Below, in pieces: positions 1-64,000 of a stretch of DNA of 64,000 nucleotides. Numbering within the stretch: position 1 is the first letter of the stretch; each line of letters begins with the position of its first letter. The notes beneath the pieces were generated by a model. That model was not told the DNA's origin. It was given only the letters and a program-made list of their open reading frames with translations, and ran no database searches. The translations under genes were made by a program, and so were the position numbers. This DNA comes from Fibrobacter sp. UWB4 (GTDB taxonomy: Bacteria > Fibrobacterota > Fibrobacteria > Fibrobacterales > Fibrobacteraceae): contig NZ_MWQI01000003.1 of the NCBI RefSeq assembly GCF_002210345.1, positions 248,001-312,000 of the forward strand, written 5' to 3'.

Positions 1-82
1 TATGTTTTTGCAGAACTTCATTGATACCAATATATATAAGATTTGCGAAAAGCGGGAGGGCTATTGATCGCGATTGCAATCG

Positions 83-2446
83 TTATTGGATATAGTGGCG
101 TAAAGTCTTGCCTGTTTTGGAGTATTCGATCACGATGACGTGTGCGGCGGGCATTTGGGCGGGCTTGCAGTCGCCGGAGTATAGCGGGCGCCCTTGAATG
201 TCGAAGATGCGGTAGAAACCTGCTTCGGCTTCGGTGGCGTGGTGCACGGGGGAGGCGATACCGATGGTGCCTTCGCTGGAGCTGCTTACGGGTGTCGCAC
301 TGGAGCTAGATTCCGTGACGCTCGATGAAGAAACTTCGCTAGAACTGGATTCAGCGACTGTTGAACTGCTAGATTCTGCCGAGCCTTCGACGGTAAACGT
401 CACGTATTCGGACATCCACGTGAGCCCGGAATTGTCCGTCACGACGGCGACTGCGGAATGCGTACCTGCGGCGAGATTCTTGACGGTGACTTGGTATGGT
501 GTCGCTGTTGATGTTCCGACGAGCGTGTTGCCGACATAGAATGCAACGCTTTTCACGGAACCGTCGTTATCTTTAGCGTCGGCTTTTAAGGTCACGCCTG
601 CGCTTGCGGCGATTTTTGCGCCAGCGGCAGGTGCGGTAAGCGTTACGCTTGCGGCCTTGTTGCTCTGGCCGAAGCCCTGGTTGTATTCGGGCATCTTGCC
701 GTATCGTCCGCCGACGCCCGAGAGGTTTGGAATTTCTTTCGGGAGGTCTTCAACGTTTCGCTTTTCAAAGCTGTAGCTCGGGTTGAACGTTTCGGCTTGC
801 GGGATTCCGCTTTTCACGGTGCCGTTGTAGCGGTGCTGTTGCTTGGTGCCTTTCCCGAACGAGACTCCGCTAAAGTAAACGTAGCCATTGTCGCCCCATT
901 CGGCGAGGTAGCCCTGGCCGTTATCGATGTAGCTGTTTTCGTAGCGCACGTAAGCCTTCGCGTTTGCGCTGTGACCGTTTGCGCCTGCGACGAAGAATCG
1001 GTTGTAATCGACGTATTGGTTGTACAAATGAACTTGCGAGCCGTTGTTTTCTCCGGTGACTTTCGGAACGCGGCCGTAAGTGTTGTGCCAGTAGTTGTTC
1101 GCGTAAGTTAAATGCGCGTCTTCAACGAGTGCCATGTACGGGTCGGTGCCCCAGCAGTTGTAATCGTTGGCGCCGTCAAAATCGAGATAACTGATGGTGG
1201 CGTTGTCAACAAATTCCATATCCATGCCATCGGAAATCCATTTGTAGCTGATATGGTCGGCCCAGAACTTGTCTACATGCTTGCTTGCAGTGCCTACGGT
1301 TTCAAGGCCGTCGCCTCCTTCGATCAAGTGCGGGTTCACGTCGTAAATGGCGAGGTTGCGGTAAATGTGGTTGCTGGAGCCTTCGTTACTGCGCACGGCG
1401 ATAGATGCTCCGCGGAGATTTGCGCCACGGCCCATGCCTACGAGGCTCTTGTTCGGCTTCGTGGTAATCCAGTTTTCCCACTTCTGCAAGTTTTCGCTTT
1501 CTTGCACAATCTGCACTCCTGCTTCGGTGAGGTCGCTGCAATTGTTCGCTTTGAATGTAATGCGGTAGAAGGTATTGGTTTTCCCCGTCACGCGGTTCTT
1601 TTCGGTACAGGTCGTTTTGCACCAAGTGCGGTTTTTGCTTTTTGCCTCGGTAACGGCGTTGCGGAACTGCCTAAAGTCGTAAGTGCCTTCGGGCACGAGA
1701 ATCGTGACTGCATCGTTGCTCTGTAAGTACTTGCGGATGCTTGCGGAATCGCTTGCGATGACGACCTTGCCTGCGTCGCCGCCTGTCGTTGATGCGCCGA
1801 AGCCCTCGGCTTTCACATTGAACGTGAAAAGTAAAACTGCTGTTGGGTCGGATTCGTCACTCGTCCAGATCCATTTGGCTTGCGTATTCGGGGCGAAATT
1901 TTCGAGCGCACCGCCACTCGGGAGCTTGTTGCTTGCGTGAGAAAGCGTCGTCGCGCCACCCCATTGCGAGAGGTCACGCCCTTTGTTTTTCCAGGAGTTG
2001 TTGCCAACAACGGGCTTGGATTTCCAACCGCTGCCGGAATAGTAAGACTTGTCGAGATCGTCAATTTGCACGAGAACGCCTGGGGTGCCTTTGCCGTTTA
2101 CGCCCACGACAGAAATTGCGTTTTCGCCGGGCAAGAATGTCATCGGGATGAAGCGTACGCGGCCTGCCTGGTTGTCTTCGGCAAGGAGAGAACCGTTGTG
2201 GTAAAGCCTGTAACCGCCATCGGCGACAATCCAGATGCCAGGGCCGTTCCCGGCGTTGTAAGTGGCTGCAATCAGCTGCGAACCGATTTTGTCGCCACCG
2301 CCGTAGGCGGCGTCGGACGGGAACGAAACAACTTCTGTTGCTGGAATTGAAGCGGAATCTGCGGCGTGTAATGCAGAAATTCCGAAAATTGAGACAACGC
2401 TTGCAAACGCGATGTGGCCAAAACCTTTAACACCCATATTGTTCAT
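83..2446 (-). CDS. Secreted pectate lyase, PL1-like, with N-terminal accessory domain, Ig-like domain and Ser-rich linker
   Basis: Likely cleaves pectate by beta-elimination outside the cell. Signal peptide at residues 1-29 ends in ALHAA. Residues about 40-130 look like a beta-sandwich accessory domain. The catalytic right-handed helix spans about 225-590: DH...DGMD at 397-409, a WHNTYGRVPKV segment at 453-463 and VHLYNQY at 472-478 are PL1-type signatures. An Ig-like domain covers 600-686, a Ser-rich linker with repeated ESSSS covers 690-725, and a short C-terminal domain (FDIQGRPLY, 748-756) resembles Fibrobacter-type terminal domains. A second in-frame ATG at 2437 has a GAGG 9 bases upstream and could be the true start. 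It is divergent from the TIGR02147 regulator. The exact PL family is inferred from motifs only. Confidence 0.85.
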   Translation of the reverse strand: MNNMGVKGFGHIAFASVVSIFGISALHAADSASIPATEVVSFPSDAAYGGGDKIGSQLIAATYNAGNGPGIWIVADGGYRLYHNGSLLAEDNQAGRVRFIPMTFLPGENAISVVGVNGKGTPGVLVQIDDLDKSYYSGSGWKSKPVVGNNSWKNKGRDLSQWGGATTLSHASNKLPSGGALENFAPNTQAKWIWTSDESDPTAVLLFTFNVKAEGFGASTTGGDAGKVVIASDSASIRKYLQSNDAVTILVPEGTYDFRQFRNAVTEAKSKNRTWCKTTCTEKNRVTGKTNTFYRITFKANNCSDLTEAGVQIVQESENLQKWENWITTKPNKSLVGMGRGANLRGASIAVRSNEGSSNHIYRNLAIYDVNPHLIEGGDGLETVGTASKHVDKFWADHISYKWISDGMDMEFVDNATISYLDFDGANDYNCWGTDPYMALVEDAHLTYANNYWHNTYGRVPKVTGENNGSQVHLYNQYVDYNRFFVAGANGHSANAKAYVRYENSYIDNGQGYLAEWGDNGYVYFSGVSFGKGTKQQHRYNGTVKSGIPQAETFNPSYSFEKRNVEDLPKEIPNLSGVGGRYGKMPEYNQGFGQSNKAASVTLTAPAAGAKIAASAGVTLKADAKDNDGSVKSVAFYVGNTLVGTSTATPYQVTVKNLAAGTHSAVAVVTDNSGLTWMSEYVTFTVEGSAESSSSTVAESSSSEVSSSSVTESSSSATPVSSSSEGTIGIASPVHHATEAEAGFYRIFDIQGRPLYSGDCKPAQMPAAHVIVIEYSKTGKTLRHYIQ

Positions 2447-2594
2447 CCTCAGTTTTTATATATCTATAATCTAAATCCTGCTGGTAGCTATTCAAAGCGC
2501 TTTTCTCCTTAAGACGGATTTCTCGTTGTTTCTGGACAACGCTAAAAGTGAAATCTTCTACTCTTTTATGGCCTGTTTTTCTTACATTTATGGC
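2447..2594. promoter_or_regulatory. Divergent promoter region between pectate lyase and TIGR02147 regulator
   Basis: About 150 bases separate the two start codons. It is AT-rich at both ends and must hold both promoters. No clear consensus boxes were assigned. The arrangement suggests, but does not prove, that the regulator controls the lyase. Confidence 0.4.
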
Positions 2595-3443
2595 ATGGGC
2601 GAAAAGAAACTAGGGAAAAAAATCTTCGAATACCTGGATTACCGGGAATTTTTGAAGGATTACTATAGCGCAAAGAAGGAGGCTAACCCCGCCTTTTCGC
2701 TCCGTGTATTTTCTGATAAGATCGGGTTCAAGGCCAAGGATTTCATCAGTCGCGTAATGAACGGCGACAAGAACCTTTCGAGCGCGAGCATCCCGAAGGT
2801 CGCGTCTGGACTTCGCTTGGGCAAGCATGAAACGGAATTTTTTGTCGGGCTTGTGAAGTTCAATCAGGCCGAAACGATGGACGAACGCAATGCTGCGTTT
2901 GAAGAAATGCAGGCGGCGCTCAAGGTCGTGCGTTTTTCCGAAAAACAGCATATTCTCGGGCATACGCAGTATATGGTGTATTCACATTGGCGGCACCTGA
3001 TTATCCGCAGCCTTATCGGCATGTTCGGCTTTGACGGCGACTACGAAGCTCTTGCGAAAATGGTCCACCCGCACGTGACGGCGGATGAGGCTAAAAAGTC
3101 GGTCAAGTTGCTCGAAGAATGTGAACTCATCAAGAAAGGGGAGGACGGCAAATACGTGCTCTCCGAAAGTGCAATCAGCACGGGTGACCGCACGTCAAAA
3201 CTTGCGCTGCGCGGTTTCCACCAGCATTGTTTAAAGCTTGCGGCGGATTCTATCGATCGCGACCCGCCGGGCTCGCGTCATGTTTCTGGGCTTACGCTCG
3301 GCATCAGCCAGGAGGGCTACGAACGCATCGTGGAACGCATCAACGCCTTCCGCAAAGAAATCGCGCTCATTGCCGAAGAAGATAAAAATAGCGATAAGGT
3401 TTTCCAGTTGCAGTTTGCGCTGTTCCCCGTCGGCGGAAAATAA
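2595..3443 (+). CDS. TIGR02147-family protein (Fibrobacter paralogous regulator-like family)
   Basis: The sequence after the start (KIFEYLDYREFLKDYY, then FSLRVFSDKIGFKAKDFISRVMNG) matches the hallmark opening of the TIGR02147 family, which was defined on a large paralogous set in Fibrobacter succinogenes and is thought to be regulatory. The 282-residue length fits. An upstream TTG at 2526 in the same frame would add 23 residues, but the conserved block begins at the ATG at 2595. A helix-turn-helix-like region is plausible near residues 35-75. It lies head to head with the pectate lyase gene. Function is not experimentally known to me; the family call is strong, the role is inference. Confidence 0.85.
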   Translation: MGEKKLGKKIFEYLDYREFLKDYYSAKKEANPAFSLRVFSDKIGFKAKDFISRVMNGDKNLSSASIPKVASGLRLGKHETEFFVGLVKFNQAETMDERNAAFEEMQAALKVVRFSEKQHILGHTQYMVYSHWRHLIIRSLIGMFGFDGDYEALAKMVHPHVTADEAKKSVKLLEECELIKKGEDGKYVLSESAISTGDRTSKLALRGFHQHCLKLAADSIDRDPPGSRHVSGLTLGISQEGYERIVERINAFRKEIALIAEEDKNSDKVFQLQFALFPVGGK

Positions 3444-3462
3444 GATTTCTCTCTTTACAATA

Positions 3463-3494
3463 AAAATCTCGGTGCCTGCATCGGGATTTTTTTG
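3463..3494 (+). terminator. Probable rho-independent terminator after the TIGR02147 gene
   Basis: Imperfect stem AAAATCTCG / CGGGATTTT with an 8-10 base loop followed by a T run, 20 bases past the stop codon. Confidence 0.55.
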
Positions 3495-3834
3495 ATGTAT
3501 GGGAGTATCTCCCGTTACAATCAAGTCTAAACAGTGCGTTTTTCTGCAAAAAAAGCGGTCCGGCGCTCGCTTTTATACACCAAAACGTTAATAGCTGAGC
3601 GCCGAAACCGCGAAATGTCGGTCAAAACCAAAAGATTATCCCATATACACCCTTGCACGACAATATAGTGCTAAAATACCTTTGTTTGGGAAAATGTTGC
3701 CTGTCACTATAATAAATGGTTGTCTATAGACAACGGCTAATGTTTTTCAGTTTTCTTCTTCCTACTGTCTACCGCCTACTAACTACTAATCCCCACTTGA
3801 CCCCTTTCTTGCGTTTTACTACATTTGTGCCACT
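3495..3834. other. Intergenic region, no gene seen; contains a low-complexity CTACT-type element
   Basis: No open frame with coding character was found. Positions 3766-3794 carry a CTACTGTCTACCGCCTACTA-type stretch whose reverse complement recurs at 8591-8615. The promoter of the yceD-rpmF-plsX operon must lie here. Confidence 0.5.
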
Positions 3835-4362
3835 TTGAGAATTAATATCGCACAAAAACTTACTGATTCCGAAGACCAACGAGTGGTCTGGTCCCATGCC
3901 GACGCTCCTGAAATCTTCGACGAACTGCACCTCAAGGGCGATCTGGTAGCCGAGGTGCTGGTTAGCCCCGAAGGCAACGGCAAGTGCCTTGTGACCGGTA
4001 CTATCTCTGGAGTGCAAACACTCACTTGTGTCCGCAGCCTGGATCTTTTTGACCGTCCGTTCGAAACCGAGATTGTTGTCGAGGTGGAGCGCGGAGCATG
4101 CGCTGCACAGGAACTTCATGACGACGACGATGATGTCTTCGCCTACACGATTCCGCAGACACAGGACTTCGTAGATGTTTCCGAGTGCGTCCGACAGCTG
4201 GTGACCCTACAGGAACCCATTGCGCCCGTGAAAAATCCTGACGAAGATTTTATCTTTGTAACAAACAATCAAGCTGGCGATGGTGCCGATGCTGAAAAGC
4301 CGCTCGACCCCCGCTGGGAAAAACTCAAAGCTCTTAAGAGCAAAATGGAAAACAGGAGTTAA
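3835..4362 (+). CDS. yceD: DUF177/YceD-family protein
   Basis: A 175-residue acidic protein with the DUF177 pattern: an early [27 protein letters not shown] segment, then a [26 protein letters not shown] block containing the conserved Cys-x-R, and an acidic middle ([12 protein letters not shown]). Members are nearly always encoded directly upstream of rpmF, as here (2-base gap), and are implicated in 23S rRNA or ribosome-assembly related roles. The start is a TTG at 3835; no good in-frame ATG exists upstream. It heads the yceD-rpmF-plsX operon. Confidence 0.85.
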
Positions 4363-4364
4363 AA

Positions 4365-4553
4365 ATGGCAGTACCTAAGAGAAAAACTTCGACCGCTCGT
4401 CGTGACAAGCGCCGCACCCACTGGAAGATGGAAGTGCCGGCTATGGCTACCTGCGATCATTGCGGTTCCGTGAAGCGTCCGCATCGCGTGTGCCCGGTTT
4501 GCGGCTTCTACAACGGTGTGGAAGTTGTTGACATGAAGGGTGCCGAAGCTTAA
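4365..4553 (+). CDS. rpmF: 50S ribosomal protein L32
   Basis: A 62-residue protein opening [17 protein letters not shown], the L32 signature, with two CxxC pairs ([17 protein letters not shown]) forming a zinc ribbon. The length is normal for L32. It follows yceD by 2 bases and precedes plsX by 14 bases, the common bacterial gene order. Confidence 0.98.
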
Positions 4554-4567
4554 TCTAGGAGGAATCC

Positions 4568-5551
4568 GTGATCAAAGTTGCACTGGATGCCATGGGTGGC
4601 GACTACGCCCCGAGTGTTTGCATTGAAGGCGCCGTTAGCGCAGTCAAGAAAAACCCCAATATTCATGTGGTTCTCTGCGGACCTGAGGCCGAGGTCAAGG
4701 CTTCTCTCGAGAAGCTTGGTTACACCGGCAATCAGATTTCCGTAGTTGATGCTCCGGATCCTGTGGCTATGGATGAACATCCTGTCATGGTGGTCAAGAA
4801 GAAACAGCATTCTGGCTTGGTGACTTGCGTTGCCTTGCAGAAGAAAGGTCTTGTCGATGCTTCTGTCAGCGCCGGTAACTCTGGTGCTATGATGGCTAGC
4901 TGCCTCATGATTCTCGGTAAGTCCTGTGACGAATTCTCCCGTCCGCCTATCGGGGTTGCACTTCCGACAAAGGATCGCCGCATTGTGTTGGTCGATGGCG
5001 GTGCAAATGTTGATGAACGCGCTTCTACTCTCGTTGACTTTGCCATTGCAGGTTCTGCATTTGCTGAAGCTTACCTCGGTTACGAAAATCCGAAGGTTGG
5101 CCTCTTGAACATGGGCGAAGAAGAACACAAGGGTCCGGCTGTTTTGCAGGAAGCCTACCAGCTCCTCAAGTCTGCCCCGGTCAACTTCATGGGCAACATC
5201 GAAGGTCGCGATCTTATCGCAAGCAAGGCCGATGTTGTCGCTTGCTCCGGCTATACGGGTAATGTCGTGCTCAAGCTTCTGGAAGGTTTCTTCGAAATGC
5301 ACCAGGAAATGTTCGGCACGATCGACACTCCGGCTGGCAAGCGCTTTGCTGAAATGTGGGACTACCGCGCTACGGGTGGCGCTCTGCTGCTCGGTCTCAA
5401 TGGCATTGGTATCATCGCTCATGGCCGTTCCGATGCTCTTGCAATCGAAAAGGCTGTTGATGCAGCTGCCAAGTATGCCGAAGCTGACGTTGCCAATAAG
5501 GTGAACGCTCGCCTCGCTGCAATCAAGTCCGAGGAAGCTCCGAAAGCATAA
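4568..5551 (+). CDS. plsX: Phosphate acyltransferase PlsX
   Basis: Converts acyl-ACP to acyl-phosphate, the donor for the first step of phospholipid synthesis; a peripheral membrane enzyme. The N-terminus VALDAMGGDYAP, then VSAGNSGAMMA and CSGYTGNVVLKLLEG are PlsX signatures, and 327 residues is the usual length. The start is GTG at 4568, preceded by AGGAGGA at 4557-4563. Operon with yceD-rpmF. fabH/fabD, which often follow plsX, are absent here; an AT-rich membrane protein gene on the other strand intervenes before fabG. Confidence 0.97.
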   Translation: MIKVALDAMGGDYAPSVCIEGAVSAVKKNPNIHVVLCGPEAEVKASLEKLGYTGNQISVVDAPDPVAMDEHPVMVVKKKQHSGLVTCVALQKKGLVDASVSAGNSGAMMASCLMILGKSCDEFSRPPIGVALPTKDRRIVLVDGGANVDERASTLVDFAIAGSAFAEAYLGYENPKVGLLNMGEEEHKGPAVLQEAYQLLKSAPVNFMGNIEGRDLIASKADVVACSGYTGNVVLKLLEGFFEMHQEMFGTIDTPAGKRFAEMWDYRATGGALLLGLNGIGIIAHGRSDALAIEKAVDAAAKYAEADVANKVNARLAAIKSEEAPKA

Positions 5552-5581
5552 CTTTTGTCTTTAGACTTTAGTTGCAATTAG

Positions 5582-5614
5582 ACGGATCTAGTGAACGCTA
5601 GGTCCGTTTTTTTT
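5582..5614 (+). terminator. Rho-independent terminator after plsX
   Basis: A 10-bp stem ACGGATCTAG / CTAGGTCCGT (one G-T pair), 6-base loop, then eight T residues, 30 bases after the plsX stop. Confidence 0.9.
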
Positions 5615-5852
5615 GTTTAGTCATTGGTCAATGGTCTGTAGTTATTAGTTGATGAGGTGTGGGGTATGAGGGATGGGCTCGGACCTGCGGTCCTACAGAC
5701 GAGAGAGTAGAGATTTAGCACTGTCATCCTGAGGTGTTCGCCCCGAAGGATCCAGTAAAGGTATAGGCTATGGGCGCGGGGCTATCGCCCCTTTGGGGTA
5801 TGGGCTATGGGCACGGACCTACGGTCTTTTGATGTATGAGCTATTTAAGGGC
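5615..5852. repeat. Intergenic repeat cluster
   Basis: No gene seen. It holds a copy of the GTCATCCTGAG...AAGGATCCAGTAAAG element (5723-5760) and several short hairpins such as GGACCTGCGGTCC (about 5690-5694 onward) and GGGGCTATCGCCCC (5778-5792), alternating with TATGGGCTATGGG stretches. These are dispersed intergenic repeats of this genome. Confidence 0.7.
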
Positions 5853-6296
5853 TTAGAAGCTTACGTGCATTCCGATACCCGCTTGTGGGTGGAGAACATC
5901 TATTGTTGGCGTTATAAATAAATGTGCAGATTGAGTTTTTTTCTTAGGAATGAAACAATAGATACCGTAAATGATTATTGGAATACCGATTAACGCGAGA
6001 GGAATTCCAAGTGCCGCCATGTTTGGTTCGTCATCTTGATTGTGGTTTTTATATGCGACAAATGCCACAACACCTACTACAGTTAAAGGAATTCCTGTAG
6101 CTAACGCTAGTAAACCATCTTCTTTGTTGTTTTCTTCATTGCTAAATAGATTGTAAATATCATCTGGAGTTATTTGATTGTTGTTTGTATTATTGTTTTC
6201 GACTGCAGCGAAGGTATTCCCTAGTAAAAGGAAAATGATTAATAGCAATTGTCTCAAATAAAACAAAATCAGTAACCTCAAAAAAGTCTCGTACAA
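5853..6296 (-). CDS. Small exported or membrane protein, unknown function
   Basis: A 147-residue protein not recognised. It has an N-terminal hydrophobic segment ending GNTFAA that looks like a signal peptide, an Asn-rich stretch (ENNNTNNNQ), a hydrophobic helix (ATGIPLTVVGVVAFVAY), a short charged loop and a second helix (GIPLALIGIPIIIYGIYCF) followed by KKK. The two helices look like an internal duplication (GIPL-x-VVG / GIPL-x-LIG). It is AT-rich compared with the flanking plsX and fabG, and lies antisense between them, suggesting later insertion. The first residues are uncertain; the start may be a few codons downstream. Confidence 0.55.
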   Translation of the reverse strand: MYETFLRLLILFYLRQLLLIIFLLLGNTFAAVENNNTNNNQITPDDIYNLFSNEENNKEDGLLALATGIPLTVVGVVAFVAYKNHNQDDEPNMAALGIPLALIGIPIIIYGIYCFIPKKKTQSAHLFITPTIDVLHPQAGIGMHVSF

Positions 6297-6510
6297 ATTT
6301 TAGAAAAAAGAATATTTTCTTGAAAATTGAATGCCCTAATCACTAGCCACTGTCTACTTCCTACTTCTAACTTCCTACTAAGTTCTAAGTTCTCTTAAAT
6401 TTCCTTCTGAAACTTTTTTATCTTGAGTAACAAATAAATATGCTTTGGACGGACCGTCTGGCACCGGTGGTGTGACGGCCTTTCTAAGCTTAAATCATTT
6501 ATATTCACCA

Positions 6511-6527
6511 ATGACAGTTAATGTCAT
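6511..6527 (+). promoter_or_regulatory. Inverted repeat in the fabG leader, candidate operator
   Basis: ATGACA-GTTAA-TGTCAT is a perfect 6-bp inverted repeat 4 bases before the GGAGG (6531-6535) of fabG. Position suits a repressor site or a small hairpin masking the ribosome binding site. No known regulator is assigned. Confidence 0.4.
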
Positions 6528-6545
6528 ACAGGAGGTCAATTTATA

Positions 6546-7274
6546 ATGCCTACGAAGTCTATTGTGACTGGCGCTTCTCGTGGTATCGGTCTTGCCATTG
6601 CAAGGGAACTTGCGGCTCGCGGTTCTGATGTTGTGCTTATTTCCCGCGGCGGCTGCCCGGAACAGGCCGAAGCGATTGCCAAGGAATTCGGCGTCAAGAC
6701 GTTCACGTTCGCATGCGACGTGAGCAACTCCGAATCCGTGAAGGACGCTTTCAAACAAGCTATCGACGCACTGGGTGGCGTGGACTGCCTCGTGAACAAC
6801 GCTGGCATCACCCGTGACGGCCTCGTACTTCGCATGAAGGACGAAGATTTCGATAATGTTATCGCAACGGACCTCCGCTCGACGTTCCTCTGCACCAGAG
6901 CCGTCCTCAGGACGATGATGGGCGCCCGCAAAGGCAGCATCGTGAACATTGCAAGCTTGAACGGTATCAGAACTCAGGCCGGCCAGGCCAACTACGCCGC
7001 TGCAAAGGCTGGCGTGATCGGCATGACCAAGTCCAACTCCATGGAATTCGGCTCTCGCGGCATTACCGTGAACGCTGTCGCTCCGGGATTTATCGATACG
7101 GACATGACCGCCGCCATGAGCGAAGAGACCCGTGCAAAATATGCCGCCCAGATTCCGCTTGGCCGCCTCGGTCAGCCGGAAGATGTCGCCAAGGCTGTAG
7201 CATTTTTAGCATCCGACGATGCCAAATACATTACCGGACAGGTAATTGGTGTCGATGGGGGCTTGAACGCTTAA
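6546..7274 (+). CDS. fabG: 3-oxoacyl-[ACP] reductase FabG
   Basis: NADPH-dependent reduction of 3-oxoacyl-ACP in fatty acid elongation. It has the short-chain dehydrogenase TGASRGIG nucleotide loop at 8-15, NNAG at 84-87 and the catalytic triad S137, Y150, K154 (YAAAK). The ending ITGQVIGVDGGLNA is typical of FabG. 242 residues is normal. GGAGG at 6531-6535 supports the ATG at 6546. It is followed 47 bases later by acpP, the classic fabG-acpP order. Confidence 0.97.
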   Translation: MPTKSIVTGASRGIGLAIARELAARGSDVVLISRGGCPEQAEAIAKEFGVKTFTFACDVSNSESVKDAFKQAIDALGGVDCLVNNAGITRDGLVLRMKDEDFDNVIATDLRSTFLCTRAVLRTMMGARKGSIVNIASLNGIRTQAGQANYAAAKAGVIGMTKSNSMEFGSRGITVNAVAPGFIDTDMTAAMSEETRAKYAAQIPLGRLGQPEDVAKAVAFLASDDAKYITGQVIGVDGGLNA

Positions 7275-7321
7275 CAACATTTTATTAAATTTGGACAAAA
7301 CTTTTTCCCATGGAGAAAAAA

Positions 7322-7561
7322 ATGAACGAAGAAATTTTCAAGAAGGTCACGGACGTGATCGTTGCTAAGTTGGAAGTCAAGGCTGAAGATGTCAAGCCCG
7401 AATCTGAATTCGGTAATGACCTCGGTGCTGACTCCCTGGACCGTGTTGAACTCGTGATGGCCCTCGAAGACGAATTCGATGTCGAAATCCTCGATTCCGA
7501 CGCTGAAAAGTTCCAGAAGGTTTCTGACGTTGTTGCTTTCCTCGAAGCACACAAGAAGTAA
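7322..7561 (+). CDS. acpP: Acyl carrier protein
   Basis: A 79-residue acidic protein carrying acyl chains on phosphopantetheine. The attachment Ser is S38 in GADSLD, within LGADSLDRVELVM. An in-frame ATG at 7310 would add four residues, but the GGAG at 7312-7315 lies inside that extension, 6 bases before the ATG at 7322, so 7322 is the better start. It lies between fabG and rnc. Confidence 0.98.
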   Translation: MNEEIFKKVTDVIVAKLEVKAEDVKPESEFGNDLGADSLDRVELVMALEDEFDVEILDSDAEKFQKVSDVVAFLEAHKK

Positions 7562-7607
7562 TCTAGTTTTACTTTAGCCCGCATCTGTTGGGCAAAGAAA
7601 GAGCTTT

Positions 7608-7640
7608 GGGTCCCCGGTTCCGCCGGGGATTCTTTTTTTA
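7608..7640 (+). terminator. Rho-independent terminator after acpP
   Basis: Stem CCCCGG (7612-7617) / CCGGGG (7623-7628) with a 5-base loop, then TTC and a T7 run. Confidence 0.9.
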
Positions 7641-7735
7641 GTCGTTAGTTATTAGTCAGTAGTCATTAGTAGTTAGTCATTAGTCAGTAGTTGATCGTTC
7701 TTAGTTGTTGCTAATGACCAGTAACCAAATACTAC
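7640..7735. repeat. Low-complexity TAGT-rich spacer between acpP and rnc
   Basis: Degenerate tandem units of the form GTTAGTTATTAGTCAGTAGTCATTAG fill the gap. Related stretches occur at 3766-3794, 6339-6393, 8591-8615 and 24187-24219. Not coding. Confidence 0.7.
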
Positions 7736-7772
7736 ATTTCATCTAGCATTTTAAACTATTAAGGAGATTCTG

Positions 7773-8585
7773 TTGGAAGATCAAAACCTGCTCCACAAGA
7801 TTCTAAAACTCTGGTTTCGCCAGAAGTCCGGTGACGGGCTTGAGGCTAAGCTTGGGTACAGATTCCGCGATCCAGAACTGCTGGCTCATGCACTCGTCCA
7901 CCGTTCGTTCCTCGTCGGGAAAGACGTCCCGTACGCAAGCAACAACGAGCGCCTGGAGTTCCTCGGCGATTCCGTCCTCAACATGCTTACGACGGAATAT
8001 TTATACAGGACGTATCCGAGCGATCCGGAGGGCGAACTCTCCAAGCGCAAGAGCGCGATTGTCTCGGGGCATGCCTGCGCCCAGTCGTCCAAGGAATGGG
8101 ACTTGAGCGAATACGTGAAAATCGGAAAATCCGAAGCCAAGATGGGCGGTCGCGGCAAGGAAAGCATTCTCGCTGATGCCTATGAAGCTGTGCTTGGTGC
8201 CGTCTATCTCGACGGCGGCCTCGAAGAGGTCCGTGCCATTTTGAATAAGTTCCATTTCCCGCGCGTACAGGAAATCATCAGTGCGACCGACTTCGTGAAC
8301 TACAAGAGCGAACTTCTGGAATTTTGCCAGGGCAAGTTGCGCTGCTCTCCGGAGTACGTGATTGTTGGCGAAGAAGGCCCGGAACACCAGAAGGTGTTTA
8401 CGGTCGAAGTGGTCGTGAACGGCAAATCATATGCCCGCGGTCAAGGCCCGAACAAGAAGAAGGCCGAACAGGAAGCTTCCCGCTTGTCGCTTGAAACGCT
8501 CAAGGCAGAAGCCGCCGAAGCCGAAGCAAAAAAAGCAGCAGCACCCAAAGTCAAACAACCCGCACACCATATCGGATTGCCGTGA
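7773..8585 (+). CDS. rnc: Ribonuclease III
   Basis: Cleaves double-stranded RNA in rRNA and mRNA maturation. The RNase III signature NERLEFLGDSVLN is at 58-70, with a second acidic motif in GKESILADAYEAVLGAVYLDGG. A double-stranded RNA binding domain spans about 180-250 (GPEHQKVFTVEVVVNGKSYARGQGPNKKKAEQEAS). 270 residues, with an extra Ala/Lys-rich tail. The start is a TTG at 7773 supported by AAGGAG about 8 bases upstream; no ATG fits the N-terminal homology. fabG-acpP-rnc is a common gene order. Confidence 0.96.
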   Translation: MEDQNLLHKILKLWFRQKSGDGLEAKLGYRFRDPELLAHALVHRSFLVGKDVPYASNNERLEFLGDSVLNMLTTEYLYRTYPSDPEGELSKRKSAIVSGHACAQSSKEWDLSEYVKIGKSEAKMGGRGKESILADAYEAVLGAVYLDGGLEEVRAILNKFHFPRVQEIISATDFVNYKSELLEFCQGKLRCSPEYVIVGEEGPEHQKVFTVEVVVNGKSYARGQGPNKKKAEQEASRLSLETLKAEAAEAEAKKAAAPKVKQPAHHIGLP

Positions 8586-8719
8586 TTAAAGTAGGAAGTA
8601 GACAGTAGGCGGTAGGATGTGGTTCGTATGTAGAGCCTGCGTTGTCACGCATGCTTCCGAGCCTATGTTGTCATGCCCGCCACTGAGCGGGCATCTCCTT
8701 TTTATCTATCTTATCCTGC
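8586..8719. repeat. Intergenic repeats before the solute-binding protein gene
   Basis: Contains a GTAGGAAGTAGACAGTAGGCGG stretch (8591-8615) and a TGCCCGCCACTGAGCGGGCA hairpin element (8676-8695) followed by TCTCCTTTTTAT. The hairpin family recurs at 10609, 34764, 37476, 37512 and 38570. Confidence 0.7.
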
Positions 8720-10540
8720 ATGAAAACTTTCTCCCTCCGCTCTTTACTTGCCGTTCCGATGGCGGCTGCTCTTGCTTTTGCTCTTGTTGCCTGCAATGAA
8801 TCCGGCGATTCCAAATCCAGCCAATCTTCGAAAAAAGGCACCGTCGTTTCTGAAGCCGATTGCCCGATTCTCCCGATTGATTCTACCGCGACCGGCGAGT
8901 TCGACCCGATTGCCTCCAAGGATGCCCGCGCCTGCGGTTCCATCACGCTTTGGGGTTCCGCCATGCCGAAGTCTTTCAACATGTGGGAAGACTATAACAG
9001 CTTCTCTGCCGAACTCATGAACATGATGTTCGAACCGCTCGTGAGCCTGCATACCACTGAAGATCGTGAAGTCGGTATCCTCGCCGACAAGTGGGAAGTC
9101 TCCGAAGACGGCAGAACGTTCACATTCCATGTGGACCCGCGCGCGAAGTGGAGCGACGGCAAGTCGATTACCGCCGAAGATGTGCAGTTCTACTACGATG
9201 TCATCATGGACGAGAAAAACCTCACGCCGATTTTCAAGGTGGGCCTGAGCCGCTTTGAACGCCCGGAAGTCGTCGATAGCTTGACGGTCCGCATGACCGC
9301 GAAGGAATCGCATTGGGGCAACTTCTGGGAAGCCGCCGGCATGCTCGCATTCCCGAAGCACGTGTGGGGAGGCAAGGACTTCAACAAGATTCGTTACGAA
9401 TTCCCGGTGGTCTCTGGCCCGTACATCATCAAGACGTTCCGTGAGGATCGCTTTGTCGAACTCCAGCGCCGTAGCGACTGGTGGGGCTTCAAGAAAAATT
9501 GGAACCACGGCAAGTACAACTTCCAGAAAATCCGCTACCGCTTCATGAACGACCAGACGAAGGCGCTCGAAGCGTTCAAGAAGCAGGACTTCAACGCTTA
9601 CGCCATTTACACGAGCAGCATCTGGATGAAACAGACCGATTTTGATGCTGTCAAGAAGGGCTGGGCTGTCAAGCAGCGCATCTACAACAAGGAACCGATT
9701 GGCTTCCAGGGCATGGCAATCAACCTCCGCAAGCCGCAGTTCCAGGATGTCCGCGTCCGTCGCGCACTTTCGTACCTCTTGAACCGTGAAGCGATGAACG
9801 AAAAGTACATGTACGGCCAGTACTTCCTCCTCAATAGCTACTATCCGGATCTCTGGGCGAATAACCAGAACCCGACAGCACCTGTCTACAGCTACAATCC
9901 CGAAAAGGCTCGTGCGCTCTTTGCTGAAGCGGGCTACAAGGTGAATGGGGAAGGCGTTCTCGAGAAAGACGGCAAGCCGTTTGCCATCAACTTCATCACG
10001 AGCCAGGAGGACTTGCGTCACCTCACGCTTTTCCAGGAAGACTTGAAGAAGGTCGGCGTCGTGGCGACCATCGAACAGATGAGCCAGAGCACGCTCCGCA
10101 AGCGCTTGGACGATGCCGACTTTGACCTTTACTGGGTGAACTGGGGCGCTGGCCGCCTCCGCGACCCGGAAGCAAGCTGGATCTCTACGACCGCTATGCA
10201 GAAAGGAACGAACAATCTCTCCGGCGTTCAAGACCCCATTGTCGATAGCCTCATCAATTTGCAGAAGACGGAATTTGACCTCGCAAAGCGCAACGAAATC
10301 CTCAAGGCGCTTGACAACCGCCTTGCCGAAATCGTCCCGTACGTGCTCATGTGGCAATGCGACCACCACCGTATCCTCTACTGGAACCGTTACGGCACCC
10401 CCGAAAAGATTCTCGACCAGTTCAACCGCGAAGATGCAATTCCCGTTTACTGGTGGGTCGATCCGGTCAAGTCCGCAGCGCTTGACAAGGCGATGAAATC
10501 CGGTGAATCGCTCCCGATTCCGCCGTTCGATATCCGCTAA
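8720..10540 (+). CDS. ABC transporter substrate-binding lipoprotein, family 5 (peptide/nickel type)
   Basis: A periplasmic or outer-face lipoprotein that would deliver a peptide, nickel or oligosaccharide ligand to an ABC importer. Signal peptide with lipobox ALVAC (Cys25), then a Ser/Lys-rich tether. The body has family-5 features: an N-terminal SFNMWEDYNSFSAELMNMMFEPLV segment, DKWEVSEDGRTFTFHVDPRAKWSDGKSITAEDVQFYYD, and RVRRALSYLLNREAMNEKY. 606 residues is typical to slightly long. No permease or ATPase genes are adjacent, so it is an orphan here; ligand cannot be assigned. Confidence 0.92.
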   Translation: MKTFSLRSLLAVPMAAALAFALVACNESGDSKSSQSSKKGTVVSEADCPILPIDSTATGEFDPIASKDARACGSITLWGSAMPKSFNMWEDYNSFSAELMNMMFEPLVSLHTTEDREVGILADKWEVSEDGRTFTFHVDPRAKWSDGKSITAEDVQFYYDVIMDEKNLTPIFKVGLSRFERPEVVDSLTVRMTAKESHWGNFWEAAGMLAFPKHVWGGKDFNKIRYEFPVVSGPYIIKTFREDRFVELQRRSDWWGFKKNWNHGKYNFQKIRYRFMNDQTKALEAFKKQDFNAYAIYTSSIWMKQTDFDAVKKGWAVKQRIYNKEPIGFQGMAINLRKPQFQDVRVRRALSYLLNREAMNEKYMYGQYFLLNSYYPDLWANNQNPTAPVYSYNPEKARALFAEAGYKVNGEGVLEKDGKPFAINFITSQEDLRHLTLFQEDLKKVGVVATIEQMSQSTLRKRLDDADFDLYWVNWGAGRLRDPEASWISTTAMQKGTNNLSGVQDPIVDSLINLQKTEFDLAKRNEILKALDNRLAEIVPYVLMWQCDHHRILYWNRYGTPEKILDQFNREDAIPVYWWVDPVKSAALDKAMKSGESLPIPPFDIR

Positions 10541-10567
10541 CCCGCGCGCATCTCGTTGCCGCATCCC

Positions 10568-10634
10568 GTCATCCTGAGCGCGTTCGCGCACAGTTCCTAC
10601 AGCGTTTGTCATGCCCGCCACTGCGCGGGCATCT
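10568..10634. repeat. Two dispersed intergenic repeat elements
   Basis: A partial GTCATCCTGAGCG element (10568-10592) is followed by a TGTCATGCCCGCCACTGCGCGGGCATCTCC hairpin element (about 10606-10635). Non-coding. Confidence 0.7.
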
Positions 10635-10657
10635 CCATCTCGTCAGTCTCGAAACGC

Positions 10658-10684
10658 AAAAGTCCCGGCATAGCCGGGACTTTT
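10658..10684 (+). terminator. Bidirectional terminator-like hairpin
   Basis: AAAAGTCCCGGC / GCCGGGACTTTT, perfect 12-bp stem, lying between convergent genes, so it can serve both directions. Confidence 0.85.
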
Positions 10685-10718
10685 CACATACATATTGGTA
10701 GTGTACCTTTAAAATTAT

Positions 10719-11492
10719 TTATTTGAAGCTTGCGTTGAACGAAGCAGACAATGTAATCGGCGTTTTTGTATTGTCATCGCATGTGGCGGCGAGATAGTCG
10801 TCACCCAAGGTGAACGAAGCGCTTACGTCAAAGGAGAACATCTGGTTGATTTTGATGTTGGCGCCTACATACGGAGATACGCCGACATCGCCGCTGGTCT
10901 CGCCGTCCTTGTGCCCGTTAGCCTGCGGGTTGGTCAAGATTATATTCATTGTTGCGCCGAAGTACGGGGTTACAACCGGAGAAACATTGGGGTCCAGTTC
11001 TGCATTGAGGCTCAAAACCATCGGCGGCTTCTTGTGGTTGCTGCCTTCGGTAATGATAGTGAGTCCTACTTCAGATCCGAGAGCTACGGCTCCAAAGTCC
11101 TTGGAGTACTGTCCGCCAAAGTAGAAGCTAAAACCGTCATCGTTGATGGCGTCCTTGCCGGTCGGAAAAGTTACATCGAGGAATGCGGCTACAGTCGAGA
11201 TGATCTGGTAACGTCCGCCAAAAGTCAGGTTCTTCATGCCTTCCTTGTCGGCGTCATGGCCTTCCCAACGGGTGACGACTGTAAAGGGAAGTTTCAAGTA
11301 CAGTTCTAGGTTCTGGACAGGGACAAAGCGACCTTTTGCTGAAAGACCGAGGTCTTTCCAGTCGCCTTGCATCGTGAAGTCCGAGACGATTTTGACTTCG
11401 CCGCTTTGTGCGGCAGGGACTGGGAAGTTGCTGAAAGTTGCGAAGCTAGATGTAGCGAGTACAGCTGCACCCATAAGAATTTTTCTTAACAT
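10719..11492 (-). CDS. Exported beta-barrel-like envelope protein, unknown function
   Basis: Signal peptide MLRKILMGAAVLATSSFA, then about 235 residues of alternating aromatic/hydrophobic strands (LELYLKLPFTVVT, FSFYFGGQYSK, FSFDVSASFTLG) ending in SASFNASFK, a terminal Phe-rich strand typical of outer-membrane barrels. The ATG at 11492 has GGAG 5 bases upstream; an ATG 15 bases earlier (11507) lacks this. It shares the ATSSFAT signal end and overall plan with the next gene (11619..12437), so the two are probably diverged paralogues. No enzyme motif seen. Confidence 0.65.
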   Translation of the reverse strand: MLRKILMGAAVLATSSFATFSNFPVPAAQSGEVKIVSDFTMQGDWKDLGLSAKGRFVPVQNLELYLKLPFTVVTRWEGHDADKEGMKNLTFGGRYQIISTVAAFLDVTFPTGKDAINDDGFSFYFGGQYSKDFGAVALGSEVGLTIITEGSNHKKPPMVLSLNAELDPNVSPVVTPYFGATMNIILTNPQANGHKDGETSGDVGVSPYVGANIKINQMFSFDVSASFTLGDDYLAATCDDNTKTPITLSASFNASFK

Positions 11493-11568
11493 AACATCTC
11501 CATACATGAGTTTTGCGGCAAATATAATTAAAAACTATAGGGAAAAATGATGTTATGTAAAATAAAAG

Positions 11569-11594
11569 AAACCAGCCGAAAAATCGACTGGTTT
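11569..11594 (-). terminator. Terminator hairpin between the paralogous envelope genes
   Basis: AAACCAGCCGA / TCGACTGGTTT hairpin with A/T flanks, just downstream of 11619..12437 on its strand. Confidence 0.7.
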
Positions 11595-11618
11595 TAAAGT
11601 GAAATTGACCGGGAAAAA

Positions 11619-12437
11619 TTAGAACTTGAATTCCATATCAAGCGCAAATCCGAGGGCGTCGCCTTCCATGGGGACCTCGCGGAAGCCTTCGTTGTTTTTA
11701 CGGTGGTTCAGGTCCTGGCTACGAAGGATAATTTGACCGTTGAGCGCAATGTTCTTGTTGAGTTCAAAGTTTGCACCAACCCAGAATTTCCACTGGTCAG
11801 ACCAGTCGTCGCGCAAGTCCTTGTCGTGGTCTTCGGATTCAAAAATGCGCAGCCAGAACTGAGTGCCGACTAAAAGAGTCAATGGCGCCGAAGGAAGCTT
11901 GTAGTCGAATTCTGCGCCCAGGTGCAGTTCAAGACCTCTTTCCAGGTCGTGATGCTCGAATCCCCAGAAAATACCTGCTTCAGTACCGTAGGAGGCTCCC
12001 TTTATCGCGTCGATGGCCTTGTTGTGCTGGGCGCCAAAGTAAAGGAATATTTCGCCTTGGCTTGGAGGAGTCGTTCCATCGTTTCTTTCGCGTCCAATGG
12101 GGAGATTGAAGTCAAGGAAGAAGTATAGTTCCGGATCTAAGGCGTAGCGCGCTCCGATGATCAAGTCGCGAAGCCCATAGCCGCCTTCAGCGCAGGCGTC
12201 GCATTCAGTTTCGCCCCAGAACTGGAAACCGAAACTCTGGATGGAAAGTTCGACCTTTGGTGCTATGTTCATTCGTGCACCGACTTTGAGACCCATTTGA
12301 GACCAGTCGTCATCCATGTCGTAATAAAGCCCGGCCTTGACGGATCCCTGGTTCCCGTCTAGGAGGCTAAAGTAATCCCACGTTGCAAAGCTGGATGTGG
12401 CAATCGCAGCTGCCAAGAGAATGACCTTTTTTATCAT
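11619..12437 (-). CDS. Exported beta-barrel-like envelope protein, unknown function
   Basis: Signal peptide MIKKVILLAAAIATSSFA. The mature part alternates amphipathic strands (VELSIQSFGFQFWGE, LYFFLDFNLPIGR, GEIFLYFGAQ, FWVGANFELNKNIALNGQIILRS) and ends ALDMEFKF, with C-terminal Phe as in outer-membrane barrels. One Cys pair (CDAC) is present near residue 80. It is similar in signal peptide, size and strand pattern to 10719..11492, read in the same direction 127 bases upstream of it. Function unknown. Confidence 0.65.
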   Translation of the reverse strand: MIKKVILLAAAIATSSFATWDYFSLLDGNQGSVKAGLYYDMDDDWSQMGLKVGARMNIAPKVELSIQSFGFQFWGETECDACAEGGYGLRDLIIGARYALDPELYFFLDFNLPIGRERNDGTTPPSQGEIFLYFGAQHNKAIDAIKGASYGTEAGIFWGFEHHDLERGLELHLGAEFDYKLPSAPLTLLVGTQFWLRIFESEDHDKDLRDDWSDQWKFWVGANFELNKNIALNGQIILRSQDLNHRKNNEGFREVPMEGDALGFALDMEFKF

Positions 12438-12659
12438 TTTTGCTCCTATGAAATGCTTGAATGGCTGTTTTCAATTTAGCAATAGAAATCGAAGCTTGCA
12501 AATGATGTATATGAGAATTTCCTCATATCGTGTTTATAGTCACAAATGATATTTTTTGTTTGCATTGCGCTTGCAAAAGTTGCTACAAAAGGTATTTTTA
12601 CAGGCAGAGAGGCTCGCTGTAATCTGTCTTTAGCGCGCAAAAAATTTTAGAGGGCTTGA
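12438..12659. promoter_or_regulatory. Divergent promoter region
   Basis: AT-rich 222-base spacer between 11619..12437 (minus) and the large surface protein gene (plus). AGAGGG at about 12649-12654 serves as ribosome binding site for the ATG at 12660. Specific promoter boxes were not assigned. Confidence 0.4.
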
Positions 12660-15600
12660 ATGAATTATTTAACACGTCTGCTGCTTGGTTTAGGTTTGGC
12701 TATCCCGATGTCTGCACTTGCTGCGGAACCCCCGCTGAATTGGGCCAAGTCCGTGTATTTGAATCTTGGCTATAGCGCCGCAGATAACGCTCTTTACCTG
12801 AAACAGAAAAATGAAAAATGTACCATCGGATCGGTAAATGAGGATGGCGTTGAATGCGTCAATTTTGCGCAGGTGAAGGCTGATTTCCCCGTGTCGGATG
12901 CTTTCGTTAAAGTACTTCGTATGGATCTTGGTGGGAACAAGTTTGGATTTCGATGGAGAACGAATCCCGATCCCGATATGAAACAGTCATCCACCTTGGT
13001 CTTGGCGTCCAATCTTGATTTCCATGAGCTTCAAGCCGGGGTCTGTGTAGAAGATCATTTCGCGCCTGATTTTACAGGAAAGGTATTTGATGGTAGCGGC
13101 TATATTATTTCAAATCTCTGCAAGACCATCGATGACCAGACGGGTTCCTCGGTAGGCTTGTTTAAGGAGATTTCTAATGCTATCGTTAAGAACGTGGCTT
13201 TTTCAGATGTGCAATTTGTGACTTCGACGTTGAACCCTTCTGACTTGGGAACTAAGTATTACCCTGTTGGGGCGCTTGCCGGAAAAATTTTTAGGAGTAG
13301 TGTAGAAGGTGTTGATTTTACCAATGTTGTTATTCAGGGGCCGCTAGCTGGTGGTCTTGCTGGGGTCATTGAAGAATCCTTGATTTCGGGTTTTTGGTCA
13401 TTTGGAACTAATAACGTAGTAAATGTTTCAAATGAAATTGCGGTGACCGATGGCTATGTCGGTGAATGTGAAGGTTGCAATATTTCATATACAAAAGGTT
13501 ACAAGGCCCTTGTCGGCGGTCTTGCCGGTGTCGCTTATCAAACCTCTTTTGACAACATCAATTTGCAGGTCGATGTCCGAAACAAGGCTGCTGTTGACTT
13601 GTCGAGCGTGGGTGGCCTTGTGGGCCTGTATGTCACCAAGGGTAACCAGAATAATGAAGATTACAAAGAATTTAAAATCACTAAGATTTCTATCAAGGGT
13701 CCCAATAAAGCGTCGGGACCTGTTGTTGCTGGTGGTATATCAATGGGTGGCTTGCTTGGAGAGGTTAAGCGGATTGATTCGAATAACTACCCTAAATCAA
13801 GTTTGATTATCCAGGAGGCAAAGGTCGAAAATCTGAAAGCTTCGCAAAGCATATTCAAAAAGACTTTACCTAAAGCTACTTATCTTGGCGGCCTTATAGG
13901 GAACGGTGATATATGCAATAGTGGAAAGCTAGAAATATCGAACTCTTCTGTAACGGATTTCGAGATTACTGAAGCCGTGAAGAAAAATGGAATTTATCAG
14001 TATTATATTGGTGGCATTGCCGGTTATGCAGGGTGTGACCATGTGAATAATTCGTCATCGACTGATTTGTATTTGACACTTACAAAGTCAAAGGCTACGG
14101 GTTCGATTAATCTGAGTGCCAAGGAACCCGATATTGCGTCGACCGCTGAAGTTCATGTATCGGCTTCGATTGGTGGCCTTGTGGGTGCGGCTGTTATTGC
14201 CGGAAATGAAAATGCTGTGGCTGAGAACGAGATAAGCGTTGGCATTACTTACGATGTAAAGAAAACGAATGCTAAAATAGCCGAAGCTTCGGAGAAGGTT
14301 TATATTGGCGGTGCGTTTGGTACTGTGAATACGTATAATTCGTCGGCTGTGGTAAAAGGCTTGCGTTCTTCAAACTACATCAAGGTTGTCGATGATGGTG
14401 TTGACTCCTATGTGGGTGGAGTTGTTGGTAAATTCCCATTGATTAGCAGTGGTGATTCGAAGATTTCGTTTAAGGATGTTCAGGTCGTGCCGAGAAGTTC
14501 AAAGAAATCGATTCTTTTGGACTATGAAGCTTATGGTACTCCTGGATATGACAGCTATGCCTCTGTGGGTGGTCTCTGCGGAGATTGTTCTCTGATTGGT
14601 GAAATTGTACAAAGTTCGGTCAAGGGACATTTTAACAAACTAGATGGCGCTAACGGATCTTTTGAGAAAAAGGCTTTTAGCCTGGGTGGTCTTGTCGGTA
14701 AATCAAGAGCATCAGAAGCAATAACTGTAAAGAACACTTATTCGGATGGTAACATTTCTGATGGGTTTGCCGTTGAAAAAGCTGATGAAGAAGCTCCCAA
14801 AAATAAAGTGGGTTACTTGTTTGGCGAAATCCCGGGAATTCAAGGACAAAAAGAATCCATACTTATTTCGAATTTCCATTATGGTGTAGATAACGTTGCT
14901 GCTATTGGTGATGCGGATGGTTCCAGTGTTAAGAACTTTACAGAGGGCAATTTTGGCGAATTCACCGCTACAAATAATGTGCGCAATGGTGCAAAAACGG
15001 AATTGACGGCTAAAAATAACGGCTATGTCTCTAAAGACTACATGGAATCTTCAAATTTTGCAGCATTCCTGAACAGCCCCTGGACTGAAACCGAAGACCT
15101 CGTGTGGGCCTATTCTAATGATGCGGGGGGATTGCCGTTCTTTGGAACTCCATCGACGGGGCAGGTTGTGTTGACTGTTCCTGTTGTGTTCAAGGATGGT
15201 GAATCTGTTCTATCGGTCAAAATTGGGAATAAAGTTGTTGATGTTCAAGATGTGAAAGTTGGCGGTGCCGCCGTGGCTCCTGCAACTCCTGCGCCGAAGG
15301 ATGGCAAGTGCTTTGACAAGTGGAGCGAAGACTATACTCACATCATGGCTGCGGTAGATATTCTTGCCCAATATAAGGTTTGCACGTATACAGTTGTGTT
15401 TACAAATGAAGATGGGACGAAAACATTTGATACGCAGACGGTTGAATACAACAAAAATGCAACCGCTCCTACGGATCTAGAATTGCCCGAAGGCCAGTGC
15501 TTCGACAGCTGGGACGGAACTTATACAAGTGTAAAGTCTGATTTGACCATTAAGGCCAAAACCGCTCCTTGCACCTATACGGTTAAATTTACAGATGAAG

Positions 15601-17735
15601 CCGGAACAATGGTCTTTAAGACGCAGACTGTTGAATACAACAAAGATGCAACCGCTCCTACAGATCTAAAATTGCCCGAAGGCAAGTGCTTCGACAGCTG
15701 GGACGGAACTTATACAAGTGTAAAGTCTGATTTGACCATTAAGGCCAAAACGGCTCCTTGCACCTATACGGTTGAATTTACGGATGAAGCCGGAACAAAG
15801 GTCTTTAAGAAGCAGACTGTTGAATACAACAAGGATGCGACGGCTCCTACGGAACTGGATTTGCCTGAAGGCAAGTGCTTCGATAGCTGGGATGGAATTT
15901 ATACAAATGTAAAGGCTGATCTGACCGTCAAGGTGAAGACTAAAGCTTGCGGAAATTCCAGCAGTTCTAGCAGCGGAAATACTTCGGAATCCTCGAGTTC
16001 TTCGAGTGCTGGCAATGGCGGCAATTCTTCTAGCGCTGGTAACGGCAACGCATCTAGTAGCAGCGCCGGCAATGACAAATCGAGTTCTAGCAGTTCAGAG
16101 AAAAAGTACCTGCACGAAATTGCCAAGCCGACGGCGACGCAGGACGGCAAGGCTCTTCGCATGGAATTCGATAACCAGCTTGCGAATATGTCTGAAAAGG
16201 TGGATTGCCACATTCAGGTGGTTTCGGAGGCCGGAATCTACCTCGATACAGTGGTCGATGGAAAAACGGTGGGTGGGGTTAAGAACGGAACCTGGCGCCT
16301 TGACCCGGCACCTGCTGGCGAATACACCGTGTTCATCACGCTTAAGGATGGTGTTGATTCCATCCCCTATCAAAAGACTTTCAAGTCTATAGAGAAACGC
16401 GAACTCGCCACCAATTCCTGGCAGACGCTTTCGCTGTACGCCTTCTGCCAAAACAAGGGCGAAGAATGTCTGTCAGATCTGGAAGAACGTTTTGCTCGCA
16501 AGCTGAATAACAGGGCCGCCGAACAGTGTGAAGAAATGAAGTCCAAAGTCAAGCGTGGCAACGCTCCTGACAATGATCAGTTCTATCGTGAAATAGATGA
16601 AGTCTGTGCCCAGGCGAATAGCTCGGAAGTCTCGACATCGATTTACTGGTGGGATGAAACGAACCCAATCGGTGATTATTGGCAGTACCGCAAGTTTAGC
16701 GTGAACGACAAGTTCGATTCTACTCGCGGTTACTGGTATGGCCCGATAAATAGCGAACCTTTGGTGATGAGTCTACAGACGCCCAACATGAAAGATGAAA
16801 TTGTCTGGCGCCTGGAAAACAAGTTCTCTGGCTGGAATCTTGTGGCAAATCCGTTTGGCTGGTTTGTCAAGCTTCCGGAAGACGAAAAGTTGACGTTCTG
16901 CCGCTGGAATCCGGAAACTAGCGGATATGTTCCCGCTGATACGCTTGAACCTTATGAAGCTATTTGGGTGCATACGGAAAAGCCTATGACGTACCGCATT
17001 CCGCTGAAGGCTGTTATCGTTCTCGAAGACGAAAAGGGAAAGAAGTCCTTGAACAAGAACGCCGCACCAGACGACTGGAATCTCCGCGTCGTCCTGGCAG
17101 ACAATAACGGCAAACGCGACTCCTGGAACGAACTTGCTGTGGGTTCTGCCTCGTCCTTGAGTGAACCGCCGGCAGGTATGGGGGACCGTGTGAACCTCTC
17201 CATTGTCGAAGGCAAAAAGCGCCTTGCCAAGAGCGTAAAGCAGAATGCAGACGATCTTGAGTGGAATCTCGAAGCTAGCGCAACGACAATGCGCGATGGT
17301 CACTTGAGTTTTGAAGGTCTCGAAAGCGTCTGGGCAAAGGGCCTGCGCGTTTATGCGACGGTCGATAATGAAACTGTCGAGATTGCAAAAGACCGTCCGC
17401 TGGATGTAACGCTCTCGTCGAAAGCGAAGAATATCTCTGTTCGAGTGACCAAGAGTGCAGTAGTCTCTGGAGTCTCGAAGAATCTCCTCAAGGGACTCCG
17501 CGTGAACCAGACTCCGAACGTCCTGAACGTCGGTTTCGATGCAGCCTCCAAGCTCGCCGGTGCCAAGGTGAAAATTAGCGTCGTGGGTATCGATGGCCGA
17601 ATCGTTGCGACGGGCAAGTCTACTGTTAATGCGGGCACGAACGCCATCTCCATGAAAAAGCCCAAGCAGGGCGTCTACTTCGTGAAGGTCAAGGTCGGAA
17701 GCCTTAGCGCCGTTACCCGCGTTATGGTCCGATAA
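12660..17735 (+). CDS. Large secreted surface protein: GLUG-like repeats, InlB-B-type tandem repeats, Ser-rich linker, sorting-type C-terminus
   Basis: 1691 residues. Signal peptide 1-22 (ending SALAA). Residues about 100-800 contain many GGL-V/A-G units spaced by beta-rich sequence, as in GLUG-repeat adhesins. Residues about 845-1095 hold one degenerate and three near-identical units of 63 residues (Cys-Thr-Tyr-Thr-Val ... Cys-Phe-Asp-Ser-Trp-Asp-Gly), an InlB B-repeat-like fold. A Ser/Gly/Asn linker covers about 1099-1148, then a globular part of about 450 residues with several Trp-rich strands. The last 80 residues (KISVVGIDGRIVATG...GVYFVKVKVG...RVMVR) resemble a type IX secretion (type A) sorting domain. 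Probably an adhesin or fibre-contact protein; role is inference. Confidence 0.75.
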   Translation: MNYLTRLLLGLGLAIPMSALAAEPPLNWAKSVYLNLGYSAADNALYLKQKNEKCTIGSVNEDGVECVNFAQVKADFPVSDAFVKVLRMDLGGNKFGFRWRTNPDPDMKQSSTLVLASNLDFHELQAGVCVEDHFAPDFTGKVFDGSGYIISNLCKTIDDQTGSSVGLFKEISNAIVKNVAFSDVQFVTSTLNPSDLGTKYYPVGALAGKIFRSSVEGVDFTNVVIQGPLAGGLAGVIEESLISGFWSFGTNNVVNVSNEIAVTDGYVGECEGCNISYTKGYKALVGGLAGVAYQTSFDNINLQVDVRNKAAVDLSSVGGLVGLYVTKGNQNNEDYKEFKITKISIKGPNKASGPVVAGGISMGGLLGEVKRIDSNNYPKSSLIIQEAKVENLKASQSIFKKTLPKATYLGGLIGNGDICNSGKLEISNSSVTDFEITEAVKKNGIYQYYIGGIAGYAGCDHVNNSSSTDLYLTLTKSKATGSINLSAKEPDIASTAEVHVSASIGGLVGAAVIAGNENAVAENEISVGITYDVKKTNAKIAEASEKVYIGGAFGTVNTYNSSAVVKGLRSSNYIKVVDDGVDSYVGGVVGKFPLISSGDSKISFKDVQVVPRSSKKSILLDYEAYGTPGYDSYASVGGLCGDCSLIGEIVQSSVKGHFNKLDGANGSFEKKAFSLGGLVGKSRASEAITVKNTYSDGNISDGFAVEKADEEAPKNKVGYLFGEIPGIQGQKESILISNFHYGVDNVAAIGDADGSSVKNFTEGNFGEFTATNNVRNGAKTELTAKNNGYVSKDYMESSNFAAFLNSPWTETEDLVWAYSNDAGGLPFFGTPSTGQVVLTVPVVFKDGESVLSVKIGNKVVDVQDVKVGGAAVAPATPAPKDGKCFDKWSEDYTHIMAAVDILAQYKVCTYTVVFTNEDGTKTFDTQTVEYNKNATAPTDLELPEGQCFDSWDGTYTSVKSDLTIKAKTAPCTYTVKFTDEAGTMVFKTQTVEYNKDATAPTDLKLPEGKCFDSWDGTYTSVKSDLTIKAKTAPCTYTVEFTDEAGTKVFKKQTVEYNKDATAPTELDLPEGKCFDSWDGIYTNVKADLTVKVKTKACGNSSSSSSGNTSESSSSSSAGNGGNSSSAGNGNASSSSAGNDKSSSSSSEKKYLHEIAKPTATQDGKALRMEFDNQLANMSEKVDCHIQVVSEAGIYLDTVVDGKTVGGVKNGTWRLDPAPAGEYTVFITLKDGVDSIPYQKTFKSIEKRELATNSWQTLSLYAFCQNKGEECLSDLEERFARKLNNRAAEQCEEMKSKVKRGNAPDNDQFYREIDEVCAQANSSEVSTSIYWWDETNPIGDYWQYRKFSVNDKFDSTRGYWYGPINSEPLVMSLQTPNMKDEIVWRLENKFSGWNLVANPFGWFVKLPEDEKLTFCRWNPETSGYVPADTLEPYEAIWVHTEKPMTYRIPLKAVIVLEDEKGKKSLNKNAAPDDWNLRVVLADNNGKRDSWNELAVGSASSLSEPPAGMGDRVNLSIVEGKKRLAKSVKQNADDLEWNLEASATTMRDGHLSFEGLESVWAKGLRVYATVDNETVEIAKDRPLDVTLSSKAKNISVRVTKSAVVSGVSKNLLKGLRVNQTPNVLNVGFDAASKLAGAKVKISVVGIDGRIVATGKSTVNAGTNAISMKKPKQGVYFVKVKVGSLSAVTRVMVR
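15192..15950 (+). repeat. Tandem 189-bp coding repeats in the surface protein gene
   Basis: Unit starts at 15381, 15570 and 15759 are exactly 189 bases (63 codons) apart and nearly identical at the DNA level. A more diverged copy precedes them from about 15192. Each unit begins with TGCAC-TATAC-GTT coding CTYTV. Confidence 0.9.
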
Positions 17736-17781
17736 ATCAGTCTAGCCGAACGCAAGTTTAATTACTAAATTTGCGCTCGTT

Positions 17782-19386
17782 ATGACAAAAGCTAAACTCA
17801 TCAAACTCATCATTGCATCGGTGCTCGCCATCGCTGCCCTCTTCGTCCCGTACGAAGCCCTCGGCTTCGTTGGTGACCACGCGTTGAACACTCTCGAAAT
17901 TCGCGTCATCGCAATCTTTGTGATGGCAGCCCTTTTCTGGATCCTTCAACCGTTCCCGATCTGGTCCACCTCCATGTTCGTCATCGTGTTGATGATTCTC
18001 ACGCTTTCGAACTCGGCTCTTATCCCGTTCCGCGTGGAAGGTGTTGAACCGCTCAAGTTCAAGGATATCATGGCAACGTTTGCCAACCCGATCATCATGC
18101 TCTTCTTGGGTGGCTTCTTCCTTGCTTCTGCCGCTTGCAAGTACAACATGGACAAGAACCTTGCCCGTGTGCTCTTGAAGCCGTTTGGTAAGGATCCGAA
18201 GTGGGTGCTCCTTGGCCTCATGATCATTACCGCCGTGTTCTCCATGTTCATGAGCAACACCGCTACTGCTGCAATGATGCTCGCTATCCTCGGCCCGGTG
18301 CTCAAACTCTTTGATGCAAACGACCGCGGTAAAGCTGCTTTTGCTCTCGCCATCCCGCTCGGTGCTAACATCGGTGGTATGGGTACTCCGATCGGTACGC
18401 CTCCTAACGCTATCGCTCTTGGCGCTCTCCAGTCCAGCGGTTTCAACATCTCGTTTGGCCAGTGGATGGAATTCGGTGTTCCGTATGTGATTATTATGAT
18501 GATCCTCGCTTGGCTTTTGCTCCTCAAGCTCTATCCGATCAAGATGAAGGAAATGAACCTCGATATCGAAGGTGCCGAAGGCTTTGACAAGAGTCCGCGC
18601 GCTATCATCGTTTACATTACCTTTGCTGTTTGCGTGATTTTGTGGGTGACGGGTAGCAAGGTTCACGGTCTTAACGACAACGTGATTGCTATGATCCCGA
18701 TGGCTGTGTTTGCTTTGACGGGCGTGATTAATAAGAAGGACCTCAACGAAATGAGCTGGGACGTTCTCTGGCTTGTGGCTGGTGGCTTTGCTCTCGGTCT
18801 CGGTTTGCAGCAGACCGGTCTTGCCAAGGACCTCATCAACGCTATTCCGTTCAACACCTGGTCCCCGGTCGTCCTCATGGTCGGTTGCGGCTTCATCTGC
18901 CTTTTCATGGCAAACTTCATGAGTCACACCTCCACGGCTAGTTTGCTCGTCCCGATCTTCATTGTCGTGGCTGTGAGCTGCAAGGACAATCTCGCTCCGC
19001 TCGGTGGCGTGACCTCCTTGATGGTCGCTGTCGCATTCGCAAGCTCTCTCGGCATGTGCCTCCCGATTTCTACGCCTCCTAACGCTCTTGCACACGCTAC
19101 GGGTTACACGGATACGCGTGGCATGGCTGTTACAGGTATTGTAATGGGTGTTGGCGGTCTTGTGCTCTCCTGGATCATGATGTTCGGCCTTTCCAAGGTG
19201 AACTTCTTTGAAGATCCGGCTGAAGCTGCTGTCGCTCCTGCTGCTGTGACTGCTCCGGCTCCTGCCGCAGAAAAGGCTGCTGAACCGGCCGCCGCTGAAG
19301 CTGCTGCTCCGGCTACCGATAGCGCTGTAGTCGCCATTCCGGCTGATTCGGCTGCTAAGGTTGTGGTAGATTCTATCGCTAAGTAA
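17782..19386 (+). CDS. DASS/SLC13-family sodium:anion symporter
   Basis: Inner-membrane carrier likely importing dicarboxylates, sulfate or phosphate with Na+. It carries the paired clamshell motifs: SNTATAAMM with GTPIGTPPNAIALG in the first half and SHTSTASLL with LPISTPPNALAHATG in the second, with about eleven membrane segments. After the last helix (about residue 475) there is an unusual 55-residue Ala/Pro/Glu-rich tail (repeats of APA, AAEPAAAEAAAP). Length 534 against about 460-480 for compact members, the excess being the tail. Follows the surface-protein gene by 46 bases; substrate not determinable. Confidence 0.9.
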   Translation: MTKAKLIKLIIASVLAIAALFVPYEALGFVGDHALNTLEIRVIAIFVMAALFWILQPFPIWSTSMFVIVLMILTLSNSALIPFRVEGVEPLKFKDIMATFANPIIMLFLGGFFLASAACKYNMDKNLARVLLKPFGKDPKWVLLGLMIITAVFSMFMSNTATAAMMLAILGPVLKLFDANDRGKAAFALAIPLGANIGGMGTPIGTPPNAIALGALQSSGFNISFGQWMEFGVPYVIIMMILAWLLLLKLYPIKMKEMNLDIEGAEGFDKSPRAIIVYITFAVCVILWVTGSKVHGLNDNVIAMIPMAVFALTGVINKKDLNEMSWDVLWLVAGGFALGLGLQQTGLAKDLINAIPFNTWSPVVLMVGCGFICLFMANFMSHTSTASLLVPIFIVVAVSCKDNLAPLGGVTSLMVAVAFASSLGMCLPISTPPNALAHATGYTDTRGMAVTGIVMGVGGLVLSWIMMFGLSKVNFFEDPAEAAVAPAAVTAPAPAAEKAAEPAAAEAAAPATDSAVVAIPADSAAKVVVDSIAK

Positions 19387-19548
19387 TTAAGAATGTCACC
19401 CCGGCCATCGCGTCGGGTCGCCATTTACGAAATTCGCTCGGGTAACTCCCGAGCTTTTCTGTTTGTATAGCCGTCGCGTTTCGCCTTGGCGCATCTCGCT
19501 CTTGCGTGTTGCTCTGTCGGTGTTGAGAATGAGCTGCACTTTTTAAAA

Positions 19549-19582
19549 CAAAAAAAAGAGCCTCGCATTTCTGCGAGGCTTT
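19549..19582 (-). terminator. Terminator downstream of tRNA-Val
   Basis: AGCCTCGC / GCGAGGCT stem; on the minus strand it is followed by a long T run (complement of A-rich 19545-19557), directly after the 3' end of the tRNA gene. It may also stop plus-strand transcripts from the symporter gene. Confidence 0.85.
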
Positions 19583-19586
19583 TCAG

Positions 19587-19660
<74 letters not shown>

Positions 19661-19758
19661 ATTAAGGTAGCCCAATATTAGAAAAAGAATTTCCCTTTGT
19701 CAAGGGTGGTGGGCGATATTTTTCAAAAAAATTGAAGAGTTTTTGTCCTAGTTCGTTT

Positions 19759-20316
19759 TTAACGGTCGTCTTCCGAAATCCAGTAATGCAGTCGGCCTTC
19801 GAAAAGTATCGGGGGGAGGCTTTCGTCGCATTTTCCTTGCCTGCAATCTGTAAAATGCAGATGGATATTGGCCGTCCATTTTGTATCGTCCTTCTGGTCG
19901 ATGTGGACGTAGTTGCTGTCCCCTTTGACAAATGCTTTGGGGGTTCCCTGGACTTGAATCCATGTGTATGTTGGGACGATATTGTTGTTGCCGAGCTTTG
20001 GGTTGTTTACAAGAATACTCAGCTGGTCCTTGCGTTCACTACTTTCCATTGGAATTCTTATCTGAAGGTAGTGGTGGTTATTCCGGATGAATGGAATTTC
20101 AACATCGTCTCTGCTGAGTTCCTGCTTGATCTGGTCTTTGCCGTTGATGGTGTATTTGAGGAACCCGCCGCCTTTGACTTCCCAGCTGTCGTTGATGCCG
20201 CTGCATGCGGTGAGGCTTGCGGCGATACTCGTGATGACGATTCCTACGGCGAGTTGCGCGAACCTTGCGGGAGTTGCAGTCTTTGAAAAATGACTTGTCA
20301 AAAATGCGAATTTCAT
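19759..20316 (-). CDS. Hypothetical lipoprotein
   Basis: 185 residues with a signal peptide and lipobox SLTAC (Cys about 38), followed by a short linker and a beta-rich body (FLKYTINGKDQIKQELS, HYLQIRIPMES, WTANIHLHFTDC). Two further Cys residues in CRQGKC. No family recognised. Read in the same direction as the DUF6941-like gene just upstream, with a terminator between them. Confidence 0.6.
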   Translation of the reverse strand: MKFAFLTSHFSKTATPARFAQLAVGIVITSIAASLTACSGINDSWEVKGGGFLKYTINGKDQIKQELSRDDVEIPFIRNNHHYLQIRIPMESSERKDQLSILVNNPKLGNNNIVPTYTWIQVQGTPKAFVKGDSNYVHIDQKDDTKWTANIHLHFTDCRQGKCDESLPPILFEGRLHYWISEDDR

Positions 20317-20330
20317 GTTTTTAAAATAGA

Positions 20331-20362
20331 AAAAACGCCGGGCATTGATACCCGACGCATTT
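20331..20362 (-). terminator. Terminator between DUF6941-like gene and lipoprotein gene
   Basis: On the minus strand GCGTCGGG-TATCAAT-GCCCGGCGTTTTTTC: 7-8 bp stem and T run. Confidence 0.7.
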
Positions 20363-20401
20363 TAGAAGTAATACTTCCTACTGCCTACTGCGGCGAAGCT
20401 G

Positions 20402-20860
20402 CTATGCTCTACCGTCAACGCCAGTTTCGTCGGCCTGAGGCGGCTGCTTCTGCTGGGCGATGCGCGGGTCTTCGAGAATGTAAAGCGGGAGCGTGGCAAG
20501 TTCTTCGTTATCCACGACGAGGCGCACGATGTACTTGTCCGGGCGCTTGAACTGCAAACGCTGCATGTTCAAAACCATGTTCACGGCAGCGGTGTCAAAG
20601 CCTTGGACGACTGGCAAAAGTTCGATTTCGGACTGCATCGGCGGTACAACGGCGTGTCCAACAACGTCTTCGATCGAAAGGCTCAACTGGTGTGTGCCTG
20701 CTTCGGAACGCTGGTAGCGCAAGCGGAAAGCGGCAGAACACTGCGGAATCACAAGCGGGAACTTAGCGAAAATTCGGTCAAATGCACCCAGGATGTTCAA
20801 ACGTCCACCGGCATCGTTGGCGGTGGCGGCATCACAGATAGCGGCAATTTCAATATTCAT
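20402..20860 (-). CDS. DUF6941-like protein, unknown function
   Basis: 152 residues. The opening IEIAAICDAATANDAGGRLNILGAFDRIFA, then FRLRYQRSEAGTHQLSLSIED and a C-terminal IVRLVVDNEELATLPLYI are the pattern of DUF6941, a cytosolic family of unknown role. A short Gln/Pro-rich tail follows. Divergent from the prepilin peptidase gene with about 70 bases between the starts. Family call is from memory of the pattern. Confidence 0.65.
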   Translation of the reverse strand: MNIEIAAICDAATANDAGGRLNILGAFDRIFAKFPLVIPQCSAAFRLRYQRSEAGTHQLSLSIEDVVGHAVVPPMQSEIELLPVVQGFDTAAVNMVLNMQRLQFKRPDKYIVRLVVDNEELATLPLYILEDPRIAQQKQPPQADETGVDGRA

Positions 20861-20931
20861 TATGGGGTCTCCAAGTGTTAGATAAATGTTTAACTAAATT
20901 ATAATTATATTCCGGAAAAGACGAGGATTTT

Positions 20932-21783
20932 ATGCAAGAAATTCCACTTTGGTACTGGTTGATCGTGTTTTTTTGCCTTGGCGCCTGTGTCGGGAGCTTC
21001 TATAACGTTATTGTTTACCGCATGCCGCGCGGAATTTCGCTGATTAACCCGCCATCGCACTGCCCGCTTTGTAAAAAGAGGATCCCGATCCGTTACAATT
21101 TGCCGATTGTAGGCTGGCTTTGGCTGCGTGGCAAGAGCGCTTGCTGCAAACAACCTATTAGCGTGATTTATCCGATTGGCGAGAGCCTTTGCGGGCTGCT
21201 TGGGGCGCTTGCGCTTTATGCGGCGGTTGGATTTGGAACGGATTTTTCGCGCCCGGTCTTGTCTCCTGTGGTTTGGGCCGATGCGGCTGCGATGTTCTGG
21301 CTTTTGCTTGGTGCTTATCCTGTTTGTGCTGTCGATTGCAAGTACAAGCTGATTCCTGATTCCATCTCGGTCGGCGGAATTGTCGCGGGTCTCTTGATTT
21401 CGCTTGTTCCTGGTGGCGTGACGCCTCTTCAGAGCTTGATTGGGGCTGTTGTTGCAGGCGGCGGGCTTTATCTGCTCGGCTGGATTGCGACTAAGGTACT
21501 CAAGAAAGATGCAATGGGCTTTGGTGATGTTAAGCTTTTAGCGGGTTATGGAGCGCTGATGGGCGTGACGGGTGCCGTGGAAACGCTTTTGGTGGCTGCT
21601 CTGCTTGGAATTGTGGTGATGGTCCCGTACGGGGTTCTTGCCGCGAAAAAATCTGCCCAAAACAAGAACAGCGAGGAAGCCGGGCAAATTCCTTTCGGAC
21701 CGTTCCTCGCCATTGCCGCCCCAGTTATTTACCTCTGGGGTTCAACGCTTGTAGAAGTTTATTTTAAATATGTTCTAGGGTAA
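20932..21783 (+). CDS. Prepilin leader peptidase / N-methyltransferase (A24 family)
   Basis: Inner-membrane aspartyl protease that cleaves type IV prepilin leaders after Gly and methylates the new N-terminus. N-terminal methylase domain with a zinc tetrad (CPLC at 44-47, CC at 71-72). Catalytic aspartates are D135 in AVDCKYKLIPD and D199 in GFGDVK, as in the PilD/TcpJ family. 283 residues with about eight membrane segments. It would process the pilins encoded at 46.6 and 60.5 kb in this window. Not in a pilus operon. Confidence 0.95.
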   Translation: MQEIPLWYWLIVFFCLGACVGSFYNVIVYRMPRGISLINPPSHCPLCKKRIPIRYNLPIVGWLWLRGKSACCKQPISVIYPIGESLCGLLGALALYAAVGFGTDFSRPVLSPVVWADAAAMFWLLLGAYPVCAVDCKYKLIPDSISVGGIVAGLLISLVPGGVTPLQSLIGAVVAGGGLYLLGWIATKVLKKDAMGFGDVKLLAGYGALMGVTGAVETLLVAALLGIVVMVPYGVLAAKKSAQNKNSEEAGQIPFGPFLAIAAPVIYLWGSTLVEVYFKYVLG

Positions 21784-21849
21784 TAGAAGTTAGAGCTTAG
21801 AAAAACGTCATTGCGAGCGAAGCGTGGCAATCTATCTAAGTTCTACCAA

Positions 21850-23148
21850 CTATTTTTTCTTTTTCCCGGGTCTCTGCGGCATAAACGGGCTTTTGGCGTT
21901 TGGTTCGCTGGAACCCTTTGCCGAAAGGATTTCCTGACTCGTGACCACGGAATCACCGACGCTCAGTCCCTTGAGAATCTGTACGTTCACGCCATCGCTA
22001 AGGCCGATCTTTACGCGGCGCGGTGCGGCCTTGCCGTTGATGTTGATCCACACGTGGTCGCCTTCAAGTTTTGGCTTCTTGTGCTTTTTCTTGGCGCCAG
22101 TACCCGGTGCTTTTCCTGGTCCCATGCCGGGAGGCGGGGGCGGGAAATTGTCGCCAGCTTCGGCTGTCTTCGGGCGTTCCGGGCGCGGCATATCCTTCGG
22201 GTCCATCATCGGAGTGCCTTCGGCGGGCTTGAATTTGAGGGCCTTGACAGGAATTATGACTGCGTCCGTGATTTCTTGCGTGACGATAGTGCAGGTGGCG
22301 GTCATGCCCGGCAAAAGCTTCTGTTCTGGATTCTCGGCGGTAATCACGACGGTGTAGGTCACCACATTGCTCGTGGTCGTCGGATTTAAACGGACTTCTT
22401 GTACGGTGCCGTTGAAAATATCGTTCTGGAAAGCGTCAACGGTAAATGTAACTCGCTGCCCGGCTTTAACTTGTCCAATGTCCGCTTCGTCTACTGCGGC
22501 CATGACCTTCATTTGTACCAAGTCCTTTGCGATGATGAACAGCGTAGGCGTACTCATGGAGGCGGCAACCGTCTGGCCTACGTCTACAGCGCGTTTCAAG
22601 ACGACACCGTCAATCGGGCTCTTGATGGTCGCGTAGCTGAGGTTCAGGCGGGCCTGCGCCACTTCGTTCTGGCGTTGTTCCACGGAAAGCTTGGCTGCGT
22701 TTAGGTTGTATTCAGCCTGCTCCAGTTCGACCGCACTTGCGCTCTTGCTTTCGGCAAGCTTCTTTACACGGTCGTAAGTACTTTGTTTAAACTTCAGGTC
22801 GTTTTCGGCACTCTTGTACGAAATCAGAGCCTGCTTCAATGTCGATTGCAGCTTGGACTTGTCCAGTTCGGCAATGACTTGCCCCTTCTTGACTTTGGAA
22901 TTGAAATCGGCGTTGATTTTAGCGATGTCGCCAGAAACCTGGGTGCCGACTTCCACTTGGTCAACGGGTTCCAAAGTGCCTGTGGCCGAAATTGTTGTCT
23001 TGATGGTATCTGTCACCACTTTGGTACTGATGAGGGCGCCCGCCTGATTGGCGGATTCGTCGTTAAAGAAGTACGATTTGATGCCGAGGGCGACCCCTGC
23101 CAAAACGGCGATAACGATGATGATTTTCAAGAGTTTTTTCATAAGCAT
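21850..23148 (-). CDS. MacA/HlyD-type efflux periplasmic adaptor
   Basis: Membrane-anchored periplasmic adaptor linking an inner-membrane ABC or RND pump to an outer-membrane channel. N-terminal anchor (LLKIIIVIAVLAGVALGIKSYFF), lipoyl half-motifs (VEVGTQVSGDIAKINADFNSKVKKGQVIAELD and SPIDGVVLKRAVDVGQTV) around a coiled-coil hairpin of about residues 95-175, then beta-barrel domains. An unusual Pro-rich stretch with PPPPPGMGPG (about 345) precedes a last domain and a KKKK end. No MacB-like pump or TolC gene is adjacent, so it is an orphan in this window. Start may be the second Met (MKKLL, 23142). Confidence 0.88.
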   Translation of the reverse strand: MLMKKLLKIIIVIAVLAGVALGIKSYFFNDESANQAGALISTKVVTDTIKTTISATGTLEPVDQVEVGTQVSGDIAKINADFNSKVKKGQVIAELDKSKLQSTLKQALISYKSAENDLKFKQSTYDRVKKLAESKSASAVELEQAEYNLNAAKLSVEQRQNEVAQARLNLSYATIKSPIDGVVLKRAVDVGQTVAASMSTPTLFIIAKDLVQMKVMAAVDEADIGQVKAGQRVTFTVDAFQNDIFNGTVQEVRLNPTTTSNVVTYTVVITAENPEQKLLPGMTATCTIVTQEITDAVIIPVKALKFKPAEGTPMMDPKDMPRPERPKTAEAGDNFPPPPPGMGPGKAPGTGAKKKHKKPKLEGDHVWININGKAAPRRVKIGLSDGVNVQILKGLSVGDSVVTSQEILSAKGSSEPNAKSPFMPQRPGKKKK

Positions 23149-23235
23149 TAGAAAAATAGTAACATTGATTTTTTATTACAGCAATTTTGATGATTTGGAA
23201 GCACGTAAGGTTGCAAATTTTCTAGCTTAAAGGTC

Positions 23236-24165
23236 ATGACTCGCGTACGCAAAAAAGATGACAGTGCAGAAGTTCGCAAAGTGACTTGGGTTGGGCTTGG
23301 CTGGAACGCCGCGCTCTCTATTGCCAAGTTTGTTGTGGGTGTTGTAGGTAATTCTCAAGCTCTAGTTGCAGACGCGGTCCATAGCGCATCGGATTTTGTG
23401 ACGGATGTTGCTGTTATTGTGGGCAGTCATTTTTGGAATTCCCCACCAGATGCGGAACATCCGTACGGGCATCGCCGTTTTGAAACTTTAATTACGATTG
23501 GAATTGGCCTTGCTGTAGCCGCTGTTGGTGTGGGTATCGGGTATAAGGCTGTAATTGCTCTTTTGGCGGGCGAAGCTTCGCACCCGGAAAATGTCGTTGC
23601 TGTAATGGCGCTTGTGTCCATTATTGTGAAAGAGATTCTGTTCCGCTATACGCGAAATGCGGGGCGGAAAATTCGCAGCCAAGTGCTCGAGGCGAACGCT
23701 TGGCACCACCGTAGCGACTCCTTTAGCTCGATTCCCGTGCTTGTTGCGGTCGTTTTTGCCATTTTGCTCCCCCAGCTGTGGTTTGCAGACTCTGTTGGCG
23801 CCCTCGTCGTGGCGTTCTTCATTATGCATTCCGCTATTGAAATTGCGGCTCCGGGGCTTCGACAGCTTGTGGACCGAGGTGCAGACCCGGATGTCCTTGG
23901 AAAATTGCGTAATTTGGCGCTTTCGCACCCGAAAGTTATCAGTTTGCATGGACTCCGTTCGCGTTATGTCGGGAGCGACTTGCATGTGGATGTGCATATC
24001 GTGGTGGATGACCGGATGACGCTGAAAGATGCTCATGACGTTGCCGAGGAGGTTGAGCAGTTGCTTATCGACTCGAACGAAAACGTCGTCGATGCCCTCG
24101 TTCATATTGACCCCTACAACGCCAAACGTGCCGCCCAAGGCGACATCAAAACGATTGAGAAATAG
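23236..24165 (+). CDS. Cation diffusion facilitator (CDF) family metal transporter
   Basis: Proton-coupled efflux of Zn, Fe, Mn or Cd. Six membrane helices with metal-site motifs HSASD (49-53) in helix 2 and HHRSD in helix 5, the conserved HPYGHRRFE loop, and a cytosolic C-terminal domain with conserved His (HVDVHIVVDDRMTL, HIDPY). 309 residues is normal. Divergent from the MacA-like gene; 87 bases apart. Metal specificity not assigned. Confidence 0.93.
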   Translation: MTRVRKKDDSAEVRKVTWVGLGWNAALSIAKFVVGVVGNSQALVADAVHSASDFVTDVAVIVGSHFWNSPPDAEHPYGHRRFETLITIGIGLAVAAVGVGIGYKAVIALLAGEASHPENVVAVMALVSIIVKEILFRYTRNAGRKIRSQVLEANAWHHRSDSFSSIPVLVAVVFAILLPQLWFADSVGALVVAFFIMHSAIEIAAPGLRQLVDRGADPDVLGKLRNLALSHPKVISLHGLRSRYVGSDLHVDVHIVVDDRMTLKDAHDVAEEVEQLLIDSNENVVDALVHIDPYNAKRAAQGDIKTIEK

Positions 24166-24302
24166 TTATTTAGTGCCTTCGGCACAGTTACTAGTTAATA
24201 GTTAGTAGTTACTAGAAGTTTCTACGTAAACATTTCAAGTAACTATGGTTATTGCGTCGTATTGTTTTTAAATGAATGTATAAATGTTCGTCGAGTGCAT
24301 AA
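24166..24302. repeat. Intergenic TAGTTA-type repeats
   Basis: TTAGTGCCTTCGGCACAGTTACTAGTTAATAGTTAGTAGTTACTAG-type low-complexity tract at about 24169-24219, including a GTGCCTTCGGCAC hairpin. Non-coding. Confidence 0.6.
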
Positions 24303-24385
24303 AGCGTCGGCCAAGGATGGGGAGGGGGCAGGGAGGGGCCCGTGCGGCCTTCGCAACTCTGAGCTGGGGCCCCGCCCGCATGAAG
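24303..24385. other. GC-rich intergenic block with a G-quadruplex motif and long inverted repeat
   Basis: Four G runs with 1-2 base loops occur at 24319-24338 (GGGG-A-GGGGG-CA-GGG-A-GGGG). The following GGGGCCC (24335-24341) can pair with GGGCCCC-type sequence at 24367-24373. The block is far richer in G+C than its AT-rich surroundings. No open frame. Function unknown. Confidence 0.6.
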
Positions 24386-24536
24386 TTCATTTTAAATTAA
24401 AAAGGCTTTGGGCGTAAGCCCATATCGCTTTTCACACCAGTAAATATTCCAAAGTGGTATTAGCACTTTGACGAATCTACCTTGCGAGATTCGTGTTTCT
24501 ATTTATATTAGTTTAGAATAAGTTGTGAGGTTGGAT

Positions 24537-25370
24537 ATGATACTCGAAGAATTTTACAAGCTGAACAACGGTCAACGTATCCCCAAAATAGCTCTAGGGA
24601 CGTGGCAGACGCCAAATGACGTGGCTGCAACCGTCGTTGCCTCCGCCATAGATGCGGGTTACCGCCATATCGATACGGCAATTGCCTATGAAAACGAGTC
24701 GGGGGTCGGCGCAGGTCTCAAAACGGCACTGAAATCGACTGGAATCCACCGTGAAAGCGTTTTTATCACGACGAAAATCCCTGCCGAAGTCAAAAATTAC
24801 GATGATGCGGTTCGCTGCATTCAGGAATCGATGGACCGCTTAGACGCGTTCCATATCGACATGATGTTAATCCATGCTCCGCGTCCGTGGACCGAGATGG
24901 GTTCAATCAGCGGAAATCGCTATTTTAAGGAAAATATCGAAGTCTGGAAAGCCCTCGAAGAAGCTTACGAGGCCGGCAAAATCCGAGCGATCGGCGTTTC
25001 TAACTTTGAAATTGACGACTTGAATAATTTGCTGGCGGGTGCCCGCGTGATACCTGCGGTGAACCAGATTCGCGTCCACATTGGACATGTGCCGACGGAG
25101 TTGATTGACTTCTGTGAACAAGCGGGAATCTTGGTGGAAGCGTATTCGCCGAATGCGACGGGGCGCCTCCTGAAGGTGCCGGAAGTTTGTGCGATGGCCG
25201 AAAAATACCATGTTACGGTGCCGCAGCTTGCAAGCCGCTTTGTTTTGCAGCTCGGACTTTTGCCGCTTCCAAAATCTGTGCATGAGGAGCGTATCCGCGA
25301 AAACGCTAAGCTCGATTTTGAAATCAACTCGAACGATATGGCGTCTCTGCTCGAAATCGAAGGATTGTAA
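24537..25370 (+). CDS. Aldo/keto reductase
   Basis: NADPH-dependent carbonyl reductase of the AKR superfamily (2,5-diketo-D-gluconate reductase-like). Catalytic tetrad visible: D46 and Y51 (DAGYRHIDTAIAYENE), K80 (TTKIP) and H113 (LIHAPRPW); cofactor region near LPLPKSV. 277 residues is normal. The ATG at 24537 has GAGG 6 bases upstream; a GTG four codons earlier would place that GAGG inside the gene. Physiological substrate unknown. Confidence 0.93.
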   Translation: MILEEFYKLNNGQRIPKIALGTWQTPNDVAATVVASAIDAGYRHIDTAIAYENESGVGAGLKTALKSTGIHRESVFITTKIPAEVKNYDDAVRCIQESMDRLDAFHIDMMLIHAPRPWTEMGSISGNRYFKENIEVWKALEEAYEAGKIRAIGVSNFEIDDLNNLLAGARVIPAVNQIRVHIGHVPTELIDFCEQAGILVEAYSPNATGRLLKVPEVCAMAEKYHVTVPQLASRFVLQLGLLPLPKSVHEERIRENAKLDFEINSNDMASLLEIEGL

Positions 25371-25393
25371 CCCATAATTGCTGAATTTTTTTG

Positions 25394-25422
25394 AAAAGTA
25401 CGGCTGCTGTCGTACTTTTTTT
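25394..25422 (+). terminator. Terminator after the aldo/keto reductase gene
   Basis: AAAAGTACG-GCTGCTGT-CGTACTTTTTTT, 9-bp stem and T run. Confidence 0.9.
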
Positions 25423-25577
25423 GTTGTTGTAAATATTTTGTGCGAATTTTGTTGTTTGTGAATGAAAAATTATTTATTGCGATGAAGTGTAATGTAAAAT
25501 AAAAATTATTTGTATTGTGTTGTAAATAAAATAAAGTTTTACTATACTTTGTATAACTTATTTGAAAGGAGAAAAAT

Positions 25578-26603
25578 ATGAATAAGTTGTTTGTTTTGAT
25601 TCCGCTAGCTGCAAGTATGTGCTTTGGTGCTAGAATTGGTGTTCTTAAGAATACGGGCAGTTGCCCTGGGGAACAGGTCCTTATAGATCTTGATGTTGAG
25701 GATAGCAACAACCATACGGGTGTTAAAAATAAAACGGACCCGAATCCTCCAGGAATTACTCTTGGTAGCCATGCCAAATTTACATATTGCGTCCTTAATG
25801 TAAACTCTCTTACTAGAGTTCCGTATAGTTATTTTGTGTTGAGGTTAGGCAATAAGTGCCCCACGGGGTCTTATGCGTTCTCTCATCATCATGATACGGA
25901 AGACTCTCGCAATAGAAATGGTCATAGCGGCAATATAAGCCCCAGTGTAGTCAATAGTAACGCTACTTTGGAATATTGCTATGTACCTAAAAATGACTCT
26001 TCTAAGGTGAAGTACCCTGTTGACATTAAGTATGGCGTTTTCTCAAGAGGCTCCTCGAGTATATCGAAAATCGCGCATTCGGAAATATTTATTGACGATG
26101 AAGATAGTAATAACTCGAATAGTGACGAATTCCATTTCTCGGCCTCGGATCTTGTAAGCCAAGATATAGACCATTCTCTTCAGTATCCTGAAGCGCAGGC
26201 CATTTATAACTTTATGATGGATATATATTCTCTGCTTTATTCAAGTCCGGATGACTTGCATAATACCACTTATCATGTTATCAAGTGGACTGGCACTGCA
26301 AATGATTTGAAGAAATCCTCCGTTGTGGAAGAATCCGTGCCGATGGTTGCCGCTGTTCCGACAGCTCCGGCTGTTAAGGGCTTGAACCGCAGTCTCGTTT
26401 CTGTTGAACTCAAGTCTGCTGGCGATGTGAAGGTTTCTGTTGTCGGTATCAACGGCGCGGTTATTGCAAATGTCACTGAAAAGAACCTCCAGCCGGGCGA
26501 TCACCAGATCAAGTGGAATTCTGGAATGATTCCGAGCGGCCGCTATATCGTGAAGATTGAACAGAACGGCATGGTGGACGCTAAGAATGTAATTTTGAAG
26601 TAA
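25578..26603 (+). CDS. Secreted DxEDSxN-motif protein, paralogue 1 of 4
   Basis: 341 residues, family not recognised. Signal peptide 1-17 (ending CFGA), then an IGVLKN core. Three acidic motifs are spaced along it: VEDSNN (40-45), DTEDSRNRN (106-114) and DDEDSNN (173-179), each D/E-rich followed by Ser and Asn, suggestive of Ca2+-binding turns. Four Cys in the mature core (29, 71, 94, 134) are conserved in paralogues and probably form disulfides. The last 80 residues (VSVVGINGAVIANV...SGRYIVKIEQNG...KNVILK) resemble a T9SS type A sorting domain. AAAGGAG lies just before the ATG. First of a tandem array, each gene with its own terminator. Confidence 0.75.
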   Translation: MNKLFVLIPLAASMCFGARIGVLKNTGSCPGEQVLIDLDVEDSNNHTGVKNKTDPNPPGITLGSHAKFTYCVLNVNSLTRVPYSYFVLRLGNKCPTGSYAFSHHHDTEDSRNRNGHSGNISPSVVNSNATLEYCYVPKNDSSKVKYPVDIKYGVFSRGSSSISKIAHSEIFIDDEDSNNSNSDEFHFSASDLVSQDIDHSLQYPEAQAIYNFMMDIYSLLYSSPDDLHNTTYHVIKWTGTANDLKKSSVVEESVPMVAAVPTAPAVKGLNRSLVSVELKSAGDVKVSVVGINGAVIANVTEKNLQPGDHQIKWNSGMIPSGRYIVKIEQNGMVDAKNVILK

Positions 26604-26632
26604 AATAAACGACTTCTTAATTAATTTTAATT

Positions 26633-26666
26633 AAAAGGCTCTTTGCTTGTGCAAAGGGCTTTTTTG
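26633..26666 (+). terminator. Terminator after paralogue 1
   Basis: AAAGGCTCTTTGC-TTGT-GCAAAGGGCTTTTTT. The same sequence, including 28 bases before it, follows paralogue 2. Confidence 0.9.
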
Positions 26667-26780
26667 TGTGCTTGTTATGTTCTGTAATTTTGTATGTGTG
26701 AATTTGTATAATTTTTTTTATTGTTAAAAATGAATTTATTTTGTTATATTGTTTGTATTGTTGTTTTAAGGAGAAAATAA

Positions 26781-27752
26781 ATGAATAAAATATATCCATT
26801 AGTATTGCTTGCTGCATCGATGAGCTTTGCAAAGCTTATTGGTTTCTTGAATGCTGAGGCTCCCTCGGGCTGGTGCGGTAATCCGTTTTCCATATTTATC
26901 GATACGGAAAATAGTAACGACCAAAGTGGTGTCCGTTTTGGTGATCTCGCTTCTTCAAAAGCGGGCGTGACGTTCCGTAATGGTGGCGTTGAATTTGAAT
27001 TTTGTACAGGAGACAGGGAGAGCTTGCCGCAAGCTAGGTTCGATTATGCGGTGCTGTCCTTGGACAACGAATGTCCTGCAGGGTCGTATAGGTATGGCCG
27101 TCGTCACGATACCCAAGATGGTGGGCGTAACTCGTCTACAGGATATGTAGGCGTTAATGAAGTGGGCAGCAATGTTACGCTTTATTTCTGCTACGTGCCG
27201 AAGAATGATTATGTTGCAGCGAAGTGGCCGTTCCATTGGAGCAATGGCCTTTTTGCCGATTTTAATGGAATACGTTCGTTTAATTATGAATTTTATATAG
27301 ATGATGAAGATAGCAACAATAAAAACAAATGGCTCGGAAAATCGTCTTTACCACTATATGTTCAAAATGGAATAGACGCGATTATGAATGGCTCTAAAAA
27401 TACAATGTACCGCGTGACTCGCTGGACCAGTCACATGTTCTATGACCTCTATAAGAGCGCTGCTGAAACTCCGGCTTCTTCTGAAAGTCCGCTCGTTGCT
27501 GCTGTTCCGTTTGCTCCGGCTGTTAAGGGCTTGAACCGCAGTATCGTTTCTGTTGAACTCAAGTCTGCTGGCGATGTGAAGGTTTCTGTTGTCGGAGTCA
27601 ACGGCGCAGTTCTTGCGAATGTTACCGAAAAGAACCTCCAGCCGGGCGATCATCAAATCAAGTGGAATTCTGGAATAGTCCCGAGCGGTCGCTATATCGT
27701 GAAGATCGAACAGAACGGCATGGTGAACGCTAAGAATGTAATTTTGAAGTAA
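26781..27752 (+). CDS. Secreted DxEDSxN-motif protein, paralogue 2 of 4
   Basis: 323 residues. Signal peptide MNKIYPLVLLAASMSFA, IGFLN core, and the same three acidic motifs in diverged form: DTENSNDQSG, HDTQDGGRNSS and IDDEDSNNKN. The four core Cys are kept. The C-terminal 80 residues are almost identical to paralogue 1, both in protein and DNA, while the core has diverged widely, as if the 3' end has been homogenised by gene conversion. Ribosome binding site AAGGAG precedes the ATG. Function unknown; cell-surface or secreted. Confidence 0.75.
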   Translation: MNKIYPLVLLAASMSFAKLIGFLNAEAPSGWCGNPFSIFIDTENSNDQSGVRFGDLASSKAGVTFRNGGVEFEFCTGDRESLPQARFDYAVLSLDNECPAGSYRYGRRHDTQDGGRNSSTGYVGVNEVGSNVTLYFCYVPKNDYVAAKWPFHWSNGLFADFNGIRSFNYEFYIDDEDSNNKNKWLGKSSLPLYVQNGIDAIMNGSKNTMYRVTRWTSHMFYDLYKSAAETPASSESPLVAAVPFAPAVKGLNRSIVSVELKSAGDVKVSVVGVNGAVLANVTEKNLQPGDHQIKWNSGIVPSGRYIVKIEQNGMVNAKNVILK

Positions 27753-27781
27753 AATAAACGACTTCTTAATTAATTTTAATT

Positions 27782-27819
27782 AAAAGGCTCTTTGCTTGTG
27801 CAAGGAGTCTTTTTTTTTT
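27782..27819 (+). terminator. Terminator after paralogue 2 (duplicate of the paralogue 1 terminator)
   Basis: AAAGGCTCTTTGC-TTGT-GCAAGGAGTCTTTTTTTTT; differs from the 26633 copy by a few bases. Confidence 0.85.
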
Positions 27820-28032
27820 GTTGTTGCGAATTTTTTTATTTTTAAAACTTTGTTTATGAAATTTTATTTAAAATATTTTGTTTGCTGATATGGAAGTTGC
27901 TTGATTTGATTTTTATGATACGTTGTGATACAACTTTTTATATGTAAGCTTTTTGTAGTGTTTTTAGCTTATTTACATTTACGTTTGTATAAATTATATT
28001 ATATGTACTTTTTAAAATAAAGGAGAAAAAGT

Positions 28033-29091
28033 ATGAAAAGTAAATATCTAGTAATCGCTTTGGCTTGCTTGACTAGCGCAAGCTTTGCAACAAGAATTGG
28101 TGTCTTGAAAAAAGATGCAAACTTTAAGTGCAAAGAACAAATCAAGATTGATCTTGATGTGGAAGATAGCCATAATAGGACGGGTGTTAAAAACGATACG
28201 GACCCGAATCCTCCAGGAATTTCTCTTGGTGGTCATGCTGTTTTTACATATTGTGCTTTGAACGTTAGTTCAATGCCGAAAATTTCCTATGATTATGCTG
28301 TTCTAGCATTGGATGAAGAATGTCCGGCAGGCACATACATGTTTATGCGTCATCATGATACAGAAGATTCGCATAATGCGAATTCTCATTCGGGAAATAT
28401 CTATCCTAATGTTGTGAATAGTAATGCGACATTGATTTATTGCTTTGTTCCTGCTGATGAATCTTCTAGCAAACAATTCCCGTCGTTTGATAAAAATAAT
28501 GGGGATAAATACGGGGTCTTTGCAAATCCTGATATGAAGAAGGTTAGCTCCAAAGTAAAGCATAGCGAAGTTTATATAGATGATGAAGACAATAGGAACG
28601 ACCATTGGGAATGGTATACGATGCAGTATTTGCCTATTGTTGTGGGCGGTGGGTTCACGCAAGAGGGTAATTCAGATTATTGGTGCTATCCGTCATCAAC
28701 GCCAAATCGTATTGTGAAGAAAATGAAAAATATTATGAATGGCGAAGATAATACGACGTATCATGTTGTCAAGTGGACGGGTGCTGCAAATGATTTGAAG
28801 AAGTCCTCCGTTGTGGATGAATCCATGCCGCTCGTTGCTGCTGCTCCGACTGCTCCTGCTATCAAGGGCTTGAACCGCAGTATCGTTTCTGTTGAACTCA
28901 AGTCTGCTGGCGATGTGAAGGTTTCTGTTGTCGGCATTAACGGCGCAGTTCTTGCAAATGTCACTGAAAAGAGCCTCCAGCCGGGCGATCACCAGATTAA
29001 GTGGAACTCCGGAATGGTTCCGAGCGGCCGCTATATCGTGAAGATTGAACAGAACGGTATGGTGAACGCCAAGAACGTGATCTTGAAATAA
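28033..29091 (+). CDS. Secreted DxEDSxN-motif protein, paralogue 3 of 4
   Basis: 352 residues. Signal peptide ending ASFA, IGVLKKD core. Motifs VEDSHNRTG, HDTEDSHNANSHSGN and IDDEDNRNDH; the segment between motif 1 and DPNPPGI is nearly the same as in paralogue 1, so these two are closest. Four core Cys conserved; two more Cys near the start and in WCYPSS. C-terminal sorting-type domain almost identical to the others. AAAGGAG precedes the ATG by 8 bases. Own terminator at 29120-29145. Confidence 0.75.
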   Translation: MKSKYLVIALACLTSASFATRIGVLKKDANFKCKEQIKIDLDVEDSHNRTGVKNDTDPNPPGISLGGHAVFTYCALNVSSMPKISYDYAVLALDEECPAGTYMFMRHHDTEDSHNANSHSGNIYPNVVNSNATLIYCFVPADESSSKQFPSFDKNNGDKYGVFANPDMKKVSSKVKHSEVYIDDEDNRNDHWEWYTMQYLPIVVGGGFTQEGNSDYWCYPSSTPNRIVKKMKNIMNGEDNTTYHVVKWTGAANDLKKSSVVDESMPLVAAAPTAPAIKGLNRSIVSVELKSAGDVKVSVVGINGAVLANVTEKSLQPGDHQIKWNSGMVPSGRYIVKIEQNGMVNAKNVILK

Positions 29092-29119
29092 TTTAAAAAG
29101 TTTCTTTATTCATTATCAG

Positions 29120-29145
29120 GTCCTATCCCTTAAAAGGGGTAGGAC
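29120..29145 (+). terminator. Terminator-like hairpin after paralogue 3
   Basis: GTCCTATCCC-TTAAAAG-GGGTAGGAC, 9-10 bp stem; T run short (TTCTACG). Confidence 0.6.
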
Positions 29146-29336
29146 TTCTACGTTTATTTTGAGCGTTTTGTATAAAAAATATCGTAGATGTATTATGGGT
29201 GTGTTATGACGATTTTTTTTAAGGAAATAAATTGCTTGTAATAAAATTGTCTGTAATAATTTGTAGATGATGTATTGAATATTAATCTGTCTTTGTTATA
29301 TTTGCAGCATTGTTGTTCTTTGATAAGGAGAGAAAA

Positions 29337-30767
29337 ATGAAAAAAATATATCTGTTGGTCCTGTTGGCCGTTTCTATGAGTTTTGCTCTAACGATAGAGG
29401 GGAGTAATTTTTCTTATGCGAAATGTAGCTTCAGTTCATATTGCGATTATTCCCCTTATATTAGATTGTCGAATAAAGGCGGTGCTGAAATTCGGGGATT
29501 TAGAATGTATGTGTATTTTGCGAATTATGGCCGAGATGCTATGCCTCGAATTAACAGAGGAGACCGTGGCTTTACGTATTGGTTAGAAAAACGTTCTGCG
29601 TATGTGTATAGAATTGTACTTGATTTTGGTAAAACGACTACGATTCCTGCGAACGGAAAGTTTCCGGAGGATGGAGTTTTCCCTGGAGATGCTCCTTCCT
29701 ATAACCATATGTTCTTCTCTTTGGATATGGACATTAGGTGGTTTGATAGTCATGACAAAAGTGAACAGTACGGTTGGTACCCGTTCCCTACGGGAGAATC
29801 GTTTGACAATATAGTTGTGGAATCTTTGGATGGTAAGATTTTATATGGTAAACATCCTGAAGTGTTGAGAATTGGTGTGCTGAAAAAGAATTCAGGGGAT
29901 AAATGCAATGAAGAAGTTTCGATTCGGCTTGATACGGAAGATTCGAGTAATAGAAATGACATTGACGGTGATTCAAATCCTCCTGGAATTAAGGTTGATA
30001 AGCATGGTGTAAAATTTACATACTGTGTTCTTTATAGAAATGAATTGCCTAGAGCGCCTTTTGATTATGCTGTGCTTCAACTGGACCAAAGGTGCCCCGA
30101 TACTTCAAATCATGTTGTTCGTCGTCATGATACGGAGGATTCAGATAACAATAATGGTTCGTCAGGCTTTATTTGGCCTAATGAAGTTGGGAGTAACGCT
30201 TCTTTGAGGTATTGCTTTGTGCAGGCTGGCAAAAATGCACCGAAGAAATATCCGTTTGATTCGAAGTATGGTATATTCGCTGTAGCGGAAGGTTTTAAAA
30301 ATTTGACTCGCAGTGAAATCTATGTGGATGATGAAGACAGTAATAATAACAATAAATGGAATTATTATGGTGCTGAAGATGCCGTGAAAAAACGTATAAA
30401 TAAAATCATGAGTGGGTCTGATAACACTACTTATCATGTTGTCAAATGGAATGGAGGCTCTTTAGCAAAGTCTACAGAAGTTGCTGACAATTCTGTAAGT
30501 AGCGCTTATGTCGCAGCTGCGCCGCTTGCTCCTGCTATCAAGGGCTTGAGCCGCAGTATCGTTTCTGTTGAACTCAAGTCTGCTGGCGATGTGAAGGTTT
30601 CTGTTGTCGGCATTAACGGTGCGGTTCTTGCAAATGTTACCGAAAAGAGCCTCCAGCCGGGTGTTCATCAGGTTAAATGGAACTCCGGAATGGTTCCGAG
30701 CGGCCGCTATATCGTGAAGATCGAACAGAACGGCATGGTGAATGCAAAGAATGTGATTTTGAAGTAA
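29337..30767 (+). CDS. Secreted DxEDSxN-motif protein, paralogue 4 of 4, with extra N-terminal domain
   Basis: 476 residues from the ATG at 29337, which has AAGGAG 9 bases upstream (an ATG at 29310 lacks one). After the signal peptide (ending SFA) there is an extra domain of about 160 residues with PYIRLSNKGGAEIRGFRMYVYFANYG, a pattern reminiscent of CBM3-like cellulose-binding modules; this resemblance is tentative. Then the common core begins at RIGVLKKNSG, with LDTEDSSNRND, HDTEDSDNNNG and VDDEDSNNNN motifs, four Cys, and the shared C-terminal sorting-type domain. The domain addition suggests the core is an adaptable surface module. Confidence 0.75.
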   Translation: MKKIYLLVLLAVSMSFALTIEGSNFSYAKCSFSSYCDYSPYIRLSNKGGAEIRGFRMYVYFANYGRDAMPRINRGDRGFTYWLEKRSAYVYRIVLDFGKTTTIPANGKFPEDGVFPGDAPSYNHMFFSLDMDIRWFDSHDKSEQYGWYPFPTGESFDNIVVESLDGKILYGKHPEVLRIGVLKKNSGDKCNEEVSIRLDTEDSSNRNDIDGDSNPPGIKVDKHGVKFTYCVLYRNELPRAPFDYAVLQLDQRCPDTSNHVVRRHDTEDSDNNNGSSGFIWPNEVGSNASLRYCFVQAGKNAPKKYPFDSKYGIFAVAEGFKNLTRSEIYVDDEDSNNNNKWNYYGAEDAVKKRINKIMSGSDNTTYHVVKWNGGSLAKSTEVADNSVSSAYVAAAPLAPAIKGLSRSIVSVELKSAGDVKVSVVGINGAVLANVTEKSLQPGVHQVKWNSGMVPSGRYIVKIEQNGMVNAKNVILK

Positions 30768-30790
30768 TTCGAAATTGTTGAATAATGCAA

Positions 30791-30820
30791 AGAATCCCGC
30801 TCCAGTCGGAGCGGGATTCT
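30791..30820. terminator. Bidirectional terminator between convergent genes
   Basis: AGAATCCCGCTCC-AGTC-GGAGCGGGATTCT, perfect 13-bp stem between paralogue 4 and the aldolase-like gene. Confidence 0.9.
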
Positions 30821-30853
30821 TGTATAACTGAATGTTTGCCGATTCGCGAATTT

Positions 30854-31795
30854 TTAGTCGTTGACCATCTTTTCGTAGAATTTGCGGTAGTGGTCGCGGT
30901 CTTCGGTCTTGCGGACGGCAATGGCGTCTTGCGGATGGCGGTTGAGCATGCCCGTGATCATCTGCGGGATGATGTAGCCCCATTCGTACTTCTGCTGCAA
31001 CGGGAGGAACAATTCTTCGTAGGCGTCGAGAACCGGGCGCAAGTCGTACTTCGGATTCTTGAGGAAGCTGAGGAGGAGTTCGGTGGTGCAGTTGCCTGCG
31101 CCACGGCCCATGCCGGACACGGAACCGTCGAGGTAATCGACGTGGTTGATGATGGCCTGGATTGTGTTGCTGAAGGCGAGTTGCTGGTTGTTGTGGCCGT
31201 GGAAGCCGAACTTCTTGTTCTTCACGATGCCCTTGTAGCGGGCGAGTTCCTTGTCGATGTCTTCCTGGTAGAAGGCGCCGAAACTATCGACGAGGTAAAG
31301 CACGTCGGCCTTGCATTCTTCGTTGACCTGGTGGAGCGCTTCGTCAAGTTCCGGGCCGCGGTCGCGGCTTACGGCCATGATGTTGAGCGTTGTTTCGTAG
31401 CCCATGTCATGGAAAGCGTTCACCATGCTGATGCCCTTGTCGATGTTCTTGACGTAGCTTGCGACGCGGAACATCTGGTATGGACTTTCGGAAGCGGGCT
31501 TCACGGCGTCCATGTTGACGCGGCCCACGTCAGCCATCACGGCCATCTTCATCTTGGAATCGATGCCGTCCTTGACTTTCCAGAGCAGGTCGTCTTCGCA
31601 GAATTTCCACGGACCGTATTCCTTGGGGTCGAAGAGTTCCGGGGAGTTCTTGTAACCCATTTCCATGTAGTCTACGCCGGCTGCGGAAAGGAGGGTGTAC
31701 AATCTACGCACGAATTCAAGAGAAAAATCGTGCTTGTTGACGAGACCGCCATCGCGGATCGTGCAGTCGAGAACTTTAATGGTTTCGTAGTACAT
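30854..31795 (-). CDS. HMGL-like / 4-hydroxy-2-oxovalerate aldolase-like protein
   Basis: A DRE-TIM metallolyase-superfamily TIM barrel. The start VLDCTIRDGGLVNKHDFS contains the R-D-G catalytic/metal segment, YMEMGYKNSPE follows, and FGFHGHNNQQLAFSNTIQAI carries the metal-binding His-x-His; GMGRGAGNCTTELLL matches the HMGL/aldolase GxGRxxGN motif. 313 residues. Such proteins perform aldol cleavage or condensation of 2-oxo acids. It stands alone, without dehydrogenase or hydratase partners, so the pathway is not evident (some homologues sit in polysaccharide gene clusters). Confidence 0.85.
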   Translation of the reverse strand: MYYETIKVLDCTIRDGGLVNKHDFSLEFVRRLYTLLSAAGVDYMEMGYKNSPELFDPKEYGPWKFCEDDLLWKVKDGIDSKMKMAVMADVGRVNMDAVKPASESPYQMFRVASYVKNIDKGISMVNAFHDMGYETTLNIMAVSRDRGPELDEALHQVNEECKADVLYLVDSFGAFYQEDIDKELARYKGIVKNKKFGFHGHNNQQLAFSNTIQAIINHVDYLDGSVSGMGRGAGNCTTELLLSFLKNPKYDLRPVLDAYEELFLPLQQKYEWGYIIPQMITGMLNRHPQDAIAVRKTEDRDHYRKFYEKMVND

Positions 31796-32305
31796 AGTGG
31801 TTATGGGGTCGCTTCGCTTTGAGGTTTGGGGTCGCCGCGAGCGGCTTTGAGGTTGAAGTTTAGATTGCGTTAGACGTCATTCTGAGCGATGAAATCGCGA
31901 AGAATCCAGTCGTTTTTCATTTACATCGCAAACATAGGTTTTATAATTTGATCGGTCAATAAAATTTTTGAAACAGCTTGAAAATGTTTGTTATTTAACG
32001 TAACTGTTGCGTTGAAAGTATAAAAACGCGCTGTTTGAGGGTGTTTTAAGGCTGCGAATTTCTCGGAAAGCTTTCTCGTCTGGACTCGGTTGCTATAAAA
32101 CCCCTATAATAAATTGCTATTTTGGGTGGCTTTGGAAGCTTTTTAGATTGGGTCTTGTAAGGGTAATTTTATAATCTACGCTAAAAATGCGTTAAATTAA
32201 TGCGAAGCTTGACAGGGTCTTTCGTCCCTTCGGTCCTCAGAATGACGTTTTAGTATGAGGATAATTTTACTTTTCGAAAAAACATCGTGAATCTATATTT
32301 AGCGC
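31796..32305. other. 510-base intergenic region, no gene seen
   Basis: Contains a GTCATTCTGAGCG...AAGAATCCAGTCG repeat element at 31876-31910 and an inverted relative at about 32211-32246 (GACAGGGTCTTTCGTCC...CAGAATGACG). The middle is AT-rich. The promoter of the GH9 gene must be in the right part; no consensus assigned. Confidence 0.6.
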
Positions 32306-34468
32306 ATGCATATATATAAGCTTTCCCCAATTCTCTCTGCCGCGGTTCTTTTGAGCGCGGGTGTCGCTTCTGCCGAAACCAAGTTTTTCTACAATCAGGT
32401 CGGTTATGATGTCGGTCAGCCGATTTCTGTAATTGTCAAGAGCGATAATCTTTCGGATGGTGCCGAATTTAGCGTGATGTCGGGCGGAACTGCGGTCAAG
32501 ACGGGTAAGTTGTCGGCGGGTTCGAATCCGGACAACTGGCTGAATAATGGCAAGTTTTACGTGGCGGACTTGACGGGCCTTACGGCGGGCAAGTACACGC
32601 TCCAGGTTTCCGAGAATGGGCAGCCGCAGAATTCGGGCGAGTTTACTGTGAGCGAAAACGCTTTGGCTGCAAATACGCTTGCATCAGTGCTCAATTACTT
32701 TTATGATGACCGTGCCGATGACCCGACGGTTGAGGGCTGGGACAAGAGCATGGGAATTTATAATTCCGGCAAAAAGGTGGATGTTCATGGCGGCTGGTAC
32801 GATGCCAGCGGTGACGTGAGCAAATACCTTTCGCATTTGTCTTATGCGAACTATTTGAATCCGCAGCAGATTCCTTTGACGGTCTGGTCGCTTGCTTTTG
32901 CTTCGGAACGCATCCCGAAGTTGCTTGGCTCGACTGCGACAAAGGCGAAAACGGCTGATGAAGCGGCTTACGGTGCGGATTTTTTGGTGCGCATGCTCTC
33001 TGAAGAAGGTTTCTTCTACATGACGGTTTTTGATAACTGGGGTTCGCCACTGGGCAAGCGCGAAATTTGCGCATTCTCTGGTTCTGATGGTATCAAGAGT
33101 GCTGATTACCAGACGGCGTTCCGCGAAGGCGGTGGCATGGCGATTGCCGGTCTCGCAAGCGCTGCTAGGCTTCAGCTGAAGGGCGACTTTACAAGCGAAC
33201 AGTATTTGGCGGCGGCTGAAAAGGCTTACAAGCATTTGTCCGAAAAGCAGAGCATTGGCGGCGATTGCGCTTACTGCGATGACCACAAGGAAAATATCAT
33301 CGACGATTACACGGCGCTTTTGGCGGCGACGGAACTTTATGCCGCTACAAAAAAACAGGAGTATTTGGAAGATGCTTATGACCGTGCCGAACATTTATCT
33401 TCTCGTGTCAGTGTAGATGGCTATTTCTGGAGTGACGATGCTAAGACACGCCCGTTTTGGCATGCAAGTGATGCGGGGCTCCCGTTGGTGGCCCTTGCTC
33501 GTTATAGTGAGGTTGTTGGCGCTATTGACGAAGATGCCGGCATAGAAGTTCATGGTCAGCCATTCCCTTATTGGGCTTGCGTTACTATGATTGGTGGTGG
33601 TTGCGTGAACGAATCTATCGATAATGTTCGTAATGCCATTAGGTCTCATTTTGACTGGCTTGTTAAAATTACGAATAAGGTTGATAACCCGTTTGGTTAT
33701 GCCCGCCAGACTTACAAGACTCAGGACAAAATAAAGGATGGATTCTTTATCCCGCACGATAACGAAAGTAATTATTGGTGGCAGGGTGAAGATGCTCGCC
33801 TTGCAAGTCTTTCTGCGGCGATAATGTACGCAAATCGCATTATTGACGGCGAATATAGGAATGTTACCACGAGTGATGTGCAAAAATATGCTACGGATCA
33901 GCTCGACTGGATTTTGGGCAAGAACCCGTATGCGACTTGCATGATGTATGGCAAGGGAACGAAGAACCCGCAAAAGTATGATGGTCAGTCTGAATATGAT
34001 GCAACGCTTGAAGGCGGTATTGCAAACGGCATTACCGGCAAGAATCAGGATGGTTCAGGCATTGCATGGACGGATGACGGCGTTGCTGCAGTGGGCTTTG
34101 ATTCCATGAAGGAATCTTGGCAGGTGTGGCGCTGGGATGAACAGTGGCTTCCGCATAGCACATGGTACTTGATGGCGCTCGTGGAACGCTATGATGAAGT
34201 GACAACGCCTGTGAAATTCTCTGTTGGACTTTCGAAGTCTGTGGCTATGGCGAAGTTCGGCATGTCGCTCGTAGACAATACGCTTTCGCTCCATTTGCCG
34301 AGTTCTGTCGTGGGCAAGTCCATCAAGATTCTTGATGTAAAGGGCAATGTGCATATGCAGAAGACTGCCCAGAGCATGAATGAATCGCTCAACGTCAGCA
34401 CTCTCAAGAGCGGGCTATACCTCGTGCAAGTTCAAGGCTTTGCCGCTAAGAAGTTTGTTGTGAAGTAA
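32306..34468 (+). CDS. Secreted GH9 cellulase with Ig-like domain and sorting-type C-terminus
   Basis: Endo- or exo-acting cellulase. Signal peptide 1-23 (ending ASA). An Ig-like CelD-N type domain at about 25-115 opens FFYNQVGYDVGQP, as in theme-B GH9 enzymes. The (alpha/alpha)6 catalytic domain spans about 120-640: the catalytic Asp region is GGWYDASGD at 162-170, with one residue more than the usual GGWxDAGD; the LGKNPYATCMMYG segment near 537 matches the GH9 LGxNP motif; the proton donor is probably the Glu in QGEDARL (about 494). The last 70 residues (IKILDVKGNVHMQ...SGLYLVQVQG...KKFVVK) resemble a T9SS sorting domain. 720 residues. Confidence 0.88.
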   Translation: MHIYKLSPILSAAVLLSAGVASAETKFFYNQVGYDVGQPISVIVKSDNLSDGAEFSVMSGGTAVKTGKLSAGSNPDNWLNNGKFYVADLTGLTAGKYTLQVSENGQPQNSGEFTVSENALAANTLASVLNYFYDDRADDPTVEGWDKSMGIYNSGKKVDVHGGWYDASGDVSKYLSHLSYANYLNPQQIPLTVWSLAFASERIPKLLGSTATKAKTADEAAYGADFLVRMLSEEGFFYMTVFDNWGSPLGKREICAFSGSDGIKSADYQTAFREGGGMAIAGLASAARLQLKGDFTSEQYLAAAEKAYKHLSEKQSIGGDCAYCDDHKENIIDDYTALLAATELYAATKKQEYLEDAYDRAEHLSSRVSVDGYFWSDDAKTRPFWHASDAGLPLVALARYSEVVGAIDEDAGIEVHGQPFPYWACVTMIGGGCVNESIDNVRNAIRSHFDWLVKITNKVDNPFGYARQTYKTQDKIKDGFFIPHDNESNYWWQGEDARLASLSAAIMYANRIIDGEYRNVTTSDVQKYATDQLDWILGKNPYATCMMYGKGTKNPQKYDGQSEYDATLEGGIANGITGKNQDGSGIAWTDDGVAAVGFDSMKESWQVWRWDEQWLPHSTWYLMALVERYDEVTTPVKFSVGLSKSVAMAKFGMSLVDNTLSLHLPSSVVGKSIKILDVKGNVHMQKTAQSMNESLNVSTLKSGLYLVQVQGFAAKKFVVK

Positions 34469-34796
34469 GAATGCTTTGACGTCATCCTGAGTCCGTAAGG
34501 ACGAAGGATCCAGTTAATTCTTGGTGAAGCAACTGATAATGTAACTGGATTGGGCTAACGCCCTCAACTCTTTGGCTCGGTTATGCCCATGCGTAGCATG
34601 GGCGCAACATTGACGCTTCGCGTCTTGCTAAACGGCTCAGCCATATTTGTGCAAGCACAACTGCGGCATTCGCCTTGGGGCATACTCGCTTTCCGAGTTG
34701 TCTTCACCCGCTGCGCGGGTTCAGAATGACGAAGCCCCGGATTTATCCCGGGGCTTTGTTGTCATGCCGGCCTTGTGCCGGCATCGCCTTTAACTT
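34469..34796. repeat. Intergenic hairpin-repeat cluster with terminator
   Basis: No gene. Contains a GTCATCCTGAG...AAGGATCCAGTTAA element (34481-34515), several short hairpins (GCCCATGCGTAGCATGGGC, CCCGCTGCGCGGG), a strong bidirectional terminator AAGCCCCGG/CCGGGGCTT at 34732-34756 and a GTCATGCCGGCC...GCCGGCATCGCC element (34760-34788). Confidence 0.75.
34732..34756. terminator. Bidirectional terminator between GH9 and the pseudo-rhomboid gene
   Basis: AAGCCCCGG-ATTTATC-CCGGGGCTT, 9-bp perfect stem followed by TTGTTG. Confidence 0.8.
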
Positions 34797-36299
34797 TTAA
34801 TTAGACACTTTAAACTGCTTGGGGGCGGCGTAGGCCATTTGCACTAGAATGTCCTTGCCGGTTTCCATGAGCTTCTTGGCCTGTTCGGCGAGCAGGTCGC
34901 TGTCGTTTTCCTTGATGACCTTGCTCAAGTGCTCCATTGCCGCATTGACTTCGGACTTTGTCTGGATACGGAGTTCGCCTATGTCGAAGTGCGCACGACG
35001 CAAGAGGCTTGCGTCCGTTTCTTTTGCGATTCCTTTTTCAAGTAGCACTATGGCCGCTTCTGGAATGTTCTTTTGCTTGGCTATTGCGCCCCATTCGATC
35101 CATTGCGTACTGGGAATTTCGGCATAGCAGCCGGCAATTTTGTTGGCAGCGTCCTTTACTTCATAGAACTTGACAGGGTTCTCTTGCAAAAGTGCCGTGA
35201 ACCCGTATCGCAACATTCTTGCTGCATTCTCCGTTTCGCCGTTGTTTGCGGCGTCAAGCCCGTCGCTTATCATGTTGCGTATGCGTTCTCCGGGTGAAAG
35301 CGATTCTTCTGTACTTTGTACCACCTGCTTCGGCGTTGCTATTTCGTCAGAACGGTGCGGCATGTAGTAGCCGGCCAGTCCGCCAAGCGCAAAGAATATC
35401 GGGGATTCGACTGTGACGGCGTTGAAAATTCCCGGATTGATGAACCAGTCTATAGCCATGCTCCCGACGAGAGCCAATTGCGATATCTTGCTGACGTAAG
35501 AGGGAATGGCGTCTTTCTCCTTGTCGAATACATTTGCTCCGAGCAAGAAACAAATCATCAGGCTTACGCCCATGTAACGCTGTGTGGCGAACAGCCCAAA
35601 GAACGAGGTGTTTACAAGCAAATCGACAAAGAACCCGCTGATAATTGCGATTACCACCGCATAAACGTAAACAAAGAATGCGTTCCAGCGCTTTTCGAGC
35701 TGCATTAACGCAAACATGAAAAATACGACGAAGAAAATATAGGACCATGCGCTTGGGAACAGTAGGCTGCACGTGAGCCAGCTTTCGGTGTTGCCACGGC
35801 TAGGCTGGTATGCCCAACGGTAGCGAATGAATTTGTCTGTATATTTATAGATCCATTTCTTGAGTTCGGCCTCGTATTGCTTGTCGGTCGGGAAACTGCC
35901 GTGCTCGGCGGCATATTGTTCCTTGCCGCCCTGATTTTCCCACCAGTCGAGAAATTCGACTTTCATCTCTTCGATGCGGTCTTCGATGACCGGCGTTGGG
36001 TTTTCGACTTTATAGCGCTCCTTGTAGAGTTCGAACTCTTGCTTTTTGATCGTCTCGTCGGGCGTGAGTCCTACGTTCTTGAATTCCTGGGCGCGTTCCT
36101 CGTCCCACCACTTGTCAAACGACTGGTGGATATCCTTTTCTTGACGGATCTTTTGAATCGTCGGGTTGAAGGTCGTCTGGAAGTTGAAAATCCCAAGGAC
36201 GGCTAGTACCAATAGCGTCACGTAGTGATGGAATTTGAAAAACCGGAACGGGTTTAAGATTATACTCAATATTTTCTTCATACTAGTGAATATAAACAA
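34797..36299 (-). CDS. Multi-pass membrane protein with rhomboid-like core and C-terminal helical repeats
   Basis: 500 residues. One N-terminal helix, a long charged coil-rich extramembrane region (about 50-165), five or so membrane helices (175-315), then a soluble helical region (about 340-500) that looks TPR-like. The segment WLTCSLLFPSAWSYIFFVVFFMFALMQLEKRWN follows the rhomboid L1-helix 2 pattern but lacks the His and Asn, and the expected GxSG is YMGVS, so it would be catalytically dead. Lies 41 bases downstream of the kinase gene in the same direction, so likely co-transcribed. Start may be the second Met (36281). Fold assignment is inference. Confidence 0.6.
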   Translation of the reverse strand: MFIFTSMKKILSIILNPFRFFKFHHYVTLLVLAVLGIFNFQTTFNPTIQKIRQEKDIHQSFDKWWDEERAQEFKNVGLTPDETIKKQEFELYKERYKVENPTPVIEDRIEEMKVEFLDWWENQGGKEQYAAEHGSFPTDKQYEAELKKWIYKYTDKFIRYRWAYQPSRGNTESWLTCSLLFPSAWSYIFFVVFFMFALMQLEKRWNAFFVYVYAVVIAIISGFFVDLLVNTSFFGLFATQRYMGVSLMICFLLGANVFDKEKDAIPSYVSKISQLALVGSMAIDWFINPGIFNAVTVESPIFFALGGLAGYYMPHRSDEIATPKQVVQSTEESLSPGERIRNMISDGLDAANNGETENAARMLRYGFTALLQENPVKFYEVKDAANKIAGCYAEIPSTQWIEWGAIAKQKNIPEAAIVLLEKGIAKETDASLLRRAHFDIGELRIQTKSEVNAAMEHLSKVIKENDSDLLAEQAKKLMETGKDILVQMAYAAPKQFKVSN

Positions 36300-36340
36300 A
36301 TCACTAGTAAAATGCTATTGAGGTGGGGGATAAATGCGTG

Positions 36341-37450
36341 TTAAAAAGTACGCTGCTGACCGTACTCGTTTAGCTGATTCCACAAAAAGTCGGTGTTGAC
36401 GTCGCTGTAGCCGAGCGCGTTCACTTCTTCGCGGAGCTTGTGGGCGAGGGCAAAGAGGTTTGGGCTCTTTTTCATGCGCTCGTTCGCGTCGAAGGTCGTG
36501 AGGGCGTCGATCCATTCATGGATTTCCGGGAAGCGTTCGTCGTCGAATACGTTTTCGCGTCCATTTTCGATGTATTCCATGTAGCGCTTGGTGATCAGGC
36601 GGCCTTCTTCGGTGTAGATGTCCTTTGCCTTGGGGTAGAGCTTTACGCCGGTGAGGTATTCGTGCATCACGGCACCAAAGCTGAAGTAGTCCACGGCGCT
36701 GGTTATGTTTTCGCTGGACTGGGCAAGTTCGGGAGCGCTGTAGCTTGGCGATGAAAGTCCGCCGCCCTCGGTGACGGTTTCGCGCATCTTGGCCTGGGCG
36801 TAGCCGAAGTCGCAGAGCAAAATCTTGTGGTTGTTCTTGTGTACCGGATTCTGGCACAGGAGCAAGTTCCTGGGCTTGATGTCCTTGTGTACAATTTGGT
36901 AGTAATGGAGCTGGCTGATCGTGTTGGCGAGGTAGGCTATTTGTGCGACTCGCTTGACTCGTTCTTCGTCGGTGATTTTCGGCTTGATGACTCTATCGAG
37001 CGAACAGCCCTTGATGAACTCCAGCTTGAGGTAGGGGTGGCGACCCGCGATGCCTCCGCCGAATGACTGTACCACGCCTTCGATGTTTGTCGCGCGGATG
37101 AGGTTGTTGATTCGGATTTCGTCTTGGAATGCGCTTAATAGCATGTTCAAGCGGTGCAGGCGGTTCTTGCCGGGAGGTGCCCAGTATTTGCAGATCTTCA
37201 CGACGATTTCTTTTTCGTCGTAGCGCTTTTCGTCGCGCGGATGTTCGATCCAGAGCTTTGCGCGGTAAAGCTGGTTTGTGCCTACGAGCGAAAGAGGCTC
37301 GATAAGCTCGATGCGTTCTGCATTGCCGTTGTGCTTGAAGTCAGGATTATGGTCAAACCACCGCTGGTATTCTTCCATGGTGTAGTTCGGGCGGAGCGCC
37401 AAATTGCGCGAGACCCTGTCCATCATTTCTGCCAAATTGTTCCAGAACAT
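36341..37450 (-). CDS. Eukaryotic-type Ser/Thr protein kinase
   Basis: Soluble Hanks-type kinase, 369 residues, with an N-terminal extension of about 45. VVK at 83-85 gives the ATP-binding Lys (K85); catalytic loop HKDIKPRN at 188-195, DFG at 214-216, SAPE at 238-241 and DYFSFGAVMHEYL (254-266) are all present. The glycine-rich loop is poor (SLVGTNQLY). No membrane helix or sensor domain, but the membrane protein encoded directly downstream (41-base gap) could be its partner or substrate. Targets unknown. Confidence 0.9.
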   Translation of the reverse strand: MFWNNLAEMMDRVSRNLALRPNYTMEEYQRWFDHNPDFKHNGNAERIELIEPLSLVGTNQLYRAKLWIEHPRDEKRYDEKEIVVKICKYWAPPGKNRLHRLNMLLSAFQDEIRINNLIRATNIEGVVQSFGGGIAGRHPYLKLEFIKGCSLDRVIKPKITDEERVKRVAQIAYLANTISQLHYYQIVHKDIKPRNLLLCQNPVHKNNHKILLCDFGYAQAKMRETVTEGGGLSSPSYSAPELAQSSENITSAVDYFSFGAVMHEYLTGVKLYPKAKDIYTEEGRLITKRYMEYIENGRENVFDDERFPEIHEWIDALTTFDANERMKKSPNLFALAHKLREEVNALGYSDVNTDFLWNQLNEYGQQRTF

Positions 37451-37685
37451 GGCAAAAATTTAATAAAAAAGGAGATGCCCGCTCGGTGGCGGGCATGACA
37501 GTAGCAAGGAGATGCCCGCTTACTTCGACTGCGCTCAGCACAGGCTCCGGCGGGCATGACATTATTGTATCGTCATCCTGAACGAAGTGAAGACAACTCG
37601 GAAGGCGTGTGTTGCGACCATGCTTGCATGGGCATAACCAAGCCAATGAGTTGGGGCTTTGCCCCATCCAGTTAAGTCTTGTTCT
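37451..37685. repeat. Intergenic cluster of GGGCAT hairpin repeats
   Basis: Two copies of the GGAGATGCCCGC...GCGGGCATGACA element (37471-37500 and 37509-37560, the second interrupted by TTACTTCGACTGCGCTCAGCACAGGCTCC), then a partial GTCATCCTGAACG element (37572-37594). Non-coding. Confidence 0.75.
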
Positions 37686-38528
37686 TTACTTCTTCTTTCC
37701 TTCGTCTTCGGCGTGGGAGCGCGCGAATGTGACCGTTTCTTCGCTTTGCTCTTCGAGCTTGGAGGTGATGAAGTCGTAAGCCTCATCGACGGTATCGCAG
37801 AACTTGAAGAGCTTGAGGTCGTCGGGATTGATCATGCCTGTTTCGGCAAAGAATTCCCAGTTCAAAGCCTTCTTCCAGAAGTTCGAATCGAAAATCACGA
37901 CAGGCATTTGCTGCGCGTACTTGTCGGTCTGGATAAGTGTGAGCATTTCGAAGGCTTCGTCGAGCGTTCCGAATCCGCCAGGGAAAATCACGAGCGCACG
38001 AGCCATGCGCAAGAACCAGTACTTACGAATAAAGAAATAACGGAACTGCAAGTTCAGTTCGTCATCGATGTAGGGGTTGCAATGTTGTTCGAAAGGCAGC
38101 TTGATGTTCAAGCCGACAGAAGGCGTACCCACGTCGGATGCGCCTCGGTTGCCTGCTTCCATAATGCCTGGACCGCCGCCTGTCATGATGGCGTAGCCGT
38201 GGTGGCGCTTGTTGATCCACTTGCCGAGCTTGGCTGCGAGTTCGCGAGCAGCGGTGTAAGAATCTGCGACCTTGGAGAGGCGGTCGAGCCTTGCCAGTTC
38301 AGCTTTGTTCTTGCAACCTTTGCGGCGTTTCTTGATTTCTTCCGGCGGAATTGTTCGAGCCGAACCAAAGAATACGATAGAATTCTTGATATCTTCTTGT
38401 GCAAAAATCTGTGCAGGCTGGAAAAATTCAGAAAGGAATCGAATGGGGCGTGCTGCATCGCTTTCCATAAATTCGGCATTGTGGTATGCCATCTGCCCTG
38501 GAATCGTGCGTACTTTCTTCGGTGCCAT
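37686..38528 (-). CDS. LOG-family protein (possible nucleotide 5'-monophosphate phosphoribohydrolase)
   Basis: Rossmann-like LOG family, formerly annotated lysine decarboxylase. The diagnostic motifs are GGGPGIMEAGNRGA at 117-130 and PGGFGTLDE at 183-191, which bind the ribose-phosphate of AMP-type nucleotides. 280 residues, larger than the plant-type enzymes, with an N-terminal extension (about 45) and a Lys-rich insert at 63-85. Likely hydrolyses a nucleoside monophosphate; exact substrate unknown. Single gene. Confidence 0.88.
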   Translation of the reverse strand: MAPKKVRTIPGQMAYHNAEFMESDAARPIRFLSEFFQPAQIFAQEDIKNSIVFFGSARTIPPEEIKKRRKGCKNKAELARLDRLSKVADSYTAARELAAKLGKWINKRHHGYAIMTGGGPGIMEAGNRGASDVGTPSVGLNIKLPFEQHCNPYIDDELNLQFRYFFIRKYWFLRMARALVIFPGGFGTLDEAFEMLTLIQTDKYAQQMPVVIFDSNFWKKALNWEFFAETGMINPDDLKLFKFCDTVDEAYDFITSKLEEQSEETVTFARSHAEDEGKKK

Positions 38529-38567
38529 AATGCGAACCTCTTAATTAAGTTTAAATTGATTCATTCT

Positions 38568-38640
38568 TGTCATTCCCGCGAAAGCGGGAATCTCCTATTT
38601 TCTTTTAAAAGGGAGATGCCCGAATAAATCGGGCATGACA
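38568..38640. repeat. Two hairpin repeat elements
   Basis: GTCATTCCCGCGAAAGCGGGAATCTCC (38568-38594) and GGGAGATGCCCGAATAAATCGGGCATGACA (38610-38640), inverted relative to each other. Confidence 0.75.
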
Positions 38641-38740
38641 TTGTTGTATCTTATTGAATAATATACGTTAAAAAGGCTTTGTGGACCAAAAAATAAGGTT
38701 TTTATCTTCTTACTTGGAGTAACATTTATATATTAGTGGT

Positions 38741-38953
38741 ATGCTAGTAAAAATGTGGACAGATAATTTTGTCATTACGGGCGAAATCGACACGTTGCGT
38801 GACGAGCGCCTCACGGACTACATCCGTGAGAACAAGGACTTTATTGCGGTGACGCAGGTGCGCGTTTGCGACAGGAATGAGAAGGACCTGTTCCGTACGC
38901 ACTTCCTCAACGTCAGCACCAGTCACATCGAGATCATTCTCCCGGCTGAATAG
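38741..38953 (+). CDS. Small conserved-looking protein, unknown function
   Basis: 70 residues without signal or membrane segment: FVITGEIDTLRDERLTDYIRENKDFIAVTQVRV then a short C-terminal strand region ending IEIILPAE. The beta-strand/helix pattern resembles DUF6812-type small proteins, but this is a weak recollection. Codon usage is like the neighbouring housekeeping genes. Followed by repeat elements, no partner gene. Confidence 0.6.
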   Translation: MLVKMWTDNFVITGEIDTLRDERLTDYIRENKDFIAVTQVRVCDRNEKDLFRTHFLNVSTSHIEIILPAE

Positions 38954-38994
38954 CAGCTTATCATGCCTGCTAAATTGACCTTGCTTAATCGCTC

Positions 38995-39136
38995 GTCATC
39001 CTGAGCGTAGCGATATATGAAACTCGGCAACTTGTTGCCTTAGTTGAATTAGGTTCGTAGGAGCAGGATCCAGTAAAGTCTTGTTTTGCAATACAGGATT
39101 TCACTGGATCCTTCCGCCTTTGGCGTCAGGATGACA
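38995..39136. repeat. Two oppositely oriented GTCATCCTGAG elements
   Basis: A forward copy starts at 38995 (interrupted by about 45 bases before GGATCCAGTAAAGTC at 39066-39080) and an inverted copy ends at 39136 (ACTGGATCC...CAGGATGAC, 39103-39136). The pair can fold into a long stem. Confidence 0.75.
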
Positions 39137-39152
39137 TCTACGGGGGTGTTGG

Positions 39153-41726
39153 TTACCATTCAATCGCAATCTTTGCGACGAGGAAGCGGCGGGAGACTTC
39201 ATCGAGCTTGGCCGGGTCAATCTCAATGCCAAGCAGCCCTGCAAAAATGACAAACGGACTAGGGGTTGTCCCCTGGTTGTTGCATTTGACGCGCACGACC
39301 ATCGTGCCGTTCTGAATATCAATTCCCAAAACCTGTTCGTTCAAGTCCATCTGCTGACCGCGGTGATTCGTGACAATAGGCAACTGCTTTTGTTCGAACT
39401 TTTGCATAAGGTCTGCGGGGATGCTTTCAGGCGTGTGGCGATAGACCATCGCTTTCGGGAAATGCTTTGAGAGCTTTTCTTTCAAGGGCTCGATGTCCAC
39501 GATTTCCATGCCGCGCGGGAACGGAGCGCTGAGCTTTGCGATGATTGCTGGCTTACCTTCGGCGGAGAGGTCGAGCTTTTGCAATAAATCGACGCTGATG
39601 ACTTCGCAGTAAGTCTCAAGTCCGAGCGGCAAGGCACCCATGTTCACGATGCGGGGCTTCGGGCTGAAGCCTTCGCTGAACTTGATGGGGATGCCTGCGC
39701 AAATGAACGTGCGCTCGAAGAAACTGAGCATGTTGTGGTGCGGCAGGAACCTGCTGATGCCGGACTTCTTGAATGTAATCTTGTAGCTGTAGCTCACCTT
39801 CTGGCTCGGGCGGCGTTCGGCGACGAGCTTCTTGATTTCTTCAGGTGTGCGGCTCGGCGCCTTGTGGCGCACAGGATTGTCGGCGAGGACAATTTCTTTG
39901 CCGAATCCCGGGATGCCACAAGCTTGGCAATCGCCCCATTTGCAGTTCGGCACTGGTGCGGATGTCGGGTCGAATGCCTTTTCCCATTCGCGGCGCAAGT
40001 ATTGCTTTGTCGTGCCTGCGTGAATAAAGTCCCACGGGAAGACTTCGTCCTTGTCGCGTTCGCGGTAGACCCAAGAAGTGTCGTAGCCACATTCTTCCCA
40101 GACCTGTAGCCACTTGTCAAAGTCAAAGCGGTAGCTGTCGCTTTCGAAGATGATTCCCTTCTTGTAGGCGGCGTAAATGACTGGGCCGAGGCTGCGGTCG
40201 CCACGGCTGTAGACCGCTTCGAGGAAGCTTGTTTCCCAGGCAGCCCAGTTGATTTTCACGTTCGGGTGCTTGAAGAATTTTTCGCGCACATAGCGGATGT
40301 GGTTGAGTGCCGTTTCTTTGTCCATAAACGGCGCCCATTGCAGGCCCGTAAATGATTTCGGGATGAGGATGCCGATGCTCACCGCAATTTGAATGCCGCG
40401 GTTGTACTTGCGCCCGATTTTCACGAGATTGAAAATGAGTTCGCAGAACGCCTGCATGTCATCCAGGTTCTCGGTCGGGAAGCCGATCATCGTGTAAAGC
40501 TTGATCTTGTTGAACCCGCTAGAGAACGCGTGTTCGGCGGCATCGTACATGTCCTGGTCGCTGATGGTCTTGTTGATCATCTTGCGGATACGTTCGGAAC
40601 CTGTTTCCGGTGCGAACGTGGCGCTACGACCGCCTTTGAGCGCTGCTACTTTTTCGGCGAGACTTTGTCCAAAACTGTTGACGCGGATACTCGGGAGGCT
40701 TACGTCTACGTTGTCATAAAACGGATCGTCGATGATGGAATCCGTGAGCGCTTCGACCGGCTTGTAGTCTGCGGTAGAAAGCGACAAAAGTCCAAGTTCG
40801 CGTTCGCCAGTCGCCTGAATGCCAGCCTTTGCAATATCCAAAACATCGTCCGGATTGAGTTCGCGGCATGGCCTGTACCAAATGCCCGCCTGGCAGAACC
40901 TACAACCCTGCGCACAACCACGCATCACTTCCACACTAAAACGGTTGTGGACAAGCTGCATGTTCGCAATCAAGTTCTTGATGGGATAGTCTTTCGGGTC
41001 GAGCTTTGGAATGAACTGGCGGCGTACACCGTTCGTCTTTTCGTAAGAACCCTTTGCGGGTTCTGCCGGGACGATTACGCCGTATTCGTTCTTGACAACC
41101 TTCGTCAAGCTCGGCACGTAAACGCCATCGAGCTTGGACAAGTTTTCTAGAATCTGGGCGCGCTTGAGGCCCGCCTTGCGGCCTTCGCCCACGCAGCGTA
41201 CAAAATCAACAACGAGCTTTTCGCCATCGCCGATCATGAACGCGTCAAAGAAATCCGCGACTGGCTCCGGGTTACCCATCGAAGGCCCGCCCGAAACGAC
41301 AATCGGGTCGCTCTCGGCACGGTCTTTTTGCCATGCCGGGATCCTTGCGAGTTCAAGCACGTAGGGTACGTTCGTAAAGTTGAGTTCGGTCTGGAGCGTA
41401 AGCCCCACGACTTCATAATCCTTGACCGCCGTATAGCTTGCGTGCGTATAAAGCGGAATATCGTACTTCTTCATCTCGGCGGCCATGTCGTCCCACGGCG
41501 CAAAAGCCACTTCGCAAAGCAAATCTGGTTCGCGATTCAGCACATGGTACAAAATGCGCAGCCCGTTGTTGCTCATGCCGATTTCGTAAGTGTCCGGGAA
41601 CACAAACGCCATGCGGGCAAGCATTTTGCTGTGGTCTTTGATGACGCTGTTCGCTTCGCCGCCCATGTAACGAGCGGGGGATTCTACTGCGGGGAGTGCA
41701 AGTGCGATTTTCTCAAGGATTGTCAT
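39153..41726 (-). CDS. B12-binding-like radical SAM protein fused to DUF2344 (TIGR03960/TIGR03936 type)
   Basis: 857 residues. An N-terminal Rossmann-like region (RMAFVFPDTYEIGMSNNGLRILYHVLN) is followed by a radical SAM domain with CAQGCRFC (Cys-x3-Cys-x2-Cys) near residue 270, binding the 4Fe-4S cluster that cleaves SAM. The GYDTSWVY...GDCQACGIPGFG region carries extra Cys. The C-terminal about 210 residues (YSYKITFKKSGISRFLPHHNMLSFFERTFICAGIPIKFSEGFSPKPRI) is the DUF2344 domain. In several lineages this fusion is linked to ribosome or tRNA-related genes; the reaction is unknown. Confidence 0.9.
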   Translation of the reverse strand: MTILEKIALALPAVESPARYMGGEANSVIKDHSKMLARMAFVFPDTYEIGMSNNGLRILYHVLNREPDLLCEVAFAPWDDMAAEMKKYDIPLYTHASYTAVKDYEVVGLTLQTELNFTNVPYVLELARIPAWQKDRAESDPIVVSGGPSMGNPEPVADFFDAFMIGDGEKLVVDFVRCVGEGRKAGLKRAQILENLSKLDGVYVPSLTKVVKNEYGVIVPAEPAKGSYEKTNGVRRQFIPKLDPKDYPIKNLIANMQLVHNRFSVEVMRGCAQGCRFCQAGIWYRPCRELNPDDVLDIAKAGIQATGERELGLLSLSTADYKPVEALTDSIIDDPFYDNVDVSLPSIRVNSFGQSLAEKVAALKGGRSATFAPETGSERIRKMINKTISDQDMYDAAEHAFSSGFNKIKLYTMIGFPTENLDDMQAFCELIFNLVKIGRKYNRGIQIAVSIGILIPKSFTGLQWAPFMDKETALNHIRYVREKFFKHPNVKINWAAWETSFLEAVYSRGDRSLGPVIYAAYKKGIIFESDSYRFDFDKWLQVWEECGYDTSWVYRERDKDEVFPWDFIHAGTTKQYLRREWEKAFDPTSAPVPNCKWGDCQACGIPGFGKEIVLADNPVRHKAPSRTPEEIKKLVAERRPSQKVSYSYKITFKKSGISRFLPHHNMLSFFERTFICAGIPIKFSEGFSPKPRIVNMGALPLGLETYCEVISVDLLQKLDLSAEGKPAIIAKLSAPFPRGMEIVDIEPLKEKLSKHFPKAMVYRHTPESIPADLMQKFEQKQLPIVTNHRGQQMDLNEQVLGIDIQNGTMVVRVKCNNQGTTPSPFVIFAGLLGIEIDPAKLDEVSRRFLVAKIAIEW

Positions 41727-41948
41727 AGGCTAAAATCTAGAAAAAGCCTCTGCATATTATGCTATGGGCATCAAAGTTTTTTGCTGTAAGCTGAAAACGG
41801 TGGCATTTCGTACTTTAAATTGTAAAATATTTTGATGTTTTGAAAATAAAATCCTTTATATTTGCGAAAATATGGATTTTTGCTTATATTTTGAATAAAA
41901 AGTATTATATTCTTTCAAAAATTTTGAAAAAAGGAGTTTTCTCGCAAT

Positions 41949-43172
41949 ATGCAGTTAATTCGTGAAGACTATCTAAAGCTTATTCGCCCTTACTATGATG
42001 TGGACCTAATAAAAGTGATAACTGGGGCTCGCCGTGCTGGAAAATCTGTTTTGATGGAAATCATCAAAGATGAACTTGTTGCAAATGGAGTCTCTGGATC
42101 GCATATAATTAGCATCAATTTGGAAGACTTGGACTACTCGTTTATTTCGAGTATTCATGATTTGCATTTGGAAATAAAAAGTCGCATTCTTGATGACGAT
42201 AAATACTACATCTTTCTTGATGAAATTCAGCATTTGGATTGCTTTGAAAAGTTGCTTGCTTCATTAAGGGCTAAATTGAATTGCTCCATATTTGTTACAG
42301 GAAGCGACTCTACAATGCTATCTGGCGAATTGGCAACACTTTTGACTGGACGGACTGTTGAGTTTGAAGTGTTTCCTTTTAGCTTTAAGGAAGCTGTGAA
42401 TTTTCTTGAAATGAATAAAATTGAATGCAATCCTGATGAGTTTATTAAAGACTATATAAAGTGGGGTGGATTTCCGTTGCGTTTTAGCTTTAGAGATGAA
42501 GGCTCGATTAAACGTTTTTTAGATAACCTTTATTCAAATATTATAGAAAGGGATATCATAAAAAAATCTAGCAAGATTGATAAAAAGGCTTTCAAGGATA
42601 TTTCTCTATATATTATGTCAAATGCGGGGAAGGAGTTTTCTGCAGAAAATATTGCTCGCTATTACACCCAGAAAACTAAAAAGTCTGTGAGTTCCCGTAC
42701 TATATACAATTACCTTGAAAAACTCCACAAGGCATATATTCTTCATTCGTGCAAAAAATACAATATCGTAGGAAAATCCGCTATGGAATCCAATGATAAA
42801 TTTTATGCGACGGATACGGGCTTTAGGACTTTAAATACGAATACAGTTAATTATGAGGATACTTTCTTCCTTGAAAATATTATTTATAACGAACTGCTAA
42901 TTCAAGGCTTTACTGTGTTTACGGGAAAGACCTTTAAGGGGGAGATTGATTTCGTTGCTATTAAGGGTAATAAAAAATGCTTCATTCAGGTTGCGTATCT
43001 ACTGGCTTCTGAAAAGACGATTAAAAGAGAGTTTGGGGCTTTTGATAAAATTTCAGATGCTTCACCCAAATATGTCCTTTCCTTGGATAGGGTTGATTTG
43101 GGGCATGATGGAATTGAACACCTGAATATTGTCGATTTCTTATTGCATAAGGTTGACTTGCATCTGTCTTAG
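41949..43172 (+). CDS. AAA ATPase with DUF4143 (AAA_14 family)
   Basis: 407 residues. Walker A GARRAGKS at 26-33, Walker B FLDE at 89-92, sensor-like FVTGSDS near 117, and a C-terminal DUF4143 region with a nuclease-like GEIDFVAIKGNKKCFIQVAY (D and Q/E arrangement of PD-(D/E)XK folds). This family is common in accessory DNA of Bacteroidota and Fibrobacterota; function is not settled. AAAAAGGAG precedes the ATG by about 13 bases. More AT-rich than neighbouring housekeeping genes. A distant paralogue lies at 44875. Confidence 0.85.
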   Translation: MQLIREDYLKLIRPYYDVDLIKVITGARRAGKSVLMEIIKDELVANGVSGSHIISINLEDLDYSFISSIHDLHLEIKSRILDDDKYYIFLDEIQHLDCFEKLLASLRAKLNCSIFVTGSDSTMLSGELATLLTGRTVEFEVFPFSFKEAVNFLEMNKIECNPDEFIKDYIKWGGFPLRFSFRDEGSIKRFLDNLYSNIIERDIIKKSSKIDKKAFKDISLYIMSNAGKEFSAENIARYYTQKTKKSVSSRTIYNYLEKLHKAYILHSCKKYNIVGKSAMESNDKFYATDTGFRTLNTNTVNYEDTFFLENIIYNELLIQGFTVFTGKTFKGEIDFVAIKGNKKCFIQVAYLLASEKTIKREFGAFDKISDASPKYVLSLDRVDLGHDGIEHLNIVDFLLHKVDLHLS

Positions 43173-43208
43173 TTGCCTGCCCTGTAATATTTTAATATTA
43201 TTTATGGT

Positions 43209-44561
43209 ATGAATATCGTTAAGTATATCTTTTGGTTGGTCGCCTTTTTAATGGGCGTCATTGCAGCGTATGTTGTTCCCGAAGAGACCATGTCCATTGG
43301 GGCGAAGTTCATTTTTGTCGGAGCTTGGGGCGCGGTGCTCGGCTTCGTTTTTTATACCGTCTGCAGCAGGCAGATTGAAGCCATCGAAAATGACTTTAAC
43401 GAGGTGTTGAACAAGCCGCAGCCTAAGGACACTCAGTACGTGTCGGTCCGTCTGCAAGAAGAAAAGAAAAGTCCGCTCCCGCCGGGGGCTATCCCTGCGG
43501 CCGAGGCGCTTAAACAGCCGGTGCCGGCTTCTGTCCGAAAGCTTGACGCGGCGGCGCTCAAGGTCGGGTTCCCGCTCGAAGCCTGGAACGGCTTTAAGCT
43601 TGGCATCTTGCGCAACCGTCCGTTCACCGAAGTCATCGAAGCCATGCAAAAGCTTTTGCCGGAACTCTTCCCCGAAGCGTCTGGTGTGCTTTATATGTAC
43701 GGCGGCGTACAGACGGAACTCTCGCAGATATTCCGCTTTGGCCCGAACGTCATCAGCGATGAAACCGTGATGCCTGCGGAATGCGCAAGCTTCAACACCG
43801 GCGACATCGTCGTGACCGACTATAGCTCGCCCGAGGTTTCTAGCGGTTGTACGCACTTGCACCACCGCCCGAAGGGTCTTGCTATATGCGCCCCGATCGA
43901 AGGCCTCGAAGAGCACTTCGGCATCCTGACCCTCCAGGTCGATAAGCTCCCCGAAACCGAGACAAAGGAATACTGGCAGGCGAAGGTGAGCATTGTCGCT
44001 GCTGCGTTTGGCCTCTATGTGGCGAACCAGGACCTGAACATCCGCTTTGAACAGCACAGCATCCGCGATGTGCTTACAGGACTTTTCAACAAACGTTATA
44101 TGGAAGAGTCGCTTGGCCGTGAAATCACCGCTGCCGTGCGCCACAAGTCGCCCATTGGCATCGTGATGCTTTACCCCGACGCCATTCCGGCCGTGCAGAA
44201 TGCTCAAGGCCGCCATGCTGTGGAACAGCTCTTCTGGGAACTCGGACAGCGCTTGCCGAGCTACATCCGTGGCGAAGATATCCCGTGCCGATACTCCGAC
44301 GACGTGTTCTGCGTGATCATGCCGGGTGCCGACCTCAACATCACGAGAAACCGCGCCGAACGCATCCGCAACGAAATCTCGCAGCTCCAGATCGCCTACG
44401 GCGAAGGAATCCTTGCGACCACGCTCAGCATGGGCGTTGCCGTGATGCCGACCCACGCAAACGACGCCGGCTCGCTCATCTACACTGCAGAAGCCTCCCT
44501 CCAGATGGCCATGCAGGCCGGTGGCAACCGCGTAGTCATAGCAGACTCCGTGATGAAGTAA
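43209..44561 (+). CDS. Membrane-anchored GAF-like and degenerate GGDEF protein
   Basis: 450 residues. Two N-terminal membrane helices (4-22 and 31-52), a variable linker, a GAF-like sensor region (about 125-270) and a GGDEF-like domain (about 285-445; DVLTGLFNKRYMEESL is the usual start). The active-site GG(D/E)EF is replaced by SDDVF (363-367), while the inhibitory-site RxxD is kept as RGED (354-357) with the correct spacing. This points to a c-di-GMP binding effector rather than a cyclase, or a changed activity. Starts 36 bases after the DUF4143 ATPase gene. Confidence 0.85.
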   Translation: MNIVKYIFWLVAFLMGVIAAYVVPEETMSIGAKFIFVGAWGAVLGFVFYTVCSRQIEAIENDFNEVLNKPQPKDTQYVSVRLQEEKKSPLPPGAIPAAEALKQPVPASVRKLDAAALKVGFPLEAWNGFKLGILRNRPFTEVIEAMQKLLPELFPEASGVLYMYGGVQTELSQIFRFGPNVISDETVMPAECASFNTGDIVVTDYSSPEVSSGCTHLHHRPKGLAICAPIEGLEEHFGILTLQVDKLPETETKEYWQAKVSIVAAAFGLYVANQDLNIRFEQHSIRDVLTGLFNKRYMEESLGREITAAVRHKSPIGIVMLYPDAIPAVQNAQGRHAVEQLFWELGQRLPSYIRGEDIPCRYSDDVFCVIMPGADLNITRNRAERIRNEISQLQIAYGEGILATTLSMGVAVMPTHANDAGSLIYTAEASLQMAMQAGGNRVVIADSVMK

Positions 44562-44611
44562 TGGCGTTTATTACTTCATGGCGTAATCGTCATTCTGACG
44601 CCGACTATTAC

Positions 44612-44644
44612 GTCATCCTGAGCGCAGCGAAGGATCTAGTAAAG
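44612..44644. repeat. GTCATCCTGAG dispersed element
   Basis: GTCATCCTGAGCGCAGCGAAGGATCTAGTAAAG; full-length copy of the family also seen at 5723, 31876, 34481 and 38995. Confidence 0.8.
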
Positions 44645-44650
44645 TCTTGT

Positions 44651-44676
44651 AAAGCCTCCTTCGGGAGGCTTTTTTA
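44651..44676 (+). terminator. Terminator after the GGDEF-like gene
   Basis: AAAGCCTCC-TTC-GGGAGGCTTTTTT, 7-bp stem with tight loop and T6. Confidence 0.9.
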
Positions 44677-44690
44677 TATGTATAGCTGTG

Positions 44691-44726
44691 CTAAAATGGA
44701 AGTTGACTTCCTAGTTAGTGCAAATT
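44691..44726. repeat. Left direct repeat flanking the DUF4143 ATPase, with embedded palindrome
   Basis: CTAAAATGGAAGTTGACTTCC followed by TAGTTAGTGCAAA. The core GGAAGTTGACTTCC (44698-44711) is a near-perfect palindrome. A matching copy lies at 46181-46216 just past the ATPase stop codon. Confidence 0.75.
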
Positions 44727-44733
44727 TTTAAAT

Positions 44734-44849
44734 TTAGACCGGAAAAAATGCGTGATTTTAGTGATTCTAGGCTCGAAAAAGTGTGTGCTAATGCTAAAAT
44801 TAGGTCGGAAAAAATGCGGGTTTCTGTAAATTTTAGCCCCGAAAAAATG
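44734..44849 (+). repeat. Four tandem 33-bp repeats upstream of the DUF4143 ATPase
   Basis: The core TTAG-RCCGGAAAAAATG starts at 44734, 44767, 44800 and 44833, spacing exactly 33 bases each time. The last copy ends 25 bases before the ATG at 44875. The array is also open in one frame (11-residue units with R-x-EKMR), though coding is doubtful. Confidence 0.85.
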
Positions 44850-44874
44850 TTATATTATAATTGGTGGTATAACG

Positions 44875-46164
44875 ATGGATCGATTTGCTTTAGAAAACAT
44901 GAAAAAATGGAAAAACAGCCCGAGGCGGAAACCTTTGGTTGTTATGGGGGCGAGGCAGGTTGGAAAAACTTGGCTAATGAAGGAATTTGGTCGTCAATTC
45001 TATAGTAAAGTGGCTTACGTTTCTTTTTACAATAATAAAGCTGCGGCGTCCATTTTCGAAACAGATTTTGAAATAAAGAGAATCTTGTCTGCTTTGAATG
45101 TTGCTTCGGGCGTAACGATTACTCCGAACGACACCTTGATAATCCTTGATGAAATTCAAAATGCACCAAAGGCTTTTGAGTCATTGAAGTATTTTTGCGA
45201 AGATGCTCCAGAGTATCATATTATGGTTGCAGGGTCTCTTCTTGGTGTTGCGGTCCATACGGGGGTGTCATATCCTGTAGGAAAGGTCGATATTCTTCAG
45301 CTTTATCCATTAAGCTTTCGTGAATTCCTTTATGCTGTCGGTGAAAAAGAGCTTTCTGATGCTTTGATAACTAAGGATTACGCTCTTATCGATACGTTTT
45401 GCGACAAGTATATTTTCCATCTAAAGAACTATTACTATGTCGGAGGTATGCCTGAAGCTGTCAGTGTGTTTTTGCAAAATAGCGATTATCAAGGCGCACG
45501 AAGTGTTCAGAAGACGATACTATTACAGTATAAGGGCGATTTTGGTAAGCATGTCAGCGAAAAAGAGCTTCCCCGAATAAACATGGTTTGGGACTCTATC
45601 CCGATACAGTTGGCAAAGGAAAATAAAAAGTTCTTTTTCGGACAGATGAAGCGAGGGGCTCGAAGTGTCGATTTTGAAATTGCGATCCAATGGCTGGTTG
45701 ATGCTGGGCTTGTAAACAAGGTCTATAGGGTGAATGAACCCCGAGTTCCGCTGTCTGCTTACAAAGATTTTTCTGCATATAAATTATTTGTCATTGACGT
45801 AGGCTTGCTTGGGGCTATGAGCGAATTGGATGTTCAGAGTGTTCTGGAGGGAAACCGCCTTTTTGTAGAATTTAAGGGGGCTCTTGCTGAGCAATTTGTA
45901 TTCCAGCAAATATTGTGCGATACTGCTTATTCGCCTTACTATTATGGTACGGAAAAGTCAACGTTTGAACAAGATTTCCTTGTGCAAAAGGGAGTGAATG
46001 TTGTTCCTATCGAGGTTAAAGCGGAATGCAATGTCCGGTCGCAAAGTTTAAAGGCTTTTTACGACAAGTTCAAACCGGAACATTCGGTCCGTTTCTCTTT
46101 GTTGGGGCATAAGGACCAAGAGTGGATGGAAAATATCCCCTTATATGCGGTTTGCAACTTGTGA
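44875..46164 (+). CDS. AAA ATPase with DUF4143 (AAA_14 family), repeat-flanked
   Basis: 429 residues. Walker A GARQVGKT at 25-32, Walker B IILDE at 89-93, sensor MVAGSLLG near 121, and a DUF4143 C-terminal half containing FEQDFLVQKGVNVVPIEVKAE, a PD-(D/E)XK-like D...E-x-K arrangement. It is more like the classical family members than 41949..43172, with which it shares only the domain plan. The whole gene sits between direct repeats (44691 and 46181) and is preceded by the 33-bp array, so it looks like an independent cassette. Function unknown; defence or mobile-DNA roles are possible but unproven. Confidence 0.88.
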   Translation: MDRFALENMKKWKNSPRRKPLVVMGARQVGKTWLMKEFGRQFYSKVAYVSFYNNKAAASIFETDFEIKRILSALNVASGVTITPNDTLIILDEIQNAPKAFESLKYFCEDAPEYHIMVAGSLLGVAVHTGVSYPVGKVDILQLYPLSFREFLYAVGEKELSDALITKDYALIDTFCDKYIFHLKNYYYVGGMPEAVSVFLQNSDYQGARSVQKTILLQYKGDFGKHVSEKELPRINMVWDSIPIQLAKENKKFFFGQMKRGARSVDFEIAIQWLVDAGLVNKVYRVNEPRVPLSAYKDFSAYKLFVIDVGLLGAMSELDVQSVLEGNRLFVEFKGALAEQFVFQQILCDTAYSPYYYGTEKSTFEQDFLVQKGVNVVPIEVKAECNVRSQSLKAFYDKFKPEHSVRFSLLGHKDQEWMENIPLYAVCNL

Positions 46165-46180
46165 TGGGTCTTTTTTCATG

Positions 46181-46216
46181 CTAAAGTGGAAGTCGACTTC
46201 CTGATTTGCACGAAAA
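46181..46216. repeat. Right direct repeat flanking the DUF4143 ATPase, with perfect palindrome
   Basis: CTAAAGTGGAAGTCGACTTCC followed by TGATTTGCACG. GGAAGTCGACTTCC (46188-46201) is a perfect 14-bp palindrome. Direct repeat of 44691-44726. Confidence 0.75.
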
Positions 46217-46286
46217 CGTCCTTAAAAGTAAACATCTGTTAACAAAATGGCGTGAAAAACGCGTGATGGGCGTCACGTTCCCGAAA

Positions 46287-46311
46287 TTTATATTCCAATT
46301 TGGAATATAAA
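46287..46311. promoter_or_regulatory. 25-base palindrome upstream of the pilin gene
   Basis: TTTATATTCCAA-T-TTGGAATATAAA is a perfect inverted repeat with one central base, 247 bases upstream of the pilin ATG. It suits a dimeric repressor site; with no T run it is not a good terminator. Confidence 0.55.
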
Positions 46312-46431
46312 AAACAGATGAAAATGTTTTTTTCGTAAAAAATTATCTATATATAGTGCATCGGAAGTTTGGTTGTTATTTGCGTTTTTTTGCGAAAAAA
46401 AGCCACTTTTGTAATGGAGTAAACCGAGTCA

Positions 46432-46461
46432 TGACAAAAACGTGACAAAAGTTTGACAAAA
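46432..46461 (+). promoter_or_regulatory. Three TGACAAAA repeats with 11-bp period, candidate activator site of the pilin promoter
   Basis: TGACAAAA starts at 46432, 46443 and 46454. The period is one helical turn, so all copies face the same side of the DNA. The last one forms TTGACA, a possible -35 box, about 100 bases before the pilin ATG. Confidence 0.5.
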
Positions 46462-46558
46462 GTATTGCTTTTCGAAAAAAAAGTGGATATATTACTGAAT
46501 GTAAACGAGCAATAACGCTCAAAAAAAAGAATGTGTAACAAAAACAAGGAGATACACT

Positions 46559-47062
46559 ATGAAGAAGCAAGGTTTTACCCTTATTGAATTGATGGTCGTG
46601 ATCGTTATCATGGGCATTCTCGCCGCCGTCGCAGTACCGAAACTCTTCGGTATGATCGCTAAGTCCAAGGCCTCTGAAGTTGGCCCGGCAGCCGGAACCT
46701 ACGTGAAGTTGCAGGATGCATATGTTGCTGAAAAGGGTACGTATATTGGTTCCTGGAAGGCTATCGGTTATGCTGATCCGGCTTCCACAGTATTCACCTA
46801 TTCCGGTTTTAACTCTGGTGCTGACATTGCTCTTGCTACGGGTAAGACTGTTGCTTGGAGCGCCGCTGCAAAGGCTGCATTGAATGACTGCCAGGCTAAT
46901 AGCGTTTGGACATTGGATGTGAGCCAGAATGGTTCTACCGGTGGTGCTGCTGTCTATACTCCGAAGTTGACTGGTGGCCCGACTGGTGACTGCGCTGCTT
47001 TGACTCCGAACTACTGCAATATTGGCGGTAATAAGGCTAACTGCGCTGCTGCTGGCAACTAA
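46559..47062 (+). CDS. Type IV pilin, intact (probable expressed copy)
   Basis: 167-residue prepilin. Short leader MKKQG cut before Phe6; the mature N-terminus FTLIELMVVIVIMGILAAVAVPKLF has Glu at +5 and the conserved hydrophobic assembly helix. The C-terminal globular domain begins near TYVKLQDAY (47-55) and carries a Cys pair region and a final ALTPNYCNIGG segment. AAGGAG stands about 9 bases before the ATG. A strong terminator follows. The base composition and the N-terminal coding sequence are like housekeeping genes, unlike the AT-rich operon downstream. Processed by a prepilin peptidase such as the one at 20932. The other intact pilin is at 60476. Confidence 0.95.
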   Translation: MKKQGFTLIELMVVIVIMGILAAVAVPKLFGMIAKSKASEVGPAAGTYVKLQDAYVAEKGTYIGSWKAIGYADPASTVFTYSGFNSGADIALATGKTVAWSAAAKAALNDCQANSVWTLDVSQNGSTGGAAVYTPKLTGGPTGDCAALTPNYCNIGGNKANCAAAGN

Positions 47063-47088
47063 TTGTCAAATTGATATGATTTGCAAAG

Positions 47089-47120
47089 ACAGCTCTCCCG
47101 TTTACGAGGGAGCTGTTTTT
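47089..47120 (+). terminator. Terminator after the pilin gene
   Basis: ACAGCTCTCCCG-TTTAC-GAGGGAGCTGTTTTT, about 10-bp stem and T5. Confidence 0.9.
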
Positions 47121-47157
47121 ATTTGAATAAAATTAATGAGTATATCAAATAATTTTA

Positions 47158-48594
47158 TTGAAGCTTATGTCAAAGATTTTTTTGTTTATTCCTCCTGTAA
47201 TTGCCGCTTTTTTACCATTTTTAGCATTCAATTTTTTTGATACTCCTCAGTCACATGGTTTTATTTCGGCTGAAGTTCTTTTTCTTGTTGCGATGGTAGC
47301 TCTTCCTCAAGGGAAACTATTGTACAAATTACCGTTCTTTTTTGTTCTCGTGTTATTTGGAATATGGCAGGGGACAGAAGATTGTTATGCTTATTCGATA
47401 ACTATTGCAATTCTTTTGCTGATTTCGGTATTTCTTCCTCGTAAACGCATTCCCTTACTTTCCTTTTATGGATTGTGTGTTTTACTTGTTTTTGTTGTAG
47501 ATTGCGAGAATTTCTTTAATTTTACGTTTTCTCTACATATTTCCGATGTTTGGGGGCTTGCATCTTTTTATTGGTGGGGACCACTTCTCTTTTTTATTGT
47601 TCCTTTATTACATACATTTTTGGTGTTATGGTTTTCGCGTAATTATCTGTGTGAAAGTCGTGTTGAATTGTCACACAAGACTGTGTTTGTCTTGGTTGCG
47701 GCTTCTTTATTGCTGGGGGCAGGAATTGAAAAAATGCAGACTCGACAAAGTGTTTTGGATTTTCCCGTAAAGAAACTGTATTTCTATAAAATATTTCTTA
47801 GACATTTTGAAGATGTAAATTTACTCGATGAAAATATGAAGCAATCTTTTCCGGTTTGGGATGATTCTAAGAATGTTGTTACAGATTTCAGCCATCCAAC
47901 TGTTATGATTCTTGTAGAAAGCTGGGGTGTGAAAATGGGCATTCCGTTTACACAAGAATTATTTGCACCGTATGATTCCGTTTCAAAGAGTTTTGTTGGT
48001 CTTAAGGCGCGAAAAGCAGGATATACACAAGGTGCGGAGTATGAAGATTTTGGCTCTCCTGAGAATAAAATTGTTGAAGAGCCGATTCCTGCTAAATTTA
48101 AGAAGATGGGGTTACAAACATGGTATGTTCATGGTTATGATGGTGATTTTTATGATCGTCAAAATAATTATGCGAAATTCGGATTTGACAGTTTACTTTT
48201 CAAAAAAGATTTAGAATCGTATGGATTGGCAAAATGTCAATATGGTTTTGCTGGTGTTTGTGATTCTTCGATGGTTGGGTTTCTAGATTCATTACTTTCA
48301 GATTCTGAACCCAAATTTATTTATTGGACAACTTTGGATGCCCATACCCCTTATGAATTCGCTGAAAAATTAGAGCCATCTTTTAAATGTTCTACAATGA
48401 AACTCACGGATCTTGAGTGTATATATTTTACACTACAAGAAAATACAGCAAAACATATCGCATGGCTTGCAAGCCGACATCCTGAATATCGGTTTATTAT
48501 AAGAGGAGATCATCGCCCTATTGTGAGTTTTAAAGAACGTAAATTTGTTAATTCGTTCTATTCTCGTTGGGTTTCTATGGTGGTTGTGAATTAA
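47158..48594 (+). CDS. Membrane sulfatase/alkaline-phosphatase-superfamily transferase, paralogue A
   Basis: 478 residues: five or six N-terminal membrane helices, then a soluble extracytoplasmic domain from about 235 as in LtaS, MdoB and EptA phospho-group transferases. Candidate metal and catalytic residues: E254 (LVESWG), nucleophile T290 (GYTQGAEYEDFG), D394/H396 (TTLDAHTPY) and D451/H452 (RGDHRP). Probably transfers phosphoglycerol or phosphoethanolamine to a glycan or protein. Start is TTG 47158 or, more likely, ATG 47167 (MSKIF). Directly downstream of the pilin gene and AT-rich. First gene of a three-gene operon. Paralogues at 50767 and 61099. Confidence 0.82.
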   Translation: MKLMSKIFLFIPPVIAAFLPFLAFNFFDTPQSHGFISAEVLFLVAMVALPQGKLLYKLPFFFVLVLFGIWQGTEDCYAYSITIAILLLISVFLPRKRIPLLSFYGLCVLLVFVVDCENFFNFTFSLHISDVWGLASFYWWGPLLFFIVPLLHTFLVLWFSRNYLCESRVELSHKTVFVLVAASLLLGAGIEKMQTRQSVLDFPVKKLYFYKIFLRHFEDVNLLDENMKQSFPVWDDSKNVVTDFSHPTVMILVESWGVKMGIPFTQELFAPYDSVSKSFVGLKARKAGYTQGAEYEDFGSPENKIVEEPIPAKFKKMGLQTWYVHGYDGDFYDRQNNYAKFGFDSLLFKKDLESYGLAKCQYGFAGVCDSSMVGFLDSLLSDSEPKFIYWTTLDAHTPYEFAEKLEPSFKCSTMKLTDLECIYFTLQENTAKHIAWLASRHPEYRFIIRGDHRPIVSFKERKFVNSFYSRWVSMVVVN

Positions 48595-48615
48595 AAAAAT
48601 ATTTCCTGAAGTTCC

Positions 48616-50721
48616 ATGCAAAATTTTTTTCTGTTTCTTTTAGCTATACCTTTTTTCTTTGCCGTAAACCGCTACAATGGCATTATTATAGATGGACCGT
48701 TGTATGTATTACAGGTTATAAATAGCATGTTCCCTGAACGATTTGTTGGGGATATTGCGTTTGCCTATGGAAATCAGGATTCTTTTAGCTTGTTTACGCC
48801 TCTTTATAGATTCTTTATTTTGCAATTTGGGGTGGAAGCTGGTTCTCGAATACTTTGTTTTTTGTTGCAGATGGGATTTGCTTTTGCATGGGCCTTTTGC
48901 ATAAAAGTGTTTTGGGAAAGATATGCTGATAAAAAACTACTGACATCTGTTGCACTTTGCTTCTTGTGCATGGGAATCTATGCTTTTGGTATGCCGCTTT
49001 CGCAGACGGAATTTTTAAGATTTGTGGAAAGCTATGCTGTTTCTAGACTTGCATCTGTGTTGTTTGGAATTTTAGGGATTGCTTTTTTGCTTAAAGATTG
49101 CAAGATTAAATCTCTTTTGTTTTTCTTGCTTGGGGCCTTGATGCATCCTCTTATGGCCGGGTGGGGCTTACCTTTATGGCTGTTTGTGTATTTCCCTGTA
49201 ACTTTAAAGCCTGTTGTTGTTTTGTCATTTTTGCTGCCTTTTTCTGCATTTATAGGGAAAGGTGTTTTGAATTTTTATCCCGAAGGCTGGCTTACAAGAC
49301 CGTTTAATTTTGCACCTTCGTATGATGATATTGCTCAATTTGTTATTTATTCAGCTTTCTTTGGAATTTTTGTAGGGCGAATGGTCCTGGATGATTTCCT
49401 TAAAAAGTTTGCTCAAGCGGTTGCTGTTGTTGTCGGTATCGCTGTTTATTGGTGGATTTGGGGCGGGTTAGCGCATCATGTTTTTTTATATCAGGTTCAA
49501 TGCTTCCGTATAGAATGGATTTGCCAGGTTATAACATTGCCTTTGTTTGTATTGCTTGCATATAGCCGTTATAAGCTGTATCGGATTTCAAAAAATATTA
49601 CAACCTATGATTTTGCGTTGGCTGTGTTTGCTTTGGCTCTGTTTTTGCCAATGCATTTGATCGAATTTGCGGTTCTTGGTCTGGTTCTCGTATTGCGCAA
49701 GGAACGTCCGTTGCCGTTGCAACTCTTTCAGATTGTGTTTCTTTTTACGTCTTTGATTGCCTTGTGCTATCAAACGTATCTTCAGATGTATTTGGAAGGC
49801 TTGCCATTAATTATGTTTCGTAATTTGAGCGATGCTTACCGAGTAGTAAATTCTTTAGTTCTCGCTGAGAGCGTATTGTCAGTGACAATTGCTGTTTATA
49901 TGTTTTATAAAAAAAGAATTGAAGTGTCCGTCGCTCTTGTCGCTTTTTGTATTTTCCCTTCGTTTCAATTGTTGCCCTTGTTTGTTTCCTTTGCATGGAT
50001 TTCTCCTAAAATAAAAAGATCTTATTTCGTTTTACTGAGTCTTGTTGCAATTGCAGAGGGTGCTTTAAATGGTGGTGGTCGCCTTACTCTAATGCCGATT
50101 CCTGGGCCGTTTGTGTTAGTGCTTATTCTATGGGGCGTTTTCTCGTTCTGTATTATTGCCCAACGAAAATTTAAGTTGAGTATAGCCCCGATTTTATTTT
50201 TTATTATTACTTGTTTGCTTGTTGCGTTTTGTCGTTGGGATGCTCGCCCAGAAGAAATGGTTGTTTCTGAAAAACAAATGGATTCTTTTGTGAATTACGA
50301 TATATTTGAACATCATCCTGAAATAAATGATCGTGGCAAAGTCTTTTATTATGTAAAAGGTTTTGCTGTTGCAATGCCCAGATTGCAGTTTTTGAATGGT
50401 GGTTATTATGATGAAAATAGTTTAACGGGGGCGGTATTTTTCGAAAAACAGTATCGTGAAGGAAACCGCCGCCGCAATAATCTTTTGTTGAAAAATGATA
50501 AAGGGGTGCAGTCTGATTATGCACAATACAGAAATTTTGCAGGTTCATTCCTTTCACAAAGAGATTCGCTACTTGACCGTGTAAGCTATTTGTGTGGGAA
50601 AGGCGAAATAACTCATGTCGTGAGCGATTGCGATTTGCCGAATGTTGTGTTGGATTCTATACCGTTAGATGTAATGCAGAAAAAAGCGTATTTGTATTCG
50701 TGTGAAAAAAAGATGAAGTAA
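48616..50721 (+). CDS. Large multi-pass membrane protein, GT-C-like architecture
   Basis: 701 residues with about 14 hydrophobic helices and a C-terminal soluble part (about 550-701). An early exposed NRYNGIIIDGPLYVLQ loop with Asp after helix 1 resembles the first loop of GT-C glycosyltransferases, but no family motif is certain. The final soluble region has ITHVVSDCDLPNV, as in some membrane proteins with a terminal receptor-like domain. It lies between sulfatase-like paralogues A (22-base gap) and B (46-base gap) in one operon, so a role in making or moving the lipid-linked substrate used by those enzymes is a reasonable guess. AT-rich. Confidence 0.65.
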   Translation: MQNFFLFLLAIPFFFAVNRYNGIIIDGPLYVLQVINSMFPERFVGDIAFAYGNQDSFSLFTPLYRFFILQFGVEAGSRILCFLLQMGFAFAWAFCIKVFWERYADKKLLTSVALCFLCMGIYAFGMPLSQTEFLRFVESYAVSRLASVLFGILGIAFLLKDCKIKSLLFFLLGALMHPLMAGWGLPLWLFVYFPVTLKPVVVLSFLLPFSAFIGKGVLNFYPEGWLTRPFNFAPSYDDIAQFVIYSAFFGIFVGRMVLDDFLKKFAQAVAVVVGIAVYWWIWGGLAHHVFLYQVQCFRIEWICQVITLPLFVLLAYSRYKLYRISKNITTYDFALAVFALALFLPMHLIEFAVLGLVLVLRKERPLPLQLFQIVFLFTSLIALCYQTYLQMYLEGLPLIMFRNLSDAYRVVNSLVLAESVLSVTIAVYMFYKKRIEVSVALVAFCIFPSFQLLPLFVSFAWISPKIKRSYFVLLSLVAIAEGALNGGGRLTLMPIPGPFVLVLILWGVFSFCIIAQRKFKLSIAPILFFIITCLLVAFCRWDARPEEMVVSEKQMDSFVNYDIFEHHPEINDRGKVFYYVKGFAVAMPRLQFLNGGYYDENSLTGAVFFEKQYREGNRRRNNLLLKNDKGVQSDYAQYRNFAGSFLSQRDSLLDRVSYLCGKGEITHVVSDCDLPNVVLDSIPLDVMQKKAYLYSCEKKMK

Positions 50722-50732
50722 AAGAGGAAAAA

Positions 50733-50762
50733 ATGATTTGTAAGGTAAAACATTTTTTTTGA
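50733..50762 (+). promoter_or_regulatory. Nine-codon leader with strong RBS and T8 tract, out of frame with paralogue B
   Basis: ATG at 50733 has AGAGG (50723-50727) 5 bases upstream and encodes nine residues before TGA at 50760-50762. A run of eight T (50753-50760) ends it. With seven T the same ATG would read straight into the downstream gene. Confidence 0.5.
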
Positions 50763-50766
50763 ACTG

Positions 50767-52245
50767 TTGAAAAAGAATAACTTATCTGTAATGTTGATTT
50801 CTCCGTTTATTGCGGCCGCATTTCCGTATTTTGCATCTGAAATGTGCAATACGCCGAATCAAGGTGTATTTTCGCTAGATGTTTTGCTATTGCTCTTTTT
50901 ATTTGCTTTGCCTAGGAAATCTATCGTCTGGAATAGTGTTTGGATTCTGGTGTTGTTTGCCGTGTCTTTTTATTACGAGAATACATTTCAGGTTTCTTGT
51001 GGCTTAATCCATTTTGATCAGTGGTCTGATTTTTATACGTTTGGCTTATGGTTAGTGTTCCTTCTAATAATTAATTTTATACCAGAGCGAAAAAAAATTA
51101 ATATAGCTGCCTTTGCCTTGTTTTCGTCAATCCTAATCTTAATGGATTGGTCTCATTTGTTCTTTGTATCATTCAATATGACTTTGGTGGAATTGTTTAA
51201 TATCTCTAAGTTCTTTATTTGGGGGCTGTTGTTGTTTATATTAGTTCCTGTTTTACAAACAGTATTGACAACGGTCATGGCTCGAAGCTGCTTTGTAAAG
51301 TCAAATAACAATGAATATAGAATTTTTTGTATAGCCGTTCTTTTGGTGGTTCTGTTGTTTAACTGGTTATTTTCCAGTGCTTTCATGGGGCGAGTTCAGT
51401 TTCTTAATTTTGGAACTAAGGCCTATTTCAGTATTTTTGATAATGAAAAATATATAAGCGAACAGCATTTCTTGCAGGAAAATATAAAAGAGGCGTATCC
51501 CGTATGCACCGATACTACATTTAAAAATCCAATGAAGAATTACGATAAAATTGTTGTTGTTCTTGCCGAATCTTGGGGCGTGTCGAAAAATATTCAGCTA
51601 GATAGTGCGTTGTTCTCGATTTTTTCTGAAAATAACGTGAATTTTAAAGGGCTTTTAGAAAGAAAAGCCGCTTATACGCAAGCTGCTGAGTGGGAAGATT
51701 TTGGAATGCCAAACGGTGATAAAAACTCGATGACTGTTCCTGAAAGATATCAGGCGGCAGGGTATCAAACATGGTATGTACACGGATATGATAGCGCTTT
51801 CTTTGAACGCGATCAAAGCTATCCAAAATTGGGTTTTGATACATTGTTGTTTAGAGGCGATTTTATAAGAAAGGGATTGGCTTCATGTAAATATGGATAT
51901 CCGGGAATCTGTGATTCATCAATGAGTGACTGGCTTTCTTCTTTGCTGAGTAGACCGAATAAAATGTTTGTTTATTGGACAACTTTGGACGCCCATTATC
52001 CGTATGATCTGCAAAATTTCGAGGTTAGGTCTCCTCTGTGCGATAAGTTTAATTTATCTAAGTGTGAGTGCGTTTTTTACACACATCAGGAAATGTCTTT
52101 AAAAGCTGTTTCGAATTTAGCTAAAAAATTCCCTGATGTGAAATTTGTTGTTCACGGAGATCACCGTCCCATGGCTACCATAGGAACAAAAGATTTGTCC
52201 GCAAATTTCTATTATGGTTGGGTGTCTGCAATAGATCTTAATTAA
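50767..52245 (+). CDS. Membrane sulfatase/alkaline-phosphatase-superfamily transferase, paralogue B
   Basis: 492 residues, same plan as paralogue A: N-terminal membrane helices, then the domain with VLAESWG, YTQAAEWEDFG, WYVHGYDSAFF, TTLDAHYPYD and HGDHRP. All putative catalytic residues are kept, with many changes elsewhere. The annotated start is a TTG at 50767 with no good ribosome binding site; translation more likely depends on the strong leader ATG at 50733, which is one base out of frame (T8 tract). Last gene of the AT-rich operon; its stop codon overlaps the stop of the convergent acyltransferase gene by 4 bases. Confidence 0.8.
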   Translation: MKKNNLSVMLISPFIAAAFPYFASEMCNTPNQGVFSLDVLLLLFLFALPRKSIVWNSVWILVLFAVSFYYENTFQVSCGLIHFDQWSDFYTFGLWLVFLLIINFIPERKKINIAAFALFSSILILMDWSHLFFVSFNMTLVELFNISKFFIWGLLLFILVPVLQTVLTTVMARSCFVKSNNNEYRIFCIAVLLVVLLFNWLFSSAFMGRVQFLNFGTKAYFSIFDNEKYISEQHFLQENIKEAYPVCTDTTFKNPMKNYDKIVVVLAESWGVSKNIQLDSALFSIFSENNVNFKGLLERKAAYTQAAEWEDFGMPNGDKNSMTVPERYQAAGYQTWYVHGYDSAFFERDQSYPKLGFDTLLFRGDFIRKGLASCKYGYPGICDSSMSDWLSSLLSRPNKMFVYWTTLDAHYPYDLQNFEVRSPLCDKFNLSKCECVFYTHQEMSLKAVSNLAKKFPDVKFVVHGDHRPMATIGTKDLSANFYYGWVSAIDLN

Positions 52246-53282
52246 AAATATTTCTTAAGTTGAAAAATATTTTCACGTATAGGTTTTATTTTTAAGAAAA
52301 CAAATGTGAATGTGATGGCTATTGTTAAACGGCATATGATGAGGAATATGCTGTAATAGTCTATTGGAATAAAATTTGTCAGGGCCAAAGATTTCCAATT
52401 GCAGATTGAAAATTCGAAAGCGTGAACGCAGAATATAATCAAGCTAAATCGCCCGCAGAAAAGAAGGCTTCTCCAAAGAAATGAATTGCTGGTATAAAGT
52501 GCTTTTGTCGAACTATATAACAAGATGATGGCGCCTAAGGCTCCTCCCCAAGCTAGTATATAGTTTACATTGTATTTGCAAATAGCCATGTTTATTGCGC
52601 CTTGATGCCAACTGTATATCCATAGAATCGTTAAGATCGGAATATATTTTTTTGAATATTCTGAATCTAGTACTTTGTATTTGTTGGCTATATATCCCGC
52701 AAATATAAAACTAGATGCGCATAGACCTTGTGATATGCAATAAGGGATAAAAATGGATTTGTCCAGGAAAATACCTGCTATTCCTAGAAAGAGAAATGCT
52801 AATAAAAGCAGTATGTTGGATTTGATTCTTTTTATAAGGCTGATTGATATTATTCTTGCCCAAAATAGAGCGAGGATGAACCAAAGAACATCAATGTGAC
52901 TGCCAATCCATTGGGGAACGACGCTTCCTCTGAATCCAATTAAATGTGTTACGATTGCTTTGTATGATAGCGAACCGTCAGAATCTTCGTAATTGAGGGC
53001 TTCTTTTATAAATGTTGCAATGCAAATACAGGTTGCTGTAAAAATGTATGGAATGATAAGTCTTTTGATGCTTAATGTTATTTCTTGCCGTAAGGGTCTT
53101 ATTTTTAGAAAGTATCCAGTAATGAAAAAGAATATAGGGATATGGAATGAGTAAATTATTGGCCTGAGCTTCGTTAAGTGGCAATGTCCAACGATTACCA
53201 AGATTATTGCGATTCCTTTTAGGACATCAAATAATTCATCTCGATTCGTTTCGAATTTTTGTTGACTCAATGACTCTTCCAT
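52242..53282 (-). CDS. Membrane acyltransferase, Acyl_transf_3 family
   Basis: 346 residues with about ten membrane helices. The start FDVLKGIAIILVIVGHCHL contains the catalytic His33 region of the acyltransferase-3 (OafA/WecH/NodX) family, followed by FHIPIFFFITGYFLK, also typical. Such enzymes O-acetylate or succinylate surface polysaccharides and glycans. Convergent with, and overlapping by 4 bases, the sulfatase-like paralogue B gene. AT-rich. Acceptor unknown; a surface glycan is likely. Confidence 0.88.
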   Translation of the reverse strand: MEESLSQQKFETNRDELFDVLKGIAIILVIVGHCHLTKLRPIIYSFHIPIFFFITGYFLKIRPLRQEITLSIKRLIIPYIFTATCICIATFIKEALNYEDSDGSLSYKAIVTHLIGFRGSVVPQWIGSHIDVLWFILALFWARIISISLIKRIKSNILLLLAFLFLGIAGIFLDKSIFIPYCISQGLCASSFIFAGYIANKYKVLDSEYSKKYIPILTILWIYSWHQGAINMAICKYNVNYILAWGGALGAIILLYSSTKALYTSNSFLWRSLLFCGRFSLIIFCVHAFEFSICNWKSLALTNFIPIDYYSIFLIICRLTIAITFTFVFLKIKPIRENIFQLKKYF

Positions 53283-53434
53283 TAAAATACCGTTTCTTTA
53301 TATGCTGTCGGATATGGAATATAATCTTTTTTATAAAAGAATGACCTGTAAGTAATTCTGTTGCGACTCTTTTCTGTAATACTGAGAAAACTGGAAATTT
53401 ACAAAAAAAGAGGGCCAAAATCTCCGAAAAAAGC

Positions 53435-54475
53435 GTGTTATCTATATGGACGGAGAATGTTTCTTCGTCCGTAAAAGATGGAGATTTTAGAGTGGATATA
53501 GATGACGAGTGCTTGTTCGAAACATACGACCGTGTAAACGATGTCGAAAGTGCCAGGAAAAAGTTCGAGGGGCAAAAGTATCTCGATCCTCGGTGTGATC
53601 CCGCATTCAGGGCGCTGCTTGACAGCGAAGACGCGCTCATGAACTTTTTGAACGCAATTCTGCATTTTGAAGGCGAAAATGCAATTCAGTCGCTGACCTA
53701 TACGGTTCAACAGGACGAAATTTTCCATCTGCCGGAGCCATACCGAGTCAAGTTCGATATTGGAGCGAGGACCAGAGCGGGAAAGCGGATTGATGTCGAA
53801 ATGCAAAAACTCAAGTTGAACGATTACATCGACCGCATGATGATATACAATGCTTTTTTGCTGTTGAGGGCGAAGAACGACTACAACAAGGATATAGGCT
53901 TTCGGAATATTCCTGACGCAAAAAAGGAAAAGTTCCGTTACAAGTTGCCAGAAATATATTCTATTTGGATCATGGATCATCCTGTTCAGTTTATGGAGAA
54001 TGTTTATCGGGATGAAATCGGTCTTTACAATCAGTCCAGCATCGGCAGGGTTGGCTGCGTTCCAATTTCTGCAAAAAATAAGTATATTATTGTAGACCTA
54101 ACCAAGTTTAATAAGCTGAAAGACAAGCTCGAAACGGACGAGGATCGTTGGCTTTATATCTTGAAGAATGCGGGTTCTTCAAGCTCGCTGCCGGAATTCG
54201 ACAATCCGACTTTCGAAGATGCCTTGAGGCGAATTGAATGCGATACGGCAAGCGACGAACTCTTAATCAGGCAGGCGAATATGAAAGATTTCCTCTACGC
54301 ATATAGTGACGCTATTGATGAAAGCTTCGAAAAGGGTGTAGAAAAGCAACGTATTGATGGTGAGAAAAAAAGAGATAATGCGATAAAATCGCTGCTATCT
54401 CAAAAAGTCGCTCCAGATGTTATTGCAAATGCGTTCGGCATTACTGTTGAACAAGTTCTCGGCATAAAAGAATAG
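53435..54475 (+). CDS. Rpn-family PD-(D/E)XK nuclease (recombination-promoting nuclease / PDDEXK_2)
   Basis: 346 residues. The family opening KYLDPRCDPAFRALLDSEDALMNFLNAIL is at 48-76, so the first about 45 residues are an unusual extension and the GTG at 53435 may not be the true start. Nuclease residues: D108 (VKFDIG), E122 and Q124 (RIDVEMQ), the D...E-x-Q signature. The tail MKDFLYAYSDAIDESFEKG begins at an internal ATG (54281, residue 283). In E. coli relatives, RpnA promotes RecA-independent recombination, and an internal start makes a small C-terminal inhibitor. Three detached fragments of this gene lie downstream (55867, 58907, 60074). Confidence 0.85.
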   Translation: MLSIWTENVSSSVKDGDFRVDIDDECLFETYDRVNDVESARKKFEGQKYLDPRCDPAFRALLDSEDALMNFLNAILHFEGENAIQSLTYTVQQDEIFHLPEPYRVKFDIGARTRAGKRIDVEMQKLKLNDYIDRMMIYNAFLLLRAKNDYNKDIGFRNIPDAKKEKFRYKLPEIYSIWIMDHPVQFMENVYRDEIGLYNQSSIGRVGCVPISAKNKYIIVDLTKFNKLKDKLETDEDRWLYILKNAGSSSSLPEFDNPTFEDALRRIECDTASDELLIRQANMKDFLYAYSDAIDESFEKGVEKQRIDGEKKRDNAIKSLLSQKVAPDVIANAFGITVEQVLGIKE

Positions 54476-54566
54476 TGATTGAAATATTTTACGGCGCTTC
54501 GTAATGACAGATGGTATAGCAAACATTGCTCGCTCTGCCATTATGGATAGAGACAATGATATGAAA

Positions 54567-54596
54567 AGAGAACTCCAATCGGGGTTCTTTTTTTTG
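54567..54596 (+). terminator. Terminator after the Rpn gene
   Basis: AGAACTCC-AATC-GGGGTTCT followed by T8. The same hairpin follows the pilin segment at 55763. Confidence 0.85.
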
Positions 54597-54623
54597 CGTG
54601 GATTAGCAATAAACTATAAAATA

Positions 54624-55035
54624 CTACATCATTTCTGCAGCGAATTCTTCTAGTGTTTTTTGCTGTATTATCGGAAAATCCACTTGCTTGAGTTCTGCAA
54701 AATGAGCATCATTTGTCACAATATAATCGGCCTGACATGCGAAAGCGCAATCAACAAACTTGTTATCGTCGGGATCTTTTTTTATAAGGTTGAGCTTGAA
54801 AAAAGGATCTTTATGGATTACATTCTCAGAAAATTCAAGGACCTTTAAAAACAGGTTTGCAACTAGAGGCGAAGCATGTGAACCAAGAATTTCTTCATAT
54901 TCATGCATTATTTCGTTGGAAAGGCATAGCGTATACTCCTCATTTATGAATTTTTCATAAAGGATACACACTATGGCGTCCTAATATTTGCAAAACGGCG
55001 TTTGTATCAATAACGACTTTCAATGATTTATCCAC
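54624..55035 (-). pseudogene. Frameshifted PIN-domain toxin gene
   Basis: Two adjacent frames together encode a full PIN ribonuclease. The first (GTG 55035 or TTG 55023) reads KVVIDTNAVLQILGRHSVYPL then TGA; the second, from about 54973, reads ILYEKFINEEYTLCLSNEIMHEYEEILG and later KKDPDDNKFVDCAFACQADYIVTND. The catalytic Asp of VIDTN lies in the first frame and D-x-x-D residues in the second, so a one-base shift near 54970-54975 separates them. The GTG overlaps the stop of the antitoxin gene, as usual for such pairs. Toxin is probably inactive, unless the shift is a sequence error. Confidence 0.8.
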
Positions 55036-55249
55036 GATATGGAGTCCGTAGATGTTCAGTTTGCAGTTCGTCAAGTCGTTTTTGGTCTAATGATCCATCA
55101 GTCCACAAGCGGTCCAACTCATTTTCCAAACGCTGTGCATAGAATTTTTTAAGCGTTTTCATTAAGGCGCTAAGTTCCTCTTCGCTGGAAACGCTGGCAA
55201 ATGATTTTAATATCAGCATTTGTGCTGGATTTATTTCCGTTAGAGTCAT
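55028..55249 (-). CDS. Probable antitoxin of the PIN module
   Basis: 73-residue acidic helical protein: NPAQMLILKSFASVSSEEELSALMKTLKKFYAQRLENELDRLWTDGSLDQKRLDELQTEHLRTPYRG. This pattern (a hydrophobic start, then a coiled helical body and DELWxDGxLDQERLDEL-like segment) is common for small proteins encoded directly upstream of PIN toxins. Its stop overlaps the toxin start. The gene is open while the toxin is frameshifted. Confidence 0.7.
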   Translation of the reverse strand: MTLTEINPAQMLILKSFASVSSEEELSALMKTLKKFYAQRLENELDRLWTDGSLDQKRLDELQTEHLRTPYRG

Positions 55250-55368
55250 ATTAAACGCCTTTTTGAGAACTACCCAATTCTAATATACATTTTTGAGGCT
55301 TTGATGCAATTTTCCCCCAGTGTTCATGAGATTCTATGAAGTCTTTTTCACTCATTTTCCTTAGATTC

Positions 55369-55731
55369 TACGTGAAGTTGCAGGATGCTTACGCCGCAGA
55401 ATCCAATAAGCTTGGCACTTGGGCTCTTATCGGCTACACAGCTCCGGGCACCAAAAAGACGGCAAATGAATTTTCTTCTACCGTTTTCAAATACACCGGT
55501 GGTATGAGTGACGCTGTTGAATTGAAGGCTGAAGGTGCCGAAGCTCAAACAGGCGCATGGGTTGCTGAAGCTCTTACAGCATTAAATGACTGCCCAGAAA
55601 AAGCTACATGGTCTATCGCAGTCACTGGCGCAACCACAGGTGTGACTTATGCAAACACCTATTCTAGTGATGATTGCAAGCCGTTGACTCCGAATTTTGA
55701 AAACATCGGTACCAAGGCTGCTAAGGAATAA
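55369..55731 (+). pseudogene. Promoterless pilin segment lacking the N-terminal third (candidate silent cassette A)
   Basis: From position 55369 the DNA matches the intact pilin gene exactly over a 20-base block, TACGTGAAGTTGCAGGATGC, then codes a pilin globular domain: YVKLQDAYAAESNKLGTWALIGY, a variable middle with ALNDC, and ends CKPLTPNFENIGTKAAKE. The leader, assembly helix and about 46 residues of the intact gene are absent; upstream codons (from ATG 55336) have no pilin similarity. A terminator follows at 55763. It could not make a functional pilin by itself. Confidence 0.85.
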
Positions 55732-55762
55732 TCCGTAATAGCATTACGATTAAAGCTTAAAA

Positions 55763-55793
55763 AGAGAACTCCAATCGGGGTTCTCTTTTTTTT
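55763..55793 (+). terminator. Terminator after pilin segment A
   Basis: AGAGAACTCC-AATC-GGGGTTCTCT then T8; core identical to the terminator at 54567. Confidence 0.88.
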
Positions 55794-55866
55794 GCAACCT
55801 AGCAACATTTAAAAAAGCCAACTCATTCAAGAGATGGCTTCACACATAAAATTAGTCAAATTACGA

Positions 55867-56073
55867 TTATTTTGCCGCCTTAGCCGCCATCGTCTTCTGC
55901 AGTTCCAATACTTTTTCTTTGGGCAAATGCGAATACTTCACGATTTTTTCAATAGGCACGTTGTCGGCAAGCATATCGTGTGCAATAGCTTCACGCTCGT
56001 TATTCCGCCCCTTTTCAAAGCTTTCGTCAATGGAATCACTATATGCGTAGAGGAAATCTTTCATAGCAAACAA
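55867..56073 (-). pseudogene. Detached Rpn C-terminal fragment (possible RpnS-like small protein)
   Basis: 68-residue open frame FAMKDFLYAYSDSIDESFEKGRNNEREA then ADNVPIEKIVKYSHLPKEKVLELQK. It starts at the same Met-Lys-Asp-Phe point as the internal ATG of the intact Rpn gene (54281) but has a different tail, shared with the fragment at 58969. No nuclease domain upstream. Either a decay product or a free-standing relative of the small intragenic inhibitor described for Rpn proteins. GAGG lies 11 bases before the ATG. Confidence 0.7.
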
Positions 56074-56218
56074 GACCTCACTTAATCCAAAAGAAAAATA
56101 AAAAATGGCTGATTCCTCGTCAATATATCTATCAATCCGTTAAAAGCAGAGGATTAGTATTCAATAGGTTTGCAAAAAAAAAGACAAAGAATGTATTTTT
56201 ATTAAAAAGAGGTCTATT

Positions 56219-56449
56219 ATGGCGACAGCAACACTAGAAGAAATGGATGTAGTTGATGCATACGCAGTGCTTATACGTTCTTTAAGCGACGTTCAAAGGA
56301 ACGCCTTGATAGAGAGGCTTCTTTTGGATTTGGAACGAGACGAGCATAAAACAAAAAAATCCCTTCGTTCCCTAAAAGGGATTCTGTCGTCTAACGAGAA
56401 TTACGACACGCTGCGCACAGAGGCTTTGGATGAAAAATACCGCTTATGA
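56219..56449 (+). CDS. Probable antitoxin of a second PIN module
   Basis: 76 residues, helical and charged: VVDAYAVLIRSLSDVQRNALIERLLLDLERDEHKTKKSLRSLKGILSSNE. An AAAGAGG-type site stands about 8 bases before the ATG. Its stop overlaps the next ATG (ATGA at 56446-56449), the classical toxin-antitoxin junction. Family not recognised. Open, in contrast to the truncated toxin. Confidence 0.7.
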   Translation: MATATLEEMDVVDAYAVLIRSLSDVQRNALIERLLLDLERDEHKTKKSLRSLKGILSSNENYDTLRTEALDEKYRL

Positions 56450-56610
56450 AAGTCTTTGTAGATACAAATGTTATTCTTGATTTTCTATTTGATCGAGATT
56501 CTACCCAAGCGACAAGTACACTATTTGAAAAAATTGAAAATAGAAACTTAGACGCCTACAACAGCATAGGAACCTCCACCGCCATTGTAAATGACATCTA
56601 CCGAAGATAA
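56446..56610 (+). pseudogene. Truncated PIN-domain toxin
   Basis: 54 residues, KVFVDTNVILDFLFDR then ATSTLFEKIE and GTSTAIVNDIYRR before TAA at 56608. The opening is the PIN active-site strand with the catalytic Asp of VDTN, but the remaining about 80-90 residues, with the other acidic residues, are missing. Overlaps the antitoxin gene by 4 bases. Confidence 0.85.
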
Positions 56611-56676
56611 ATGGTCTTGAGGGGAAGTAACGTCTTCTGGATTCATATATGACATAAAAAAATTCTACTTAAAAAG

Positions 56677-56701
56677 AAAAAGCCCACCCTGATGGGTGGG
56701 C
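56677..56701 (-). terminator. Terminator of pilin segment B
   Basis: On the minus strand GCCCACCC-ATCA-GGGTGGGC then TTTTTCTTTTT, 20 bases past the segment's stop codon. Confidence 0.9.
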
Positions 56702-56720
56702 CGTGAACTTCTAAATAAAA

Positions 56721-57125
56721 TTAGTCGTCGTAACCCTTAGAAGAGAGGGCATCGAAGGTCGGAGTAAGTGGCTTGCAGTTTGTAGAGACTTCAGCCTTGT
56801 AAAGCAAGCTATTTCCGTTGCTAGCAGCTTTTGCGGAAACTTTCCAGTTTGCAGCAGCTGCAGTTGTTGCAGTCTGAATAGCGCATTCGTTCAAAGCAGC
56901 AACATTAACAGCACCCCAAACGGCTTCTTCTGCAAAAGCGTCGTCTCCACTAAGAGCCTTACCTTCAGCATCAGCAATTGCAGGAGAAGTACCTGCATAA
57001 TACTTGAAGTTTGTGGTTTCACCAATATCGCCAGCGGACTTTGCACCCGGAGCGACGTAACCGATTAACTTCCAAGAGCCGACCTTGTTCGCTTCAGATG
57101 CATAAGCATCCTGCAACTTCACGTA
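56721..57125 (-). pseudogene. Promoterless pilin segment lacking the N-terminal third (candidate silent cassette B)
   Basis: On the minus strand the same 20-base block (57125-57106) opens a pilin globular domain: YVKLQDAYASEANKVGSWKLIGYVAPG, variable middle with ALNEC, ending CKPLTPTFDALSSKGYDD. Leader and assembly helix are missing. The frame stays open upstream to about 57185 but shows no pilin similarity there. It lies 61 bases downstream of hipA in the same direction and has its own terminator, so it may be transcribed from the hip operon but could not give a normal pilin. Confidence 0.85.
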
Positions 57126-57186
57126 GTATCCGTCTAATACCTTACCATTTCTTAGTACAGTTCTCGAAATACAAACAGCGTTTCTC

Positions 57187-58416
57187 TTATATCCTCAAAA
57201 TATTTTTCTCTATGAGTTCAATAGTAGCTGAGTGAGCTTTTAACGAAGGATCTTCTTTAATCATATTGAACGCATCACTCAGCTTGGCTATAATTTCATC
57301 GTAACAGCTCAAAATAGTTTTGGGTTTTAACGCAAGTTGGCTTGCCAATAGTTCCAGATCTTCACGGTTTATTTTTTTGAATTCGTAATGTTTTCCGAAT
57401 TTCATAGAAACTTTACGGGTAAGATTTGGATAAATGATCGTGCTAACGGTATCGTATATCGGAGCTAGTTGAACCTTCTTATCGCGAAATACCAAGGAAT
57501 AGTTTTTCCCATGTGCATCGCAGTTGCCAATTACGAGATTGAAAATCGCATACTGAATGAACTTTCGTGTTTCCGTAATCGGAATGGTCGTATTATTTTT
57601 TACAAGGTTATAAATATCAACTAGGCTTGGGCCTCCGTCATTTTGATATTTTCGATCGCTCAATATACCCAAAGCTTGACACGCGTCTTCCTGATGAATT
57701 CTTGAAATAGAATTTTTTTCGTGAACACGGTCGTAACGCTCAATTAAAAGAAACTCGGTTCCGTACATCTGCTTGAGTTCTGTTTTAGATGTCGGCAGTC
57801 CACAATTTTCAGCAAGCTTGGAACATATATACTCGTTCGCCGAAAGATTTGACAACTCACCAATCCCGGTTGGCTTTACAATGTGCGTTGACGGCGCACC
57901 ATTTTTGGGCAAGTAAAACTTGCCATCCATATATGTCAACGGAAGTTTTTCTTGCGCACCGGCAAGCGATAAACGGAGTTTATCCTTCGCTTTCAACAAA
58001 GGGCGTGTATTTATATTCTGAATATACTCTGCTAATTTTTTCTCAGCTAACAGATCATAGTTGTCTGGAGAAAATTCATAGGTATTTTTTATTTTGTTCG
58101 ACTCGTGTTCCGGTAAAATCGAAATCAATCCAGCGCATTCACCGCCGAGTTCCTTTAACAGTTTGAATGTACTTGTTTCTGATATGTGCAGGTATTCAGA
58201 AATCCTTTTTTTTACGTCTCCTTCAGGCAACAGCCCCTCAAAGAACGGAAGACATTCCTTCTGAGAAAATTCGGTTTTGTCAAGCGGGAGCGAAAGCGAC
58301 AAGGGAATTTTTCCTGCGTTTATGTATGCGTCGTCATACGAAAAAACGACACCCTTTTCTGCGGTGGATGACAGATATCCAGCCAGACGGTCACCCAAGT
58401 ATACAGATAGTTTCAC
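57187..58416 (-). CDS. hipA: HipA-family serine/threonine kinase toxin
   Basis: 409 residues, full length. N-terminal domain GDRLAGYLSST...PFFEGLLPEGDVKKRI, then kinase features: LRLSLAGAQEKLPL (147-160; S150 matches the autophosphorylated Ser of E. coli HipA), HIVKPT with K181, LLIERYDR, RIHQEDACQALG, catalytic loop GNCDAHGKNYSL (D300) and APIYDTVST (D322, Mg-binding). E. coli HipA phosphorylates GltX to induce dormancy; this one probably acts on a tRNA synthetase or other cytosolic target. It overlaps hipB by 4 bases. No lesion seen, the only apparently complete toxin of the island. Confidence 0.93.
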   Translation of the reverse strand: MKLSVYLGDRLAGYLSSTAEKGVVFSYDDAYINAGKIPLSLSLPLDKTEFSQKECLPFFEGLLPEGDVKKRISEYLHISETSTFKLLKELGGECAGLISILPEHESNKIKNTYEFSPDNYDLLAEKKLAEYIQNINTRPLLKAKDKLRLSLAGAQEKLPLTYMDGKFYLPKNGAPSTHIVKPTGIGELSNLSANEYICSKLAENCGLPTSKTELKQMYGTEFLLIERYDRVHEKNSISRIHQEDACQALGILSDRKYQNDGGPSLVDIYNLVKNNTTIPITETRKFIQYAIFNLVIGNCDAHGKNYSLVFRDKKVQLAPIYDTVSTIIYPNLTRKVSMKFGKHYEFKKINREDLELLASQLALKPKTILSCYDEIIAKLSDAFNMIKEDPSLKAHSATIELIEKNILRI

Positions 58417-58634
58417 TTTTCAGCCTCATTTTCAGAAATATGCAATTTCAAACCAAGCATTTTCATCACCTGAAGAACTTTTCCCAAGTGAAGCGACTCT
58501 TTGCCGTTTTCCAAATCCGAGAGGAACCGAATTCCGACACCACAAAAAGCGGCACAGTCCGCTTGAGTGAGGTTCAAACTCTTTCTGCGATTACGGATTA
58601 CATCAGATATATTTTTTATGCTAGCGACATCCAT
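58413..58634 (-). CDS. hipB: HipB-like HTH antitoxin/repressor
   Basis: 73 residues with an HTH_3 (Xre) domain: VIRNRRKSLNLTQADCAAFCGVGIRFLSDLENGKESLHLGKVLQVMKMLGLKL. Would bind HipA and repress the operon. The start ATG (58634) is 13 bases from the first of three palindromic operators. Overlaps hipA by ATGA. Confidence 0.93.
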   Translation of the reverse strand: MDVASIKNISDVIRNRRKSLNLTQADCAAFCGVGIRFLSDLENGKESLHLGKVLQVMKMLGLKLHISENEAEK

Positions 58635-58646
58635 ATTTCAAATATA

Positions 58647-58765
58647 ATATTCCCGAACGGGAATATCAACGAAATTTGGGCTTGAAAATGCAAAAATTTT
58701 CCCGAACGGGAATATCGTCAAAATCGGGGCTTATAAAAGCAGAAAATATTCCCGAACGGGAATAT
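58647..58765 (-). promoter_or_regulatory. Three palindromic operators of the hipBA operon
   Basis: ATATTCCCGAACGGGAATAT at 58647-58666, ATTTTCCCGAACGGGAATAT at 58696-58715 and again the perfect form at 58746-58765. Centres are 49 and 50 bases apart, about five helical turns, so three HipB dimers would line up on one face. The outer and inner copies are perfect palindromes; the third extends to 26 bp. Confidence 0.85.
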
Positions 58766-58776
58766 TTTCCTCACAG

Positions 58777-59182
58777 TTAAACGCCTATAATCAATGCACT
58801 ATCTGGGTAAATGTCGGGGTTAGGACTTCGCCATCGGCGGGAACTGTAGCTGTGTATTGGAACGATCCTGCGTTGGTTTCTTTGACAGATTGCGGTCAAA
58901 TATTAATATATTATTGTAGACCTAACCAAGTTTAATAAGCGACGAACTCTTAATCAGGCAGGCGAATATGAAAGATTTCCTCTACGCATATAGTGACGCT
59001 ATTGATGAAAGCTTCGAAAAGGGGCGTGATGGCGAGCGTACTGCGACGGCGCTTGATATGCTTGCCGACAACGTGCCTATTGAAAAAATCGTGAAGTATT
59101 CGCATTTGCCCAAAGAAAAAGTATTGGAACTGCAAAAAAATTCTCGGCATTGACTCCGAACTTTACCAACATCGGTGCAATT
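58777..59182 (+). pseudogene. Pilin C-terminal remnant split by an Rpn fragment (candidate cassette C)
   Basis: 58777-58896 reads LNAYNQCTIWVNVGVRTSP then GTVAVYWNDPALVSLTDCG, and 59147-59182 reads ALTPNFTNIGAI. Joined, these match the last third of the pilins (LND-x-C ... DC ... LTPNF-x-NIG). Between them, 58897-59146 holds an Rpn-gene fragment. The remnant lacks the YVKLQ block and so is shorter than cassettes A and B. Confidence 0.75.
58907..59153 (+). pseudogene. Rpn-gene fragment inserted in a pilin remnant
   Basis: 58907-58939 is identical to 54083-54115 of the intact Rpn gene (33 bases); the match then jumps 137 bases and resumes at 54253, joined at a shared AAG. From ATG 58969 a 61-residue frame reads MKDFLYAYSDAIDESFEKGRDGERTA and ends VLELQKNSRH, its stop lying inside the pilin remnant. 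The tail matches the fragment at 55867, not the intact gene. Confidence 0.85.
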
Positions 59183-59186
59183 AGAG

Positions 59187-59310
59187 TGACTGCTTTGTCA
59201 TCTTATCACAAAGCGCTAATATGGATGGTCTCATTCTGAAAGATAGCCCAGCGAGTTCGACAGCATCCAGTAACGGAACAAGTTCTGAGAAAGAGCTTTC
59301 CGTCAAGCTC
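59187..59310. other. Unassigned sequence between pilin remnant and truncated AbiEii gene
   Basis: Minus-strand frame from about 59321 to 59185 is open (SSFSELVPLLDAVELAGLSF) and may be later, shifted sequence of the AbiEii gene or foreign sequence joined to it. Not identified. Confidence 0.3.
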
Positions 59311-59409
59311 TCACATGCCTCCTTTCAAAATTGCGGAATTGCCAAATTTTTGAGCGAAAAAATCAACAATCCACGACAATAGGGCTTCGGTGCTTTTAAA
59401 GTTCTCCAT
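59311..59409 (-). pseudogene. Truncated AbiEii-type nucleotidyltransferase toxin
   Basis: ATG at 59409 overlaps the end of the antitoxin gene; 32 residues read MENFKSTEALLSWIVDFFA then ILKGGM followed by TGA. LKGG(M/T) is the first conserved motif of AbiEii/AbiGii toxins, about residue 30 in whole proteins; everything after it, including the catalytic DLD region, is missing. Confidence 0.75.
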
Positions 59410-60001
59410 AAACGGTGTTCCTTACAAATGCTTTGAATCTTGGATTGGCGTAATGTTCCAAATACGAATCCAAAATTTCTTTTGATAACGTTGAAAAATT
59501 AATGTCTTGAAAAACATTAAAGTAAAATGTTTTTTTGTGCTGATAAAAATAGAGCGTGTCAAGGACCGCCTTTTCTGCAGTTGCGATCCGTACTCCATTT
59601 TCAAGAATCTTCGTCCCGAAGAACATGTTCTTTGATATTTTGGCGTACGAGATATTTACATCACCTTTATATTCACTGGCCTTTGATGTGACGATGCAAC
59701 TGATTAAAAATGGGCTTTCTGTGCCGATTAACTTATAAAACGCTAAAGCCGAACCGAAAGAAACATATGAATCCGTGCGAACTTTTGCCGAAAGAATCAT
59801 AGGATCGAAGTTCTGGGTTACATAAATGCCACGAGAATAGCGCTTTAGCAAATCTGCCTCTTCAAATTGCTTGATTTTAATCCAAAGCATTTGTTGACTA
59901 GATATGTTAAAAAGGGAGCTTAGCTCCGATAGCGAAAATACTCCACCCACTTTCGGGGCGAATTCAAGTAGTTTTTGAGCATTTTCAAGAGTTTTTTTCA
60001 T
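59396..60001 (-). CDS. AbiEi-family antitoxin (type IV TA)
   Basis: 201 residues from the ATG at 60001. N-terminal winged helix (GGVFSLSELSSLFNISSQQMLWIKIKQFEEADLLKRYSRGIYV) then the AbiEi domain (SFGSALAFYKLIG...NGVRIATAEKAVLDTLYFY). A longer start at 60040 would place half of the inverted repeat inside the gene and is less likely. In the type IV system the antitoxin represses its promoter; a 12-bp inverted repeat overlaps the start. The toxin gene downstream is truncated. Confidence 0.85.
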   Translation of the reverse strand: MKKTLENAQKLLEFAPKVGGVFSLSELSSLFNISSQQMLWIKIKQFEEADLLKRYSRGIYVTQNFDPMILSAKVRTDSYVSFGSALAFYKLIGTESPFLISCIVTSKASEYKGDVNISYAKISKNMFFGTKILENGVRIATAEKAVLDTLYFYQHKKTFYFNVFQDINFSTLSKEILDSYLEHYANPRFKAFVRNTVYGEL

Positions 60002-60044
60002 ATTGCTAGAAAATATAATAAAAGTTATACTATCTAGCAATATG
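59999..60044 (-). promoter_or_regulatory. Inverted repeat operator at the AbiEi start
   Basis: CATATTGCTAGA (59999-60010) and TCTAGCAATATG (60033-60044) are perfect 12-bp inverted repeats 22 bases apart, one half covering the start codon. AbiEi-type antitoxins bind paired inverted repeats, so autorepression is likely. Confidence 0.75.
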
Positions 60045-60073
60045 AAAGTTGATGGATGAAGAATAAAAAAATG

Positions 60074-60130
60074 TGTTTATCGGGATGAAATCGGTCTTTA
60101 CAATCAGTTCTGCGTCGGCAAGGTTGACTT
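60074..60130 (+). pseudogene. Short Rpn-gene fragment
   Basis: 60074-60108 is identical over 35 bases to 54001-54035 of the intact Rpn gene (coding VYRDEIGLYNQ), then continues with partial similarity. No open frame of useful length. Confidence 0.85.
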
Positions 60131-60203
60131 CTTTCCCGAAATATTCTATATCATGTAAGGATATGCAAAATTTAATCTACACTCTTATGAATAGGGAGAC
60201 TCG

Positions 60204-60353
60204 CTCAAGAAATGCGTAGAGGATATTCGCGAGACTCCGCTATCTGTTCCGTGTGATGATAAATTCACCGAGAATCGTCTTTCGCAGATGAACATGATAA
60301 AAAACGTCCAATGCGAACGAATTCTAGGCTTTGATTCAAAGTGGGAATTTTAA
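60204..60353 (+). pseudogene. Unidentified coding remnant
   Basis: A frame of about 49 residues (LKKCVEDIRETPLSVP, then LSQMNMIKNVQCERI, ending SKWEF before TAA) has coding-like composition but no start codon or ribosome binding site; a stop lies just upstream. Family not recognised. Confidence 0.4.
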
Positions 60354-60370
60354 AGTTTTATCGCACAAAT

Positions 60371-60466
60371 TTATTTTGCCATTTCTTTCTTGTACATTTC
60401 CGCAATGTACGATGGACCGTAGCTCCAATACTTTTGCTTTTCATCGTAAAGTAAACTTGCCGTACG
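60371..60466 (-). pseudogene. Possible C-terminal coding remnant
   Basis: Minus-strand frame ends ASLLYDEKQKYWSYGPSYIA then EMYKKEMAK and TAA at 60373-60371. Looks like the end of a protein whose start is lost next to the pilin gene. Not identified. Confidence 0.35.
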
Positions 60467-60475
60467 GGATTTAAA

Positions 60476-60967
60476 TTACTCCATCCCGCCTGCGGATGTG
60501 ATGGCTGTGGCGGTTGTGCTTAAGTTGCTGAATTTGGGGGTTAACGCTCCGCTGCAGTTTGCCACGTCGTCGGATGATGCCCAGTAAATGGCGTGGTTGT
60601 TTGTCTCTAGCTTGTAGTTGACAAACCATATTCTGCCTTTGGGGCATTCGTTCAAATTTACGATGGATTCTGCGGACCAGTTGTATGTGCTTTCGGAGGC
60701 GTCGTATTCGAAAACGGATGTCCTTGCCTTGCCTGTGGAGTTTCCGGCGGGGGATTTATACCCGATGGCTTGCCAGCTGCCGCCTTTGTGATGCTCGAAA
60801 GAATAGATGTCCTGTAGCTTTATGTAGGTGCCTGCGGCGAGGCTGATTTCTGCTGCTTTGGACTTGTCGATCATGCCGAAAAGTTTCGGGACCGCAACCG
60901 CCGCGAGGACGCCCATGATGACGAGGGCGACCATCAATTCAATAATGGAAAATCCTTGCTTTTCCAT
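60476..60967 (-). CDS. Type IV pilin, second intact copy
   Basis: 163 residues. Leader MEKQG then FSIIELMVALVIMGVLAAVAVPKLFGMIDKSKAAE, with Glu at +5. The globular part begins TYIKLQDIYSFEHHK and has LNEC, an ANCSGALTPKFSNLS end, the same plan as the 46559 pilin. At the DNA level it has diverged at the 20-base block shared by the other copies. GGAG stands 4 bases before the ATG. Divergent from sulfatase-like paralogue C, 131 bases apart. Confidence 0.93.
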   Translation of the reverse strand: MEKQGFSIIELMVALVIMGVLAAVAVPKLFGMIDKSKAAEISLAAGTYIKLQDIYSFEHHKGGSWQAIGYKSPAGNSTGKARTSVFEYDASESTYNWSAESIVNLNECPKGRIWFVNYKLETNNHAIYWASSDDVANCSGALTPKFSNLSTTATAITSAGGME

Positions 60968-61098
60968 AGTACTCCATAATGATGTTTCTGTTTAAAAAAT
61001 AAGATATTTTGGAGCAAGAAATACAGATTGAATAAAAAATTTTCATATTTCATCGGCTTTGTTTTATGTAGTTTATTTTATCATGTGGAGCGGGTGAT

Positions 61099-62544
61099 AT
61101 GTTGCGGAGAAAATTAAACATTCTGTATTTTGTCTTGCCTGCGCTTGTGGCTGCGTTTTTTGCGTATGTGGCGTGCAGGGTTTATGATTCTCCGCAGTTG
61201 CATGGGATTTTGTCGGCAGATGTCCTGTTTTTGATGGTCCTCTTGCTTTTGCCGCGTTTTAATTTTTCTTATAAGCTGGCTTTTTTGGCGCCTGCCGCTG
61301 TGTGGGCCGCTGTTGATCATTCGGCTTGCTCCTATGCGACTTTGATTTTTTATGCGCTGATGATTCTTGTTGCGTCCGTGGTTCCTCGGCGGTGCCGGTT
61401 CTTGCTCCCGGTGTATGCGCTGTTTGCGCTTTTGTTTGTTCTGGCCGATGCTGAAAATTTCTTTTACTCTTCGGTGCTTTTGACGCTCCCGGATGCATGG
61501 GGCCTGGCGAAATTTTTCTGGTGGGGTGCGCTGCTTTTTATTGTTGTGCCTCCGCTCGTTGTTTCGCTGGAACTTCTTTTTGCGCGGAAGGTTCTGTGGG
61601 GTGCGCGTAGGGTGGAGCTTTCGCATCGGGCGGGCTTTGCCGTTGTTGTCTCTGTGTTGCTTTTAAATGCCGGCCTGAATTTTTTGAAGCCGCAGCAGCC
61701 GATTCTTGATTTTACGGTATATAAGTGGTTCCATCAGTTTTGCATGCCTGGAGTTTCGCGGCACAATACGATTTTGAATGACGATATCAGGAGTGCGTAT
61801 CCGGTTTGGGAAAAAGAAAAATCTGTTGTCGAAGATTTTTCAAAGCCGACGGTCATGATTCTTGTGGAAAGCTATGGCGTAAAGAAATCGCTGGACCAGA
61901 CGAGGGCTTTGCTTTCGCCGTTTGCGTATTCGCATGCCCGCTTCTTGGGGCTTTATCCGCGCAATGCTTCGCATACGCAGGGGTCGGAATGGGAAGACTT
62001 TGGCGCTTTGCGCGGTAAGATTCGAGAGGAGCCTTTGCCCTTGAAATTTAAGGAGCATCATTTGCAGACGTGGTATGTCCATGGCTACGATAGCGAGTTC
62101 TATGCTCGTGGAGAAAACTATTCGAAATTCGGTTTTGACAAGATGCTCTTCAAGGAGCAGTTCGAGGCGCAAGGGCTGCCGAGCTGCCGAAACGGCTTCG
62201 TAGGAATTTGCGATTCGGCGATGATTGTATATATAGATTCTCTCCTCAGCGAACCTACGCCTAAGTTTGTTTATTGGACGACGTTGGATGCGCATCCGCT
62301 GTATGAATGGTCTGGCATGTTCGAGAAGTCCTATTTCTGCAAGATCTTTTCGCTTTCCGATGTGGACTGCACGTACTTCACGTTGCAAGAGAATACGTTG
62401 CGGATGATTGCTCGGCTTGCTGAAAAGCACCCTGAGTACAGGTTTATCGTTCGCGGCGACCACCGGCCGATGGTGTCCATAGAACAGTCGGACTTTGTGC
62501 AGTCGTTCTACTTTAGATGGGTTCCGCTTGTTATTCTGAATTGA
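61099..62544 (+). CDS. Membrane sulfatase/alkaline-phosphatase-superfamily transferase, paralogue C
   Basis: 481 residues with the same arrangement as paralogues A and B: membrane helices in the first 220 residues (the shared start LPALVAAFFAYVACRVYDSPQLHGILSADVLFL closely follows paralogue A), then LVESYG, HTQGSEWEDFG, WYVHGYDSEFY, TTLDAHPLYE and RGDHRP. Unlike A and B it has the G+C content of normal genes here. Divergent from the second intact pilin. GGAG lies about 9 bases before the ATG. Likely phospho-group transferase; substrate unknown. Confidence 0.82.
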   Translation: MLRRKLNILYFVLPALVAAFFAYVACRVYDSPQLHGILSADVLFLMVLLLLPRFNFSYKLAFLAPAAVWAAVDHSACSYATLIFYALMILVASVVPRRCRFLLPVYALFALLFVLADAENFFYSSVLLTLPDAWGLAKFFWWGALLFIVVPPLVVSLELLFARKVLWGARRVELSHRAGFAVVVSVLLLNAGLNFLKPQQPILDFTVYKWFHQFCMPGVSRHNTILNDDIRSAYPVWEKEKSVVEDFSKPTVMILVESYGVKKSLDQTRALLSPFAYSHARFLGLYPRNASHTQGSEWEDFGALRGKIREEPLPLKFKEHHLQTWYVHGYDSEFYARGENYSKFGFDKMLFKEQFEAQGLPSCRNGFVGICDSAMIVYIDSLLSEPTPKFVYWTTLDAHPLYEWSGMFEKSYFCKIFSLSDVDCTYFTLQENTLRMIARLAEKHPEYRFIVRGDHRPMVSIEQSDFVQSFYFRWVPLVILN

Positions 62545-62603
62545 ACTTGTTCTGTTTTTTACGCACAAAAAATAGCGCTACCTTTGTGAGATAGCGCTAT
62601 TAG

Positions 62604-62677
62604 TGGGGCCTCCCGGACTTGAACCGGGAACCAACGGGTTATGAGTCCGACGCTCTAACCGATTGAGCTAAAGCCCC
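62604..62677 (-). tRNA. tRNA with CAU anticodon (Met or Ile2)
   Basis: Minus strand: acceptor GGGGCTT/AGGCCCC, D arm GCTC...GAGC, anticodon loop CTCATAA, T arm CCCGG-TTCAAGT-CCGGG, discriminator A; CCA not encoded. The anticodon stem TCGGA/CCCGT has only three Watson-Crick pairs, with mismatches at 27-43 and 31-39. Met elongator and Ile2 (lysidine) cannot be told apart by eye. Its 5' end overlaps the last 10 bases of the glycogen-synthase-like gene. Confidence 0.88.
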
Positions 62678-64000
62678 AGCTCACCCAAAGTTAGTAAATA
62701 TTTTGAAATTGTCTTTGCCCATTCGTAATGGAAGCCGCTGTAGGCGTTCACAACGCATTTGTCCCAATCGGCGACTTCCGTATTGTACACGTTGATCGCG
62801 TCCTTGATGCGGCGCAACATCTGGTGCGGCGCGTTTGCGTCATCGACGAGGAACGCGTTTGCTTCGCCGGCGGTTTCGAGCGTGTAGTCGGTGAGCATGC
62901 TTGCGATGCCTACGTTCCTGCCCGTGAGTGGGAGTGTGCCTGCGGCCATCGCCTTGAGGATGATCGAGGCGGACGGCTCCTGGAGGTTGGCTGCGAACAA
63001 AATGTCAGATGCGGCAAGCGTGTCGCGCAATTTTTCTCTGTTGTTCGCTTCTTCGGAATCGAACTGGAGGATGCGGACGAAGTTGCTGTACTGGTGCGAA
63101 ACTTCCTGGTAGTAGTTCCACTCGGGATGTTCTGGCGACATGCCTACGATGATGAGCACGTTCTGCTTGGCGATGTCCGAAAGGATTGTCGCAAGCGTTT
63201 CGGAGGCGTTGCCCGATTCCATGTCCATGTGGCTGTAAATGATCAGCTTGTTCGAGAGGTCCATGTCGAACTGGCGCCCGAGGCTTGCCTTTGCGCCACG
63301 CTTGGCTTCCTTGATCGGGAGCCTGGCCGTGTCGTTGAAGTCCCAGAACTTGTAGTTTACGCCGAACTGGATGCCGAGGAGCTTGTCGCTGTTGCGGTTC
63401 AAGAATCCGCTGAGTCCGCCTGGGAGGTTCGTATTGAGCATGGCGTCGCGGTAGCCCGACGACGGGAACAGCACCTTGTTCGCGTACAGGATGCCTGCCT
63501 TGAGGAGGCTCACCTTGCCCCAGAATTCATAGCCGTCCATGTTGAAGTCCTTGCGCGGAAGGCCGATCTTTTCGATTTCGCTCGGCTGCACATGGAAGTC
63601 GTAGGTGATGTTATGGACGTTGAAGAAAAACGGGATGTTGTGGAATGTTTCTTGATAGACCGTGTGGCAGAGGGCGCCGACAAGGGCTCCGCCCCATTCG
63701 TGTCCGAGAATCGCCTGGAACTCGATGCCGCTTTGTGCGCTGTATGTGAGCACGGCGGAGGCAAACATGGCGAATCTCAGGTGGTTGTCGCTGTAGGGGA
63801 GCGAGTGCGGCGGTCCATAGACGTAGGGCCTGCCGAAATATTCCTCATTATATATATAGGTATGGAGCGGGTCTTCGTCGGAACGCCAGACTTCGAACGG
63901 CTTGTTCTGCAATGCTTCGACGCCCTTGTAAACGCAATGATACTTGTCGGGATCTACAATATGGTCTTTATAGAACGGTGAACAGGTAATGACATTGGAG
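62668..64000 (-). CDS. Glycogen/starch synthase-like glycosyltransferase (GT5), 5' end beyond the window
   Basis: Partial, at least 444 residues; the frame continues past 64000. GT5 features: the order of YFGRPYVYGPPHSLPYSDNHLRFAMFASA, HEWGGALVGAL, VHNITYDFHV, VSLLKAGILYANKVLFPSSGYRDAML, GIQFGVNYKFWD (the LNGxD-x-W position) and a C-terminal donor-binding part with QEPSASIILKAMAAGTLPLTGRNVG. Elongates glycogen from ADP- or UDP-glucose. Fibrobacter stores much glycogen, which fits. Its last codons GGG CTT TAG are also the 5' end of the tRNA gene. Confidence 0.85.
   Translation of the reverse strand, partial: SNVITCSPFYKDHIVDPDKYHCVYKGVEALQNKPFEVWRSDEDPLHTYIYNEEYFGRPYVYGPPHSLPYSDNHLRFAMFASAVLTYSAQSGIEFQAILGHEWGGALVGALCHTVYQETFHNIPFFFNVHNITYDFHVQPSEIEKIGLPRKDFNMDGYEFWGKVSLLKAGILYANKVLFPSSGYRDAMLNTNLPGGLSGFLNRNSDKLLGIQFGVNYKFWDFNDTARLPIKEAKRGAKASLGRQFDMDLSNKLIIYSHMDMESGNASETLATILSDIAKQNVLIIVGMSPEHPEWNYYQEVSHQYSNFVRILQFDSEEANNREKLRDTLAASDILFAANLQEPSASIILKAMAAGTLPLTGRNVGIASMLTDYTLETAGEANAFLVDDANAPHQMLRRIKDAINVYNTEVADWDKCVVNAYSGFHYEWAKTISKYLLTLGELGL

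Follow-up and report, generated by a model that had tools for sequence, protein, structure and literature searches.

An array of four secreted proteins with an ApeC-like core at a variable genomic site in Fibrobacter: a probable set of surface adhesins

ApeC, a domain that binds sugars and is known from immunity in invertebrates, is the C-terminal domain of apextrin. In animals, the domain comprises about 200 amino acids with eight cysteines and three DXED motifs, whose function is stated to be unknown (PMC8361754), and it binds peptidoglycan and agglutinates microbes (PMC8361754, PMC9585378). Bacterial ApeC-like domains have only four of the eight cysteines of animal ApeC (PMC8361754), and were described as single-domain proteins (Li et al. 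2021, Mol Phylogenet Evol 155:107009, as cited in PMC8361754). The literature that we searched contained no mention of apextrin or ApeC in Fibrobacter. To our knowledge, no ligand is known for any bacterial ApeC-like domain.

By what means Fibrobacter, a gut bacterium that digests fiber, keeps hold of crystalline cellulose with no cellulosome is an open problem. The genome paper on F. succinogenes S85 reported no CBM1, CBM2 or CBM3 in cellulases, and described the fibro-slime protein Fisuc_2031 near the GH9 protein Fisuc_2033 (PMC3079729). On the basis of proteomics, type IX secretion system (T9SS) tails have been proposed for Fibrobacter enzymes, including cellulases (PMC6851124). In this report, we analyze a 64,000-nucleotide stretch of Fibrobacter sp. 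UWB4 DNA (the window; positions 248,001 to 312,000 of contig NZ_MWQI01000003.1), from a genome in which no dockerin (PF00404) was found.

The window contains four adjacent genes that share a signal peptide, a core of about 200 amino acids and a type IX secretion-like tail (Table 1), with open reading frames where the original prediction had placed them. The cores are 39 to 57% identical in amino acids and 57 to 67% in DNA, and a profile of the four picks up only these genes when run against the whole 3.58-Mb genome (E 1e-96 to 1e-103). Given the shared architecture, these identities and the genome-wide search, we regard the family as real and not a product of chance. For gene 4, the ATG at 29337, preceded by AAGGAGAG, is a likelier start than the TTG at 29310. 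Each gene has its own promoter-like site about 29 to 35 bp upstream (a consensus match only), and hairpins that by eye resemble the stem-loop after gene 2 follow genes 1, 3 and 4. Separate transcription of the four genes is therefore suggested.

Table 1. Features of the array and of its borders, in window coordinates
Feature	Position	Strand	Description or evidence
Aldo/keto reductase	24537..25370	+	Left border of variable site; Pfam, synteny
Promoter-like site before gene 1	25520..25548	+	Consensus match only
Gene 1	25578..26603	+	341 aa; short form: signal peptide, ApeC-like core, T9SS-like tail
ApeC-like core, gene 1	25632..26294	+	PF16977 E 1.7e-4; core residues 66-166 = profile 79-187
T9SS type A-like C-terminal tail, gene 1	26376..26603	+	TIGR04183 19-21 bits, cutoff 23
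Promoter-like site before gene 2	26721..26750	+	Consensus match only
Gene 2	26781..27752	+	323 aa; short form; core most diverged
ApeC-like core, gene 2	26835..27431	+	Profile of four cores
T9SS-like tail, gene 2	27525..27752	+	Equivalent of gene 1 tail
Terminator-like stem-loop after gene 2	27782..27813	+	
Promoter-like site before gene 3	27972..28000	+	Consensus match only
Gene 3	28033..29091	+	352 aa; short form; insertion after third DxED motif
ApeC-like core, gene 3	28093..28782	+	Profile of four cores
T9SS-like tail, gene 3	28864..29091	+	Equivalent of gene 1 tail
Promoter-like site before gene 4	29275..29302	+	Consensus match only
Gene 4	29337..30767	+	476 aa; signal peptide, CBM3-like, ApeC-like, T9SS-like tail
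CBM3-like domain, gene 4	29388..29864	+	Profile vs PDB; Foldseek; VIA-align
ApeC-like core, gene 4	29868..30455	+	AlphaFold pLDDT 96; conservation among homologues
T9SS-like tail, gene 4	30540..30767	+	Equivalent of gene 1 tail
HMGL-like enzyme	30854..31795	-	Right border of variable site; Pfam, synteny
GH9 cellulase	32306..34468	+	T9SS tail over cutoff, 32.9 bits

The original prediction recognized no family in these proteins. Judged by sequence, their core is a bacterial domain distantly related to ApeC. Gene 1 has a sub-threshold match to the Pfam ApeC family (PF16977). When 38 homologous cores were gathered and scanned singly against Pfam, ApeC was the top family, with 14 cores matching at E<=0.1 (best 9.4e-5), versus three for the runner-up, and none of 10 shuffled or reversed control cores matched ApeC. 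Those matches shown with positions share one register (profile positions 30 to 187 of 208), except that of the L040 homologue, which aligned out of register. In these scans, a counterpart of the profile search that had been proposed as a check, all ApeC matches fall below the Pfam gathering cutoff (best 22.8 bits versus 26.5). Because no member reaches this cutoff, we file the core as ApeC-like rather than as ApeC. The majority consensus of the cores matched no Pfam family, ApeC included, and an NCBIfam scan detected no Fibrobacter paralogous domain in the core. A search of PDB by sequence gave one match to the core (E 0.59), which was rejected as chance.

The predicted core features were confirmed. 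Four cysteines are kept in 95 to 100% of the 38 homologues, and three D/H-x-E-D motifs recur at an even spacing of about 65 residues; in gene 4, these are core residues 13, 53, 76 and 116, and 22-25, 88-91 and 154-157, respectively. Three DXED motifs within about 200 amino acids are as in ApeC generally, and four conserved cysteines, not the eight of the animal form, are as in the bacterial ApeC-like domains (defined in PMC8361754). Likeness to animal ApeC in sequence consists of profile matches that are specific but sub-threshold. The core could instead be an unrelated fold, exclusive to Fibrobacter, that came to resemble ApeC in its DxED motifs and cysteines by convergence. The uniformly sub-threshold scores fit such an origin, as does a PF16977 search that found no match in this genome and one weak match in 167 genomes of the phylum. 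We nonetheless consider convergence improbable, because the cysteines, a CP dipeptide and the DxED-N motifs coincide in order over about 200 amino acids, because the shuffled and reversed controls were clean, and because four-cysteine ApeC-like domains have already been reported in bacteria (PMC8361754).

Structure prediction, another check that had been proposed, gave a confident, almost all-beta model of the core (AlphaFold2 run on the alignment of 38 rows; pLDDT 96, pTM 0.92), in which each DxED motif is located at or just beyond the end of a long strand. Neither Foldseek against PDB (best E 0.36) nor VIA-align identified a solved relative of this model, and Foldseek found no match in a library of viral models (BFVD). 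The absence of a structural match does not prove that the fold is new. The search procedure itself was working, since for the N-terminal domain of gene 4 it returned the correct fold (see below).

Within the gene 4 core, residues 1-57 and 64-121 are 36% identical (P 4.6e-7), with both cysteines and the DxED motif in register. This likeness suggests an internal duplication, in which case the four cysteines would represent two equivalent pairs. A strict three-fold repeat was rejected, as the third repeat shares just the DxED motif. We tentatively raise the possibility that ApeC is an ancient lectin fold, so far undescribed in structure, that consists of pseudo-repeats of a single unit with a cysteine pair and a DxED motif. 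In bacteria, the fold might act as an exchangeable adhesin on the cell surface, joined to modules that bind cellulose and encoded at a locus that is diversifying. Animals might have received it by descent or by acquisition, and then turned it to use in immunity. With their confident model, the compact bacterial cores make the function of the DXED motif testable.

Gene 4 has an additional N-terminal domain that the original prediction missed. Residues 18-176 (about 160 amino acids, between the signal peptide and the core) form a domain common to 18 other aligned homologues; the other three genes in the window lack it. A profile of this domain, searched against PDB, identified the CBM3 modules 2ylk (E 4.4e-4), 3zqx and 4c8x (all at E 4-5e-4). 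The AlphaFold model of the domain (pLDDT 83) matched the CBM3b structure 4b96 by Foldseek (E 8.9e-5), and VIA-align superimposed it on CBM3 with Z 11 and rmsd 3.0 over 127 aligned residues; the first 28 VIA-align rows consist of CBM3 modules or of GH9 enzymes that bear CBM3. By both structural comparisons, then, the domain has a CBM3 fold. Pfam CBM_3 matched no aligned member of the domain and found nothing over its cutoff in this genome, and its blindness to such modules may be the reason that they went unlisted. The genus has further large proteins with related domains. One locus in the same genome (L153:1892-5209, minus strand) encodes a 1105-amino acid protein that by eye is alpha/beta-hydrolase-like and has CBM3-like domains below Pfam detection; many relatives have open frames of about 1200 amino acids similar to this protein.

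The sorting-type C terminus that had been predicted is also present. The C-terminal 75 amino acids of the four genes are near-identical (90 to 93% in DNA), and score 19.1 to 21.4 bits against TIGR04183 / Por_Secre_tail, just under the cutoff of 23 for assignment as T9SS type A. The genome encodes the T9SS translocon protein SprA (1394 bits). Surface display of the array proteins is likely, given tails close to TIGR04183, the tail of the neighboring GH9 cellulase, SprA and the T9SS tails proposed for other Fibrobacter proteins. Tails are 82 to 93% identical within a genome, versus 68 to 86% between most genomes; one pair of genomes, G022 and G054, is an exception at 95%. Because tails are more alike within genomes than between most of them, we suggest that tails are homogenized within genomes while cores diverge. 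The tail, as in the four genes of the window, may thereby act like a handle for recombination. At another locus (L112:6934-8806, genome G069), the tails of two ApeC-like genes appear frameshifted, either because the genes have truly decayed or through an error in assembly.

An aldo/keto reductase gene borders the array on the left; on the right is a gene for an HMGL-like enzyme, followed by a GH9 cellulase gene. In related Fibrobacter, the same borders enclose differing content. The site is empty in G007 (157 bp between borders), contains a short remnant-like protein in G045 (with a gap of similar size in G071) and a fibro-slime protein alone in G001 (with a gap of the same size in G046). Elsewhere, fibro-slime is accompanied by one (G042, G054), two (G067, G069) or three (G075) ApeC-like genes, and G066 has at least five such genes, at a contig end. 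Fibro-slime proteins were identified with a model in G001 and G075, and were read from sequence in the other genomes. Border proteins are mostly 80 to 98% identical between species, versus 34 to 50% for the cores. This is a fixed site with variable content, and the Fisuc_2031/Fisuc_2033 pair of S85 presumably occupies the same site. The genome studied here has seven fibro-slime matches elsewhere and none at the array. Two proteins deserve mention: a short protein at the variable site (L106:9995-10735, plus strand) resembles the C-terminal part of fibro-slime and is perhaps a deletion remnant, and a 506-amino acid protein in G046 (L070:3848-5368, plus strand) has caspase/clostripain-like motifs (CHGS, ESCHSG) and adjoins a CBM3-ApeC gene.

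Within the genus, 23 of 80 genomes have the core (64 matches, one to nine per genome), as do 25 of 167 genomes and three of 40 genera in the phylum. A scan of genome contigs, with patterns that reach close relatives only, found related loci only in Fibrobacter; plasmids (tblastn) and viral contigs gave no relatives. In a poorly resolved tree of the cores, CBM3-bearing, short and dual forms are clustered, with a few interchanges among them. Three loci (L024, L040, L041) have two ApeC-like domains in one protein. Long open frames of 842 to 860 amino acids with an ApeC-like domain were noticed at L036, L046, L047 and L064. The protein at L064 (3183-5711, minus strand; 842 amino acids) combines two CBM3-like domains with DUF6973 (E 1.3e-21) and an ApeC-like domain at its C terminus, and lacks a T9SS tail. 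To serve mainly as components of a structure or coat that bind Ca2+, rather than as receptors, would suit the array proteins in that they are secreted and have three acidic, Asn-rich loops per core. This function is very improbable, in that patchy presence in the genus and fast divergence of the cores at a fixed site are ill-suited to a structural coat.

On balance, and with moderate confidence, we conclude that the array encodes T9SS-secreted, lectin-like adhesins with a bacterial ApeC-like core, the long form of which has a CBM3-like module for cellulose; the array is best read as a rapidly diversifying adhesin set. The proteins would be exported by Sec, would pass through the T9SS with removal of the tail and would then be displayed on the outer membrane. 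There, the acidic loops may allow the core to bind a glycan, perhaps together with Ca2+, and the long form would hold cellulose through its CBM3-like module. Paralogues might prefer different glycans, so that each strain would possess an adhesin set of its own for plant fiber. Binding of glycan by the cores is proposed from the activity of animal ApeC, which at such a distance is only an analogy, and from the cellulolytic context: fibro-slime proteins, which are cellulose adhesins, occur at the same site in relatives, and a GH9 cellulase gene is close by (PMC3079729). Against the adhesin interpretation are the sub-threshold ApeC scores, the absence of half of the animal cysteines, the out-of-register L040 match, the core consensus without an ApeC match, the want of a known ligand for bacterial ApeC-like domains, three genes of four without the CBM3-like module and tails under the T9SS cutoff.

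The ligand could also belong to other microbes. If the cores bound peptidoglycan or another cell-wall glycan, they might function in co-aggregation or in attack on neighboring cells instead of binding fiber, and the CBM3-like domain would merely hold them on the fiber biofilm. Animal ApeC domains tested so far do attach to microbes, for the most part through Lys-type peptidoglycan (PMC8361754, PMC9585378), and some homologues fuse ApeC to DUF6973. However, the array sits in a cellulolytic context (GH9, fibro-slime, CBM3-like), and what animal ApeC binds may not carry over to a homologue this distant, so we regard microbe binding as unlikely. The earlier suggestion of a surface toolkit, perhaps for plant fiber, is strengthened by the CBM3-like domain, the T9SS-type tail, the GH9 cellulase and the occurrence of fibro-slime at the site; overall, the interpretation offered in the original prediction is partly supported.

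The array proteins differ in some respects from the systems that they resemble. Like T9SS type A cargo, represented by the BTD-FPm-1 tail of Fibrobacter enzymes, the array proteins have this type of tail, in the same genome and beside a GH9 enzyme, although their tails fall slightly under the curated cutoff. With the fibro-slime adhesins (TIGR02148), they share a genomic site, secretion and a proposed role in fiber adhesion, whereas the domain is unrelated, and fibro-slime is absent from the site in the window genome. The gene 4 module resembles CBM3 (family 3b) in fold and by a weak profile match, but is below Pfam CBM_3 detection and is not attached to a cellulase; its binding of cellulose is putative. 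Here, CBM3-like modules are found on non-catalytic, probably surface-displayed proteins, beside a domain related to animal immune lectins. Compared through the Pfam profile, the cores and animal ApeC (PF16977) are alike in length (about 200 amino acids), three DXED motifs, CP and cysteine positions, secretion and mostly colinear, sub-threshold HMM matches. The Fibrobacter proteins differ from the animal proteins in having four cysteines rather than eight, a T9SS-like tail and a CBM3-like partner, and in lacking MACPF or CUB partners. They share a bacterial origin and four cysteines with the bacterial ApeC-like domains of Li et al. 2021 (as cited in PMC8361754). In contrast to the single-domain proteins described there, Fibrobacter proteins have a T9SS-like tail, a CBM3-like module, tandem ApeC-like pairs or DUF6973.
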